Source: Verrucomicrobiaceae bacterium (lineage in GTDB: Bacteria > Pseudomonadota > Gammaproteobacteria > Pseudomonadales > CAMLJR01). Taken from it: a stretch of 52,445 nucleotides of DNA. The stretch lies in NCBI GenBank assembly GCA_028293825.1, contig JAQGNY010000045.1, forward strand, positions 1 to 52,445, in the 5' to 3' direction. The notes beneath the pieces were generated by a model, which did no database searches, was not told the DNA's origin, and saw only the letters and a list, made by a program, of their open reading frames with translations. The first letter of the stretch is position 1. Every line of letters starts with the position of its first letter. This document shows, piece by piece, positions 1 to 52,445 of the stretch. A program made the translations under genes and the position numbers.

Positions 1-72
1 CAAAAAACCGCAAACACAAGCGGTAGTCTTGGTGCGGTGTCTGGTTTAACGCTGAAAAGGGTGGTCGATTAA
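1..72 (+). CDS. 3' end of an upstream gene (partial, unidentified)
   Basis: Frame 1 is open from the first base and ends at TAA 70-72, giving 23 residues that finish in LTLKRVVD. The piece is too short to identify. In Pseudomonas putida the gene before the Hpt gene and fliK in this cluster is a response regulator of the HsbR type, so a regulator tail is possible. That rests on gene order only. The open frame could also be chance. Confidence 0.3.
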   Translation, partial: QKTANTSGSLGAVSGLTLKRVVD

Positions 73-127
73 GTCGATTATTGATGCTGATTAGAGCGGC
101 GCGATGTTTGGCTTGGGGTGAAAAGAC

Positions 128-472
128 ATGACTTCGACACAGCATTTGAATCCCGATGTATTGCAAGAATTACGAATGGTGATGGGCACCGAGTTCACCA
201 CGCTGCTGCGAACATTCGATCTCGATAGCGAACAACGTATCGCGGCAATTGCTGCTGCATTGGAAGGCGTCGATGCCAATGCATTGCGGCGCGCGGCACA
301 CAGTTTTAAAGGCAGCGCGGGGAATATGGGCGCTACGCGCGTATCGGATTTATGCCGCCAGCTGGAAGAGTTGGGCCGCAACGAAACCATTGCCGGTGCG
401 GACGTGCTACTCCAACAATTGCGTGCCGAGTTCGCTCAGGTACAGCGCGAAATCAACGACATCAAAGCCTGA
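128..472 (+). CDS. Hpt-domain phosphotransfer protein (HptB-like)
   Basis: This 114-residue protein is a single histidine phosphotransfer domain. The signature is HSFKGSAGNMGA, in which the His is the expected phosphoacceptor, and the rest is helical (for example LCRQLEELGR). Such proteins relay phosphate between hybrid sensor kinases and response regulators in the cytoplasm. The ATG follows a GGGGTG-like ribosome site. The gene lies just upstream of fliK, the position of HptB-type genes in P. putida, where the pathway links motility and biofilm formation. The family call is firm. The exact partner kinases and regulator are inferred. Confidence 0.85.
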   Translation: MTSTQHLNPDVLQELRMVMGTEFTTLLRTFDLDSEQRIAAIAAALEGVDANALRRAAHSFKGSAGNMGATRVSDLCRQLEELGRNETIAGADVLLQQLRAEFAQVQREINDIKA

Positions 473-512
473 TTTCGTCATTTCTTAAATCTCGTTTTCC
501 TCAGCCCGCGGT

Positions 513-528
513 TGGCAATCTTCTTGCT
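513..528 (+). promoter_or_regulatory. sigma-54 promoter, fliK
   Basis: TGGCAA, five bases, then TTGCT. The GG and GC doublets have the exact -24/-12 spacing of RpoN promoters. The predicted start of transcription near 540 leaves a short leader before the fliK ATG at 568. It sits in the gap between the Hpt gene and fliK. FleQ dependence is inferred from the flagellar context. Confidence 0.65.
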
Positions 529-567
529 CTGTTCCTCTCACCGAACATTTCGGCCGAGGAATAATTC

Positions 568-1911
568 ATGACCGTAAGCGCTACATCATCATCCGTCGTG
601 CTACTGAGCAGCCCTGTCGACCCCGCTAAAATTGCTGCACCGGCGTCCTCCGGCGCTGGCGCGAAAGCCAACGGCGACGAGGGTGTCGATGGTTTTCAGC
701 TGTTGTTGGCGCAGGCGACTGAAGGTGCTTCCGCCACCACCGAGCAAGGCGGATTACTGACTGGAAAGACGCCGAAAACGCCGACCGCCACCACGCAAGC
801 GGCAAGCGAAGACGGCAATGCGTTGCCGCTGCTTGCCGATCTGTTGCCACTTGCCCAGACCGCTGCCGGCGGCGATGCGAAAACGTCGACGCCCGATACC
901 GACAAAGACAAGACCACGGCTAAAACCGGCAAAGGTGCTAAAGACGGCGACGATAAAACCGACGCGGCAGTGACCTTGTTGACGACCTTGCCGATCGCGC
1001 CATTGCCGACACCGGCGCCGGTTGCCCTGCCGGCCGGTGTCGCGCTGACTGCACAGCCCGCATTGCCGGCAACTTCAACCGCGTCGACCGATCCGCTTGC
1101 CCAGGCGGCTGCGGTGCAAGGGGCCGGACAAATTGTGGACGACGGCAGCAGCGATTTAACTGCGCAGGTTTTAAAAGGCAGCGGTGTTGGAGCGCGAGCG
1201 ACCGATGCTAAAGGCGGCTCTACCGATGCAACTGCGGCGGCCGATGCTTCCACGGATAGCGGTATTGCGGCGTTGATAAAAGCCAGCGCCGATAATCAAA
1301 CACCGACAAAAACTGGCGACGAGTCGAAATTCGACGCATTGATAAAACAACTCGATACGACGGCGTCGTCATCTTCAGCGTCATCCACAACCAATGTCAC
1401 CGTCGAAGCGGGTAAAGCGTTGCAGCAACCGGCACAGGCTTCTGCAGCTAACAACAATGCGACCGCGACTGTGTCGATACCCGTCGCCGCCGATGGCTGG
1501 ACCGATGCGGTCACCGATAAAGTGATGTGGTTCAGTGCGAATAAAATTAACAGCGCGGAAATTCATTTAAATCCGCCGGATCTGGGTCCGCTGCAAGTTC
1601 GCATCAGCACGCAACACGATCAAACCACGGTGTATTTCACCAGCCAACACGCGGCGGTTCGCGATGCGCTCGATCAGGCATTGCCGCGGCTGCGCGACAT
1701 GATGAACAGTCAGGGCATGCAATTACTCGATGCCGGCGTCGGGGGTCAGAGCACGGCGCAACAACAAAATTATCGCGGCAACAGCGAAGGCCAGGCGCGT
1801 TCGTCTAACAAAGGATTTTTTGGCGATTCGATCGACAGCGCAGAACCGATCGCGACTACATCAATTATTGCGTCGCGATTATCGCGTTCGGCCATCGACG
1901 CGTATGCGTAA
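568..1911 (+). CDS. fliK: flagellar hook-length control protein FliK
   Basis: FliK is the secreted molecular ruler that measures hook length and makes FlhB switch export from hook to filament substrates. The 447-residue product has the usual plan. A long Ala/Thr/Asp-rich, low-complexity N-terminal two thirds is followed by a conserved C-terminal Flg_hook domain at about residues 305-400, with LNPPDLGPLQVRI and a region around RDALDQALPRLRDMM. GAGGA precedes the ATG at a good distance. A sigma-54 site lies upstream and a hairpin terminator downstream, so fliK may be a unit of its own. Its partner FlhB is encoded at 7930. A second FliK-like gene lies at 25084-26799. Confidence 0.92.
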   Translation: MTVSATSSSVVLLSSPVDPAKIAAPASSGAGAKANGDEGVDGFQLLLAQATEGASATTEQGGLLTGKTPKTPTATTQAASEDGNALPLLADLLPLAQTAAGGDAKTSTPDTDKDKTTAKTGKGAKDGDDKTDAAVTLLTTLPIAPLPTPAPVALPAGVALTAQPALPATSTASTDPLAQAAAVQGAGQIVDDGSSDLTAQVLKGSGVGARATDAKGGSTDATAAADASTDSGIAALIKASADNQTPTKTGDESKFDALIKQLDTTASSSSASSTTNVTVEAGKALQQPAQASAANNNATATVSIPVAADGWTDAVTDKVMWFSANKINSAEIHLNPPDLGPLQVRISTQHDQTTVYFTSQHAAVRDALDQALPRLRDMMNSQGMQLLDAGVGGQSTAQQQNYRGNSEGQARSSNKGFFGDSIDSAEPIATTSIIASRLSRSAIDAYA

Positions 1912-1978
1912 TTTGAGCAGCGCTTGAACTGATATCGATAGTTTTTAAAACAGCGAACAAGATCAATCCGCGCAGTAC

Positions 1979-2013
1979 ACGCAGCAAATTATTTATTGCT
2001 GCGTTCCTTTTCT
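1979..2013 (+). terminator. Rho-independent terminator after fliK
   Basis: A perfect 9-bp stem, ACGCAGCAA (1979-1987) with TTGCTGCGT (1996-2004), encloses an 8-base loop and is followed by the T-rich TCCTTTTCT. It stands about 70 bases after the fliK stop and before the fliL promoter. The spacer 1912-2209 otherwise shows only the sigma-54 site at 2155. Confidence 0.7.
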
Positions 2014-2154
2014 AATTTAAACACGTAGGCCGCGACTCGCTTGTTGAGTCGGGCCTTTGCGTTACACTTCAATCGGTGCGATGGTTCGCACCCTGCAAAA
2101 ATTCAGCGCGCTGTTAATTACGCGTTGTTTTCTCAATTAATGACGTTAATTCCG

Positions 2155-2170
2155 TGGCATAGGTTTTGCT
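2155..2170 (+). promoter_or_regulatory. sigma-54 promoter, fliL operon
   Basis: TGGCAT, AGGTT, TTGCT is a close match to the -24/-12 consensus with exact spacing. Transcription would start near 2182. That places the possible GTG start of fliL at 2177 upstream of the transcript and supports the ATG at 2210. The promoter probably drives fliLMNOPQR. Confidence 0.75.
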
Positions 2171-2209
2171 CTTTCGGTGTTAACGCCGTATAACCGTCGG
2201 AAGTTTGGC

Positions 2210-2782
2210 ATGGCTGAAGAAGAAACATCGGAAGAGCAGGACGCGGAATCGGCCGAAGCGGCGGTTGCGGCTGCAGCGAAGAAAAAGAAATTAATGATGC
2301 TCGGCGGCATGGTGCTCGTGCTGCTGTTAGTTGCGGGCGGCGGTACGGTATTCGCGTTGAAGTTTTTCGGCAATAAACCCGCCGCCGAACAAGCTGCTGC
2401 AACCGATGAAAAACACGAAGAAAAAGCCGGTGAACATGATGAAGCCGGTAAAGAATCCAGCAAGGTCTCAATTTACGACGCGCTGGATCCGGCTTTTTTA
2501 GCGAACTTTATGGTGGCGGGGCGCCAGCATTATTTGCAGATATCGCTGACCGTATTGGCGCGCGATGAAGCCGGTATCGCTGCGCTGCACACGCACATGC
2601 CGCTGGTGCGTAATCGTATCGTGATGCTGCTCAGCGGCGAGGTTTACGACAATTTGCAAACGGATGCCGGTCGTGTCGAATTGCAAAAGAAATTGTTGGA
2701 TGCGATTCGCGAAATTCTCAACAAAGAAACCGGCAAGCCCGGTATCGAGCAGGTGTTTTTTACCAATTTCGTGATGCAGTAG
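2210..2782 (+). CDS. fliL: flagellar basal body-associated protein FliL
   Basis: FliL is a single-pass inner-membrane protein that surrounds the stators at the motor. The 190-residue product has an acidic, Glu/Ala-rich cytoplasmic N-terminus and a Lys-rich stop just before one membrane helix (MMLGGMVLVLLLVAGGGTVF). The periplasmic domain has the usual FliL end, with IREILNKETGKPGIEQVFFT and a closing NFVMQ. A longer reading from GTG 2177 is possible but would begin before the predicted transcript. The ATG at 2210 has GGAAG six bases upstream. It is the first gene of the C-ring and export operon. Confidence 0.92.
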   Translation: MAEEETSEEQDAESAEAAVAAAAKKKKLMMLGGMVLVLLLVAGGGTVFALKFFGNKPAAEQAAATDEKHEEKAGEHDEAGKESSKVSIYDALDPAFLANFMVAGRQHYLQISLTVLARDEAGIAALHTHMPLVRNRIVMLLSGEVYDNLQTDAGRVELQKKLLDAIREILNKETGKPGIEQVFFTNFVMQ

Positions 2783-2899
2783 TTGCTTGAATTTTGCGCA
2801 ATAGCGAGAGTGTTAGATTGCATGCGAAAAGAGTAGTCATTCGATAGCAATGCCAAACAGTCGATCAAAAAAATATAGACTCCAGCAAACGTAGTCCAA

Positions 2900-2990
2900 A
2901 GAAACGTAATGGTCAGAAAAATTACCAACAGAAAAAGCACTAATAGAAAAAGTACGCCAGAAAAACGTAACCGTAATAAAACGTAAAAAG
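2900..2990 (+). repeat. degenerate 15-16 bp tandem array, fliL-fliM spacer
   Basis: Six A-rich units begin near 2900, 2915, 2930, 2945, 2959 and 2975. They share AGAAAAA followed by a short GTAAC- or TTACC-like part. Unit length is 15, 15, 15, 14 and 16 bases. The array ends about 15 bases before the fliM start. The sequence is simple, so chance A-richness is part of the picture, but the spacing is regular. Confidence 0.55.
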
Positions 2991-3005
2991 CAGCGAGAGT
3001 TCAAC

Positions 3006-3977
3006 GTGCAAGATTTACTGTCACAGGAAGAGATCGACGCGCTATTGCACGGCGTGGACGACGGCAATGTCGATACCGAGCCGGAGTTAATTGCCGGCGA
3101 GGCGCGCTCGTACGATTTGACCAGTCAGGATCGAATCGTGCGCGGCCGCATGCCGACGCTGGAAATGATTAACGAACGTTTCGCGCGCTATACCCGCATC
3201 GCCTTATTTAATTTGTTGCGCCGCAGCGCCGATGTCGCCGTCGGTGGTATTCAGATTCAAAAATTCGGCGAATACGTGCACACGCTGTATGTTCCAACCA
3301 GTTTGAATATGGTCAAGCTGCGCCCATTGCGCGGCACCGGTTTAATTATTCTCGATGCGAAATTGGTTTTTAAACTGGTCGACAATTTTTTCGGTGGCGA
3401 TGGTCGTCACGCCAAAATTGAAGGACGCGAATTTACCCCGACCGAATTGCGTGTCGTGCAAATGGTATTGCAGCAGGCATTTATCGATTTGAAAGAGGCG
3501 TGGAAAACCATCATGCCGATCGAGTTCGAATACGTGAACTCGGAAGTGAATCCATCGATGGCGAATATTGTCAGCCCCAGTGAAGTGGTTGTGGTCAGTA
3601 CCTTTCACGTCGAACTGGACGGCGGTGGCGGCGACATGCACATCACGTTGCCGTATTCGATGATCGAACCGATTCGCGAAACGCTAGATGCCGGTATGCA
3701 GAGCGACGTCGACGATCTCGACGAGCGCTGGGTGCGCGCATTGCGTGAAGATGTGGTCGGTGCGGCGGTCGAAATCAACGGCACTATCGCCGATAAAGAA
3801 GTCGCGTTGCGCGACATTATCGATCTCGAAGCGGGCGATGTAATCCCCATCGACCTGTCGGAAAAATTAGTTCTTACCGCCAATGGCGTGCCGATTTTGT
3901 ACGCGCGGTTGGGCCAATCGCGCGGCAATTTGGCGCTGCAAATATTGGAGAAATTCGATCGTGGCAGCGGCACTTAA
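3006..3977 (+). CDS. fliM: flagellar motor switch protein FliM
   Basis: FliM is the middle C-ring protein that binds phospho-CheY and helps set the direction of rotation. The 323-residue product starts at GTG with GCGAGAG upstream. It opens with the CheY-binding peptide LSQEEIDALLHG (residues 5-16), continues with the CheC-like middle domain (about 45-230, with YTRIALFNLLRRSADV) and ends in a SpoA/FliN-like domain (about 245-320). Length is typical. Related EIDALL-type peptides occur in FliN, CheZ and CheA of this window. Confidence 0.95.
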   Translation: MQDLLSQEEIDALLHGVDDGNVDTEPELIAGEARSYDLTSQDRIVRGRMPTLEMINERFARYTRIALFNLLRRSADVAVGGIQIQKFGEYVHTLYVPTSLNMVKLRPLRGTGLIILDAKLVFKLVDNFFGGDGRHAKIEGREFTPTELRVVQMVLQQAFIDLKEAWKTIMPIEFEYVNSEVNPSMANIVSPSEVVVVSTFHVELDGGGGDMHITLPYSMIEPIRETLDAGMQSDVDDLDERWVRALREDVVGAAVEINGTIADKEVALRDIIDLEAGDVIPIDLSEKLVLTANGVPILYARLGQSRGNLALQILEKFDRGSGT

Positions 3978-3991
3978 TGCTGCGATCCCTT

Positions 3992-4039
3992 GTATTTAGA
4001 ATTACTGGTATTTGGAATTATTGGTATTTGGTTTTTAAC
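3992..4039 (+). repeat. three 16-bp tandem units, fliM-fliN spacer
   Basis: Three consecutive 16-base units start at 3992, 4008 and 4024: GTATTTAGAATTACTG, GTATTTGGAATTATTG and GTATTTGGTTTTTAAC. The first two differ at three positions and the third shares its first half. They begin 15 bases after the fliM stop and end 70 bases before fliN. Confidence 0.75.
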
Positions 4040-4109
4040 GCTGAATGTGTGGCGATAAAAAATTGATGTACAGCGACATAGGGCGTTCGCGCCCGGTAGA
4101 GGATAACGC

Positions 4110-4562
4110 ATGAGCGACGATCTCGATCAAGACAAAATGGCCGACGAATGGGCCGCGGCGATGGCCGAGCAGGGCGATGACGAACAGGCTGATATCGACG
4201 CGTTGCTCGCGGGCGGCGCGGCGGAAAGCAAACCGCCGGCGGAGCGTGTGCATCTCGATGAATTTGACGCGGCGGGACGCAGCAATCGCGGCGGCAACGG
4301 CGCGCCCGATCTCGATGTGATTCTCGATATTCCGGTGCGGATTTCGATGGAAGTCGGCAACACGCAAATTACCATTCGCAATTTGCTGCAATTAAACCAG
4401 GGCTCTGTCATCGAACTCGATCGTCTTGCTGGCGAGCCGCTCGATGTATTAGTTAACGGCACATTGATCGCGCACGGCGAAGTGGTGGTGGTGAACGAAC
4501 GCTTCGGCATTCGCATGACCGACGTTATCAGTCCGTCCGAACGCATTAAAAAACTGCGTTGA
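4110..4562 (+). CDS. fliN: flagellar motor switch protein FliN
   Basis: FliN forms the bottom of the C-ring and docks the FliH-FliI export ATPase complex. The 150-residue product has an acidic N-terminal extension carrying DEQADIDALLAGG (about residues 23-35), which resembles the FliM and CheZ peptides. It ends in a SpoA domain (about 72-148) with ISMEVGNTQITIRNLLQL and the closing FGIRMTDVISPSERIKKL. GAGGA precedes the ATG. It is longer than the shortest FliN proteins only through the extension. Confidence 0.94.
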   Translation: MSDDLDQDKMADEWAAAMAEQGDDEQADIDALLAGGAAESKPPAERVHLDEFDAAGRSNRGGNGAPDLDVILDIPVRISMEVGNTQITIRNLLQLNQGSVIELDRLAGEPLDVLVNGTLIAHGEVVVVNERFGIRMTDVISPSERIKKLR

Positions 4563-4569
4563 GTTTTTT

Positions 4570-5022
4570 GTGAAAACGCCGCCGCTTTTACCTTCCTTTT
4601 TCTTTTCGGTTTTTTATCGCGCGCGCTTAGCACTGACGCTGGCATCGCTGTTGCCGTTCTCGGCGTATGCAGTGGATGCGCCGGCGCAATCCGCTCCGGC
4701 AGTTGTTCCCAGTCCGTTGAATATGGTGTGGGGAATTTTATTTCTACTCGCGCTGGTCGCCGGTGCCTGGTGGTTGGTGCGGCGCAGCGGTGGGTTGCCG
4801 TTGCAGAGCGGGCGCGGTATGAAAGTTATCGCAACGCTGACGCTGGGGCCGCGCGAGCGCGTCGTGTTAATTGAAATCGCCGGTGAGCAATGGTTACTCG
4901 GCGTGGCACCTGGCAATGTCAATTTATTGCATCGCTTTGAGCAGCCGATTTTGACAGGTCCGAACGACGACGATTTCGGCAGCAAGATCCGCGCGGTATT
5001 GCAGCAGGGGCTGCGCAAATGA
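4570..5022 (+). CDS. fliO: flagellar export apparatus protein FliO
   Basis: FliO is a small membrane protein that helps assemble the FliP ring of the export gate. The 150-residue product starts at GTG eight bases after the fliN stop. It has a signal-like N-terminus ([15 protein letters not shown]), a membrane helix ([19 protein letters not shown]) and a basic FliO/MopB-like cytoplasmic domain with [20 protein letters not shown]. No strong ribosome site is seen, so coupling to fliN is likely. Its stop overlaps the fliP start as ATGA. Confidence 0.88.
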
Positions 5023-5852
5023 TTTCGATGTTCATGTTGCTGCAGCGCTGTAAGCAATTGCAGCAAATAATATTCGCACTAACACTTCTGGTCAGCGGCG
5101 TATTCGCTACGTCGATCGCGCAAGCCGCGCCGACCAATCCAGCCGTGCCGACGGCAACAAAGAGCAGTAATTTGTTGCCGGGTATTCCCGCTGTGCAAGT
5201 GCGTACCAATGCCAACGGCACGCAGGATTACACGGTAACGCTGCAGATTCTCGCGATAATGACGGCGCTGACGCTACTGCCGTCGCTGTTGATGATGATG
5301 ACGGCTTTCACGCGCATCATCATTGTGTTGTCGATTTTACGTCAGGCGCTCGGCATGCAAACCGCGCCGTCAAATCAAATTCTGCTCGGCCTGTCGTTGT
5401 TCCTGACTATTTTTATTATGCAGCCGGTATTCGATCGCGTGAACGAAGATGCGTTACGTCCTTATCTCGACGAACAAATCACGGCGATGGAAGCATTGGA
5501 GCGCGCCGAAAAGCCGTTTCAAACATTTATGTTGAAGCAGACACGCGAATCCGACATCGCATTGTTCATGCGTATTGCCAATAAACCGGCAGTGGCCACG
5601 CCAGAGGAATTACCGTTTTTCGTGCTGACGCCGGCCTTCTTAACCAGTGAATTAAAAACGGCATTTCAAATCGGCTTCGTACTATTCATTCCGTTTTTAA
5701 TTATCGATTTGGTCGTCGCCAGCGTGTTGATGGCTATGGGGATGATGATGCTATCGCCGGTAATTATTTCGCTGCCATTCAAAATTATGTTGTTCGTGCT
5801 GGTGGATGGCTGGGCTTTAGTTATCGGCAGTCTCGCATCGAGTTTCGGATAG
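5019..5852 (+). CDS. fliP: flagellar export gate protein FliP
   Basis: FliP forms the core of the type III export gate. The 277-residue product has a cleavable-looking signal (residues 1-36, ending in ATSIAQA), then membrane helices. The family signature [20 protein letters not shown] is followed by [20 protein letters not shown], and the C-terminus contains [18 protein letters not shown] and [17 protein letters not shown]. The start overlaps the fliO stop by four bases, so translation is probably coupled. Confidence 0.96.
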
Positions 5853-5894
5853 TTAAGCTACTGCACTTAACGTCTGCCGCGTTTAGAGGTTTAT

Positions 5895-6164
5895 ATGTCA
5901 CCCGACGTTATCATCGACTTATTCGCCCAAGCTTTTATGCTCATCATCATGATGGTGTGCGTATTGGTGGTGCCCGGTTTAATTGTCGGTTTGATCGTCA
6001 GTACGTTTCAGGCCGCGACGCAAATCAACGAACAGACGCTGAGCTTTTTACCGCGTTTGATTGTGACAATTGTCGCGGTGATGGTCACAGGTCCCTGGTT
6101 GCTGACCAAGCTCACCGATTTCACCAATAACTTGCTGATGAATATTACGCATTACATTGGCTGA
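5895..6164 (+). CDS. fliQ: flagellar export gate protein FliQ
   Basis: FliQ is a two-helix membrane component of the export gate, with FliP and FliR. The 89-residue product starts MSPDVIIDLFAQAFML and has two hydrophobic helices separated by the conserved FQAATQINEQTLSFLPR segment. AGAGG lies upstream of the ATG. Length and order (after fliP, before fliR) match the family exactly. Confidence 0.95.
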   Translation: MSPDVIIDLFAQAFMLIIMMVCVLVVPGLIVGLIVSTFQAATQINEQTLSFLPRLIVTIVAVMVTGPWLLTKLTDFTNNLLMNITHYIG

Positions 6165-6191
6165 ACGTTTTGCGTTGCCGGAGTCGCCGCG

Positions 6192-6962
6192 TTGTTTCAG
6201 CTCGATATCGCTACCTTACAAAATTGGCTTCATTTACTTCTGTGGCCGCTGATGCGTATCAGCGCCTTCTGCATGGTCGCGCCGATTTTCAGCGCCGCAT
6301 TTGTGCCGCCGCGCGTGCGTCTGATTTTTTCGATTTTGTTGACGTTGATTATCGCGCCGACGCTACAGAATCTGCCGCACCCCGATATGTTGTCGCTGGA
6401 AAGCGTGTTAATGGTCGCGCAGCAATTATTGATCGGCATCGGCCTCGCGCTATTTTTGCAAATGCTGATGCAGGCCTTCGTGGTGTCGGGACAATTTATC
6501 GCGACGCAAATGGGCTTGGGGTTTTCCTCGCTTAACGATCCGATGAATGGCGTGTCGGTGACGACGGTCAGTCAGTTGTATCTGATGATGGCGACGTTGC
6601 TGTTTCTCTCGCTTAACGGTCATCTGGTGATGATCGATGTATTGATCGAAAGTTTTCGCACGCTGCCGGTCGGGATGGAAATCGGCGACAACCGCCTGCA
6701 AACATTATTTGGCTGGGGCAGTTGGATGTTCGCCGCCGCGTTAATGATGGCGCTGCCGGCGGTGACGGCGCTGTTGATCATTAACTGCAGTCTCGGCGTC
6801 GTCACCCGGGCCGCGCCGCAATTGAATATTTTCGCGATTGGTTTCCCGCTGATGCTGCTATTGGGCTTTTTGATTTTGTGGACCAGCCTCGGCAACGTGC
6901 TGCCGAATTTCGAGCGCTACAACGGCGAAGTGCTGGACATCATGCGGCAATGGGTCAGCTGA
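6192..6962 (+). CDS. fliR: flagellar export gate protein FliR
   Basis: FliR completes the export gate with FliP and FliQ. The 256-residue product has about six membrane helices and family features such as LLWPLMRISAFCMVAPIF, GLGFSSLNDPMNG and LNIFAIGFPLMLLLG. No ATG or GTG is available between the in-frame fliQ stop and the conserved N-terminus. TTG 6192, eight bases after CGGAG, is therefore the likely start. The gene is the last of the fliL operon. A hairpin and the 21-bp repeat array follow it. Confidence 0.93.
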   Translation: MFQLDIATLQNWLHLLLWPLMRISAFCMVAPIFSAAFVPPRVRLIFSILLTLIIAPTLQNLPHPDMLSLESVLMVAQQLLIGIGLALFLQMLMQAFVVSGQFIATQMGLGFSSLNDPMNGVSVTTVSQLYLMMATLLFLSLNGHLVMIDVLIESFRTLPVGMEIGDNRLQTLFGWGSWMFAAALMMALPAVTALLIINCSLGVVTRAAPQLNIFAIGFPLMLLLGFLILWTSLGNVLPNFERYNGEVLDIMRQWVS

Positions 6963-7044
6963 TTGTTTCGAAGACTGACAGATGGGCCGAGCGGTCGCTA
7001 TTCGCGGGTATGGAGCTTTCGTTAGCGGGTCTGGCGCCGGTGCG

Positions 7045-7084
7045 AGCTATATCTGATTGAGCCGGAGCTCTATCAGATATAGCT
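7045..7084. repeat. perfect 13-bp inverted repeat after fliR
   Basis: AGCTATATCTGAT (7045-7057) pairs perfectly with ATCAGATATAGCT (7072-7084) around a 14-base loop. It lies about 80 bases after the fliR stop, at the left edge of the 21-bp array, and its arms fall in neighbouring array units. There is no T-tract, so it is not a classical terminator. It could still form an RNA hairpin or a palindromic protein site. Confidence 0.7.
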
Positions 7085-7421
7085 AAAGGTTGTTCGAAGT
7101 AGGCTTTAGCTTAATCAAAGTAAGCTCGAGGTCTCTCCAACACAGTTAAAGGTCGCTCGAATTGAGCTTTAACTCAATCAGAGTGAGCTCGGACTTAAAT
7201 ACAGAGAGCTAAAGGTGGCTCCGAGTAAGCTCGAGCTTGCTTTGACGTAGTTAAAGCTCTGAGTGACATAGTTAAAGCTATGAGCGAGTTAGTTATTGCC
7301 ACCTCGGGGCTCCCTTCTGCTTGTTCGAAGCGCGCTTTTTCGAGTGCCGAGCTAGTTAATCCGGGCTCAGAGCTGGTTCTTCCCCGCGCAGAGTCGGCTC
7401 ATCCGAGTTCCGAACTAGCTA
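7060..7421. repeat. 21-bp-period degenerate tandem array, fliR to ABM gene
   Basis: Reading from 7060 in steps of exactly 21 bases gives 17 units (7060, 7081, 7102 and so on to 7396), with a partial one at 7417. Most start AGCT or AGTT and a few GGCT or GGTT. Many carry a C at position 15, A at 18 and G at 19. A 63-base superperiod is visible in 7081-7206: units at 7081, 7144 and 7207 all begin AGYTAAAGG. There is no insertion or deletion although units differ at many positions. The array reaches the stop codon of the minus-strand monooxygenase. Stops interrupt its long frames, so it is probably non-coding. No other gene is seen between 6963 and 7418. Confidence 0.85.
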
Positions 7422-7709
7422 CGCGACCACTTGCAACACGCGCGACACTGGCGGGCTGGCGATGATGGCCATCAGCTGCTCCATGAACGCGGTTTCGGTG
7501 CGCCATTTGATGTAGTTTTCGTAATCGGCCTGTTCGCGCCAGTGTTCGAGAAATAAATAGGTATTGGGGCGGCTCTCGTGACGGCAGGCATTGACACTGA
7601 TGCAGCCGGGAAAGGCGCGCGTCTCCGGGAATGCCTGTTTAATCCCCGCCTCGAAATCCGCAATAAATTCCGGTTTGATGTTCAATTCCAAAATGACGCT
7701 GATACTCAT
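7419..7709 (-). CDS. ABM-domain putative quinol monooxygenase
   Basis: This 96-residue protein is a single antibiotic-biosynthesis-monooxygenase (YgiN-like) domain, a dimeric ferredoxin-like fold. It starts MSISVILELNIKPEF and contains FPGCISVNACRH and FLEHWREQADYENYIKWR, all typical. GGGAGA lies seven bases before the ATG on the minus strand. A longer minus frame runs on into the flhB region but has no such site. The gene is antisense inside a flagellar operon that is otherwise contiguous in relatives, and its stop coincides with the end of the 21-bp array. The substrate is unknown, and a link to motility is not supported. Confidence 0.85.
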   Translation of the reverse strand: MSISVILELNIKPEFIADFEAGIKQAFPETRAFPGCISVNACRHESRPNTYLFLEHWREQADYENYIKWRTETAFMEQLMAIIASPPVSRVLQVVA

Positions 7710-7847
7710 GGTCCGTCTCCCTTCGCTGGGTGATTGTTCGATGATGGTGGCCGCTGTGAGAATTACCGCGGGTGCGGTAGCCGCATGGTACTGAAGCGCG
7801 GTCGCTGCGGTCTCGCTAATTTTGCGGTATTGCGGCTGCAAAGCCTT

Positions 7848-7863
7848 CGGCACAGTCGTTGCT
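7848..7863 (+). promoter_or_regulatory. sigma-54-like promoter, flhB
   Basis: CGGCAC, AGTCG, TTGCT keeps the essential GG and GC doublets at the right spacing. It lies 67 bases before the flhB GTG. It would give flhB its own transcription start downstream of the antisense gene that separates it from fliR. Confidence 0.55.
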
Positions 7864-7929
7864 CTCATCGTTGTAAATCCATTCCGGCGCCAATTAAACG
7901 GCGTCGCACGCAATTGAAGAGAGGGCGGC

Positions 7930-9087
7930 GTGGCGGAAAGCGAGAGCGGTGCGGAACGCAGTGAAGACGCAACCTCCAAGCGCCAGGAAAAGGCGCGGGA
8001 GGAGGGGCAGGTTGCGCGCTCGCGCGAATTAAACACCATGTTTGTGCTGATGGCCGGCGCTGCCGGCTTGCTGATGTACGGTCCGGCGATTGGTAGAGCG
8101 ATGAGCGATCAGATGCGTTTCAATCTGACGCTGCCGCGCGCGGTCGCGTTCGACGACAAAATGGCGGCCGCGCATCTGTTGTATTCGATGAACATCGTCG
8201 CGAATGAATTGCTGCCGCTGCTCGGACTGCTGCTGGTGGCCGCATTGGCGGGGCCGATTTTGATGGGCGGCTGGTTGTTCTCGCCGGCCGCGCTGATGCC
8301 GAAATTCAGCCGCATGAATCCGCTCGAAGGCATCAAGCGCATGTTTTCGGTGACGGCGTTGGTGGAGCTGGGCAAATCGCTGGCGAAATTTATCGTGTTG
8401 TGCGGTATCGCCTTCGTCACCATCAATTCGCTAAAAGGACAGCTGCTCGCGCTCGGCATGCAGCCGCTGGAAGTCGCGCTCGGCGCCGCCTTGCATATGA
8501 CTGGGTGGGCGGTGCTCGGTGTCAGCAGCGGCATGATTTTGATCGCGATGCTCGACGTGCCGTTTCAGCTGTTCGATCACAATCAAAAGCTGAAAATGAC
8601 CAAGCAGGAAATCAAGGAGGAGATGAAGGATTCGGAAGGCCGCCCCGAAGTGAAAGGGCGCATCCGCCAGTTGCAACGAGAACTCGCGCGCCGCCGCATG
8701 ATGGAAGCGGTGCCGAATGCCGATGTCATCATCACCAACCCCGAGCACTTCTCCGTCGCGCTGCGCTACGACGGCAGCCGCGGCGGTGCGCCGATGGTCG
8801 TGGCCAAAGGCACCGATCAAATTGCGATGAAAATCCGCGAAATCGCCCGCGCCCACAACATCACACAATTGCCCGCGCCGACACTGGCGCGCGCGATTTA
8901 TTACACCACCGAAATCGACAGCGAAATTCCGGCGCCGCTGTATTTAGCCGTCGCGCAGGTCCTCGCCTATGTCTTCCAATTGAAAACCTGGCGCGCCGGT
9001 CAAGGCCGCGAACCGCAGGCACCGGATAAATTGCCGGTACCGACCGATCTGGTATTCGACCAGAAGGGCAAGCGAGTTACGGCGTGA
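7930..9087 (+). CDS. flhB: flagellar export switch protein FlhB
   Basis: FlhB is the membrane protein whose cytoplasmic domain selects export substrates. The 385-residue product starts at GTG after GAGGGCGG. Its N-terminus is charged (SEDATSKRQEKAREEGQVARS) and four membrane helices follow. The cytoplasmic domain carries the autocleavage loop, here ITNPEHFSVALRY, with NPEH in place of the common NPTH. Asn and Pro at the cleavage point are kept. The C-terminal half resembles the small protein encoded at 24713-25087. Sigma-54 control from 7848 is likely. Confidence 0.95.
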   Translation: MAESESGAERSEDATSKRQEKAREEGQVARSRELNTMFVLMAGAAGLLMYGPAIGRAMSDQMRFNLTLPRAVAFDDKMAAAHLLYSMNIVANELLPLLGLLLVAALAGPILMGGWLFSPAALMPKFSRMNPLEGIKRMFSVTALVELGKSLAKFIVLCGIAFVTINSLKGQLLALGMQPLEVALGAALHMTGWAVLGVSSGMILIAMLDVPFQLFDHNQKLKMTKQEIKEEMKDSEGRPEVKGRIRQLQRELARRRMMEAVPNADVIITNPEHFSVALRYDGSRGGAPMVVAKGTDQIAMKIREIARAHNITQLPAPTLARAIYYTTEIDSEIPAPLYLAVAQVLAYVFQLKTWRAGQGREPQAPDKLPVPTDLVFDQKGKRVTA

Positions 9088-9120
9088 GTTGATATTTGAT
9101 TTTTTCGTATGGTGCAGACC

Positions 9121-9280
9121 CAAATCCCCCCTAACCCCCCTTTTGTTAAAGGGGGGAATGGTTGGTGCTATTTGGATATTGTTGGGGTTATTCGAATGGT
9201 GTGGAATTGATTCAAGGCGCGATGTGGTGTTTGCCCCCTTTGACAAAGGGGGCTGCTCGCGCCGCGAGCGGGGGATTTTG
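9121..9280. repeat. palindromic TIR element, copy 1 (MITE-like)
   Basis: This 160-base element starts CAAATCCCCC and ends GGGGGATTTT. Inside are two strong palindromes, CCCCCCTTTTGTTAAAGGGGGG-like at the left and CCCCCTTTGACAAAGGGGG at the right, followed by GCTCGCG-C-CGCGAGC. It is a diverged neighbour copy of the element at 9288-9446. Elements of this C-run/G-run type are often mistaken for small proteins with PPLLKGG-like translations. The spacer 9088-9594 holds only these two copies and the flhA promoter. Confidence 0.8.
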
Positions 9281-9287
9281 GGTGGGG

Positions 9288-9446
9288 CAAATCCCCCATT
9301 CCCCCCTTTGTTAAAGGGGGGAATGGTTGGTGCCATTCGGATAATAATTGGTGTTATTCGGATGGTGTGGAATGGATTCGAAGTGCGGCGCAGTGTTCGC
9401 CCCCTTTAATCAAAGGGGGCTGCTCGCGCAGCGAGCGGGGGATTTG
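9288..9446. repeat. palindromic TIR element, copy 2 (MITE-like)
   Basis: This 159-base element has perfect 10-bp terminal inverted repeats, CAAATCCCCC and GGGGGATTTG. The internal order matches copy 1: a left palindrome around CCCCCCTTTG-TTAAAGGGGGG, a less conserved middle, then CCCCCTTTAATCAAAGGGGG and GCTCGCGCAGCGAGC. Only seven bases separate it from copy 1. No transposase is present, so mobility would have to come in trans. It may also act as a strong RNA structure between flhB and flhA. Confidence 0.82.
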
Positions 9447-9524
9447 ATTCGCGTGGAAACCCCAATGCGGTTCCCAACCACATAAGTACAACTCGCTCCA
9501 TTAATTCCCCGTCTCACGCAAAGT

Positions 9525-9540
9525 TGGAAAGCCAATTGCA
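9525..9540 (+). promoter_or_regulatory. sigma-54-like promoter, flhA
   Basis: TGGAAA, GCCAA, TTGCA has exact -24/-12 spacing, with a one-base weakening of the GC half of the -24 box. It lies 54 bases before the flhA ATG and downstream of the two palindromic elements. flhA carries an RpoN-dependent promoter in Pseudomonas, which fits. Confidence 0.5.
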
Positions 9541-9594
9541 CTGACACCTAATACGCGGCGTAAGCGTCGATAAATTGACTGGTGTGATGACGTA

Positions 9595-11721
9595 ATGGCG
9601 AGAGCGGCTTCTAACTCTAATCCGGCTAATTGGCTCGGTAATCTGCGTAGTTTGAGTCAGGGCAATATCGGTATTCCGGTGTTGCTGTTGGCGTTGCTCG
9701 GCATGATGACGTTGCCGTTGCCGCCGTTCCTGCTCGACGTTTTATTCTCATTCAATATCGCGTTGTCGGTGGTCGTATTGCTGGTCGCGATCTACGCGTT
9801 GCGGCCGCTCGATTTCGCGGTATTCCCCACTATCTTGCTGGTCGCGACATTGTTGCGATTGTCGCTGAACATTGCCTCGACGCGAGTGGTTTTACTGCAC
9901 GGTCACGGCGGTGGCGATGCGGCCGGTAAGGTGATTCAGGCGTTTGGCGAGGTCGTGATCGGCGGCAACTACGCGGTCGGTATCGTCGTGTTTATGATTT
10001 TGGTCATCATCAACTTCGTCGTGGTGACGAAGGGTGCCGGCCGTATTTCGGAAGTGAGCGCGCGGTTCACCCTGGACGCGATGCCCGGCAAGCAAATGGC
10101 AATCGATGCCGATTTGAACGCCGGCTTGATCGATCAGGAGCAGGCGCGGGTCCGCCGCGAAGATGTAACAGCCGAAGCCAACTTCTACGGTTCGATGGAC
10201 GGCGCCAGCAAATTCGTGCGCGGCGATGCGGTCGCGGGGATTTTGATCCTGTTTATCAACGTGCTCGGCGGCGTTGCCATCGGCATCCTGCAGCACGATT
10301 TGCCGTTTGCCAAAGCAATGCAGGTGTATTCGCTGCTGACCATCGGCGACGGCTTGGTGGCGCAGGTGCCATCGCTGATGTTGTCGGTCGCCGCTGCTGT
10401 GATGGTGACGCGCGCGAATAGCTCGAAAGATATGGGCGAGCAGGTGCGCAGCCAGATGTTCGAATCGCCCAAGGCGCTCGGTGTCACCGCCGGCGTGCTG
10501 GCGGTAATGGGTATGGTGCCGGGCATGCCGCATGTGGCATTTGGCGCGTTGGCGATTGGCGCCGGGTATGCGGCCTATCGGATTAACAAAGGCCACGTCG
10601 ATGCCGCTGACAAGCTTGTCGTCGACGAACAGCAGCGCGAAGTGCAGGCGCAACAGAAAGTCCCCGAATTGCCTGAGCTGGGTTGGGACGATGTGCAGCC
10701 GGTCGATGCGATCGGTTTAGAAGTGGGCTATCGCCTGATTCCGCTGGTCGACAAAACCCAGGGCGGCGAGCTGCTCGGGCGTATCAAGGGCATTCGCAAA
10801 CGGCTGTCGCAGGACATTGGCTTTCTGGTGCCGTCGGTGCATATCCGCGACAACCTCGATCTGCGTCCGAACGGCTATCGCATCTCGATCATGGGTGTGA
10901 CCTGCGGCGAAGGCGAAATTCACCCCGAGCGCGAGCTGGCGATCAATCCCGGCCAAGTGTTCGGCACCATCGACGGCATGCCCACCCGCGATCCGGCGTT
11001 CGGTCTGGATGCGGTGTGGATCGATCCGCTGCAGCGCGATCAGGCGCAGACGCTCGGTTATACCGTGGTCGATGCCAGTACCGTCGTCGCCACCCACGTC
11101 AATCAATTGCTGTTGAAGCAGATGCACGAGTTGCTCGGTTTCGATGAAGTCCAAAGTCTGCTGCAAGCACTGGCCAAGCAATCGCCGAAACTGGCCGAGG
11201 AGCTGGTGCCGCAAACCATTTCGCTGAACATGCTGGTGACGGTGCTGCGCAATCTGCTGCAGGAAAAAGTGCCAATCCGCGATATGCGCACGATTGCCTC
11301 GGCCATCGCGTCGGTCGGCGGCAAGAGTCAAGATCCCGCCGTTTATACCGCGGCGTCACGCCTGGCACTGAGCCGCATCATCGTGCAGAAAATCTTCGGC
11401 AACACGCCATCGCTGCCGGTCATGACGCTTTCGCCGGCAATGGAACAGATGTTGCTGAAAAGCCAACAACAGGCGCAACAGATGGGTAATTTTGACGACA
11501 TCGTGCTGGAGCCCGGTTTGGCGGAGCGGCTACAGACATCGATTCGCGATGCCGCGCAGAAGCAGGAGTTGGCCGGCAAGGCGGCAGTGCTGTTGGTATC
11601 GGCGCCGCTGCGCGCGGTGATGGCGAAGTTCTCGCGCTACATCAACGGTGAAATTCAGGTGTTGTCGTTCAACGAAATACCGGACGACAAACAGGTCACC
11701 ATTGAAGCCAGCATTGGTTGA
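9595..11721 (+). CDS. flhA: flagellar export apparatus protein FlhA
   Basis: FlhA is the largest membrane part of the export gate. It couples proton flow to export and binds chaperone-substrate complexes. The 708-residue product has about eight membrane helices in the first 330 residues. The FHIPEP signature lies in RISEVSARFTLDAMPGKQMA and DADLNAGLID. A four-part cytoplasmic domain follows (about 360-700, with GYRLIPLVD and LLGRIKGIRKRLSQDIGF). Length and order are standard. It appears to be transcribed from its own site at 9525. Confidence 0.96.
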   Translation: MARAASNSNPANWLGNLRSLSQGNIGIPVLLLALLGMMTLPLPPFLLDVLFSFNIALSVVVLLVAIYALRPLDFAVFPTILLVATLLRLSLNIASTRVVLLHGHGGGDAAGKVIQAFGEVVIGGNYAVGIVVFMILVIINFVVVTKGAGRISEVSARFTLDAMPGKQMAIDADLNAGLIDQEQARVRREDVTAEANFYGSMDGASKFVRGDAVAGILILFINVLGGVAIGILQHDLPFAKAMQVYSLLTIGDGLVAQVPSLMLSVAAAVMVTRANSSKDMGEQVRSQMFESPKALGVTAGVLAVMGMVPGMPHVAFGALAIGAGYAAYRINKGHVDAADKLVVDEQQREVQAQQKVPELPELGWDDVQPVDAIGLEVGYRLIPLVDKTQGGELLGRIKGIRKRLSQDIGFLVPSVHIRDNLDLRPNGYRISIMGVTCGEGEIHPERELAINPGQVFGTIDGMPTRDPAFGLDAVWIDPLQRDQAQTLGYTVVDASTVVATHVNQLLLKQMHELLGFDEVQSLLQALAKQSPKLAEELVPQTISLNMLVTVLRNLLQEKVPIRDMRTIASAIASVGGKSQDPAVYTAASRLALSRIIVQKIFGNTPSLPVMTLSPAMEQMLLKSQQQAQQMGNFDDIVLEPGLAERLQTSIRDAAQKQELAGKAAVLLVSAPLRAVMAKFSRYINGEIQVLSFNEIPDDKQVTIEASIG

Positions 11722-11736
11722 GAGGGTTTTTAGCGA

Positions 11737-11815
11737 GCTGGAAGGCTAGCTAGAAAAGCTAAGAGCAACCGTTAGACGGCCGTAGTTAATGGCAGCAGTT
11801 AACGGCATTTGAATT
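11737..11815 (+). repeat. degenerate about 13-bp tandem array, flhA-flhF spacer
   Basis: Units of 12, 13, 13, 14, 13 and 14 bases end in GCTA, GCTA, GTTA, GTTA, GTTA and AATT. Examples are GCTAGAAAAGCTA (11749) and ATGGCAGCAGTTA (11789). The periodicity is visible but weaker than in the other arrays, because unit length varies. Confidence 0.45.
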
Positions 11816-11847
11816 GACAGAAATAGTTGCTTAAGGAGTTCGAGGGC

Positions 11848-13038
11848 ATGGCTATGAAAAGCTTTATCGCGGCGGATATGCGCACAGCGTTGCGGCTGGT
11901 TCGGGAAGAGTTCGGCGAGGACGCAGTGATTCTTTCCAACAAGCGCGTGCCGCAGGGCATCGAGCTGGTCGCCGCGACGGAGATGCCGCCGGCGGCGCCA
12001 CCGCGCAGCGAGCCGCAGCAGCAGCCGGAAATGTCCGCGCCGCAAGCCGAATCCTTTGCCTTCGACGAAACACCGCGCGAACGCCGTGCTGCACCCGACA
12101 GCGGCTGGCTGCAGATGCAGCAGGAGATGCGCGCGATGCGCGAGCTGATCGCGCAGCAATACACCAATTTTTCGTGGCAGCAATACCGTTCGCAGCAACC
12201 GGCGCAAGCGGCCATGTGGCGCCGTCTGCAACGGCTCGGATTAGACGCTGCGGTGACGCGCGATCTGCTCGATGGTGCCGTGCAAAGTGAAGAAGCCAAT
12301 GCCAACGAAGCATGGCAGGGCTTGATGAATAAACTGAGCGCGCGCGTCGCCGTGTGCGATGGCGATTTAATTGCGCAGGGCGGTACGTTCGCGTTTATCG
12401 GTCCGACCGGCGCCGGCAAAACCACTACTATCGGCAAGCTCGCCGCGCGCTATGTACTCGACAACGGCAACGCCGATATCGCCTTGGTGACGATGGACAG
12501 CTATCGCATCGGTGCGCACGAACAATTGCGCACGCTGAGCCGCATTTTGAATATTCCGTGCAAGATCGTTTCCGCCCAACGCGACTTAGGCGCGGTGTTA
12601 TACGAATTGCGCCACTGCAAATTGATCCTGATCGACAGCGCCGGCCTCAATACCAAAGCGCCGGAATTTCGCCAGCAAGTGGAAGCGTTAGATGCGCTCG
12701 GCGATCGTGTTCGCTGCATTCAAGTGCTCGCCGCCAACTGTCAGCATCAGGCCATGCGCGCGGCGCAGCGCGCCTATCGCACCGGTAATTTGGCCGGCTG
12801 CATTCTGACTAAAATCGACGAGGCCGGCAGTCTGGGCGAAAGCGTCAGCGCATTAATTGCCGGCGGTTTGCCGCTCGCCTATACCACCGATGGTCAGGCG
12901 ATTCCCGGCGATATCGCAGTCGGCAATGGCAAAGCATTGGTCGGCAAAGCGATCGCGCTGGCCAAGCAAAATGAATGCAATGAAGATGAAATCGCGCAAG
13001 CATTCGCGACACAAAGAGAAAAAGCCTTGTCCGCATAA
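11848..13038 (+). CDS. flhF: flagellar SRP-type GTPase FlhF
   Basis: FlhF is a GTPase related to Ffh and FtsY that sets the polar site of flagellar assembly. The 396-residue product has an N-terminal B domain (MKSFIAADMRTALRLVREEFG), a helical N domain and a G domain with P-loop GPTGAGKTTTIGKLAARY, VTMDSYRIGAHEQL and LIDSAGLN. The TKID-type base-recognition motif (ILTKIDEAGSLGESVSA) follows. An upstream in-frame TTG at 11827 is unlikely, because the ribosome site AAGGAG lies inside that extension and serves the ATG at 11848. Confidence 0.95.
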   Translation: MAMKSFIAADMRTALRLVREEFGEDAVILSNKRVPQGIELVAATEMPPAAPPRSEPQQQPEMSAPQAESFAFDETPRERRAAPDSGWLQMQQEMRAMRELIAQQYTNFSWQQYRSQQPAQAAMWRRLQRLGLDAAVTRDLLDGAVQSEEANANEAWQGLMNKLSARVAVCDGDLIAQGGTFAFIGPTGAGKTTTIGKLAARYVLDNGNADIALVTMDSYRIGAHEQLRTLSRILNIPCKIVSAQRDLGAVLYELRHCKLILIDSAGLNTKAPEFRQQVEALDALGDRVRCIQVLAANCQHQAMRAAQRAYRTGNLAGCILTKIDEAGSLGESVSALIAGGLPLAYTTDGQAIPGDIAVGNGKALVGKAIALAKQNECNEDEIAQAFATQREKALSA

Positions 13039-13040
13039 GG

Positions 13041-13240
13041 CTCGTCGCATAAAGCAGCTAATTCCTTGTAATCGCTTTGCGATAAAGCAACTAGGCTCTT
13101 TTTAATCGTTTCGCTATATAGCAGCTACACTCTGGCGGGGCTGTTAGCGATAAAGGCGTTGCGCCGTTTGCAATCGTTTTGGCATACAGCGTCTACGCTC
13201 TTGTTAATTCGTTTCGCTATACAGCAGCTACACTTAGGCC
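13041..13240 (+). repeat. 34-bp-period degenerate tandem array, flhF-fleN spacer
   Basis: Six units can be lined up on a GCAGCTA-like core at 13054, 13087, 13121, 13155, 13189 and 13224, so the steps are 33, 34, 34, 34 and 35 bases. Each core follows an ATAAA- or ATACA-like run, and several units share TTTCGCTATA before it and CACTC or GCTCT after it. The fourth unit is strongly diverged (GGCGTTG). The array fills the space between the flhF stop and the fleN leader. Confidence 0.8.
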
Positions 13241-13272
13241 ATCTTTATTAACCAGCAGGAGTTCGCACGGGC

Positions 13273-14097
13273 ATGAGCAGTAGGCACCCGGTGCAAGTCA
13301 TCGCCGTTACCGGTGGTAAAGGTGGCGTCGGCAAGACCAGCGTTTCGATCAACCTGTCGGTATCGCTCGCGCAAATGGGCCGCCGCGTCGCTTTGCTCGA
13401 CGCCGATTTGGGGCTCGCCAATATCGATGTGCTACTCGGCCTTAACGCCAAGCGCAATCTCGAAAATGTGCTGGCCGGCGAATGCAGTCTGCTCGACATC
13501 ATGCTCACCGGTCCCGCCGGTATTCGCATTATTCCCGCTTCGTCCGGAACCCAGCGCATGTCGCAATTGGGCGCGATGGAGCACGCTGGTTTAATTCACG
13601 CCTTCAGCGAAATCAGCGAACAAATCGATGTGTTGATTATCGACACCGCTGCCGGCATTTCCGATTCGGTAGTGAGTTTCGTGCGCGCCGCACAAGAAGT
13701 GTTAGTGGTGGTGTGCGACGAACCGGGTTCGATTACCGACGCCTATGCACTGATTAAATTGCTCAATCGCGATTACGGTATGAACCGTTTTCGCGTGCTT
13801 GCCAACATGACGCGCACGACCAGTGAAGGCCAAAATCTTTTTAATAAACTGACGCAGGTCACCGAACGCTTTCTCGACGCCACGCTGCAATACGTCGGCA
13901 GCGTGCCGTTCGACGAAGCGATGCGCAAAGCGATTCAAAAGCAGCGCGCCGTGGTGGATATGACGCCGCGCAGCAAGGCGGCAATTGCATTTCAAACGCT
14001 CGCCGAGAGAGTCGATAAATGGCCGCTGCCGAGTTCGCCGCGCGGTCATCTCGAATTTTTTGTCGAGCGTCTCGTGCAACCGGCTGCTGCCGGTTAA
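13273..14097 (+). CDS. fleN: flagellar number regulator FleN (FlhG), MinD-type ATPase
   Basis: FleN/FlhG is a MinD/ParA-family ATPase that limits flagellar number, in Pseudomonas by antagonising the activator FleQ. The 274-residue product has the deviant Walker A GGKGGVGKTSVSINLSVSLA, DADLGLANIDVLLGL and the Walker B region VDVLIIDTAAGISDSVVSF-like. It lacks the N-terminal FlhF-activating extension in a clear form, although the first residues are variable. AGGAG lies rather far (12 bases) from the ATG. It sits between flhF and fliA, as in relatives. Confidence 0.94.
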   Translation: MSSRHPVQVIAVTGGKGGVGKTSVSINLSVSLAQMGRRVALLDADLGLANIDVLLGLNAKRNLENVLAGECSLLDIMLTGPAGIRIIPASSGTQRMSQLGAMEHAGLIHAFSEISEQIDVLIIDTAAGISDSVVSFVRAAQEVLVVVCDEPGSITDAYALIKLLNRDYGMNRFRVLANMTRTTSEGQNLFNKLTQVTERFLDATLQYVGSVPFDEAMRKAIQKQRAVVDMTPRSKAAIAFQTLAERVDKWPLPSSPRGHLEFFVERLVQPAAAG

Positions 14098-14103
14098 TTC
14101 GCA

Positions 14104-14853
14104 ATGGCGGCCGATCGTCTGACGATGTACAGCGCAGCGCGGGGCGATGCCTCGGCGCAATTGGTCGAGCTGCACGCGCCGCTGGTCAAACGTATCGCCC
14201 ATCATTTGATGGCGCGACTGCCGTCGAATGTTCAGGTCGACGATTTAATTCAGGCGGGCTTGATCGGTTTGCTTGAAGCGTCGCGCAATTACGACGCGAG
14301 TAAAGGCGCGAGTTTCGAAACGTATGCCGGTATTCGCATTCGCGGTTCGATGATCGATGAAGTGCGGCGTGGCGATTGGGTGCCACGTTCGGTGCATCGC
14401 AATACGCGGCGTATTGCTGAAGCGATGGCGCGTCTCGGCAAACGTCTGAATCGCGACGCGACCGATCAGGAAGTGGCGAAAGAGCTCGATGTATCGTTGG
14501 CCGAATATCAAACCATGGCGCAGGACTCGCTGTGCAGTCGGCTTTATAGTTTCGAAGATTTATCCGGCGACGATGACAGTCTCGACGATCATTTGCCGAG
14601 CGACGGTCCATCGCCGGCGCAGCACGCGCAGAGCGAAACCATGCGCCGGCATTTGGCGGTGGCCATCGGCGGTTTGCCGGAGCGCGAGCGTTTGGTGTTG
14701 TCGCTGTATTACAACGATGAACTCAATTTAAAAGAAATCGGTTTAGTGCTCGGTGTCAGCGAATCACGCGTGAGCCAGATCCACACGCAGGCCGCATTGC
14801 GTTTGCGCGCAAAAATGACGGGTTGGGAATCGGGTGATTTACACGTTTCATAA
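14104..14853 (+). CDS. fliA: sigma factor FliA (sigma-28)
   Basis: FliA transcribes late flagellar genes such as flagellin and chemotaxis genes. The 249-residue product has region 2 (LVKRIAHHLMARLPSNVQVD, DLIQAGLIGLLEASRNYD, FETYAGIRIRGSMIDEVRR), region 3 (RRIAEAMARLGKRLNRDATD) and region 4 (ERLVLSLYYNDELNLKEIG, LGVSESRVSQIHTQAALRLR). It follows fleN by six bases. An ATG at 14128 is an alternative start eight codons in. No clear sigma-28 promoter was found for the genes downstream. Confidence 0.96.
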   Translation: MAADRLTMYSAARGDASAQLVELHAPLVKRIAHHLMARLPSNVQVDDLIQAGLIGLLEASRNYDASKGASFETYAGIRIRGSMIDEVRRGDWVPRSVHRNTRRIAEAMARLGKRLNRDATDQEVAKELDVSLAEYQTMAQDSLCSRLYSFEDLSGDDDSLDDHLPSDGPSPAQHAQSETMRRHLAVAIGGLPERERLVLSLYYNDELNLKEIGLVLGVSESRVSQIHTQAALRLRAKMTGWESGDLHVS

Positions 14854-14906
14854 TAATTTTTTTCAGTAAGCCGACCGTTAAATAAAAACTAATTTTGCTC
14901 AAGCGG

Positions 14907-14924
14907 TAGCCACATTAGTGGCTA
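14907..14924. repeat. inverted repeat in the fliA-cheY spacer
   Basis: TAGCCAC and GTGGCTA form a perfect 7-bp stem around ATTA. It lies 54 bases after the fliA stop. A T-tract does not follow, so it may be a weak terminator, an RNA hairpin or an operator. The rest of the 185-base spacer shows a short IR (CGCAG...CTGCG) but no convincing promoter. Confidence 0.4.
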
Positions 14925-15027
14925 TATCGAAGGATTTATCTCCGCAGTCGGATTCTGCGACTAGACTGGCTTCATTCAGCTACTAGACTCTGTAAGTGCG
15001 GCGGCCATGGCGGCCTGTTAAATCGTT

Positions 15028-15033
15028 AGGAGG
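15028..15033 (+). promoter_or_regulatory. ribosome binding site selecting the cheY TTG start
   Basis: AGGAGG stands five bases before TTG 15039 but 17 bases before the next in-frame ATG at 15051. The spacing favours TTG as the start codon. Confidence 0.65.
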
Positions 15034-15038
15034 TTGTT

Positions 15039-15431
15039 TTGGATAAGAACATGAAGATTCTCATCGTCGATGATTTTTCGACCATGAGGCGCATTATTAA
15101 AAATCTTCTGCGCGATCTCGGCTTTGTAAATACGGCGGAGGCCGACGATGGCTCCAGCGCGTTGCCGATGTTGCAAAACGGCAATTTCGATTTTCTCGTG
15201 ACCGATTGGAATATGCCCGGCATGACCGGCATCGATTTGTTGAAGGCGGTGCGCGCTGACGACAAGCTTAAAAATCTTCCCATCTTGATGGTTACGGCCG
15301 AAGCCAAGCGCGATCAGATTATCGAAGCCGCGCAGGCGGGCGTGAATGGCTACGTCGTCAAACCCTTCACAGCCGCTGTGCTCAAAGAGAAAATCGAAAA
15401 GATTTTCGAGCGCGTTGACGCTGCCAAATAA
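15039..15431 (+). CDS. cheY: chemotaxis response regulator CheY
   Basis: CheY carries phosphate from CheA to the motor protein FliM. The 130-residue single receiver domain has the acidic pair in [13 protein letters not shown], the phosphoacceptor Asp in [13 protein letters not shown], Thr in [13 protein letters not shown] and Lys in [16 protein letters not shown]. The likely start is TTG, set by an ideal ribosome site. The ATG four codons later (MKILIVDDF) matches the Pseudomonas start and remains possible. The gene opens the cheYZAB block. Confidence 0.95.
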
Positions 15432-15454
15432 AAATTCGTAGAGATGTGAAAAAC

Positions 15455-16255
15455 ATGTCGGGCGCAGATAATTTCGAAGGTCAGCCAGAATTGTTGGATG
15501 AATTAAAAGAACGAGCGCGCGGCCTGGTGTCGAGTCTCGAACTGGGCGATTTTTCCAACGCGGCGGAGTTAATTCGCCAAATCAACGAAGCACGCGATCG
15601 CAGTATTTATCGCGAAGTCGGCAAGCTCACGCGCGGTCTGCATGAGGCCATCGTCAATTTCCAAATCGACGCCGCACAGAGCAGCGCCGATCAAGAAAAA
15701 ATGTCGAAAATCGCCAACGCGCAGGAGCGCCTCGATTACGTAATCGGGCTGACACAGCGTTCGGCCGATAAAACCATGGATATGGTCGAGGAGGGGATTC
15801 CGGTTGCCGAGCAGCTCGGCACCAGCGCGAAATCGCTGCATGAAGAGTGGCAGCGTCTGATTCGCCGCGAAATGAAGCCGGAAGAATTTCGCGACCTGTA
15901 TCACCGCATCGATGTATTTCTCGGCGAGACGGTCGAGCGCTCCGGCGTTATTTCGGAAAAATTCAATTCGATTTTATTGGCCCAAGACTTCCAGGATTTA
16001 TCGGGTCAGGTCATTAAGAAAGTTATTTCGCTGGTGCAGGAAGTCGAAGACCGTCTGGTCGATTTGATGCGCGTGGCCGGACAAGTCGAACAAATAACCG
16101 GCATTTTCGGCGCGGCCGATGTTATTGCTGCAGCGCCAGCCGCTGCGGTTGCCGACGTGGTAGCGGAAGGACCGCAAATTAAAGCGGGCGAGCGTACCGA
16201 CGTGGTTTCCGGTCAGGACGACGTCGATGAGTTGCTCTCAAGTCTTGGCTTCTAA
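15455..16255 (+). CDS. cheZ: CheY phosphatase CheZ
   Basis: CheZ dephosphorylates CheY-P. The 266-residue product is mostly long helix. The active-site region is ILLAQDFQDLSGQVIKKVI, with the catalytic Gln in QDLSGQ. The end, GQDDVDELLSSLGF, is the classic C-terminal CheY-binding peptide. An earlier GTG at 15446 is also possible. The ATG at 15455 has GAGA about ten bases upstream and is preferred. It follows cheY by 23 bases and precedes cheA by ten. Confidence 0.94.
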   Translation: MSGADNFEGQPELLDELKERARGLVSSLELGDFSNAAELIRQINEARDRSIYREVGKLTRGLHEAIVNFQIDAAQSSADQEKMSKIANAQERLDYVIGLTQRSADKTMDMVEEGIPVAEQLGTSAKSLHEEWQRLIRREMKPEEFRDLYHRIDVFLGETVERSGVISEKFNSILLAQDFQDLSGQVIKKVISLVQEVEDRLVDLMRVAGQVEQITGIFGAADVIAAAPAAAVADVVAEGPQIKAGERTDVVSGQDDVDELLSSLGF

Positions 16256-16265
16256 GGAGCACTAA

Positions 16266-18530
16266 ATGAGCTTCGGTGAAGATGAAGAAATCCTGCAGGA
16301 CTTTCTCGTCGAGGCAGGCGAAATTATCGAGCAGTTGTCTGAACAGCTGGTCGATCTAGAACGACGCCCGGCTGATCGCGACTTGCTCAATGCGATTTTT
16401 CGCGGCTTTCACACGGTCAAAGGCGGCGCTGGTTTCCTGCAGCTGAATTCGCTGGTCGAGTGCTGCCACATCACGGAAAACCTGTTCGACATGTTGCGCA
16501 ATGGTCAGCGCAGTGTGACGTCAGGGTTGATGGACGTGGTGTTACAGGCGCTCGATGCCGTCAACGAAATGTTCGATCAAGTCAAAGCCGGCGAAGTGCC
16601 GGCGTCGGCTTCACCTGAATTGCTCGCGCGGTTGGAAGCATTGGTGCATGGCGAAGAAGTCGTTCACGCCGAAGTGGCCCAGGTCGAAGAGACCGCGTCA
16701 GTGGCTGCGAGCAGTGCGGTCGCGGCAAATAGTGGCGCCGCAAACAGCGACGCTGGTTCGCAAGATATTACCGATGCCGAATTCGAGCAGTTTCTCGATG
16801 CGCTCGCACCCGATGTACAAGCGAAACCGTTAGCGGCAGTCGGTGCAGTTGCTGCATCCAGCAGCGGTGATGAAATCGACGCCGATGAATTCGAAGCATT
16901 GCTCGATCAACTGCATGGCAAAGGCAAGCATTCGAGTGCGCCGCAAACTTCCGCACCGCCTCCACCCGCTGCACCCGTCGCCAATCACACTGCAAATACC
17001 GAGGAAATCAGCGAAGACGAATTCGACGCGCTGCTCGATCAATTGCACGGTAAAGGCAAAGCGCCCGCACCTGCAGTGACGCCGCCGGTTGTTGCCGCGC
17101 CTATTGCGGCGGTTGGTGACGATGCCATTCGCGACGATGAATTCGAAGCGCTGCTCGATCAATTGCACGGCAAAGGCAATGCGCCCGGTTTGGCGGAAGC
17201 GGCTGCGCCCGCTGCCAAAAAAGCCGAAGCGCCTGCGCCAGCTACTCCGCCGAAAGCGGCTATTCCTGTGCAGGCTGCCCCTGCGAAAGTTGCGCCACCG
17301 CCGGCGCCGGTCAAGACAATCGAAAAAGCCGCTGCCGACGAAGATCCGCAAAAAGGTGGCAATGCCGCAGAGACCACAGTACGCGTCGATACGCAGCGTC
17401 TCGACGACATCATGAATATGGTTGGCGAGCTGGTGCTGGTGCGCAATCGGCTGGTGCGTCTCGGCGCGCGCAGCGACGACGAAGCGCTGTCGAAAGCGGT
17501 TGGCAATCTCGATGTGGTCACCGCCGATTTGCAGAGCGCGGTGATGAAGACGCGCATGCAACCGATCAAGAAAGTATTCGGTCGCTTTCCACGCGTGGTG
17601 CGCGATCTCGCGCGCAGCCTGAAGAAAGAAGTCACGCTCGAATTGCTCGGCGAAGAAACCGATCTTGATAAAAACCTGGTCGAAGCGTTGGCCGATCCGC
17701 TCGTGCATTTGGTGCGCAACGCGGTCGATCACGGCATCGAAAGCCCGGAAAAACGCGAGAAATCCGGCAAATCGCGCATCGGCAAAATCGTGCTCGCCGC
17801 CGAGCAGGAAGGCGATCATATTCTGCTGTCGATCACCGACGATGGCGCCGGTATGGACGCGGAAGTGCTGCGCAGCAAAGTGGTCGAAAAAGGTTTGCTC
17901 GATGCCGATGCCGCCGCGCGTCTGAACGACACCGAATGCTACAACCTGATTTTTCTGCCGGGGTTTTCCACCAAAACCGAAATTTCCGACGTGTCCGGTC
18001 GCGGTGTCGGCATGGACGTGGTCAAAACAAAAATCTCTCAATTGAACGGTTCGATTCAGATTATTTCGAAAGTCGGCGAGGGCACGCGGTTAATTATCAA
18101 AGTGCCGTTGACGCTCGCCATCATGCCGACCTTGATGGTAATGCTCGGCCAGCAAACGTTCGCGCTGCCGCTGGCGAGCGTGAATGAAATATTCCATATG
18201 GATCTGCGCCGCGTGAATGTGGTCGATGGTCGCGAAATGATCACGGTGCGCGAAAAAGCCATTCCGCTGTTCTTCTTGAAAAACTGGTTGGTGAAAAACA
18301 GCTACGGCGAACCGCGTCCGCAAGAGGCGCACGTTGTCATCGTTTCGGTCGGTATTCAACGCGTCGGTTTTGTCGTCGATCAATTGATCGGCCAGGAAGA
18401 AGTGGTGATCAAACCGCTCGGCAAAATGTTGCAGGGCACACCTGGTATGGCGGGTGCGACGATTACCGGCGACGGTCGCATTGCATTAATTCTCGATGTA
18501 CCCAGTATGTTGAAGCGTTATGCCCGTTAA
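16266..18530 (+). CDS. cheA: chemotaxis histidine kinase CheA
   Basis: CheA is the receptor-coupled kinase that phosphorylates CheY and CheB. The 754-residue product has an Hpt domain with His49 in FHTVKGGAGF. After a long Ala/Pro linker (about 130-365) come dimerisation helices (VDTQRLDDIMNMVGELVLVR), the ATP-binding domain (N box HLVRNAVDHGIESP, then DDGAGM and GRGVGMDVVK) and a CheW-like end. The linker holds three close copies of DEFEALLDQLHGKG, with a weaker fourth (DAEFEQFLDAL) before them. No globular P2 domain is seen. The repeated peptide resembles the CheY-binding ends of FliM and CheZ, so it may recruit CheY. That role is inferred. Confidence 0.96.
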   Translation: MSFGEDEEILQDFLVEAGEIIEQLSEQLVDLERRPADRDLLNAIFRGFHTVKGGAGFLQLNSLVECCHITENLFDMLRNGQRSVTSGLMDVVLQALDAVNEMFDQVKAGEVPASASPELLARLEALVHGEEVVHAEVAQVEETASVAASSAVAANSGAANSDAGSQDITDAEFEQFLDALAPDVQAKPLAAVGAVAASSSGDEIDADEFEALLDQLHGKGKHSSAPQTSAPPPPAAPVANHTANTEEISEDEFDALLDQLHGKGKAPAPAVTPPVVAAPIAAVGDDAIRDDEFEALLDQLHGKGNAPGLAEAAAPAAKKAEAPAPATPPKAAIPVQAAPAKVAPPPAPVKTIEKAAADEDPQKGGNAAETTVRVDTQRLDDIMNMVGELVLVRNRLVRLGARSDDEALSKAVGNLDVVTADLQSAVMKTRMQPIKKVFGRFPRVVRDLARSLKKEVTLELLGEETDLDKNLVEALADPLVHLVRNAVDHGIESPEKREKSGKSRIGKIVLAAEQEGDHILLSITDDGAGMDAEVLRSKVVEKGLLDADAAARLNDTECYNLIFLPGFSTKTEISDVSGRGVGMDVVKTKISQLNGSIQIISKVGEGTRLIIKVPLTLAIMPTLMVMLGQQTFALPLASVNEIFHMDLRRVNVVDGREMITVREKAIPLFFLKNWLVKNSYGEPRPQEAHVVIVSVGIQRVGFVVDQLIGQEEVVIKPLGKMLQGTPGMAGATITGDGRIALILDVPSMLKRYAR

Positions 18531-18606
18531 AAAATGCAGTCTTCGCTCGCGATACCTGGGCAGTGTTTTTTCTCTAATAAAAATTAAAACTACTTTGAGG
18601 TAAGCA

Positions 18607-19743
18607 ATGACGGTCACTGTTTTGATTGTCGATGACTCCAATTTCTTTCGGCGTCGCCTGACTGAGATGATCGATCAGTGCCCCGGCTTGCGTGTGATCG
18701 GTACGGCGAATAATGGCCGTGAAGGTGTGGCGAAGGCGATCGAATTAAAACCCGACGTTATCACCATGGATTACGAAATGCCGATGATGGATGGCATTTC
18801 CGCCGTGCGCGAAATCATGGCAAAACAGCCGACGCCGATTCTGATGTTCTCGTCGCTGACTTACGAAGGCGCTCGCGTCACGCTCGATTCGCTGGAAGCG
18901 GGTGCTGTCGATTATTTACCAAAAAACTTCGATGAAATTTCTCGCAACGCAGTTGAGCTGAAAAACAAACTTGCCGAACGCATCAATATGGTGGCGAAGG
19001 CGGGCAAGCGTTTAGCTGCAATGCCGGGCATTGCGTCGTTTCGCGCAAAAACACCGGTTGCTCCGCCAGCCGCTGCGCCGCTAAGTAAGCCTGTTAGAGA
19101 TACGCCGGTTGTAAGAGAATCTGCGCACGCGCCGGTAAAAGAAGCGCCTGCCGCTTCGCGTCAACCGACAGTGCGCGCGCGCAAAAACTTCAGTTTGGTC
19201 GCGATTGGTACTTCAACCGGCGGTCCCGTTGCGTTGCAAAATGTGTTGACTGCGCTGCCGGCGAAATTTCCGTTTCCGATTGTATTGATTCAGCACATGC
19301 CGGCAACGTTCACGGCGGCATTTGCCGAACGTTTAAATAGCCTGTGCAAAATCGAAGTGAAAGAAGCCGTCGATGGCGATCAATTGCGCGCTGGCGTAGC
19401 GCTGCTCGCACCGGGCGGCAAGCAAATGATGATTACCAAAGGCGGCAAAATTAAAATTCTGCCGGGCGACGAGCGCGTGAATTACAAACCGTGTGTCGAT
19501 GTGACTTTTGCCTCGGCGGCGAATGTGTATCGCGATCAAGTGTTGGCCATTGTGCTGACCGGCATGGGCGCGGACGGTTGCGAGGGTGCGCGTTTGCTCA
19601 AACAAAATGGCTCGGTGGTGTGGGCGCAGGACGAAGCGACTTCGGTGATTTATGGCATGCCGATGGCAGTCGCCAAGGCCAATCTCGCCGATGAAATTTT
19701 GCCGCTGCAACAAGTGGGCGCACGTTTGGCGGAATTGGTTTAA
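18607..19743 (+). CDS. cheB: chemotaxis methylesterase CheB
   Basis: CheB removes methyl groups from chemoreceptors and so adapts the response. The 378-residue product has a receiver domain (LIVDDSNFFRRRLTEMI, phosphoacceptor Asp in VITMDYEMPMMDG), a Pro/Ala linker (about 140-190) and the esterase domain. The catalytic Ser lies in AIGTSTGGP, His in LIQHMP and Asp in LTGMGADGCEGA. GAGGTAAGC precedes the ATG. cheR is not in the window. Confidence 0.95.
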   Translation: MTVTVLIVDDSNFFRRRLTEMIDQCPGLRVIGTANNGREGVAKAIELKPDVITMDYEMPMMDGISAVREIMAKQPTPILMFSSLTYEGARVTLDSLEAGAVDYLPKNFDEISRNAVELKNKLAERINMVAKAGKRLAAMPGIASFRAKTPVAPPAAAPLSKPVRDTPVVRESAHAPVKEAPAASRQPTVRARKNFSLVAIGTSTGGPVALQNVLTALPAKFPFPIVLIQHMPATFTAAFAERLNSLCKIEVKEAVDGDQLRAGVALLAPGGKQMMITKGGKIKILPGDERVNYKPCVDVTFASAANVYRDQVLAIVLTGMGADGCEGARLLKQNGSVVWAQDEATSVIYGMPMAVAKANLADEILPLQQVGARLAELV

Positions 19744-19745
19744 CC

Positions 19746-20495
19746 ATGGATGCAATGAGTGTTCTGGGTGTCATCATCGGACTGGTCGCCATTCTCGGCG
19801 GCAACTGGCTGGAAGGCGGACATCTCGGCGCGCTCATTAATATTCCCGCAGCGGTAATTGTCATCGGTGGCACTGTCGGTGCGGCGACGTTGCAAACACC
19901 GAAATCGACATTGCTGTTAGCGCTGCGACGCTTGACCTACGTGTTCGTGCCGTTGCAACTCGATTTCAAAGGTGGCGTCGGCAAAATCGTGCGCTGGGCG
20001 ATGGCCGCGCGCAAAGAAGGTTTACTTGGTCTGGAATCAGTGGCCGATACCGAGCGCGATGTGTTCGCGCGCAAAGGCCTGCAATTATTGGTCGATGGCA
20101 GCGAGCCGGATTCAATTCGCGCGGTGATGGAGTTGGAATCCGATCTGCGCGAGCAGCGCGATATCAACGCCGCGAAATTCTACGAAAGCATGGGCGGTTA
20201 TTCGCCAACCATCGGCATCATCGGTGCGGTGCTAGGTTTGATTCACGTGATGGGAAATCTGGCCGACCCGAGCAAACTCGGCCCCGGAATAGCGACGGCT
20301 TTTGTCGCCACGATTTATGGCGTGTCGCTCGCCAATTTATTTTTGCTGCCGGTTGCGGGCAAATTGCGCGTGCATGCGCGCAGCGAATCCCAGTATCGCG
20401 AAATGCTGATCGAGGGGGTGATTGCGATTGCCGAAGGCGAGAACCCGCGCGCGATCGAACTCAAGCTCAACGGATTTGTCGAGCAGAGCGCTTAA
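19746..20495 (+). CDS. motC: flagellar stator protein MotC (MotA family)
   Basis: MotC is the MotA-like subunit of a second stator and forms the ion channel with MotD. The 249-residue product has four membrane helices, starting LGVIIGLVAILGGNWLEGG. A cytoplasmic loop contains the charged RWAMAARKEGLLGLE segment, and the last helices lie in YSPTIGIIGAVLGLIHVM and ATIYGVSLANLFLLP. Only two bases separate it from the cheB stop. The placement after cheB is that of motCD in Pseudomonas. The driving ion is not clear from sequence alone. Confidence 0.93.
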   Translation: MDAMSVLGVIIGLVAILGGNWLEGGHLGALINIPAAVIVIGGTVGAATLQTPKSTLLLALRRLTYVFVPLQLDFKGGVGKIVRWAMAARKEGLLGLESVADTERDVFARKGLQLLVDGSEPDSIRAVMELESDLREQRDINAAKFYESMGGYSPTIGIIGAVLGLIHVMGNLADPSKLGPGIATAFVATIYGVSLANLFLLPVAGKLRVHARSESQYREMLIEGVIAIAEGENPRAIELKLNGFVEQSA

Positions 20496-20535
20496 CCTAG
20501 CATTCAAACTCATCATCCCGATGAATTTGAATTTC

Positions 20536-20568
20536 GCGGCAATGCCGCATAAACGCATTCTGCGTTTA
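20536..20568. repeat. two adjacent hairpins in the motC-motD spacer
   Basis: GCGGC-AAT-GCCGC (20536-20548) is followed at once by TAAACGCA-TTC-TGCGTTTA (20550-20568), an 8-bp perfect stem with a 3-base loop. They end 18 bases before motD. They could adjust expression of motD relative to motC by RNA structure. No T-tract follows. Confidence 0.55.
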
Positions 20569-20586
20569 CTGCCGACGAGGTAGGGC

Positions 20587-21795
20587 ATGGGCCGACGCAA
20601 GCATACCGAGGAGCACACCAATCACGAGCGGTGGCTTGTTTCCTACGCCGATTTCATCACGTTGCTATTCGCGTTTTTCGTGGTGATGTATTCAATTTCC
20701 CAAGTTAACGAAAGTAAATACCGTGTTCTTTCGAACACGCTCGAAGACGCGTTCAATCAACCCGAATTAGCCGTCGATCCGATTCAAATCGGCGAGAAGG
20801 CACGCTCGAATCCCGCCAATCTCGTTGCCTTGAATACCGATGCCGCGAAAACCAAAGAAGGCGAGGGTGGCACTCAAAGTAGCAACGGCATGCCGGACGA
20901 ATTTAAAGACGTCGCCAATAAAATTGCCGAAGCATTTGGCGACTTGATGACGCAGGGTTTGGTGACGTTGCGCGGCAATGAAGAATGGCTCGAAATCGAA
21001 ATGAAATCGTCGCTGCTATTCGACAGTGGCGACGCGGCGCTGAGCAATCACGCGCTGGAATTACTCGGTCAGGTCGCCGCCATTTTGCGCGATCAAAAAA
21101 ATGCTGTGCGTGTCGAAGGCTTCACCGATAACAAACCGATTCACACCGTACGCTTTCCCAGCAATTGGGAATTGTCATCGTCGCGCGCGGCGGCAGTGGT
21201 GCAATTGTTCGTCGAAGAAGGCATCGATTCGAGCCGTTTGGTTGCAGCCGGTTACGGCGAGTTCCAACCGGTCGGTCCGAACGACACGCCCGAAAATCGC
21301 GCGAAAAATCGACGCGTGGTGCTAATGATTTCGAAAACCGGCGAACTGCGGCCGGTATTAAAGCCGATCGATGCGACGGAAAAACCAGCAGTCGGTCCTG
21401 AAGCGCCAGCGTTGAAACCGATCACCGATACCGCCGCGTCGCAATTACCGGCCGCACAATTGCCTGCCGCGCAATTGTCGACAGCGCCAGTTGCGGCCGT
21501 ACAACCTCAAACAGCGCAGCCTGCGGCAGTGCAACAACAACGCTCGCAATCCGTGACCTTGCCGGTTCAAACCGTGTCATCTCCGACCGCGCAACCCGTG
21601 ACTTCACCACCACCAGCTGCACAACTGCAATCGTCGCCTGCGCCCGTGGTGCTGCCGCCGACATCGCAACAACCGGTTCGCACGCCTGCGGCATTTTCCG
21701 CGCCGGCGCCTTCGTCACAGCCCCAATCTCAGCCGCAGTCGCAACTAAAGCCCGCGCCCGCAGTTAACAGTGCAAACCCGCCGAAAACCCCCTAA
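20587..21795 (+). CDS. motD: flagellar stator protein MotD (MotB family)
   Basis: MotD anchors the MotCD stator to peptidoglycan. The 402-residue product has one membrane helix with the conserved ion-carrying Asp in SYADFITLLFAFFVVMYSIS. A periplasmic plug region and an OmpA-like domain follow (about 135-255, with VRVEGFTDNKPIHT and GYGEFQPVGPNDTPENRAKN). A Pro/Gln/Ala-rich tail of about 145 residues follows and includes near-repeats such as PAAQLPAAQL. The tail is much longer than in the Pseudomonas protein as I know it. Confidence 0.93.
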   Translation: MGRRKHTEEHTNHERWLVSYADFITLLFAFFVVMYSISQVNESKYRVLSNTLEDAFNQPELAVDPIQIGEKARSNPANLVALNTDAAKTKEGEGGTQSSNGMPDEFKDVANKIAEAFGDLMTQGLVTLRGNEEWLEIEMKSSLLFDSGDAALSNHALELLGQVAAILRDQKNAVRVEGFTDNKPIHTVRFPSNWELSSSRAAAVVQLFVEEGIDSSRLVAAGYGEFQPVGPNDTPENRAKNRRVVLMISKTGELRPVLKPIDATEKPAVGPEAPALKPITDTAASQLPAAQLPAAQLSTAPVAAVQPQTAQPAAVQQQRSQSVTLPVQTVSSPTAQPVTSPPPAAQLQSSPAPVVLPPTSQQPVRTPAAFSAPAPSSQPQSQPQSQLKPAPAVNSANPPKTP

Positions 21796-21834
21796 CCTTA
21801 CTGGGCACGCTGGCGGGTAAAGTCGACCAATCTT

Positions 21835-21850
21835 TGGCAGACTAATTGCT
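21835..21850 (+). promoter_or_regulatory. sigma-54-like promoter, parC
   Basis: TGGCAG, ACTAA, TTGCT matches the -24/-12 pattern with exact spacing. It lies 74 bases before the GTG start of the ParA-like gene. It suggests that parC-parP-cheW can be transcribed apart from cheYZAB-motCD and in step with the middle flagellar genes. Confidence 0.6.
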
Positions 21851-21923
21851 CTCTTTCTCCCGCATCAAAATAATCATCAATTTTTTGGCGCTTGCGTAAC
21901 AGCAAGTAAACGAGGCATCGCAC

Positions 21924-22727
21924 GTGCGTATTTGGTCGGTTGCCAATCAAAAAGGTGGGGTCGGTAAAACCACCACGACGGTTGCACTCGCCGGCTTATT
22001 GGCCGAACGCGGTGCCCGCGTGTTGTTGGTCGACCTCGATCCGCACGGTTCATTGACCAGTTACTTCGGCTACAACCCGGAAACGGTCGAGCATTCGACT
22101 TTCGCGTTGTTCGCCGAGCACATGATTAGCGCGCGGGAACAGGTGCAGGCGTTGCTGATTCCGGCGCGCGATACCGGTATTCAAATGCTCGCTGCCAGCC
22201 CGGCGCTGGCCACCGTCGAGCGGCGTTCGCTCAGCGGCACGGGCGTGCGCATCAGCAAAGCATTGGCGCTGCTGTGGGATGATTTCGATTACGCACTCAT
22301 TGATACGCCGCCGGTATTGGGCGCGTTGATGGTGAATGCGCTAGCCGCGTGCGAAAAATTATTGATTCCGGTGCAGACCGAATTTCTCGCTTTAAAAGGC
22401 CTTGAGCGCATGTTGCGCACGCTGGAAATGCTGGCGCGCTCGCAACAAAAAGCACTGCCGTATTTAATTATTCCGACCTTATTCGATCGACGCACGCATG
22501 CATCGGTGAGCAGTTTGCGCACGCTGCGCAACGATTATCCCGAGCGGATTTGGGCGGGAATGATTCCGGTCGATACACGTTTTCGCGACGCCAGCCGGGT
22601 TGGCTTGCTACCATCGCGTCTCGATGCGCAAAGTCGCGGTGTCGAAGCGTATCGCTCGCTGTTAAAAATTCTGCTGAGTGTCGACAATGCGCCGGCGGCG
22701 ATGAAATCTAGCACGGCGCTGCGCTAA
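21924..22727 (+). CDS. parC: ParA-family ATPase ParC (chemotaxis array placement)
   Basis: The 267-residue product is a ParA-type ATPase with deviant Walker A NQKGGVGKTTTTVALAGLLA, DLDPHGSLTSYFGYNP and Walker B DYALIDTPPVLG. Proteins of this kind next to cheW (ParC in Vibrio, PA1462 in Pseudomonas) position chemotaxis arrays at the cell pole. It starts at GTG after CGAGG. The neighbours parP and cheW support this role over plasmid or chromosome partition, and no parB follows. The symbol is assigned by context. Confidence 0.85.
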   Translation: MRIWSVANQKGGVGKTTTTVALAGLLAERGARVLLVDLDPHGSLTSYFGYNPETVEHSTFALFAEHMISAREQVQALLIPARDTGIQMLAASPALATVERRSLSGTGVRISKALALLWDDFDYALIDTPPVLGALMVNALAACEKLLIPVQTEFLALKGLERMLRTLEMLARSQQKALPYLIIPTLFDRRTHASVSSLRTLRNDYPERIWAGMIPVDTRFRDASRVGLLPSRLDAQSRGVEAYRSLLKILLSVDNAPAAMKSSTALR

Positions 22728-22788
22728 TACGAGGCTGTAAATTCGCTAGCGGTGAACAAAAACGGATATCAGCAAGCGAATAGCTAGC

Positions 22789-22826
22789 TAGTAAATAAAC
22801 AGTTGGTTAGCAAATAAACCCAATGT
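22789..22826 (+). repeat. two 19-bp tandem units, parC-parP spacer
   Basis: TAGTAAATAAACAGTTGGT (22789) and TAGCAAATAAACCCAATGT (22808) are neighbouring 19-base units that share TAG-AAATAAAC. A GCTAGCTAG run stands just before. The second unit ends ten bases before the parP ATG. Confidence 0.5.
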
Positions 22827-22836
22827 GGCGAGTCTC

Positions 22837-23709
22837 ATGAGTAGCGGTTCCAACTCTTCCGATCAGGCGCTTCAGGACTATTTAGATAGTTTGTTGGGTG
22901 CAGACGCGCCGTTGGAAGAAGCGCCGTCGCAGAAATATGCCGCCGCCAGCAATATCGCCACGCTGCCGTGGGCGCCGCGAGCGGTGCGCAGTGTGCAAGT
23001 GCGACCCTATGCCGAACCGATCCGCACGCTGAATTTGCGTATGCCTTTGCCGCCCATTGCGGAAGCGGTCGTTGAAATTCCTGTTCCCGTCATTGAAGTG
23101 CCGGCGCCGATCGTCGAGCAGGTGCCGCCCCCGGCAATTCCTGAAATTACTGTCGAAGTCGTCACGCAGCCACTTGCCGAAATTGAAGAGACCGCCGATG
23201 GCTTGGCGCATATGGCGGAGCCGGCCGAATGGCTCGCCAATGGGCGGCCGTATTGGGCGCAACAGCCGTTTGAATGTTTGCTGTTTAAATCCGGCGGTTT
23301 GACGCTGGCCGCACCGCTGGTGGAACTCGGCAGCATTTATCCGTTGGGCGAGGACAGCCTGACCACGGTATTCGGGCAGACGTCTTGGTTTATGGGCTTG
23401 CTGCCGGTGAAGGAATACAACGCGCGCGCGATCAATACCGCGATGGTGGTAATGCCCGAGCGTTACCAGGAATCCATGCGCGCGGCGTATCGGTATCTGA
23501 TTACGCTATACGGTTCCGATTGGGGTTTGGCGGTCGACGTGGTGATCAACAGCGTGATGCTCGATCCGGATGACATCCGTTGGCGCGGCCAACGCAGCAA
23601 GCGGCCGTGGCTCGCCGGCACCGTGGTTGAGCAAATGTGCGCGCTGCTGGATATTTCGCAGCTCTCGTGGATGTTTCACAACCAGGACCGCAAGCGCCAG
23701 TCGCGTTAA
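22837..23709 (+). CDS. parP: CheW-domain protein ParP-like
   Basis: The 290-residue product has a short helical start (ALQDYLDSLLGA), a Pro/Glu/Val-rich linker (about 75-125) and a C-terminal CheW-like domain (about 150-285, with FECLLFKSGGLTLAAPLVEL and VDVVINSVMLDPDDIRWR). In Vibrio, ParP links ParC to CheA and keeps arrays at the pole. Position between parC and cheW supports this. GTG at 22825 is an alternative start. The ATG at 22837 has GGCGAG five bases upstream. Confidence 0.82.
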   Translation: MSSGSNSSDQALQDYLDSLLGADAPLEEAPSQKYAAASNIATLPWAPRAVRSVQVRPYAEPIRTLNLRMPLPPIAEAVVEIPVPVIEVPAPIVEQVPPPAIPEITVEVVTQPLAEIEETADGLAHMAEPAEWLANGRPYWAQQPFECLLFKSGGLTLAAPLVELGSIYPLGEDSLTTVFGQTSWFMGLLPVKEYNARAINTAMVVMPERYQESMRAAYRYLITLYGSDWGLAVDVVINSVMLDPDDIRWRGQRSKRPWLAGTVVEQMCALLDISQLSWMFHNQDRKRQSR

Positions 23710-23855
23710 TCACTCGATGCGATTCGTGGCGCAAGCTGGCGGTGACCGGGCATTGATCTATAGTTAGGAAGCTTTTTAGCCGAGGCAAACCGAGCGCTGA
23801 TTTCGGTTCGATAATTTACCGGCACCTACACTTTTGCATTAAAGGCACAAACTCA

Positions 23856-24335
23856 ATGGCGACCATCAACGCGAAAAATACCGAAGATCCAATGTTGCAG
23901 TGGGTAACATTCCGGCTCGACGGAGAAACCTACGGCATCAATGTGATGCAGGTGCAGGAAGTGCTTCGCTATACGGAAATTGCCGCCGTTCCCGGTGCAC
24001 CCAGTTACGTGCTCGGCATCATTAATTTGCGCGGCAACGTTGTTACGGTGCTCGATACGCGCGATCGTTTCGGTTTATCGCCGGCTGAAGTCACCGAGCA
24101 AACACGCATTGTCATTATCGAAGCGGGTAAACACGTGATCGGTATTCTGGTGGATGCGGTCGCCGAAGTAGTTTATTTGCGCCAATCGGAAATCGAAACC
24201 GCTCCGAACGTCGGCAACGAAGAAAGCGCCAAATTTATTCAGGGCGTTTGCCACAAAAACAATCAACTGCTGATTTTGGTTGAGCTGGCAAAATTGCTGA
24301 CCGATGAAGAATGGGCGGAAATGAGCGATTTGTGA
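23856..24335 (+). CDS. cheW: chemotaxis coupling protein CheW
   Basis: CheW bridges chemoreceptors and CheA. The 159-residue product is one CheW domain with FRLDGETYGINVMQVQEVLR, PGAPSYVLGIINLRGNVV and the closing HKNNQLLILVELAKLL. Length is typical. The 146-base gap after parP shows no clear element. The gene precedes a DUF2802 gene as in Pseudomonas. Confidence 0.95.
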   Translation: MATINAKNTEDPMLQWVTFRLDGETYGINVMQVQEVLRYTEIAAVPGAPSYVLGIINLRGNVVTVLDTRDRFGLSPAEVTEQTRIVIIEAGKHVIGILVDAVAEVVYLRQSEIETAPNVGNEESAKFIQGVCHKNNQLLILVELAKLLTDEEWAEMSDL

Positions 24336-24367
24336 TTTGCAAATAGGGTTGAGAAAAGTCACAACGG

Positions 24368-24751
24368 ATGAGTGAGTTCGCGTTAATTCTGACGATAGTT
24401 GCGAGCGGGGCGGTAATTATTTTATCGCTGCTCGCTGCTGTATTTTTTTTCGTGCGCAAGCAGCTTGCAGCGATGCAGGAACAGCAGCGCGAAATACTGC
24501 AGCAAATGATTACGACCCAACAGCAGCAGCAAAATGATTTACTGGCGATCGGTCAGCGCGTGTTGGAGGCGGATAAATTAGTGCGGCGTTTTAGCGATCG
24601 CATCGACGCCATCGAAAATGCCGAACCGACTAAAACGCAGTACGGCCAACTCGAATCGCTGCTCAGCAAAGCCATCGAAAACGAAGGCGATGCGTCGTCC
24701 GCGGAAACCGAATTACTCGCGCTGTTGCGGCAACAGCAACGCCGCGGCTGA
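24368..24751 (+). CDS. DUF2802 membrane-anchored coiled-coil protein
   Basis: The 127-residue product has one N-terminal membrane helix (ALILTIVASGAVIILSLLAA) followed by a Gln-rich coiled coil and a Leu-rich end (ETELLALLRQQQ). It matches the DUF2802 gene that follows cheW in Pseudomonas. The function is unknown to me. Its last 39 bases overlap the end of the convergent FlhB-like gene. Confidence 0.82.
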   Translation: MSEFALILTIVASGAVIILSLLAAVFFFVRKQLAAMQEQQREILQQMITTQQQQQNDLLAIGQRVLEADKLVRRFSDRIDAIENAEPTKTQYGQLESLLSKAIENEGDASSAETELLALLRQQQRRG

Positions 24752-25087
24752 ATGCCGATCCGGCGGCAAATCTTCTTCATTTTTTGCACGCCAATCCGCC
24801 GGAAATTTCCCTTGAATGCGATACGCGAAAGCGATCACCTGCGCGATGCACAGATATAACGTTTCCGGAATTTCCTCGCCCAATCCCACCTGCTGTAACA
24901 AACCTAATAATTGCGGATTTTCAAATAGCGGCACGCCGTGCTCGCGCGCAATCGCAATGATTTGTTCGGCCAGATCGCCGCTGCCTTCCGCCGTTACTGT
25001 CGGTGCGCGTTTACCGTCGTACGACAGCGCAACAGCTTGACGCTCGTCATTCGGATAATTGTTGTCGCCGGAAAATTTTTCGCTCAT
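24713..25087 (-). CDS. free-standing FlhB C-terminal domain protein
   Basis: The 124-residue product matches only the cytoplasmic C-terminal part of FlhB (EscU/YscU/HrcU family). It has AVALSYDGKRAPTVTAEG, DLAEQIIAIAREHGVPLFEN and EEIPETLYLCIAQVIAFAYR. It begins just where autocleavage would leave FlhB, after the NPxH site, and has no such site or membrane helices. Its ATG overlaps the stop of the FliK-like gene (ATGA), so the two are translated together. It might act as a soluble partner of that ruler or compete with the cut end of FlhB. That role is inferred. Confidence 0.85.
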   Translation of the reverse strand: MSEKFSGDNNYPNDERQAVALSYDGKRAPTVTAEGSGDLAEQIIAIAREHGVPLFENPQLLGLLQQVGLGEEIPETLYLCIAQVIAFAYRIQGKFPADWRAKNEEDLPPDRHSAAALLLPQQRE

Positions 25088-26799
25088 GTGTGCACATCCA
25101 CCAAGCGTTGCGTGAGTGGCGACGTGCGCGCTGGCGCGACGCCGTGACGACATTGCATTTCCGTTACCGTGACGCCAACCGATTCAAGGCCCGCGCGCAG
25201 AAAATCCATTTCATCGCGCACCGCCCTATGGGTTTGCTCGTGCTCGGCCCACAGCGTGGCGGATACGCTTTTTTCCACAATCGCCAACGATGCAGTGAGT
25301 TTGCCGGCAGCGTGTAAGTCGAGTGCGATATGCACGTTCCACTGCTGGCGCATCCGGTTCGATAATTTTTTAAAACGCTGCTCGATACGCAACTGCACGT
25401 TGTCCGCACCGAACGGCGTGCGCACCGGTACTTCAACAATCCACGTCGGCACCGGCGGTTGCGTATCGTTGCTGGCATGACGCGCGCTGGCGCTATCGAG
25501 CTGATTAAGTTGGATGCGCGCTAAACCGGATTGCAGTAATTTACTCAGTTGCGTCAGCGTCGAATCGGCCGGTTCTTCGGCGCGCTCGCCAGCGATATTT
25601 TGTGCGGTGTTGTGTTGCATTGCCGGCTTGTGGCTGTAGACCAAATCGTCGGTGTCGATCGGCGCCGGCGTGCGCGCCATAGTGGGGGTGTTAGGAATAA
25701 ATTTGCGGATCACTTCGAGCAATGCGCTGATTTGCGCTTTGATATCGGTGGTCGCCAGTTTCGCCAGCGCTTCCGGTTTTGCGGTCGCGACGTTCGGCAA
25801 TTTGGCGGTGTCGAGTTGCGCGCGCGCGATGCGATTCTCAAGAAAACTGCCGCTGTTTTCCACGGCGACACGCAGCGTTACCGGATTTTGCAATTGTTCG
25901 GCGAGCGGCAGCGACTGCAGCAATTGCAGCAGCGCTTTAACGACCGGTTGCGGCAGCGTCGCTTGCGCGTTGGACTGCGCCGGCTGCAACAGCTTTTGCA
26001 GCAGCGGCACCAATGTGTTCAACGCCTGCTGCTTTGGCAACAGCTCGCGGGCAGATTGCTGCAGTGTTTGCAGCGGTGTCGCGATCTGCGGCAGCGGAGT
26101 TTGTGGCGCAAGTTTGACCGGCTCGACCAGTGCATTCGGCGTTTGCGCAACCGCAGCGGCGCTGCCGCTCGATAGCAACGTGAGCTGACCCTGCGCGTTC
26201 GTTTGCAATTGCAGGCGGGTGCCACTGGTAAAAGGTTGTGGGCTCAGAATTTGCAGCAGACGATTTTGCCACTCGAGCGTAATGCGATAGAGCTGCGGTG
26301 ATGTAGTTGCCTGTTGCGGTGAGGCATTGGGAGTTTGCGATAACAGCAGCATCGGTAGCGTGGGGGCGCTCTCCGAATTCTGTTGTGGATTCGCCAGCAG
26401 CACATTGATGGGCAGTGCATTGGTCGACGAGCCAACGGCCGCTGAAGTGTTTGGCAGCAGCGCATTTTGTAGTACCAGCGCCTCGAACACTTGCGGTCTG
26501 CTGAGCAATTCAGGCGGCAGTTGTCGAATCAGGTTCTGCAGCGCGGAATTGCTCACGAGCTGATCGAGATTAATGTCCATTAAAGCCGCGCCATTTCTTG
26601 GATTGAGGGACGGATTAAGCAACAGGTTGAGTATACTAGCCAGCTTCGCCAGAGCGTCGTTGGTTGCAGCGCTGCCGCTGGTTTCGGTACCAGTCGCAAC
26701 CGGTACATCAATGCGCAACGAACGCACGATAGCAGCCACAATAGTGGCGAGGGTTGTGCTGGGTGAGTAGCTGTTGGCAGAGACAGTCAGTGTATTCAT
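25084..26799 (-). CDS. second FliK-like hook-length control protein
   Basis: The 571-residue product has a long Gln/Leu/Ala-rich, low-complexity body. A C-terminal Flg_hook-like domain (about 450-555) contains TWIVEVPVRTPFGADNVQLR and WNVHIALDLHAAGKLTASLA. The plan is that of FliK, but the sequence differs clearly from the fliK product at 568. It is transcribed away from ccmA, with a 41-base intergenic space, and is coupled to the FlhB-domain gene. Homologous pairs lie at this place in Pseudomonas. Whether it is exported is unknown. Confidence 0.82.
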   Translation of the reverse strand: MNTLTVSANSYSPSTTLATIVAAIVRSLRIDVPVATGTETSGSAATNDALAKLASILNLLLNPSLNPRNGAALMDINLDQLVSNSALQNLIRQLPPELLSRPQVFEALVLQNALLPNTSAAVGSSTNALPINVLLANPQQNSESAPTLPMLLLSQTPNASPQQATTSPQLYRITLEWQNRLLQILSPQPFTSGTRLQLQTNAQGQLTLLSSGSAAAVAQTPNALVEPVKLAPQTPLPQIATPLQTLQQSARELLPKQQALNTLVPLLQKLLQPAQSNAQATLPQPVVKALLQLLQSLPLAEQLQNPVTLRVAVENSGSFLENRIARAQLDTAKLPNVATAKPEALAKLATTDIKAQISALLEVIRKFIPNTPTMARTPAPIDTDDLVYSHKPAMQHNTAQNIAGERAEEPADSTLTQLSKLLQSGLARIQLNQLDSASARHASNDTQPPVPTWIVEVPVRTPFGADNVQLRIEQRFKKLSNRMRQQWNVHIALDLHAAGKLTASLAIVEKSVSATLWAEHEQTHRAVRDEMDFLRAGLESVGVTVTEMQCRHGVAPARTSPLTQRLVDVHT

Positions 26800-26840
26800 T
26801 CCCTGTATAGCGGCCGCCGCGAATAAAAATTTACCTCTGA

Positions 26841-27494
26841 GTGGATCCCCTGTTGAATCAAACCTTGCTGGAGCTGCGCAGCGTTACCTGCGAGCGCGAT
26901 GATGAGCCGTTGTTTGCGCCGCTTTCGTTTGCGCTGCATAGCGGCGACATCGTGCAGTTGGACGGCGCCAACGGCATCGGCAAAACCAGCTTGTTGCGCT
27001 GCATTGGCGGCTTGTCGAGCCGGTTCGACGGCGAGCTGCTGTGGCGCGGGGAATCGCTGGCGCGAAAACGTCATGAATTCACCGCTGCGACGATTTACAT
27101 AGGTCACGCGGCGGGGCTGAAAGCGGCGTTAAGTCCGCGTGAGAATTTGTTGTGGTGGGCATCGCTGCGCGGCGTCGATGCGCGCACGACGATTGATGTG
27201 GCATTGGCGAAAGTGCGACTGGCCGGTTACGAAGACAGCCCGTGTTATCAGTTGTCGGCGGGGCAGCAGCGGCGCGTTGCGCTGGCGCGATTGTTTTTGA
27301 CCGACGCCGTTTTTTGGGTGCTCGACGAGCCATTTACCGCGATAGATCGGGCCGGCGTCGCCGAGCTTGAGCAATGGCTGGTAGCTCACGCCGACAGCGG
27401 TGGCGCAGTATTGCTGACGACGCATCAGCCGCTGGTATTGCCGCGCGCATTGCGCAAAATTGCGTTGCAGGCAGAGGTCGCCGCCGTTGGCTGA
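26841..27494 (+). CDS. ccmA: heme exporter ATPase CcmA
   Basis: CcmA is the ATPase of the CcmABCD complex, which releases holo-CcmE in cytochrome c maturation. The 217-residue product has Walker A GANGIGKTSLLRC, signature LSAGQQRRVALARL, Walker B VFWVLDEPFTAID and a switch His in LLTTHQPL. It starts at GTG 26841, and TTG 26853 is an alternative. The start region is shared with the divergent FliK-like gene. Confidence 0.94.
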   Translation: MDPLLNQTLLELRSVTCERDDEPLFAPLSFALHSGDIVQLDGANGIGKTSLLRCIGGLSSRFDGELLWRGESLARKRHEFTAATIYIGHAAGLKAALSPRENLLWWASLRGVDARTTIDVALAKVRLAGYEDSPCYQLSAGQQRRVALARLFLTDAVFWVLDEPFTAIDRAGVAELEQWLVAHADSGGAVLLTTHQPLVLPRALRKIALQAEVAAVG

Positions 27495-27537
27495 GTTGTC
27501 GGAGTTGCCAGAGTTGCTGAAGTTACCAGAGCTGCGA
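27493..27537 (+). repeat. five 9-bp tandem units, ccmA-ccmB spacer
   Basis: GAGTTGTCG, GAGTTGCCA, GAGTTGCTG, AAGTTACCA and GAGCTGCGA follow one another from the ccmA stop codon. Since 9 is a multiple of 3, the units stay open in the ccmB frame and would read as an ELPEL-type peptide if a start farther upstream were used. Confidence 0.7.
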
Positions 27538-27555
27538 CTGTCGACGCCGTCGATC

Positions 27556-28215
27556 ATGGCGCGAGTCATTCGCCGCGATGTGGTGCTGGCATTGCGGCGC
27601 CGGGCCGAGATCGCCAATCCGCTGTTGTTTTTTTTGATGGTGTGCACCTTGTTTCCATTGGGCATCGGGCCCGATCCGAAGCAATTGGCGCTGCTGGCCC
27701 CCGGCGTGTTGTGGGTGGTCGCGCTGTTGTCGTGTCTGCTCGCCAGCGACAGCGTGTTTCGCAGCGATTTCGATGACGGCAGTTTGGAGCAAATGCTGCT
27801 GAGCCCGTGCTCGCTGTATTTGCTGACACTGGCCAAGAGTATTGCGCACTGGCTGGTGACGGGTTTGCCGCTGGCACTGCTGGCGCCGCTGTTGGCGCTG
27901 CTGTTGCAGTTGCCGCCGCTGGCGATGCCGGCGCTGGTGTTGAGTCTGCTGCTCGGCACCGCTGTGTTGAGTTTTATCGGCGCGATTGGCGCAGCGTTAA
28001 CGGTGGGATTACGGCGCGGTGGGTTGCTGCTGTCGCTGATCGTGTTGCCGCTCTACATTCCGGTGCTGATTTTCGGCGCCAGCGCGGTGCAGGCGGCGGC
28101 CGAAGGTTTTACCTATGGCGGCCAGCTCGCCGTGTTAGGGGCTTTATTGGCGCTGGCATTGCCGCTGGCGCCGTTTGCTATCGCCAGCGGTATTCGTATC
28201 AGCACGGATAGCTAG
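27556..28215 (+). CDS. ccmB: heme exporter membrane protein CcmB
   Basis: CcmB is a six-helix membrane partner of CcmA. The 219-residue product begins MARVIRRDVVLALRRRAEI and has NPLLFFLMVCTLFPLGIGP and the characteristic SDFDDGSLEQMLLSP. A frame extends upstream through the 9-bp array into ccmA, but the family N-terminus and length fit ATG 27556. Ribosome binding is weak, so coupling to ccmA is probable. Confidence 0.92.
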   Translation: MARVIRRDVVLALRRRAEIANPLLFFLMVCTLFPLGIGPDPKQLALLAPGVLWVVALLSCLLASDSVFRSDFDDGSLEQMLLSPCSLYLLTLAKSIAHWLVTGLPLALLAPLLALLLQLPPLAMPALVLSLLLGTAVLSFIGAIGAALTVGLRRGGLLLSLIVLPLYIPVLIFGASAVQAAAEGFTYGGQLAVLGALLALALPLAPFAIASGIRISTDS

Positions 28216-28309
28216 ACAGGCATCCGATCAGTGCATCAAAGCGGTGAATGCGCGTCGGGCGAATGGAACCCGGCGCAGTTAAGTCGGTCTTCAGAGGGCT
28301 TTGTAACAG

Positions 28310-28429
28310 CTAGGCGAAGCGCCCCATGACGATGGCGAAAACGACGAGACACAGCGCGCCGCCGCACATACCGAGCACAGCGAAACCAAGGCGACGCAGT
28401 GTGGCTTTGTCTTCAGTGATTTGGTCCAT
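28310..28429 (-). CDS. 39-residue single-helix membrane protein (hypothetical)
   Basis: This short minus-strand frame has AAGGA nine bases before its ATG. It codes for 39 residues: a charged start (MDQITEDKATLRRLG), then one hydrophobic helix (GMCGGALCLVVFAIVMG) and RFA. A good ribosome site, a charged-then-hydrophobic plan and a location in an otherwise empty 360-base space between ccmB and ccmC support it. I do not recognise the family. The two Cys lie in the helix. Confidence 0.6.
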   Translation of the reverse strand: MDQITEDKATLRRLGFAVLGMCGGALCLVVFAIVMGRFA

Positions 28430-28575
28430 GGCGATTTCCTTGGGTAGTTAAGTTGAGAGCAGATTAAGTGGTCCGATCTCCGTTCTCATTGATTTGAGTC
28501 AACCCTTGGCGCGATGCTGCAGTCGCCATCGATCGTTTACAATGCAGCGCTTTTTTTTGCAGGTTTTATTGATCT

Positions 28576-29325
28576 ATGTGGTCGTTCTTTCACAAGCTGG
28601 GCTCGCCGCGCTGGTTCTATCAAATCAGCGGAAAATTCCTGCCGTGGCTCGCAATAATTGCTGCGGTGGCGTTGGTTACGGGCGCTGTTTGGGGGCTGCT
28701 GTATGCGCCGCAAGATTTTCGGCAGGGCAATAGCTTTCGCATTATTTATATTCATGTGCCCGCGTCTGCGGTGGCGATGGCGGGTTATATGGTGATGGCC
28801 TCGGCCGGCGCGATCAGCTTGATCTGGCGCATGAAGGTCGCGGAGATGGTGTTGAAATGCGCGGCGCCGATCGGTGCGGCGCTGACATTTTTGGCGCTCG
28901 TCACCGGCTCGATTTGGGGGCGTCCGACCTGGGGTACGTGGTGGGTGTGGGACGCGCGCGTAACGTCGGTGCTGGTGTTGTTTTTTTTATATATGAGCAT
29001 CATCGCGTTGTACGAGGCCTTTGAAAATAAACAGGCGGCAACCAAAGCGTGCGCGGTATTGAGTCTGGTCGGCGTGGTGAATATCCCGATTATTTATTAC
29101 TCGGTGAATTGGTGGTTTAGTTTGCATCAACCGGCCACGCTGAAAATTGTCGGCGAAACTACGATGCCGTCGAGCATGCTGCGCCCGTTGCTGATCATGA
29201 TCTTCGGTTTCTATGTGTTTTATGCGCTGGCGTTGCTGCTGCATGTACGCAGCGAAATTCTGTATCGCGAGCGCACCACACAATGGGTGCGCGATTTATT
29301 GATGTCGCGTAAGGCGAGGACGTAA
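28576..29325 (+). CDS. ccmC: heme-handling protein CcmC
   Basis: CcmC loads heme onto CcmE at the outer face of the inner membrane. The 249-residue, six-helix product contains the WWD motif (WGRPTWGTWWVWDARVTS) and the usual periplasmic His sites in IYIHVPASAVAM and WWFSLHQPATL. It opens the ccmCDEFGHI run after a gap that holds the antisense 39-codon gene. The stop overlaps ccmD by one base. Confidence 0.95.
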   Translation: MWSFFHKLGSPRWFYQISGKFLPWLAIIAAVALVTGAVWGLLYAPQDFRQGNSFRIIYIHVPASAVAMAGYMVMASAGAISLIWRMKVAEMVLKCAAPIGAALTFLALVTGSIWGRPTWGTWWVWDARVTSVLVLFFLYMSIIALYEAFENKQAATKACAVLSLVGVVNIPIIYYSVNWWFSLHQPATLKIVGETTMPSSMLRPLLIMIFGFYVFYALALLLHVRSEILYRERTTQWVRDLLMSRKART

Positions 29326-29561
29326 TGCAATTCGATTCGATAGCGGCGGCGTGGGCGATGGGCGGTCATGGACCGTTCGTGTGGAGTGCCTACGCAATCA
29401 CCGCATTTACATTGATCGCGCTAATCGTCGCGCCGTTGCAGCGGCAGCGGCGTTTTTTTCACGAACAACGCGGCATCGAGCGACGTCGTCAAGCGCAATC
29501 GCAACGCACTGGCGCTGCTGATCCCGCCACCGATACTCCGATAAAGAACAAAGTACATTGA
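29325..29561 (+). CDS. ccmD: CcmD
   Basis: CcmD is a small membrane protein that helps release heme-bound CcmE from CcmABC. The 78-residue product has an N-terminal segment with the conserved MGGHGPFVWSAY and one membrane helix (AITAFTLIALIVAPL), followed by a basic tail (QRQRRFFHEQRGIERRRQAQ). Its start overlaps the ccmC stop (TAATG). Confidence 0.9.
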   Translation: MQFDSIAAAWAMGGHGPFVWSAYAITAFTLIALIVAPLQRQRRFFHEQRGIERRRQAQSQRTGAADPATDTPIKNKVH

Positions 29562-29562
29562 T

Positions 29563-30003
29563 ATGCATCCTATCCGTCGCCAGCGTTTAATTATTGTTTT
29601 GCTCGTCGTTGCCGGCGCTGCATCCGCCGTCGGGTTGACCGCTTATGCGATGCGCTCGAATATTAATTTGTTTCATCCACCGGCCGATTTTGCCGCTGGT
29701 GAAGTGCACGTCGGCCAGAAAATTCGCGCTGGCGGCATGGTGGTGAAAGGCAGCGTGCAGCGCGATCCGAACAGTTTGAAAGTGGCGTTTGTGATCACCG
29801 ATTACAAAGCCAACGTCACGGTGGAATATACCGGCATCCTGCCGGATCTATTTGCTGAGGGGCAGGGCGTAGTGGCGGCGGGATCGGTCGATGAGAAAGG
29901 TGTTTTTCAAGCGACCGAAGTGCTGGCCAAGCACGATGAAAAATATATGCCTCCCGAAATAAAAGACACGTTGGGCAAGCCGGTTTCGACGGCAGCCAAT
30001 TAA
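29563..30003 (+). CDS. ccmE: heme chaperone CcmE
   Basis: CcmE binds heme covalently in the periplasm and passes it to CcmF. The 146-residue product has an N-terminal anchor helix (RLIIVLLVVAGAASAVGLTA), an OB-like barrel and the heme site AKHDEKYMPPE, with His124 as ligand and Tyr128 nearby. It follows ccmD by one base. Confidence 0.95.
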   Translation: MHPIRRQRLIIVLLVVAGAASAVGLTAYAMRSNINLFHPPADFAAGEVHVGQKIRAGGMVVKGSVQRDPNSLKVAFVITDYKANVTVEYTGILPDLFAEGQGVVAAGSVDEKGVFQATEVLAKHDEKYMPPEIKDTLGKPVSTAAN

Positions 30004-30099
30004 TACGCAAAACTCTCGCGCCGTTTCTCTTTTCCAGGGCGAGCGATTTCCTGAGATAACGATCTTTCGTTGCGCCAACCATTTCTTCAGAGATAAGCG

Positions 30100-32076
30100 A
30101 TGACTCCCGAACTCGGCCATTTCGCATTAATTCTCGCGCTGCTACTCGCGCTGTCGCAGACCCTGTTGCCGGCGGTGGGGGTGTTTCGCGGCAGCGAAAT
30201 TCTGATGAGCAGCGCGCGCTCGTTGGCGGTGGGATTGTTGGTGATGGTGAGCATTGCATTCGCGGTGCTCGCGCATGCTTTTCTGACCAATGATTTTTCG
30301 GTCGCAATCGTTTCGTCGCAGTCGAATTCGGAATTGCCGTGGTATTACCAATTCGCCGCGGTGTGGGGCGGGCATGAAGGCTCGCTGTTGTTGTGGGTGT
30401 GGATTCTGTCGGTGTGGTCGGTGGCCGTGGCGATATTCAGTCGGCATTTACCGCTCGATATGGTGGCGCGCGTATTGACGGTGATGGGCGCCATTGCCGT
30501 TGGTTTTTTATTATTCATGATCATGACATCGAATCCATTCGCGCGCATTTTGCCGAATCCGCCGTTGGAAGGTTCCGATTTAAATCCGCTGCTGCAAGAT
30601 CCCGGCATGGTGATTCATCCACCGATGTTGTACTTCGGTTACGTCGGTTTTTCGGTGGCATTTGCATTCGCAATTGCGGCGTTGTGGAGCGGTCGACTCG
30701 ATTCCGCGTGGGCGCGTTGGTCGCGGCCGTGGAGTATTGTCGCGTGGATGTTTTTGAGTGTCGGCATCACGCTCGGCAGTTGGTGGGCGTATTCGGTGCT
30801 CGGTTGGGGCGGCTGGTGGTTTTGGGATCCCGTCGAAAATGCGTCATTTATGCCGTGGCTGGTCGGCACTGCATTAATTCATTCGCTCGCTGTTACCGAT
30901 AAGCGCGGCGCATTTAAAAGCTGGACCGTTCTACTCGCGATTTTTGCGTTTTCGCTAAGCCTGCTCGGCACATTTCTGGTTCGCTCTGGCGTGCTGACAT
31001 CGGTGCATTCGTTCGCAGCCGATCCTGCACGCGGCGTTTTTATTCTTGCGTTTCTCGCCGTCGTCATTGGCGGTTCATTAACGTTGTACGCATTGCGCGC
31101 GCCGGTCGTTATCGGCACCGCGGTTTACACGTGGTTTTCGCGCGAAATATTTCTGCTGCTGAACAATGTGTTGTTGCTGACAGCGGCGTTGAGCGTGTTG
31201 TGCGGCACGTTGTTTCCGCTCGCGGTCGACGCGTTACATCTCGGTAAATATTCGGTGGGGCCGCCGTATTTCAACGCGGTGTTCGTGCCATTGATTTCTA
31301 TTTTGCTGGTGTTCTTAGGCATTGGTCCCGGCACTAATTGGAAGGGCAGTCGCGCGCAAGATGTGTTGCGCCGTTTGTTACCGGCAGCAATTGCGAGCGT
31401 CATTGTCGGTCTTGTTTTTCCGTTTGCTTATGCCGGTCATTTTCATTGGGGCGTGGTATTGACGGTGACACTCGCCGGTTGGGTGCTGTTCAGTTCAATC
31501 GTGGAATTGCGCAATAAATTGCGCAACGCGCCATCCAAAGTCGTCGGTTTAAGGCGGTTAACACCGGCGTATTACGGCATGTTGATTGCGCATTTGGGTT
31601 TTGCCGCGAGCGTGGTCGGTGTTGGACTTACCACGACGTACACCGAGGAGCGCGATATTCGTCTCGCGATTGGTGAGCATGCCCAGATCGCCGGTTACGA
31701 TTTATTATTTTCCGGTACGACGCAGGTGCGCGGCCCTAATTATATTGCCGAGCGTGGTTTGTTGACATTATCGCGCGACGGTAAAACCATCGCTGAATTA
31801 CATCCCGAAAAACGCCGCTACAATGCGCGCCGCGATCAGATGATGACCGAGGCGGCAGTCGATGCCGGTTTATCGCGCGATATTTATGTCGCACTGGGCG
31901 AGCCGCTCGAAGGCGGCGCGTGGGCAGTGCGTCTGCATTACAAACCTTTCGTGCGCTGGATTTGGCTCGGCGGTTTGTTGATGGCTGTCGGTGGTGCCAC
32001 CGCCGTTGCCGACAAACGTTATCGCCTGCAAGGCAAAAAGGAAGTTGCTGCTGCCACTGTCGCCACGCCCGTTTGA
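30100..32076 (+). CDS. ccmF: heme lyase subunit CcmF
   Basis: CcmF attaches heme to apocytochrome c with CcmH and CcmI. The 658-residue product has about 15 membrane helices. The WWD motif is GWGGWWFWDPVENASFMPW, and conserved His segments include AVWGGHEGSLLLWVW and PGMVIHPPMLYFGYVGF. The C-terminal part is periplasmic. Length is standard. Confidence 0.96.
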   Translation: MTPELGHFALILALLLALSQTLLPAVGVFRGSEILMSSARSLAVGLLVMVSIAFAVLAHAFLTNDFSVAIVSSQSNSELPWYYQFAAVWGGHEGSLLLWVWILSVWSVAVAIFSRHLPLDMVARVLTVMGAIAVGFLLFMIMTSNPFARILPNPPLEGSDLNPLLQDPGMVIHPPMLYFGYVGFSVAFAFAIAALWSGRLDSAWARWSRPWSIVAWMFLSVGITLGSWWAYSVLGWGGWWFWDPVENASFMPWLVGTALIHSLAVTDKRGAFKSWTVLLAIFAFSLSLLGTFLVRSGVLTSVHSFAADPARGVFILAFLAVVIGGSLTLYALRAPVVIGTAVYTWFSREIFLLLNNVLLLTAALSVLCGTLFPLAVDALHLGKYSVGPPYFNAVFVPLISILLVFLGIGPGTNWKGSRAQDVLRRLLPAAIASVIVGLVFPFAYAGHFHWGVVLTVTLAGWVLFSSIVELRNKLRNAPSKVVGLRRLTPAYYGMLIAHLGFAASVVGVGLTTTYTEERDIRLAIGEHAQIAGYDLLFSGTTQVRGPNYIAERGLLTLSRDGKTIAELHPEKRRYNARRDQMMTEAAVDAGLSRDIYVALGEPLEGGAWAVRLHYKPFVRWIWLGGLLMAVGGATAVADKRYRLQGKKEVAAATVATPV

Positions 32077-32125
32077 TCGGATGTTGTTAACGCGGTTGAA
32101 CACGAAGACTTAAACGAGAAATTTA

Positions 32126-32683
32126 ATGCAGCGTTTCAAATTATTTATCCCACTGATTGTCTTTGCCGTGCTGGCGATATTTTTTTTCGTCGTGCAAAAA
32201 CAAATCGGCAGTGGCGATTACGATCCGCAAAATATGCCGTCGGCGCTGCTCGATAAACCCGCGCCGACGTTTAGTTTGCCCGACGTGCAAAGCGGCAAAG
32301 TTGTCAGCAGTGATCTGATCAAAAACAAAATCGTGCTGATCAACGTGTGGGCGACGTGGTGTCCATCATGTTATTTCGAGCATCCGTATTTATTAACGCT
32401 GGCGCAGCAGGGCGTGGTTATTCTCGGTGTCGATTACAAGGACGAGCCGGATAAAGCACAGGCGTGGCTGCGCGAAAAAGGCGATCCGTATATCGCGGTG
32501 CTGGACGATCGCGCCGGCACGCTGGGTCTGGATCTCGGTGTGACTGGCGCGCCGGAAACTTATTTGGTCGACAGCACGGGGGTGGTGCGTCTGCGGTACC
32601 AAGGTCCGCTTGATGAGCGCGTGTGGAAAGAAACGTTTCAGCCGCTGCTGACGCAATTGCAAAATGCCAAATCGGGAAGCTGA
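32126..32683 (+). CDS. ccmG: thiol:disulfide oxidoreductase CcmG (DsbE)
   Basis: CcmG keeps the CXXCH cysteines of apocytochrome c reduced. The 185-residue product has one anchor helix (LIVFAVLAIFFFVVQ) and a thioredoxin fold with the active site VWATWCPSCYFEHP. GVTGAPETYLVD carries the cis-Pro. It sits between ccmF and ccmH as usual. Confidence 0.95.
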   Translation: MQRFKLFIPLIVFAVLAIFFFVVQKQIGSGDYDPQNMPSALLDKPAPTFSLPDVQSGKVVSSDLIKNKIVLINVWATWCPSCYFEHPYLLTLAQQGVVILGVDYKDEPDKAQAWLREKGDPYIAVLDDRAGTLGLDLGVTGAPETYLVDSTGVVRLRYQGPLDERVWKETFQPLLTQLQNAKSGS

Positions 32684-32686
32684 TCG

Positions 32687-33223
32687 ATGCGTCGTTTTAT
32701 TTTTCTGATTTTCGGTTTGCTGCTTAGCGCGCTCGCGCATGCCGCGATCGATCCGTACGATTTTGATACCGACGCGCAGCGCGAGCGCTATCGGCATTTC
32801 ATCGAAGATATGCGCTGCCCGAAATGTCAGAACCAGAATCTGGCCGGTTCCGACGCACCGATTGCTCAAGATTTGCGACATGAATTACATCGACTGCTGA
32901 TCGAAGGCAAAGACGATCGACAAATTGTTGACTACATGGTGTCGCGCTACGGCGAGTTCATTTTGTACAACCCGCCCTTCGATAAAAAAACCGCAATTCT
33001 GTGGTTGGCTCCGCTCGGTTTTATCGTTATAGGCGGCGCTGTATTGGCTGTCGTGATTCGCCGCCGCGCCAAATTAAATACGGTCGACGCACCGGCGCTT
33101 TCTCCTGCCGAGCAACAACGGATTAACGCGTTGCTGAATGAAGCGCCGCGCGCATCGGGGCGTAAATTAGCGAAAAACTTAGGTAAAGAATTAGGCCAAG
33201 AATCGGGAGAGCAACGCTCGTGA
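32687..33223 (+). CDS. ccmH: CcmH thiol oxidoreductase
   Basis: CcmH binds apocytochrome and takes part in its thiol reduction. The 178-residue product has a signal peptide (ending in ALAHA), the redox motif MRCPKCQNQNLAGSDAP and a membrane helix (ILWLAPLGFIVIGGAVLAVV). A polar C-terminal tail (about residues 125-178) follows. It follows ccmG by three bases and overlaps ccmI by four. Confidence 0.95.
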   Translation: MRRFIFLIFGLLLSALAHAAIDPYDFDTDAQRERYRHFIEDMRCPKCQNQNLAGSDAPIAQDLRHELHRLLIEGKDDRQIVDYMVSRYGEFILYNPPFDKKTAILWLAPLGFIVIGGAVLAVVIRRRAKLNTVDAPALSPAEQQRINALLNEAPRASGRKLAKNLGKELGQESGEQRS

Positions 33224-34428
33224 GTTTTTTTATCGGCGCGGCGTTGCTGTGTCTGCTGGCCATGTTGTTTGTCTTGGCGCCGTGGTTTTTGCACCGCGGC
33301 CAAGGCGTCGCCAATCGACGCGATGCGATTATCGCGATAGCCAAAGCGCGCTTGCTCGAGCTGGATAATGAGCTCGCGGCTGGCTCGTTGAACGAGGTTG
33401 ATTATCGCCAATTAAAACTCGAACAAGAGCGGCGCTTGTTACAAGAAGCGGACGTTGCGGCGCTGCCTAACGATACGCGGCGTGGACGAGTTTTATTGAC
33501 TGTGTTTGCTTCGTTGTTGCCGTTGCTTGCAGCTGCGGCCTATTTTCATTTCGGCGGCTGGAGCGATTGGCGTATTCAAACGCTGATGAAGCAGAGCGAA
33601 AGCGAAATGCAGGCCGGCGTCGAAGCGCGCCCTACGCTGGATAAATTGCGCAAGGCATTGCAGCAGCGACTCGATCAACGCGATGACGACGATGGTCGCC
33701 GCCGTTTCATGCTCGCGCGTCTCGATACCGAATTCGGCCGTTACAGCGAAGCCGTTGCTCAATACGCGGTACTACTGAAAAAATTCCCGGAAGACGCCAG
33801 CTTCACCGCGCAATATGCGCAAGCGCTTTACCTTGCCGCCAACCGTCAAACCACACCTGAAGTGTTAGCTGTTGCGCAGCGCGCGTTGGCGCTCGATCCG
33901 AATCAGTCGACGGCGCTTGGGCTGCTTGGCGTGGCGGCATTTGAGAGCGGTGATTTTGCTCAGGCGTTGCTGCACTGGCGGCATTTGCTGCGAATGTTGC
34001 CGCCTGATTCTGCCAACGCGGCGATGATTCAAGGCGGTATCAAGCAGGCGGAACAGGCGCTCGGCAGCGCCGGTTACCCAGGTCCGAAAGTTGTGGTTTC
34101 GGTATCGCTGGCGCACAGCGTTGCCGATGCCTTGCCGAATGGCGGCGTGCTGTTTGTCTTCGCCAAAGCGGTGAATGGTCCGGCGATGCCACTGGCGGTG
34201 GCGCGGCTCGATCCGTCGAGTTTGCCGCTCGAAGTCACGCTGGACAACAGTATGGCGATGGCGCCGGGACTCGATCTCTCCAGCACGAAACAGGTGCAAA
34301 TCTTCGCGCGCATTACCGCGTCCGGTCAGGTGCGCGGCGAGCCGGGCGATTTGGAGGGCAGCAGCGCGACCGTTGATCTGACGGACTCGGCGCAAAAACT
34401 CTCGCTGTCGATCGACCGCAAGCTCTGA
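33220..34428 (+). CDS. ccmI: CcmI apocytochrome chaperone (TPR)
   Basis: CcmI holds apocytochrome c for heme attachment. The 402-residue product starts at GTG that overlaps the ccmH stop. It has two membrane helices (FFIGAALLCLLAMLFVLA and about 90-110), with a Leu-rich coiled loop between them. TPR-like helices follow (about 120-275, with LALDPNQSTALGLLGVAAF) and then a periplasmic beta domain. It closes the ccm operon. Confidence 0.93.
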   Translation: MSFFIGAALLCLLAMLFVLAPWFLHRGQGVANRRDAIIAIAKARLLELDNELAAGSLNEVDYRQLKLEQERRLLQEADVAALPNDTRRGRVLLTVFASLLPLLAAAAYFHFGGWSDWRIQTLMKQSESEMQAGVEARPTLDKLRKALQQRLDQRDDDDGRRRFMLARLDTEFGRYSEAVAQYAVLLKKFPEDASFTAQYAQALYLAANRQTTPEVLAVAQRALALDPNQSTALGLLGVAAFESGDFAQALLHWRHLLRMLPPDSANAAMIQGGIKQAEQALGSAGYPGPKVVVSVSLAHSVADALPNGGVLFVFAKAVNGPAMPLAVARLDPSSLPLEVTLDNSMAMAPGLDLSSTKQVQIFARITASGQVRGEPGDLEGSSATVDLTDSAQKLSLSIDRKL

Positions 34429-34439
34429 CCGATATCTCC

Positions 34440-34465
34440 GCGTAGGCGGGGTTCCCGCTTTACGC
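34440..34465 (+). terminator. hairpin after ccmI (possible terminator)
   Basis: GCGTA-G-GCGGG pairs with CCCGC-TT-TACGC around GTT, a ten-pair stem with a small internal bulge, twelve bases after the ccmI stop. There is no T-run, so intrinsic termination is uncertain. The rest of the 184-base gap before smc shows TAGTGT...ACACTA as a loose inverted repeat and no clear promoter. Confidence 0.35.
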
Positions 34466-34612
34466 CCGCGTGCTCCCGCTCGGCATAGTGTCGCTTCGGC
34501 AAACCCGATACACTACGCGCCCATACGCGTCCGGCGAAGGTGCCTTTCCAGTCCGGACTTCCAAGCAGAAAAATAAGAAAATCAGAAGATTACGGAAGAG
34601 TCCTAACGTTTT

Positions 34613-37600
34613 ATGCGATTGAAATGTATCAAGCTGGCCGGGTTCAAATCCTTCGTTGATCCGACCACCGTCAATTTCCCCAGCAATCTATGCTCGATCG
34701 TCGGGCCCAATGGCTGCGGCAAATCGAATGTCATCGATGCCGTGCGTTGGGTGATGGGCGAAAGCTCCGCTAAAAACCTGCGGGGCGAATCGATGATCGA
34801 CGTTATTTTTAACGGCTCGGTCAATCGCAAACCGGTTGGTCAGGCCACCATCGAATTGGTGTTCGACAACACCGACGGCACGTTGGGCGGCGAGTACGCG
34901 GCCTTCGCGGAAATCTCGATCAAGCGCAAAGTCACGCGCGACGGCATGTCCGATTACTTCCTCAACGGCCAGAAATGCCGTCGTCGCGACATCACCGACA
35001 TCTTTCTCGGCACCGGTCTCGGTCCGCGCAGTTACGCCATCATCGAGCAGGGCATGATTTCGAAGTTGATCGAAGCCAAGCCAGACGAGTTGCGCGTGTT
35101 TATCGAGGAAGCAGCCGGGATTTCCAAATACAAAGAGCGCCGCCGCGAAACCGAGAATCGGATGCGCCGCACCAAGGAAAATCTAGAGCGTCTCACCGAC
35201 TTGCGCGATGAGATGGAACGTCAGCTGCAGCATCTGCAGCGTCAGGCTGCGGCGGCGGAGCGCTACACCGAACTGAAAAAAGAAGAGCGTCTGTTGAAGG
35301 CGCAGCTGCAGGCCTTGCAATGGCGCCAGCTCGACAACGAGTTGCAATCGCGCGAGCACAGCATCGCCGAACTTGAAGTAAAGCTTGAAGCCGTGATCGC
35401 CGAGCAGCGTTCGATGGACGCCGCTATCGAGAAATTCCGCGACAGCCAAACCGAGCTGAACGATCGCTTCAACGAAGTGCAGGGCCGCTATTACTCGCTC
35501 GGCGCCGATGTCGCGCGCGCCGAACAGACTATTCATCACCAGCAGGATCGCGCGCGCCAACTGCGCGAAGACTTGTTGCGCGCCGAACGCAACCTTAATG
35601 AATCGCGCGAGCATTTGCGTTCAGATGCCGAAAAGCAAACGCAATGGCGTGTAGAGCTCGATGAAATTCAGCCAGAGTTGGAGCTAATCGAAGCGCGCGC
35701 CGAAGAATCCACCGATCTGCTCGCCAGCGCTGAGCAGGCGATGCAGGAATGGCAGCAGCAGTGGGATGACTTCAATCAGCGCGCGGCCGCGCCACGCCAG
35801 CAGGCCGAAGTGCAGCAGTCGCGAATTCAGCATCTCGATCAAGCGCTGCGCCGTTTTCAGGATCGGGTTGCGCGGCTTGAGCAGGAGAAATCCGGTCTCG
35901 GTGTCGATAGCGACGACGACATCGAATTGCTTAACGAACAACTCGCCGAACTCGAATTACAGATCGAAGAAAAGCAGCACTCGGTCGATGAACTGCTGGC
36001 GACCATCGAGCAGCAGCGCGATGGCATTCAGCGCGATGGCGCCGAGCTCGATCGGCTGCGTGGCGATCTGCAGAGTAAGCGCGGTCGCCGTGCTTCGCTT
36101 GAAGCCTTGCAGCAGGCGGCGCTCGGGCAGCAGGCCGGCGTCGTCAATGATTGGCTGAAGCAGCATGGGTTGGCGCAACAACCGCGCTTGGCCGAGCGAC
36201 TGCAAGTCGGCGGCGGCTGGCAGGCGGCGGTGGAAACTGTGCTTGGCGAACAGCTGCAGGCCGTGTCTGTTGACAGTTTCGACGCGCTCGCGGCATCGAC
36301 CGCTGAATTGAAGAAAGGCCGCGTGACATTGCTGGATGGCAGTGTCGTGACAAAGGCGGGCGGCCATGCCGGCTCCACATTGCTCGATCATGTCAGCGGA
36401 GATTCCGCCGCTAACAGTCTGTTGGCCGGTATTTACTGCGCCGAAACCATCGACGCCGCGCTGGCACTGCGCACTCAATTGGCGGCACACGAATCGGTAA
36501 TCACACGCGAAGGTCTGTGGTTCGGGCCAAACTGGCTGCGGGTTGCACGCGCCGATGACGCGCATAGCGGCGTGCTGGCGCGCCAGCAGGAATTGAGCGA
36601 ACTGCTGCCGGCTATTGACAGTGAAGCGGCACGCATCGAAGCGCTCGGCACGCAAGTCACGCAATTGCGCGAACAACTGCGCAGCGGCGAGCAGCGGCGC
36701 GACGAGTTGCAGCGCGAATTGCAGCAAGTCAGCCGCAGTCACGGCGAGTTGCGCTCTGAACTCAGCGCCAAGCAAGTCCGCATCGAGCAAACCGCGCAAC
36801 GCCGGGAGCGTTTGAATCGCGAGATCGACGAAGCGCGCGAGCAATATCGCATCGAAGAGGAAAATCTCGGCGAAGCGCGGCTGCTATTGCAGGATGCGAT
36901 CGACAGCATGCAGGCCGATTCGGTGGCGCGCGAAGATATGCTGCGCGCCCGCGATACCAATCGGCAGACGCTCGATAACGCTCGCGAACGCGCGCGCAGC
37001 GACAAGGATCAATCGCATCAATTGGCGATGCGTGAGCAAACATTGCGCTCGCAGTTGGATTCGACCGCCTCCGGTATCGAGCGCACGCACAATCAGGTAC
37101 AGCAGCTCGAAGAGCGGCAAGTGGCGCTGAAAGAAGAAATCGCCATGTCGGAGGAGCCGGTTGAAGAGCAGAAGATCGAGCTCGAAGCGCTACTGGAAAA
37201 ACGCCTGGCGGTAGAAGCCGAGCTGGGTACTGCGCGCCGCCAACTCGATGAAGTCGAGCACGAGCTGCGGCAGTCCGAGCAATCGCGCCATTCAATCGAG
37301 CAGCGCGTGCAGGAAGTGCGCTCCGAGCTGGAGAAACTGCGCCTCGATGCACAGGGTTTGGCGGTGCGCCGTCGGACTTTGCAGGAGCAATTGATCGAAT
37401 CGCAATTCGATATCGATGTGGTGCTCGAAAATCTGCCGGCGACTGCCACCGATACCGATTGGGCTGAGCAACTCGATCAGGTCGGCCGCAAAGTCCAGCG
37501 GCTCGGTCCGATCAACCTCGCGGCGATCGACGAATACAAAGTGCAGTCCGAGCGCAAACATTACCTCGATGCGCAGAATAATGACCTCGAAGAGGCTTTG

Positions 37601-38116
37601 AATACGTTGGAAAATGCGATTCGTCGCATCGACAAAGAAACCCGCGCGCGGTTCCAGGCGACGTTCGATCAGGTCAACTCCGGCTTGGGCGAATTGTTCC
37701 CGCGCGTATTCGGCGGCGGCCATGCATATCTCGAAATGACCGGCGACGATTTGCTCGATACCGGCATCACCATCATGGCGCGGCCGCCGGGCAAACGAAA
37801 CAGCACGATCCATTTGTTGTCGGGCGGCGAAAAAGCACTGACGGCGATCGCGCTGGTGTTTTCGATTTTCCGTTTAAATCCAGCGCCGTTCTGTATGCTC
37901 GACGAAGTTGACGCGCCACTCGATGACGTTAACGTTGGGCGCTATGCGCGCATGGTTAAAGAAATGTCGGTGCATGTGCAGTTTATTTTCATCACGCACA
38001 ACAAAATTGCGATGGAAATGGCCGATCAATTAATGGGTGTAACGATGCACGAGCCCGGCGTTTCGCGCTTAGTGACCGTCGATATCGAAGAAGCGGCAGA
38101 ATTAGCGGGCGCATAA
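34613..38116 (+). CDS. smc: chromosome segregation protein SMC
   Basis: SMC is the ATP-driven condensin that organises and separates chromosomes. The 1167-residue product has an N-terminal ATPase half with Walker A VGPNGCGKSNVIDAVRWVMG. A long coiled coil (about 170-500), a hinge (about 505-650) and a second coil follow. The C-terminal half has signature LLSGGEKALTAIALVFSIF and Walker B CMLDEVDAPLDDVN. Size is typical. scpA and scpB are not in the window. smc-zipA-ligA order is common in gammaproteobacteria. Confidence 0.97.
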   Translation: MRLKCIKLAGFKSFVDPTTVNFPSNLCSIVGPNGCGKSNVIDAVRWVMGESSAKNLRGESMIDVIFNGSVNRKPVGQATIELVFDNTDGTLGGEYAAFAEISIKRKVTRDGMSDYFLNGQKCRRRDITDIFLGTGLGPRSYAIIEQGMISKLIEAKPDELRVFIEEAAGISKYKERRRETENRMRRTKENLERLTDLRDEMERQLQHLQRQAAAAERYTELKKEERLLKAQLQALQWRQLDNELQSREHSIAELEVKLEAVIAEQRSMDAAIEKFRDSQTELNDRFNEVQGRYYSLGADVARAEQTIHHQQDRARQLREDLLRAERNLNESREHLRSDAEKQTQWRVELDEIQPELELIEARAEESTDLLASAEQAMQEWQQQWDDFNQRAAAPRQQAEVQQSRIQHLDQALRRFQDRVARLEQEKSGLGVDSDDDIELLNEQLAELELQIEEKQHSVDELLATIEQQRDGIQRDGAELDRLRGDLQSKRGRRASLEALQQAALGQQAGVVNDWLKQHGLAQQPRLAERLQVGGGWQAAVETVLGEQLQAVSVDSFDALAASTAELKKGRVTLLDGSVVTKAGGHAGSTLLDHVSGDSAANSLLAGIYCAETIDAALALRTQLAAHESVITREGLWFGPNWLRVARADDAHSGVLARQQELSELLPAIDSEAARIEALGTQVTQLREQLRSGEQRRDELQRELQQVSRSHGELRSELSAKQVRIEQTAQRRERLNREIDEAREQYRIEEENLGEARLLLQDAIDSMQADSVAREDMLRARDTNRQTLDNARERARSDKDQSHQLAMREQTLRSQLDSTASGIERTHNQVQQLEERQVALKEEIAMSEEPVEEQKIELEALLEKRLAVEAELGTARRQLDEVEHELRQSEQSRHSIEQRVQEVRSELEKLRLDAQGLAVRRRTLQEQLIESQFDIDVVLENLPATATDTDWAEQLDQVGRKVQRLGPINLAAIDEYKVQSERKHYLDAQNNDLEEALNTLENAIRRIDKETRARFQATFDQVNSGLGELFPRVFGGGHAYLEMTGDDLLDTGITIMARPPGKRNSTIHLLSGGEKALTAIALVFSIFRLNPAPFCMLDEVDAPLDDVNVGRYARMVKEMSVHVQFIFITHNKIAMEMADQLMGVTMHEPGVSRLVTVDIEEAAELAGA

Positions 38117-38214
38117 TTTATTTGTGGTAGAAATTTGCGATGGTGCGTGGAACAATAATGCCCCGTCGCACCGAAAGCCCAGTGCTCATCAAATAAGCCG
38201 CACAATTTTCAAAG

Positions 38215-38277
38215 TTACTTTCAAGCTTCAGATGCTTTGAAAAGTAGATGCTTCGAAATATACGTGCTTTAAAACAA
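38215..38277 (+). repeat. 16-bp tandem array, smc-zipA spacer
   Basis: AGATGCTTTGAAAAGT (38230), AGATGCTTCGAAATAT (38246) and ACGTGCTTTAAAACAA (38262) are three exact 16-base steps. A looser copy with CTTTCAAGCTTCAGATG precedes them. The array ends 17 bases before the zipA ATG. Confidence 0.72.
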
Positions 38278-38294
38278 GGTGAAATCGAACTGCT

Positions 38295-39317
38295 ATGGAG
38301 TTCAGCGTAAGAGAGTGGACCATAGTCGTTGGAGTGCTGCTAATCGTCGCAGTATTTCTCGATGGCTATCGCCGCGTGCGCAATGAACGCAGTAATCGGA
38401 TTCGCGTGTCATTATCGAAACAGGTTTTCAATCAACCACAATCTCCACTTAACGAAGTGGTCGATGAAAGCAATCCCGAATTGCCCGCTGGCGGCGTACG
38501 TGTAATTGCCAAGCGTCGCAACGAAGATTTGAAATTGCATCAAAGCGTGCCGGTAATGATCGAGCCGGTCGCCATCGCGCCAGCGCCGCAACCAGAGCCA
38601 GTGGTGGAGGAGCCCGAGCCGGAAATTATCGAAACGATTGATGAGTCGCTGTATATCGAAGACGCGGAAGAAATTGTCGAAGTAGCTCCCATCGAGACCG
38701 TGCAAGGTCGCGAAGAAAATCACCGTGCTGAGCCGAAGCACGATATCGAATCGAAAGAGTCCCTGCATAAAGCGGTGAAGGTGTCAGCTCCAGAGTCGCC
38801 TGCCGCGCGCATCAAATCCGCTTTCAATGCGTTTAAGCGTGAAGAAAAGCACGGTCAGCAACCGGTAGAGCTGGAGCCGGTAAAAGCGCAGGAAGTGCTG
38901 GTAGTGAATGTGCTGTGTAAGGATAAAGACGGTTTCAAAGGTCCGGATTTATTGCAGCTGTTGCTGGCCTGCGATTTGCGATTCGGCAAGCTGGATATTT
39001 TCCATCGTTACGAAAAGGCCAACGGCAAAGGCCCAGTTCAGTTCAGTGTCGCCAATTTGGTCGAGCCGGGCGGCTTCGATCTCGATGCCATCGATAATTT
39101 CAGTACGCCGGGCGTGTGTTTTTTTCTCACACTGCCTGGGCCGGAAAAGCCCGTCACCGCATTCAACTATATGGTCGAAACCGCGCAGGTTTTAGTGCGT
39201 CATCTGCATGCGGAGTTGCGCGACGATGCGCAGAGCGTAATGACCGCGCAAACCATCGAACACTGCCGTCAGCGCATTCGCGATTTCGAGCGTAAACAGC
39301 TGACCCTGCAGCTTTAA
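38295..39317 (+). CDS. zipA: cell division protein ZipA
   Basis: ZipA tethers FtsZ to the inner membrane at the division site. The 340-residue product has an N-terminal anchor helix (WTIVVGVLLIVAVFLDGY) and a basic stretch. A long Pro/Glu/Val-rich linker follows (about 60-205). The C-terminal FtsZ-binding domain (about 205-338) contains VLCKDKDGFKGPDLLQLLLA and FVLT-like FFLTLPGPEKPVTAFN. The protein is restricted to gammaproteobacteria, which supports the lineage call. Confidence 0.94.
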   Translation: MEFSVREWTIVVGVLLIVAVFLDGYRRVRNERSNRIRVSLSKQVFNQPQSPLNEVVDESNPELPAGGVRVIAKRRNEDLKLHQSVPVMIEPVAIAPAPQPEPVVEEPEPEIIETIDESLYIEDAEEIVEVAPIETVQGREENHRAEPKHDIESKESLHKAVKVSAPESPAARIKSAFNAFKREEKHGQQPVELEPVKAQEVLVVNVLCKDKDGFKGPDLLQLLLACDLRFGKLDIFHRYEKANGKGPVQFSVANLVEPGGFDLDAIDNFSTPGVCFFLTLPGPEKPVTAFNYMVETAQVLVRHLHAELRDDAQSVMTAQTIEHCRQRIRDFERKQLTLQL

Positions 39318-41381
<2,064 letters not shown>

Positions 41382-41563
41382 TACCTTAAATGGGTCGCCT
41401 GTCCGAGTAATAAATCTGTATTAAAACGCTTATTTTCAATTCCTCGGCTGAAATTTCCGCCCCGTTGTGCTCTAATTTCGCCGTTTGACCTGCGCGCTCT
41501 TGGGCCACCTGCAAAGGTGCGGGCGCCCTCCGCGAATAACGATCACGACGTGGGAATGTAGTC

Positions 41564-43342
41564 TTGAAACCAACCGATAATGCCAATCCCGAGTATTACC
41601 ATAAAGTTGTCGATTGCCAGTACGCCTGTCCCGCGCATACGCCGGTTCCCGAATATATTCGCATGATCGCAGCGGGCCGCTACGAAGATGCGTACATGAT
41701 CAATTGGGAATCCAACGTGTTTCCCGGCGTCCTCGGCAGAACCTGCGATCGTCCGTGCGAACCAGCCTGTCGCCGCGGTCGTATTGAGGAGCAACCGGTA
41801 GCGATCTGTCGCTTGAAGCGCGTAGCTGCCGATTTCAAAACCGATGTCAGCCATCGCATGCCGAAAATTCCGTCGAAGAAAAATGGCAAGCGCATTGCAT
41901 GCGTCGGCGGTGGTCCCGCTGCGTTGACGGTGTGCCGCGATTTAATGCCGCTCGGTTACCACATTGATTTATACGATGCACAGAATGCCGGCGGCGGTTT
42001 CATGCGCAGCCAAATTCCATCGTTCCGTCTGCCCGAAACCGTGTTGAACGAAGAAGTGGGTTACATCCTGAATATGGGTGTAGTCACGCATTTCGATACG
42101 TACATCGACAGCCTGAAAGGCGTGCTTGACAAGGGTTACGACGCAGTATTTGTCGGCACCGGCGCACCGCGCGGCCGCGATTTGAATGCGCCGGGTCGAC
42201 AAGAAGGCGCTGCCAATATTCATATCGGTATCGATTGGCTCGCCAGCGTCGCGTTCGGTCATGTCGAAAAAATCGGCAAGAAAGTCATTGTTCTCGGCGG
42301 CGGTAACACCGCGATGGATTGCTGCCGTACCTCGATGCGTCTCGGCGGGGAAAGCGTCAGCGTGGTTGTGCGCAGCCCGCGTTCGGAAATGAAAGCGTCG
42401 CCGTGGGAAATCGAAGATGCGGAGCGCGAAGGCATTCCGATGTTCGAAAACCATGTGCCAGTCGAGTTCGTCATCGAAGACGGCAAATTGGTCGGCATGA
42501 AGTTCGAAAAAGTAAAAGCGTCTTATGACAGCAACGGCAAGCGCTCGCTGATTCCAACCGGCGAAGATCATATCTTTTTCCCTTGCGACGACGTGTTGAT
42601 CGCGGTCGGTCAGGAAAACTCGTTCCCTTGGATCGAGCGCGATGTCGGCGTGGATTTCGGCAAATGGGATATGCCGGCCGTCGACGAAGTCACTTATCAA
42701 TCGTCAAACCCGAAAGTATTTTTCGGCGGCGATGCAGCCTTCGGCCCGAAAAACGTTATCACTGCTGTGGCGCAGGGCCATCAGGCGGCAGTATCGATCG
42801 ATCTGTTCTGCCGTGGCGATGACGTGCACAAACGTCCGGCGCCCGGTGTGACCACAGTCAGCCAGAAAATGGGCGTGCACGAGTGGAGCTACGACAGCAA
42901 GATCGAGGACGACAAGCGCTACAAAGTGCCGCATGCCGAAGTTAAAATCGCGCTGACCGATCGTAAGCTCGAGGTGGAATTGGGCTTCGACGTCGAGACC
43001 GCGCTGAAAGAAGCGCATCGCTGTTTGAACTGCGACGTACAGACCGTTTTCACCGAGTCGCGTTGTATCGAATGCGATGCCTGCGCGGATATTTGTCCGA
43101 CCGAGTGCATCACGTTTATTAACAACGACGAAGAGCCCGCGTTGCGTACGAAATTACGCGCACCGGCGAACAATCTCACGCAGGATTTGTATGTTTCGCG
43201 CGATCTGCCGACCAAGCGCGTGTTGGTGAAAGACGAAGATGTCTGCCTGCACTGCGGTTTATGCGCAGAGCGTTGCCCGACCAGTGCTTGGGATATGCAA
43301 AAGTTTCTCTATCAAGTTTCTAAAGCGGGCTCCATTCAATGA
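41564..43342 (+). CDS. GltD-like FAD/NAD(P) oxidoreductase with two ferredoxin clusters
   Basis: The 592-residue product has an N-terminal Cys-rich helical domain (CQYACPAHTPVPEYI, GRTCDRPCEPACRRGRI). An FAD site (CVGGGPAALTVCRDL), an NAD(P) site (VIVLGGGNTAMDCCRT) and GDAAFGPKNVITAVAQGHQA resemble glutamate synthase small subunit. The end carries two CxxCxxCxxxCP clusters (CIECDACADICPTE, CLHCGLCAERCPT). TTG 41564 after GGGAA is the likely start. Its stop overlaps the next gene as ATGA. It probably passes electrons between NAD(P)H and the 2-oxoacid oxidoreductase encoded next. True GltD is unlikely, since no gltB is adjacent. Confidence 0.88.
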   Translation: MKPTDNANPEYYHKVVDCQYACPAHTPVPEYIRMIAAGRYEDAYMINWESNVFPGVLGRTCDRPCEPACRRGRIEEQPVAICRLKRVAADFKTDVSHRMPKIPSKKNGKRIACVGGGPAALTVCRDLMPLGYHIDLYDAQNAGGGFMRSQIPSFRLPETVLNEEVGYILNMGVVTHFDTYIDSLKGVLDKGYDAVFVGTGAPRGRDLNAPGRQEGAANIHIGIDWLASVAFGHVEKIGKKVIVLGGGNTAMDCCRTSMRLGGESVSVVVRSPRSEMKASPWEIEDAEREGIPMFENHVPVEFVIEDGKLVGMKFEKVKASYDSNGKRSLIPTGEDHIFFPCDDVLIAVGQENSFPWIERDVGVDFGKWDMPAVDEVTYQSSNPKVFFGGDAAFGPKNVITAVAQGHQAAVSIDLFCRGDDVHKRPAPGVTTVSQKMGVHEWSYDSKIEDDKRYKVPHAEVKIALTDRKLEVELGFDVETALKEAHRCLNCDVQTVFTESRCIECDACADICPTECITFINNDEEPALRTKLRAPANNLTQDLYVSRDLPTKRVLVKDEDVCLHCGLCAERCPTSAWDMQKFLYQVSKAGSIQ

Positions 43343-45231
43343 GTAAAGACGCAATGAGTAAAGATGCAGTGCTCAATCGTATCGAGTCCGTTAACGATTT
43401 CGTCATCCGGTTCGCAAACGTCAACGGCACTGGTTCCGCCAGCGCTAACAACATGTTCGCGAAATCTATTTTTCGCATGGGCATTCCAGTCAGCCCGAAA
43501 AATATTTTCCCTTCCAATATTCAAGGCCTGCCGACCTGGTACGAAGTGCGTGTCAGCGAAAAAGGCTATGTCGGTCGTCGCGGTGGCATTGACATCGTGG
43601 TTTGCGTCAATCCGCAAAGCATGGCGAAAGATATTCAGGACGTGGAACCCGGCGGCTATTTTCTTTACGACAGCACCAAGGCGCTCGATCTGCGTCTGAT
43701 GCGTCGCGATATTCACTTTATCGGTATTCCGCTGACAGATATTTGCCGGAAAGAATATTCCGATCCGCGTCAGCGTCAGCTGTTTAAAAACGTCATCTAT
43801 GTCGGCGCCTTAGCGGCACTGTTAGATATCGAGTTTGAAGTATTGACCGGCCTGATTGCCGATCAATTCGAAGGCAAAGAAAAACTGATCGCACCGAACG
43901 TACACGCGCTCGAACTCGGTTTTCATTACGCGACGGAAAATTTCCAATGCCCGTTTGGCATTCGCGTTAAGCGCTGCGATAACGTCGGCAATGCCATTCT
44001 GATTGATGGCAACACGGCCTGCGGTCTCGGCGCTATTTATGGCGGCGCTACCGTTGCGGCGTGGTATCCGATTACGCCGTCGACATCGGTTGTCGATGCC
44101 TACGAAATGTACGCCAAGCGTCTGCGCGTTTGTCCTGCCAGCGGTAAACAAAATTTTGCCATCGTGCAGGCCGAAGACGAACTCGCGGCAATTGGCATGG
44201 TGATCGGTGCCAACTGGAATGGCGCGCGTTCGTTCACCGCCACTAGCGGCCCAGGTGTTTCGTTGATGAACGAGTTCCTCGGCCTCGCTTATTTCGCCGA
44301 AATCCCCGCGGTATTAATCGATGTACAACGCACCGGCCCATCGACGGGCATGCCGACGCGCACGCAGCAATCCGATGTATTCGAGTGCGCGTACGCATCG
44401 CACGGCGACACCAAGCAAGTGTGTTTATTTCCATCGACACCGAAAGAATGTTTCGAGATGACGGCGCAATCTTTTGATTTGGCCGAGCGTCTGCAAACGC
44501 CGATTATTCTGCTGACCGATCTCGATCTCGGTATGAATGACACCATGTCCGAACCGTTGGAATGGGATGACGCCCGTGCTTACGATCGCGGCAAGGTGTT
44601 GACCTCCGAACAATTGGAAGACGCGAGCGAGCGTTTCGGTCGTTATCTCGATGTCGACGACGATGGCATTTGTTACCGCACTTATCCCGGTACGCATCCG
44701 ACTAAAGGTGGCTTTTTCACGCGCGGTACATCGCGCGACGAATACGCGGTTTACACCGAAGATGGCGCTGCCTATGTTCGCAACATGGAGCGTCTGTTGA
44801 AAAAGTGGGAAACCGCGAAGAGCTATGTTCCCGCGCCGGAAATTATCAACGCGGAACACGGCAGCAACATCGGCATTATTTATTTTGGCACGACTCGCGC
44901 TGCGGCGTTGGAAGCGGTCGATCATCTGATCGAAGACAACATCGCCGTCGATGCATTGCGTATCAGAGCATTTCCGTTCAATCACGAGGTCGAAGAATTT
45001 ATTGCGCAACACGATACGCTGTTCGTGATCGAGCAAAATCGCGATGGGCAAATGCGCTCGCTGATAATTAATGAATGCGAAATCAATCCGGCCAAGCTGG
45101 TCGCAGTGTTGAATTACGACGGCATGCCGATTACCGCGCGTTACATTCAGAATAAAGTTGCTGGCTATTTGGAGTCAGCGAATGTGGAGCCTTTGCGCCG
45201 TCAGGCCGGCCATAAAGCGGAGCGTAACTAA
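43339..45231 (+). CDS. 2-oxoacid:acceptor oxidoreductase, fused gamma-alpha subunit (KorA-type)
   Basis: The 630-residue product has an N-terminal gamma domain (IRFANVNGTGSASANNMFAK, about 15-195) joined to the alpha domain (about 215-615). The alpha part has AAWYPITPSTSVVDAYEMYA, QAEDELAAIGMVIGANWNGA and TATSGPGVSLMNEFLGL. This order is that of KorA of 2-oxoglutarate:ferredoxin oxidoreductases. The enzyme oxidises a 2-oxoacid with CoA to an acyl-CoA, or works in reverse. Substrate (2-oxoglutarate, pyruvate or another) cannot be fixed by reading. It overlaps both neighbours. Confidence 0.88.
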   Translation: MSKDAMSKDAVLNRIESVNDFVIRFANVNGTGSASANNMFAKSIFRMGIPVSPKNIFPSNIQGLPTWYEVRVSEKGYVGRRGGIDIVVCVNPQSMAKDIQDVEPGGYFLYDSTKALDLRLMRRDIHFIGIPLTDICRKEYSDPRQRQLFKNVIYVGALAALLDIEFEVLTGLIADQFEGKEKLIAPNVHALELGFHYATENFQCPFGIRVKRCDNVGNAILIDGNTACGLGAIYGGATVAAWYPITPSTSVVDAYEMYAKRLRVCPASGKQNFAIVQAEDELAAIGMVIGANWNGARSFTATSGPGVSLMNEFLGLAYFAEIPAVLIDVQRTGPSTGMPTRTQQSDVFECAYASHGDTKQVCLFPSTPKECFEMTAQSFDLAERLQTPIILLTDLDLGMNDTMSEPLEWDDARAYDRGKVLTSEQLEDASERFGRYLDVDDDGICYRTYPGTHPTKGGFFTRGTSRDEYAVYTEDGAAYVRNMERLLKKWETAKSYVPAPEIINAEHGSNIGIIYFGTTRAAALEAVDHLIEDNIAVDALRIRAFPFNHEVEEFIAQHDTLFVIEQNRDGQMRSLIINECEINPAKLVAVLNYDGMPITARYIQNKVAGYLESANVEPLRRQAGHKAERN

Positions 45232-46283
45232 TGACGTATTTAAGACCTAATTTCCGCCATCCAGACCTTCCGACCAACGAGCTCGGCTACACCAAGAAAA
45301 ATTACGAAGGGTCATTGTCGACGTTATGCGCCGGTTGCGGTCACGACTCGATTAGCGCAGCCATCGTGCAAGCGTGTTTTGAATTATCGATAGAGCCGCA
45401 CAAAGTCGCGAAATTATCTGGCATCGGCTGCTCGTCGAAAACGCCGACTTATTTTCTCGGCAATTCGCACGGTTTTAACTCCGTACACGGGCGCATGCCA
45501 TCGGTAGTAACCGGTGCCAATATGGCCAACCGCGATCTTATTTATATCGGCGTTTCCGGCGACGGCGACACTGCCTCTATCGGCATGGGCCAATTCGTGC
45601 ACGCGGTGCGTCGCAGCTTGAATATGACCTATATCGTCGAGAACAACGGCTGTTACGGTCTGACCAAAGGTCAGGATTCGGCTACGGCGGATGTGGGCTC
45701 GAAAAGTAAAAAGGGCGATGCGAATCCCTTCGAAGGTATCGATTTGGCAGCGCTCGCGTTGCAACTCGGCGCCAGTTTCGTTGCACGCAGTTTCTCTGGC
45801 GATAAAGAGCAGTTGATTCCGTTGCTGAAGGCTGCGATTAAGCATCCGGGCTTCGCATTTATCGACGTAATTTCACCGTGTGTCACATTCAATAATAATC
45901 CGGGTTCGACCAAGTCTTACGAATTCGTGCGCGATCATCTGCAAGCAACGGGCACGGTTGATTTTGTGCCGATGCGCAAAGAAATCACTACCAGTTACAG
46001 CGCCGGTACTTCGCAAGAAGTTACGCTGCACGATGGCTCGGTTATTCATTTGCACAAAATCGACGACAAACTCGATATTCACAATCGTCGTTCGGCGCTC
46101 GATTTAATTCAGGAATATAAATCGGAAAGTAAAATTCTGACCGGTTTGTTGTACATGGATAAAGAGCCAACCGATCTGCACGAAACAATTGGCACCGTGC
46201 ATAAGCCCTTGCGCTCGTTGCAGGAAAAAGAACTGTGCCCCGGCAACAACGTATTGCAAAATATTAACGCCAGCTTTCGCTAG
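45231..46283 (+). CDS. 2-oxoacid:acceptor oxidoreductase, beta subunit (KorB-type)
   Basis: The 350-residue product is the thiamine-diphosphate subunit. It begins with a conserved LCAGCGHDSISAAIVQACFE segment, then GIGCSSKTPTYFLG. The ThDP/Mg motif is SGDGDTASIGMGQFVHAVRR, followed by VENNGCYGLTKGQ. It overlaps the alpha gene by one base (TAATG) and ends the operon. A perfect terminator follows. No ferredoxin cluster lies in this subunit, so the cluster domains of the first gene are the probable exit for electrons. Confidence 0.9.
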   Translation: MTYLRPNFRHPDLPTNELGYTKKNYEGSLSTLCAGCGHDSISAAIVQACFELSIEPHKVAKLSGIGCSSKTPTYFLGNSHGFNSVHGRMPSVVTGANMANRDLIYIGVSGDGDTASIGMGQFVHAVRRSLNMTYIVENNGCYGLTKGQDSATADVGSKSKKGDANPFEGIDLAALALQLGASFVARSFSGDKEQLIPLLKAAIKHPGFAFIDVISPCVTFNNNPGSTKSYEFVRDHLQATGTVDFVPMRKEITTSYSAGTSQEVTLHDGSVIHLHKIDDKLDIHNRRSALDLIQEYKSESKILTGLLYMDKEPTDLHETIGTVHKPLRSLQEKELCPGNNVLQNINASFR

Positions 46284-46296
46284 TCGAGCGGCAAGC

Positions 46297-46330
46297 AATA
46301 AAAAACCCGGCAAGTGCCGGGTTTTTTATT
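46297..46330. terminator. strong bidirectional Rho-independent terminator
   Basis: AATAAAAAACCCGGCA (46297-46312) pairs perfectly with TGCCGGGTTTTTTATT (46315-46330). The A-run and T-run flank a GC-rich core, so it can end transcription from both sides. It stands between the oxidoreductase operon and the convergent VOC gene. Confidence 0.93.
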
Positions 46331-46342
46331 GTGTCTCAGTTG

Positions 46343-46783
46343 TCACCACACACCCGTATTTGGCATCGACGCCCAAGGTTCTTGCGACGGTAACGATTCA
46401 CCGCGCTGCAGCAGCTCGATAGAAATATTATCGGGCGAGCGCACAAACGCCATATGACCATCGCGTGGCGGTCGATTAATAGTGATGCCCGCATCGAGTA
46501 AGCGCTGACACAGCGTATAGATATTTTCGACGCGATACGCGAGATGGCCGAAATTGCGTCCGCCATCGTAGGCGTTGTCGTCCCAGTTAAAGGTTAATTC
46601 CACCAGCGGCGCTTTATTATTTTTCGCGCGCTCCACATCGCCGGGCGCTGCGAGAAATACCAATGTATAGCGGCCTTTTTCATGATCTTGTCGAGAAACC
46701 TCCACCAGCCCAAGCAACTCACAATAAAATTGGAGCGACCGTTGCAAATCGCCGACGCGAACCATCGTATGCAAATACTCCAT
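46343..46783 (-). CDS. VOC-family glyoxalase I-like protein
   Basis: The 146-residue product is a glyoxalase I type VOC protein. Expected metal ligands are His5 ([12 protein letters not shown]), Glu62 (LVELTFNWD), His80 ([12 protein letters not shown]) and Glu123 ([10 protein letters not shown]). It has [20 protein letters not shown] near the start. The compact length resembles nickel-type GloA, which joins methylglyoxal and glutathione to S-lactoylglutathione. It is convergent with the oxidoreductase operon. Confidence 0.9.
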
Positions 46784-46999
46784 CGCTTCTTCCTCGTAGT
46801 TTCAGCGGATAGCAGCAAAGAGCCGCAATATTATCGACTTATGTTAAAGATCGCCCATAGTAAGTTAGAGCAGGTTGTCGTCGAAAGTTTACTTAATTCC
46901 GAATTCACTAAACGCCGATTTTTATAGAGACCATCGGTCGAAGGCCGTCGAGATACCCACATATAATTAATCCACCAGGGTCAATATGCGGAGGTGGGT

Positions 47000-47224
47000 A
47001 TGTCACTGTATGTGGGATTAAATCGGCGAGCAGGCGGGGACCGCCGCATATTGGACACAACGCCAGGGCAAGACCGCCGTGGTATCGACAGACGGCGGCG
47101 CGGCTCCGATGTGTACGTGTTGGTAATGGGCGATGCCGGCGTCGATCGATTCGGCTTGATGGTAGGTTTCCCGGTCGCCTGTTTGATCGCGGTTGCGGTC
47201 ATCGGAGTTTTCGCCGGCGCTTAA
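47000..47224 (+). CDS. small Arg-rich protein with C-terminal membrane helix (hypothetical)
   Basis: The 74-residue product has an Arg-rich start with a repeated R-x-GxDRR theme (NRRAGGDRRIL, QDRRGIDRRRRGSD). One hydrophobic helix (GLMVGFPVACLIAVAVIGVF) stands at its end. GGAGG lies six bases before the ATG. GTG at 46994 is an alternative start. The xDRR-type motif occurs in membrane-linked signalling proteins, and an EAL-CBS-GGDEF gene follows 105 bases downstream. The function is unknown to me. The 216-base gap before it shows no clear element. Confidence 0.62.
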   Translation: MSLYVGLNRRAGGDRRILDTTPGQDRRGIDRRRRGSDVYVLVMGDAGVDRFGLMVGFPVACLIAVAVIGVFAGA

Positions 47225-47329
47225 ACCGTCGCGGTGTCATATAAACGACATTTGCAGCCGCTAAACTGGTTCGTCGTCGCCGTGTAAAAGTGGGCGACCC
47301 CGTGCAGCTTAGCGTCGCAATGAGTATTT

Positions 47330-49120
47330 ATGTCGCCGATTGGAACCGCTTTGGAATTGCAGGAAATTATTCGCTGCAATTCGCTGTCCTCTGTTTTTCA
47401 ACCCATTCTCGATCTGCGTAACGCGACACTATTCGGTTACGAAGCGCTCACGCGCGGCCCCGCCAATAGCATCATGCACAGTCCGCTTAATTTGTTTGAA
47501 ACCGCTAATCGTCACGACATGATGGCGCCGTTAGAATTCGCGTGCAGCGAGAACTCGTGCAAACGTTTTGTGCAATTGGGCGCCGAGGGCAAACTTTTTT
47601 TAAATGTCAGTCCGATTAGTTTGCTCGAAAAAAAATATCAGCAGCAAATGACGGATTGGGTTATTCGCAAATTCGGTTTGTCGTCGGAGCGCGTCGTTAT
47701 CGAATTGTCCGAGCAGTATCCGCTCGACGATTATGTGGTCATGCGCAGTGCCACCGCTTATTTTCGCGAGATGGGATTTGAAATCGCCATCGACGATTTA
47801 GGCGCCGGTTATGCGGGGCTGCGTGCGTGGTCCGAGTTGCGGCCCGACTATGTAAAAGTCGATCGTCATTTCATCGAGCAAATTAACGAAGATCCGATAA
47901 AGCGCGAATTTCTACGCTCCATCCTCGACATCGCCAAGGAGATGGATTGCAAAGTTGTCGCTGAAGGCATCGAAACGGCTGCGCAATTGTCGACGGTCCA
48001 GGCGATGGGTGTGCATTATGGTCAGGGCTATTTTCTCGGTCGTCCCGAGTCTGTACCCGCACCTGCGCATCTACTGGTGGAGCGCATTACGGAAGTTTCG
48101 GCACCATTGCAGCGTCCGCTGCGACGCTCGCAAACCGTTGCGGAGATGGTGGTGAGTTCGCCCACCATTGAGCCGTGGACGCCGCTCGATGAAGTGATCG
48201 AAATTTTCCAAGCGAATCGCGCGCTCAGCTGTTTGCCGGTAGTGGAAGAGGGCGCGCCGATTGGTTTGATTCAACGTCAGGAAATGCTCGAGCTATACAC
48301 GGCGCGTTACAGTCGCGAATTGTACGGAAGAAGACCGGCGCGATTTTTCGTCGATAAAAATTCGGTCATCGTTGGCGATGATCGCAGTCTTGAAGAAGTG
48401 AGTCGCTTAATGACTGCGGATGGCGACCAACCGCTCAGTCAGGATTTTATTATTAAACGCGGCGAAAAATTTTTCGGTGTCGGCAAAACCAGCACACTGC
48501 TACGACGAATTACCGAACAACAAATTCGCAACGCGCGCTACGCAAATCCGCTGACGCTGTTGCCGGGCAATGTGCCGATACACGAAATGCTCGACGAATT
48601 ACTGGAGCGTGGCGAACCCTTTCATGTGGCCTATTGCGACGTCGATTATTTCAAGCCGTATAACGATTATTACGGCTATAGCAAAGGCGATGAAGTAATT
48701 GTACGGCTTGCAAATATTGCGCAATGCGTTGTCGATGACGACAGTGATTTTGTTGGCCATATTGGTGGCGATGATTTCATGCTGATTTTTCGCAGCGCTG
48801 ATTGGCAGCAGCGCGCGCAGCGCATGTTGAAATTATTCGAACAGAGCTTGGCCGATTTTTATTGCGATACATCGTTTCGCCAGGGTGGAATATTCGCTCG
48901 CAGTCGCAACGGCGACAGCCGTTTTTTTCCTTTGCTGACATTATCGATTGGCGTGGTGTTTCCCGACACGCAACATTGTTTCAGCCATCACGATATTGCC
49001 GCGCTCGCAGTCGATGCCAAACACGAAGCGAAGCAGCAGGCTGGCAATAGTATTTTTATTTCGCGGCGCCGGCGCCCGCAAAGCGATGCCAGTGCGCAAC
49101 AGTTGCCCGCGCTGTCGTGA
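47330..49120 (+). CDS. EAL-CBS-GGDEF cyclic di-GMP signalling protein
   Basis: The 596-residue product has an EAL domain (about 10-250), a CBS-pair region (about 270-405) and a GGDEF domain (about 415-580). EAL catalytic positions appear present: YEALTRGP, LFLNVSP, VVIELSE, AIDDLGAG, VKVDRHF, VVAEGIE and GQGYFLGRP. The GGDEF signature is altered to GGDDF (GHIGGDDFMLIF), and YFKPYNDYYGYSKGDEV replaces the usual FKxxND segment. It is thus likely an active phosphodiesterase with a weakened or regulatory cyclase domain. The CBS pair could sense adenyl nucleotides. Its membrane state is soluble. Confidence 0.9.
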   Translation: MSPIGTALELQEIIRCNSLSSVFQPILDLRNATLFGYEALTRGPANSIMHSPLNLFETANRHDMMAPLEFACSENSCKRFVQLGAEGKLFLNVSPISLLEKKYQQQMTDWVIRKFGLSSERVVIELSEQYPLDDYVVMRSATAYFREMGFEIAIDDLGAGYAGLRAWSELRPDYVKVDRHFIEQINEDPIKREFLRSILDIAKEMDCKVVAEGIETAAQLSTVQAMGVHYGQGYFLGRPESVPAPAHLLVERITEVSAPLQRPLRRSQTVAEMVVSSPTIEPWTPLDEVIEIFQANRALSCLPVVEEGAPIGLIQRQEMLELYTARYSRELYGRRPARFFVDKNSVIVGDDRSLEEVSRLMTADGDQPLSQDFIIKRGEKFFGVGKTSTLLRRITEQQIRNARYANPLTLLPGNVPIHEMLDELLERGEPFHVAYCDVDYFKPYNDYYGYSKGDEVIVRLANIAQCVVDDDSDFVGHIGGDDFMLIFRSADWQQRAQRMLKLFEQSLADFYCDTSFRQGGIFARSRNGDSRFFPLLTLSIGVVFPDTQHCFSHHDIAALAVDAKHEAKQQAGNSIFISRRRRPQSDASAQQLPALS

Positions 49121-49154
49121 CAGCGCAGACTACGCATTCTCGTAAAATATAGTT

Positions 49155-49173
49155 ATTTGCCCGTTGGGCAAAT
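49155..49173. repeat. perfect 8-bp inverted repeat before moaC
   Basis: ATTTGCCC-GTT-GGGCAAAT lies between the EAL-CBS-GGDEF stop and the moaC ATG, 24 bases before the latter. It is followed by TGCTTTC, so it could be a weak terminator for the gene before it, or an operator or hairpin controlling moaC. It is too short to be the known Moco riboswitch. Confidence 0.5.
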
Positions 49174-49197
49174 TGCTTTCGACGCGGATAGCAATCA

Positions 49198-49728
49198 ATG
49201 TCTTCATCGCAAACTCCATCATCATCATCATCATCATCACCGCCGGCTCCAGCGTCATCGTTGACGCATCTCGATGCGCAAGGTCACGCGCGCATGGTTG
49301 ACGTTACCGAAAAGCCCGTTACCTATCGCGAAGCAGTGGCGGAAGCCATCGTGGCGATGCAGCCGCAGACGCTGCAATTAATTATTGAAGGTGGATTAAA
49401 AAAAGGCGATGCATTGGCCGTCGCACGTATCGCAGGCATTCAAGCCGCAAAAAAATGTTCGGATTTAATACCGCTATGTCATCCGCTGCTGTTGTCGTCG
49501 GTCGTGGTCGAATGTAAGCCCGACAGCGAAAATTCCTGTGTAGTGGTTCGCGCAACGTGCAAATTATCCGGACAAACCGGCGTGGAAATGGAAGCACTCA
49601 CCGCCGCTAGTGTGGCTGCGTTAACTATTTACGATATGTGCAAGGCGGTGGATCGCGGTATGGAAATTCGCTCCGTGCGCCTGCTCGAAAAACGCGGCGG
49701 TAAATCTGGCGAGTGGCGGGCTGCATAA
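49198..49728 (+). CDS. moaC: cyclic pyranopterin monophosphate synthase MoaC
   Basis: MoaC makes cyclic pyranopterin monophosphate in molybdenum cofactor synthesis. The 176-residue product has an unusual Ser/Pro-rich start (about 20 residues, with seven Ser from a TCA run). The core then follows: [44 protein letters not shown], the active region [18 protein letters not shown] and [11 protein letters not shown]. moaD and moaE follow directly. moaA is not in the window. Confidence 0.95.
49219..49239 (+). repeat. seven in-frame TCA codons (poly-Ser) in moaC
   Basis: Seven tandem TCA triplets code for seven Ser at residues 8-14. Such a run can change length by slippage. Since the unit is a triplet, length change keeps the frame, so it alters the N-terminal tail and not expression. 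Confidence 0.9.
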
Positions 49729-49730
49729 AA

Positions 49731-49973
49731 ATGCTAACCGTATTATTTTTTGCGCGCATTCGCGAACAACTGGGTGAATCGCGGCTGCAATGTGCCCATG
49801 TTTCCAGCATCGATACATTAATTGACACGTTGAGTCTGCGCGGCGAGCAGTGGTCGCCAGTATTGCGCGCACCCAATGTCATCGTGGCGATCAATCAGGC
49901 CGTTGCGCGCGCGGGACAGCTTTTGTGCGATGGCGATGAAGTGGCGTTTTATCCGCCGGTAACGGGGGGCTAG
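49731..49973 (+). CDS. moaD: molybdopterin synthase small subunit MoaD
   Basis: MoaD carries the sulfur used to build molybdopterin, as a thiocarboxylate on its C-terminal Gly. The 80-residue product is a ubiquitin-like fold starting MLTVLFFARIREQLG and ending DGDEVAFYPPVTGG with the needed GG. ATG 49731 starts two bases after the moaC stop. An upstream GTG (49713) inside moaC is less likely. Confidence 0.93.
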   Translation: MLTVLFFARIREQLGESRLQCAHVSSIDTLIDTLSLRGEQWSPVLRAPNVIVAINQAVARAGQLLCDGDEVAFYPPVTGG

Positions 49974-49976
49974 GCA

Positions 49977-50429
49977 ATGCCGGAAATCAGTATTCAGTCT
50001 GTTGATTTCGACGCGGGCCTGGAAATTAAGTGCTTGCGCGAAGCGAGTGCAGAGACCGGCGCGGTTGCTACATTTACCGGTATTGTCAGTGATATTAACG
50101 AAGGCAGTCCGGTGTCGACGCTTGAGCTTGAGCATTATCCCGGCATGACTGAAAAAAGTATTGCTGCCATTATTGACGAAGCAAAAAATCGCTGGCCGTT
50201 ACTGGCAGTACGCGTAATTCATCGCATTGGTAAATTGGCAGTGCGCGAGCAAATTGTATTTGTCGGCGTTAGCAGTCGGCATCGCGGCGCAGCGTTTGCC
50301 GCCTGCGAATTTATTATGGATTTTTTAAAAACACGCGCGCCGTTTTGGAAAAAAGAAACTATCGATGGCGGTTCGCGTTGGGTGGATGCACGTGTTGGCG
50401 ACGATGCAGCTGCTGCACGATGGAAATAA
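49977..50429 (+). CDS. moaE: molybdopterin synthase large subunit MoaE
   Basis: MoaE is the catalytic subunit of molybdopterin synthase. The 150-residue product has TGAVATFTGIVSDIN, EHYPGMTEKSI, HRIGKLAVREQIVFVGV, SSRHRGAAFAACEFIMDFLK and the Lys-bearing APFWKKETIDGGSRWV. It follows moaD by three bases and ends the moaCDE group. Confidence 0.95.
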   Translation: MPEISIQSVDFDAGLEIKCLREASAETGAVATFTGIVSDINEGSPVSTLELEHYPGMTEKSIAAIIDEAKNRWPLLAVRVIHRIGKLAVREQIVFVGVSSRHRGAAFAACEFIMDFLKTRAPFWKKETIDGGSRWVDARVGDDAAAARWK

Positions 50430-50455
50430 TATTTCGATAATTAAATTGAGCGTTT

Positions 50456-50551
50456 TCGAAACTATTAAACCGACTATTTGCTCGACTAACCGTTTACTCC
50501 GCCAACCGTTTACGACCCTAACCGTCTAATGGCCTAACTACACATTCTAAA
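50456..50551 (+). repeat. 16-bp-period tandem array, moaE to RNA methyltransferase
   Basis: Six 16-base steps run from 50456: TTCGAAACTATTAAAC, CGACTATTTGCTCGAC, TAACCGTTTACTCCGC, CAACCGTTTACGACCC, TAACCGTCTAATGGCC and TAACTACACATTCTAA. Units 3-5 share AACCGT-TA. No length change is seen. The array fills most of the 161 bases between the two convergent stops. Confidence 0.78.
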
Positions 50552-50590
50552 ATTGTTGTTCGGCTAAGGCCTGTCTTCAGCCGCCCGCTG

Positions 50591-51415
50591 TCAACCATAG
50601 TAAGCGAGTAGTGCGGCAGTAACTGCAACGTTCAACGATTCCACGCCATTGTGCATAGGAATGCGAATTTTTAAATCGGCGACTTGCATGATTTCTGGCG
50701 ACACACCATCGGTTTCATTGCCCAGGATATAAACACGCGCTCTATTTTTTGGCAGTGCGAATAAATCTTCTTCTGCGTGCGATGACAATATCCCTATTTC
50801 CATACCGCACTGTTTCAATTGCTGTAACGCGATCGCTAAGTCCGCACAGCGCACGATAGGGCATTTGAATAAAGTGCCGGCACTCGCTTTGATCACTAAT
50901 GGCGATAAAGGTGCACTGCCTTTTTCTGGAATTAAAACGGCATCGACGCCGCCGGCGCAAGCTGAGCGAATCAACATGCCCATGTTTTGTGGATTGGTAA
51001 TTCGATCCAGTGCAATTATTTTTATCGTTTTGTCAGGTTGATAATTTTTCAGAAAATTATCGAAGCGTTGATAACGCTGCAATTGCAAATCCGCCGCGAC
51101 GCCTTGGTCTTCGCGACTATTTTTCGAGATGCGTGAAAGCTCAATCTTGCTGTGATATTTAATCGGTATGGAACGTTTCGCGGCGGCCTGCTCGATATCG
51201 CGCACAATATCGCCGGTTTTATTACTATCGGCGAGATGCACGCAAAATATCGGAATGCCCGAATCTTGCAAGGCTTCAAGCACAGGCTTGCGACCGTAAA
51301 TAGTCAGTAAGCTATCGTAGAAAGCTTTTTTCTCGACATAGTTGCTTGAATCGCCCGATTTATTGGTGTTGGCGCTTTTTGCGCTGGGTTCATTGCTTGA
51401 ATTGGATTCGGTCAT
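50591..51415 (-). CDS. SpoU/TrmH-family RNA 2'-O-methyltransferase
   Basis: The 274-residue product has a disordered Ser/Asn/Lys-rich start (about 1-28), an RNA-binding L30-like part ([20 protein letters not shown]) and a knotted SPOUT domain. Motif 1 is [20 protein letters not shown], motif 2 [13 protein letters not shown] and motif 3 [20 protein letters not shown]. It resembles RlmB/TrmH-like enzymes. The RNA target is not known. A frame extends 20 codons upstream to a TTG, but ATG 51415 is preferred. It is divergent from the pyruvate kinase gene. Confidence 0.88.
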
Positions 51416-51519
51416 CGCGGTATTTGCTATTGAGGATACGTCGCGCAAGATGCGTTGTGCGTTTCCTGATGTCAAGCATTGCGCTACAGTTACATGAGAT
51501 GTGGAGATGGAGCAGTAAT

Positions 51520-52445
51520 ATGCGTAAAACCAAGATTATTTGCACGATTGGACCGGCGACAGCCAGCTTGGAAATGCTGCGTAAACTTTATACAGCGGGA
51601 ATGAATGTGGTGCGCCTTAATATGTCGCACGGCGAGCACGAATCGCATGCGGAAGTGATCGCAGCGGTGCGTGAATTGAATCGTTCGGTGCAGCATCCAG
51701 TCGCAATTATGCTCGACACGCAGGGCCCGGAAATTCGCACTGGCGCATTGAGTCACGATTTACAGTTAAACGATGGCGACATCGTGACCGTCAATGTGCG
51801 CGCCAGTGATAATGTCGAAGAAACCTCTTTCCAAATCAATTACGAAGATATGCTGGAGGCGGTCGATCCTGGCGATCGTATTACCGTCGATAACGGCTTA
51901 ATTAATTTGGATGTGCTGGAAAAGCTCGATCACGCGTTGCGTTGTCGAGTCGTCGATGGCGGCACGTTAAAGAGTCGCCGGCATGTCAATCTACCCGGTA
52001 TTAAAGTTAATCTTCCAGCCATTACCAAAAAAGATGAGCGCGATATTGTGTTCGGTATTCAACACGGTATCGATTACGTGGCGCTGTCATTTGTGCGCGA
52101 AGCAAACGATGTTTTTCAGCTGCGCGAATTGCTCGCGGCGCACGGCGCGGATGCGGTAAAAATTATCGCGAAAATTGAAGATCAGGAAGGCGTTAAAAAT
52201 CTGGAAAGTATTGTCGATGCATCCGACGCTATCATGGTGGCGCGCGGCGATCTCGGTGTGGAAATTCCGATGGAGCAATTGCCGAATGTGCAGCGCAATA
52301 TCGTGCGATTGTGCGCGGAGAAAGGTCGTCGCGTTATCGTCGCTACGCACTTGCTCGAATCGATGATCGTCAATCCATCGCCTACGCGTGCCGAAGTGAC
52401 CGACGTAGCGAATGCGGCCTACGAAGAAGTCGATGCAATTATGTT
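51520..52445 (+). CDS. pyk: pyruvate kinase (5' part, runs off the window)
   Basis: Pyruvate kinase turns phosphoenolpyruvate and ADP into pyruvate and ATP. The frame is open from ATG 51520 (GGAG upstream) to the last base and gives 308 residues. It starts [19 protein letters not shown] and has [42 protein letters not shown] with the catalytic Lys, [12 protein letters not shown] and the [10 protein letters not shown] segment. The C-terminal allosteric domain lies outside the window. Confidence 0.96.

Follow-up and report, generated by a model that had tools for sequence, protein, structure and literature searches.

The array between fliR and flhB

The DNA analysed in this work is a stretch of 52,445 nucleotides, referred to here as the window, in which the spacer between the genes fliR and flhB contains both a convergent gene and a tandem array with a period of 21 bp. 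The features of this region, with their positions in the window, are as follows:

6192–6962, plus strand: fliR (Pfam Bac_export_1, 1e-67)
7040–7420, no strand: array with a 21-bp period, 18 units and no slip (unit starts 7040, 7061, ... 7397), recognised by column information, lag identity and a held-out matrix
7040–7291, no strand: left sub-array of 12 units, with a consensus of roughly GYTNNAGSTNNNTCNRANTNA in which unit positions 1, 9 and 17 are invariant
7292–7417, no strand: right sub-array of 6 units in the phase of the left sub-array, with T at position 6 and C at position 8 in 6/6 units
7045–7084, no strand: strong local palindrome (arms 7045–7062 and 7067–7084, 94% complementary, with a 4-base loop)
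7082–7270, no strand: three 63-bp higher-order blocks of three units each (block starts 7082, 7145 and 7208)
7419–7709, minus strand: gene with an antibiotic biosynthesis monooxygenase (ABM) domain, convergent (Pfam ABM, 6.2e-13)
7930–9087, plus strand: flhB, beyond the antisense ABM gene (Pfam Bac_export_2, 4.4e-125)

The array starts 80 bp past the stop of fliR, and its right end is abutted by the stop codon (7419–7421) of the antisense ABM gene. When read in 21-base steps, it consists of 18 abutting units that are arranged head-to-tail with zero slips at 7040–7417, and the model segmentation places it at 7043–7420. A preliminary description of this DNA had correctly reported a period of 21 bp without slip, but its count of 17 units from 7060 was one short at the left end. 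The lag-21 identity over 7040–7420 is 0.561, compared with 0.251 ± 0.023 (highest 0.336) in 500 dinucleotide shuffles, and the column information amounts to 14.89 bits per unit, compared with 2.63 ± 0.49 (highest 4.13) in 500 such shuffles. The base G is present at unit position 1 in 17 of the 18 units, A at position 17 likewise in 17, and T at position 3 in 16, and the mean likeness between the units is 47%. The consensus sequences of the left half (12 units) and the right half (6 units) are unlike at unit positions 6–8 and share a common phase. No T run is seen by eye on either side of the palindrome at 7045–7084. Tandem Repeats Finder reports just 2.5 copies (7243–7295) of the 18 units, whose divergence is probably too great for that program, and arrays of this kind may thus be under-reported.

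The gap between flhB and flhA (window 9121–9445) contains a repeat of about 166 bp in two tandem copies that are 85% alike; this repeat has inverted C-run/G-run ends (AAATCCCCC ... GGGGGATTT) and it resembles a small mobile element.

A family of nine arrays in the same genome

The window array alone served to build a sequence-only model of 42 bases (R1), and a search of the genome of origin with it (4.34 Mb in 56 contigs; 150 of 619 candidates scored) yielded 70 matches at E ≤ 10, all of which fall within nine loci:

The window
C11, 70.7–71.1 kb
C18, 42.6 kb
C18, 133.3 kb
C19, 111.8 kb
C36, 34.8 kb
C39, 69.5 kb
C40, 41.6 kb
C52, 36.8 kb

The single R1 matches outside the window are modest (best E 6.5e-4, next 0.008, and 4.4 for C39), though they cluster. 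A second model (R2), made from 40 two-unit rows from seven loci, gave 99 matches, all of them inside the same nine loci; as only 150 of the 429 R2 candidates were scored, scattered single units could escape detection. Clear 21-bp arrays are present on inspection at eight of the nine loci, the window included, with C39 being weaker (lag-21 identity 0.48), and each array comprises about 11–20 diverged 21-bp units in a fixed phase (one array weak), the consensus of the window array having served to set the unit phases of the others initially. The existence of a nine-locus array family in this genome is close to certain, and the array downstream of fliR is not a one-off, as eight further loci, seven clear and one weak (C39), are found in the same genome. 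The nine loci constitute a set of dispersed, intergenic, non-coding arrays with a nearly constant pitch and a dyad-symmetric unit consensus. The superperiod of 63 bp that had been described for the window array is real, but it is not dominant there (lag-63 identity 0.54, lag-42 0.48, lag-21 0.56); lag 63 exceeds lag 21 in six of the eight arrays measured, the exceptions being the window array and C40.

Genomic context of the arrays

The genes that flank the nine arrays, identified by simple ORF calls of which most are backed by Pfam, are unrelated and have no common theme:

fliR / ABM-domain gene (window)
class-V aminotransferase / ORF without Pfam match
FAA hydrolase / DUF3658 protein
nitronate monooxygenase, tRNA / ORF without Pfam match (C11)
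CAP12-type TIR gene / DMT-family gene (C18a)
luciferase-domain gene / possible methyltransferase (below cut-off)
TonB receptor / RNase T-type exonuclease
DUF1289 protein / MiaE
GNAT acetyltransferase / ORF without Pfam match

No Pfam family recurs among the 18 flanking proteins that were scanned, three of which are without any Pfam match. The tRNA gene near C11 is on the minus strand (L042 3421–3504) and lies about 190 bp to the left of the array. The gene adjoining the C18a array (L043 2462–3304) encodes a CAP12/Pycsar-type TIR effector, which carries an anti-phage defence domain.

In terms of orientation, again from simple ORF calls, two of the nine arrays (window and C39) lie between convergent genes, seven between same-strand features and none between divergent genes, a pattern which rests on nine loci and is suggestive only. 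The preliminary description had considered a transcription barrier that insulates convergent genes, and this proposal is unsupported because just two of the nine arrays are placed in this manner. An intrinsic terminator was likewise rejected, as the region 6900–7480 contains one weak terminator-like site and shuffled sequences give 0.6.

Conservation of the register in diverged sequences

To compare the arrays with one another, each was scored by a matrix derived from the other arrays only, with phase changes allowed at a cost. The window array scored 177 bits in one phase over 378 bp, and C19, C36, C18a, C18b, C52 and C40 scored 131–266 bits, each in a single phase. The C11 array is in two phases, of 190 and 82 bits (272 summed), which are split by a 4-bp loss, and C39 has the lowest score (67 bits) and an excursion that is short and doubtful. 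Outside the arrays, in the nine stretches and also elsewhere in the window, the highest-scoring segment reaches 20 bits by the pooled matrix. Across the nine arrays there is accordingly one clear slip that departs from 21 bp (−4 bp, C11) and one doubtful slip (C39). In the eight arrays examined for this purpose, 745 of 2373 positions are off the consensus of their array, and the units inside one array differ on average at 38–53% of their bases (mean pairwise identity 0.47–0.62).

At short range, the register is not perfectly rigid, since BLAST alignments between and within arrays contain 42 gap openings, which show that compensated or alignment-made gaps do occur inside the arrays. The frequency of gap openings per mismatch is 42/1387 (0.030) in 51 array alignments and 11/102 (0.108) in 12 pairs of non-array repeats from the same stretches; the Fisher p of 0.001 for this contrast is indicative only, because the alignments overlap one another, and the counts are small.

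Dyad symmetry, helical phase and curvature

The unit can be reflected in 21 ways, of which p + q = 9 pairs best, and this is the same in all eight arrays tested (those of at least 11 units, with C39 outside the set); when the columns of the pooled matrix were permuted 5000 times, its score was never reached. The unit has two dyad axes, one between positions 4 and 5 and the other at position 15, which are 10.5 bp apart. As the unit consensus is an imperfect palindrome, the symmetry axes in these eight arrays recur every 10.5 bp, or one helical turn, on a single face of the DNA. The R1 and R2 models also match the opposite strand, in keeping with this dyad. Overall, the dyad pairs show only weak signs of compensatory change (618 paired cells vs. 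599.8 summed from the within-array shuffled means), and the dyad is thus chiefly a property of the consensus. The pair 12/18 is clearly in excess (61 vs. 46 ± 3.6 by within-array shuffling), and among the other pairs of the ten a slight excess is seen for 4/5, 10/20 and 11/19, with the rest near or below expectation and 3/6 and 13/17 notably below it. A covariation scan of all position pairs gave moderate signals only.

The predicted curvature is high in all eight arrays for which it was computed, with array means in the 92nd to 99.9th percentile (105-bp windows) of a background that consists of the window, eight fetched stretches and two Dyella loci, the arrays themselves being included, as calculated with a wedge model. 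Runs of A4/T4 begin mainly at unit positions 3–4 and 12–15. The helically phased or bent DNA platform that the preliminary description had listed among the possible roles of the array is supported by these curvature values, by the period kept over nine diverged arrays and by the 10.5-bp distance between the dyad axes.

Distribution in other genomes

Scans with R2 of 194 genomes of the order, 369 of the class and 398 of the phylum (overlapping sets that include the genome of origin, with stricter filters on the large scans and a subset of the weak matches inspected) revealed no array beyond the own genome; all of our searches for relatives target this particular consensus, and 21-bp arrays of other sequence would be missed. 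In the order scan, 93 of the 194 genomes, the own genome included, have a match at E ≤ 1 among the matches listed, which is about the chance level; the own genome has 43 of the matches listed and any other genome at most five. The class scan at E ≤ 0.02 identified four other genomes with one match each, and the phylum scan at E ≤ 0.01 one other genome with one match. Of 33 loci from other genomes (order and class scans) that were checked for the period, strong lags of 21 and 42 are present in L070 alone, where they look like a coding alanine-rich heptad repeat. Two further candidates were also rejected: L066 is a microsatellite, and L103, the phylum-scan match, lacks such a period and resembles coding DNA. 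Two other genomes among the 369 were matched by a peptide from C40, and neither of them has an array. No relatives were detected in a search of plasmids and a search of phages, each with one array as query (queries C11 and C40), or in viral contigs searched with one degenerate consensus.

The sole genus and family mate compared (G001; genome 89% complete, FliR 62% identical) has no R2 match, either in the order scan, which included it, or at the fliR-flhB locus. Its fliR-flhB gap contains a gene of the SBF-like transporter family (L004 2401–3384; Pfam SBF_like, 4.5e-87), and hence the extra gene in this spacer is not the same in the two species. The idea, put forward in the preliminary description, that the period would be kept in related genomes despite sequence change does not hold for this genus mate, but it does hold for the eight paralogous arrays of the same genome. 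As far as sampled, the array family appears to be restricted to this lineage. No description of such arrays was found in the literature as judged by titles and the openings of abstracts, which does not imply their absence from print.

Comparison with known repeat systems

The REP units of the GTAG and CGTC super-families are described as short palindromes in bacterial intergenic DNA that are often downstream of genes, sometimes clustered and uneven between species; they occur as single units or as head-head/tail-tail dimers, head-tail arrangements being under-represented in most genomes, and an association with RAYT-type Y1 transposases is given for the GTAG super-family only (PMC3733652). The nine arrays resemble REP/BIME elements in that short palindromic units, with a common dyad in 8/8 arrays, are dispersed between predicted genes. 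They are unlike them in that the units abut in a fixed 21-bp register in up to about 20 copies, and in the 38–53% of bases that differ between units. The REP tag, GTAG or CGTC at one end of the palindrome, is no part of the consensus either: 118 units (2478 bases) hold GTAG 4, CTAC 3, CGTC 2 and GACG 2 times, the expectation being about 9.7 each at equal base use. The array units are head-to-tail throughout, but a dyad-symmetric unit has little direction. Three matches to Y1-type transposases (Y1_Tnp) are present in the genome at two loci (G000:C12:92801–93073 and C27:148051–148754), and no R2 match at E ≤ 10 is found in the stretches around them, another difference from REP elements of the GTAG type. 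A REP element with its RAYT was rejected on these grounds, as GTAG/CGTC is not in the consensus and no array match lies by the Y1-type loci.

The iteron and centromere arrays of plasmids (parC, tubC and R6K-type) are tandem sites pitched at whole helical turns, on one face of which a protein loads; these sites are few and better conserved, and they lie beside the gene of their binding protein. The nine arrays share with them a constant whole-turn pitch (21 bp) but differ in being dispersed as nine copies, with no common neighbour gene among the 18 flanking proteins scanned. A third comparison is with the A-tract phased curved DNA of bacterial chromosomes, in which sequence features recur at the helical pitch (PMC3940949, PMC3372288). 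The A4/T4 runs at preferred unit phases are similar to this, but the arrays consist of a discrete, defined 21-bp unit with a consensus and a dyad, unlike a diffuse genome-wide bias.

Possible explanations for the arrays

A fixed 21-bp pitch in sequences this diverged is accounted for neither by a reading frame nor by pairing of RNA, and we therefore infer a constraint on the double helix itself. A DNA-binding or DNA-bending protein that is symmetric, and probably dimeric, could load side by side along each array and it would form a filament or a bent patch. That the arrays are phased platforms for a putative protein of this kind is the reading which we tentatively prefer, at somewhat less than an even chance; it is held at this level as no candidate for the protein partner was found, and no common neighbouring gene was seen among the flanking proteins. 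The degenerate units (identity 0.47–0.62), which are loose for specific sites, are a further point against it, as are the weak compensatory change at the dyad pairs and the 42 gap openings in the BLAST alignments. The nine patches would serve the organisation of the chromosome (nucleoid structure, anchoring, topology) rather than the regulation of particular genes, because the neighbouring genes have no common theme. In its fullest form, this proposal states that the arrays are lineage-specific platforms, in which tandem palindromes are selected for their pitch and the position of the dyad and not for exact sequence, and in which a putative architectural protein reads shape and phase in the folding or anchoring of the chromosome; we give this form a somewhat lower chance than the platform reading as such. 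The lack of a match in the genus mate weighs against a conserved organiser.

Nearly as likely as the platform reading is that the arrays represent a selfish or neutral REP/BIME-like satellite, whose palindromic units are duplicated from one intergenic site to another and multiply as 21- or 63-bp blocks, and whose register and palindrome are kept by recombination and template switching at imperfect palindromes without any use to the cell. Copying between loci is visible, as the C19 and C40 arrays align over 221 columns at 73% identity and were probably copied from one locus to another. The 63-bp higher-order blocks, the intergenic position of all nine arrays, with none between divergent genes by simple ORF calls, the absence of arrays from the other genomes sampled and the presence of further, non-array repeats in the array loci all accord with such an origin. 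It is opposed by the indels, which are rarer in the arrays than in the local yardstick (0.030 vs. 0.108 gap openings per mismatch, from overlapping alignments and small counts), and by the three Y1-type transposase matches, whose surroundings at two loci are free of R2 matches.

An RNA element, in which the array is a string of 3′ untranslated hairpins that ends, stabilises or attenuates transcripts, seems improbable. It would fit with the fact that each of the nine arrays has a predicted gene 3′ end within 47–324 bp of at least one side, or touching it (window), and with the fold of 6960–7440, which on each strand is stronger than that of dinucleotide-shuffled sequences (z −3.5 and −3.8). However, the two strands fold comparably, and retained RNA hairpins would tolerate G-U pairs on the transcribed strand, from which an excess of G-T is expected; on the strand presumed to be transcribed, that of the upstream gene, the 1180 dyad pairs include 66 of G-T and 82 of A-C, and hairpins as the conserved entity were therefore rejected. 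Relative to column shuffles, which break dinucleotides too, the folding z-scores range from −4.0/−3.1 (C52) through −2.3/−2.8 (C11a), −2.2/−2.4 (C40) and −2.4/−1.0 (window) to +0.3/+1.1 (C18b), and shuffling of the unit order alters the fold clearly in C52 only. An exact pitch of 21 bp is also unneeded for a hairpin string, and the single weak terminator-like site is set against an expectation of 0.6. No Rfam family reached the threshold over the nine arrays: the window array gave sub-threshold matches to eukaryotic microRNA and lncRNA models only, probably because of its palindromes, and the sole match over the other eight was the tRNA beside C11.

A gene for a heptad-repeat protein (seven codons per 21 bp), either decayed or overlooked, which the preliminary description had already thought unlikely for the left half of the array, is very improbable indeed, for although some arrays have long open frames (in C40, frames of 104 and 129 codons on one strand and 206 codons on the opposite one), all six frames are closed in the window array (8, 9, 9, 10, 4 and 9 stops), C19, C36, C11b, C18a and C52, and none is open throughout the set of arrays. 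Open frames number one or two in C11a, C18b and C40, the last of which has one frame without a stop and others with 1 and 2 stops. A Pfam scan of 14 ORFs overlapping the arrays gave no match above the cut-off (one C11 ORF has a sub-threshold match to HTH_20, E 0.029). The register persists even in arrays full of stops, where it cannot be a reading frame that maintains it. In some Bacillus genomes, 21-bp repeats covered by heptad-like hypothetical ORFs may represent a comparable case.

Significance of the arrays

If, as in the platform reading, selection maintains the pitch while the sequence drifts, the arrays would provide natural evidence that a protein in bacteria can recognise the phase of the helix and the geometry of the dyad along about 300 bp, with nine ready-made sites in one genome at which to look for this protein. 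If the arrays are selfish instead, they would represent a satellite-like kind of bacterial repeat whose register stability needs a mutational explanation.
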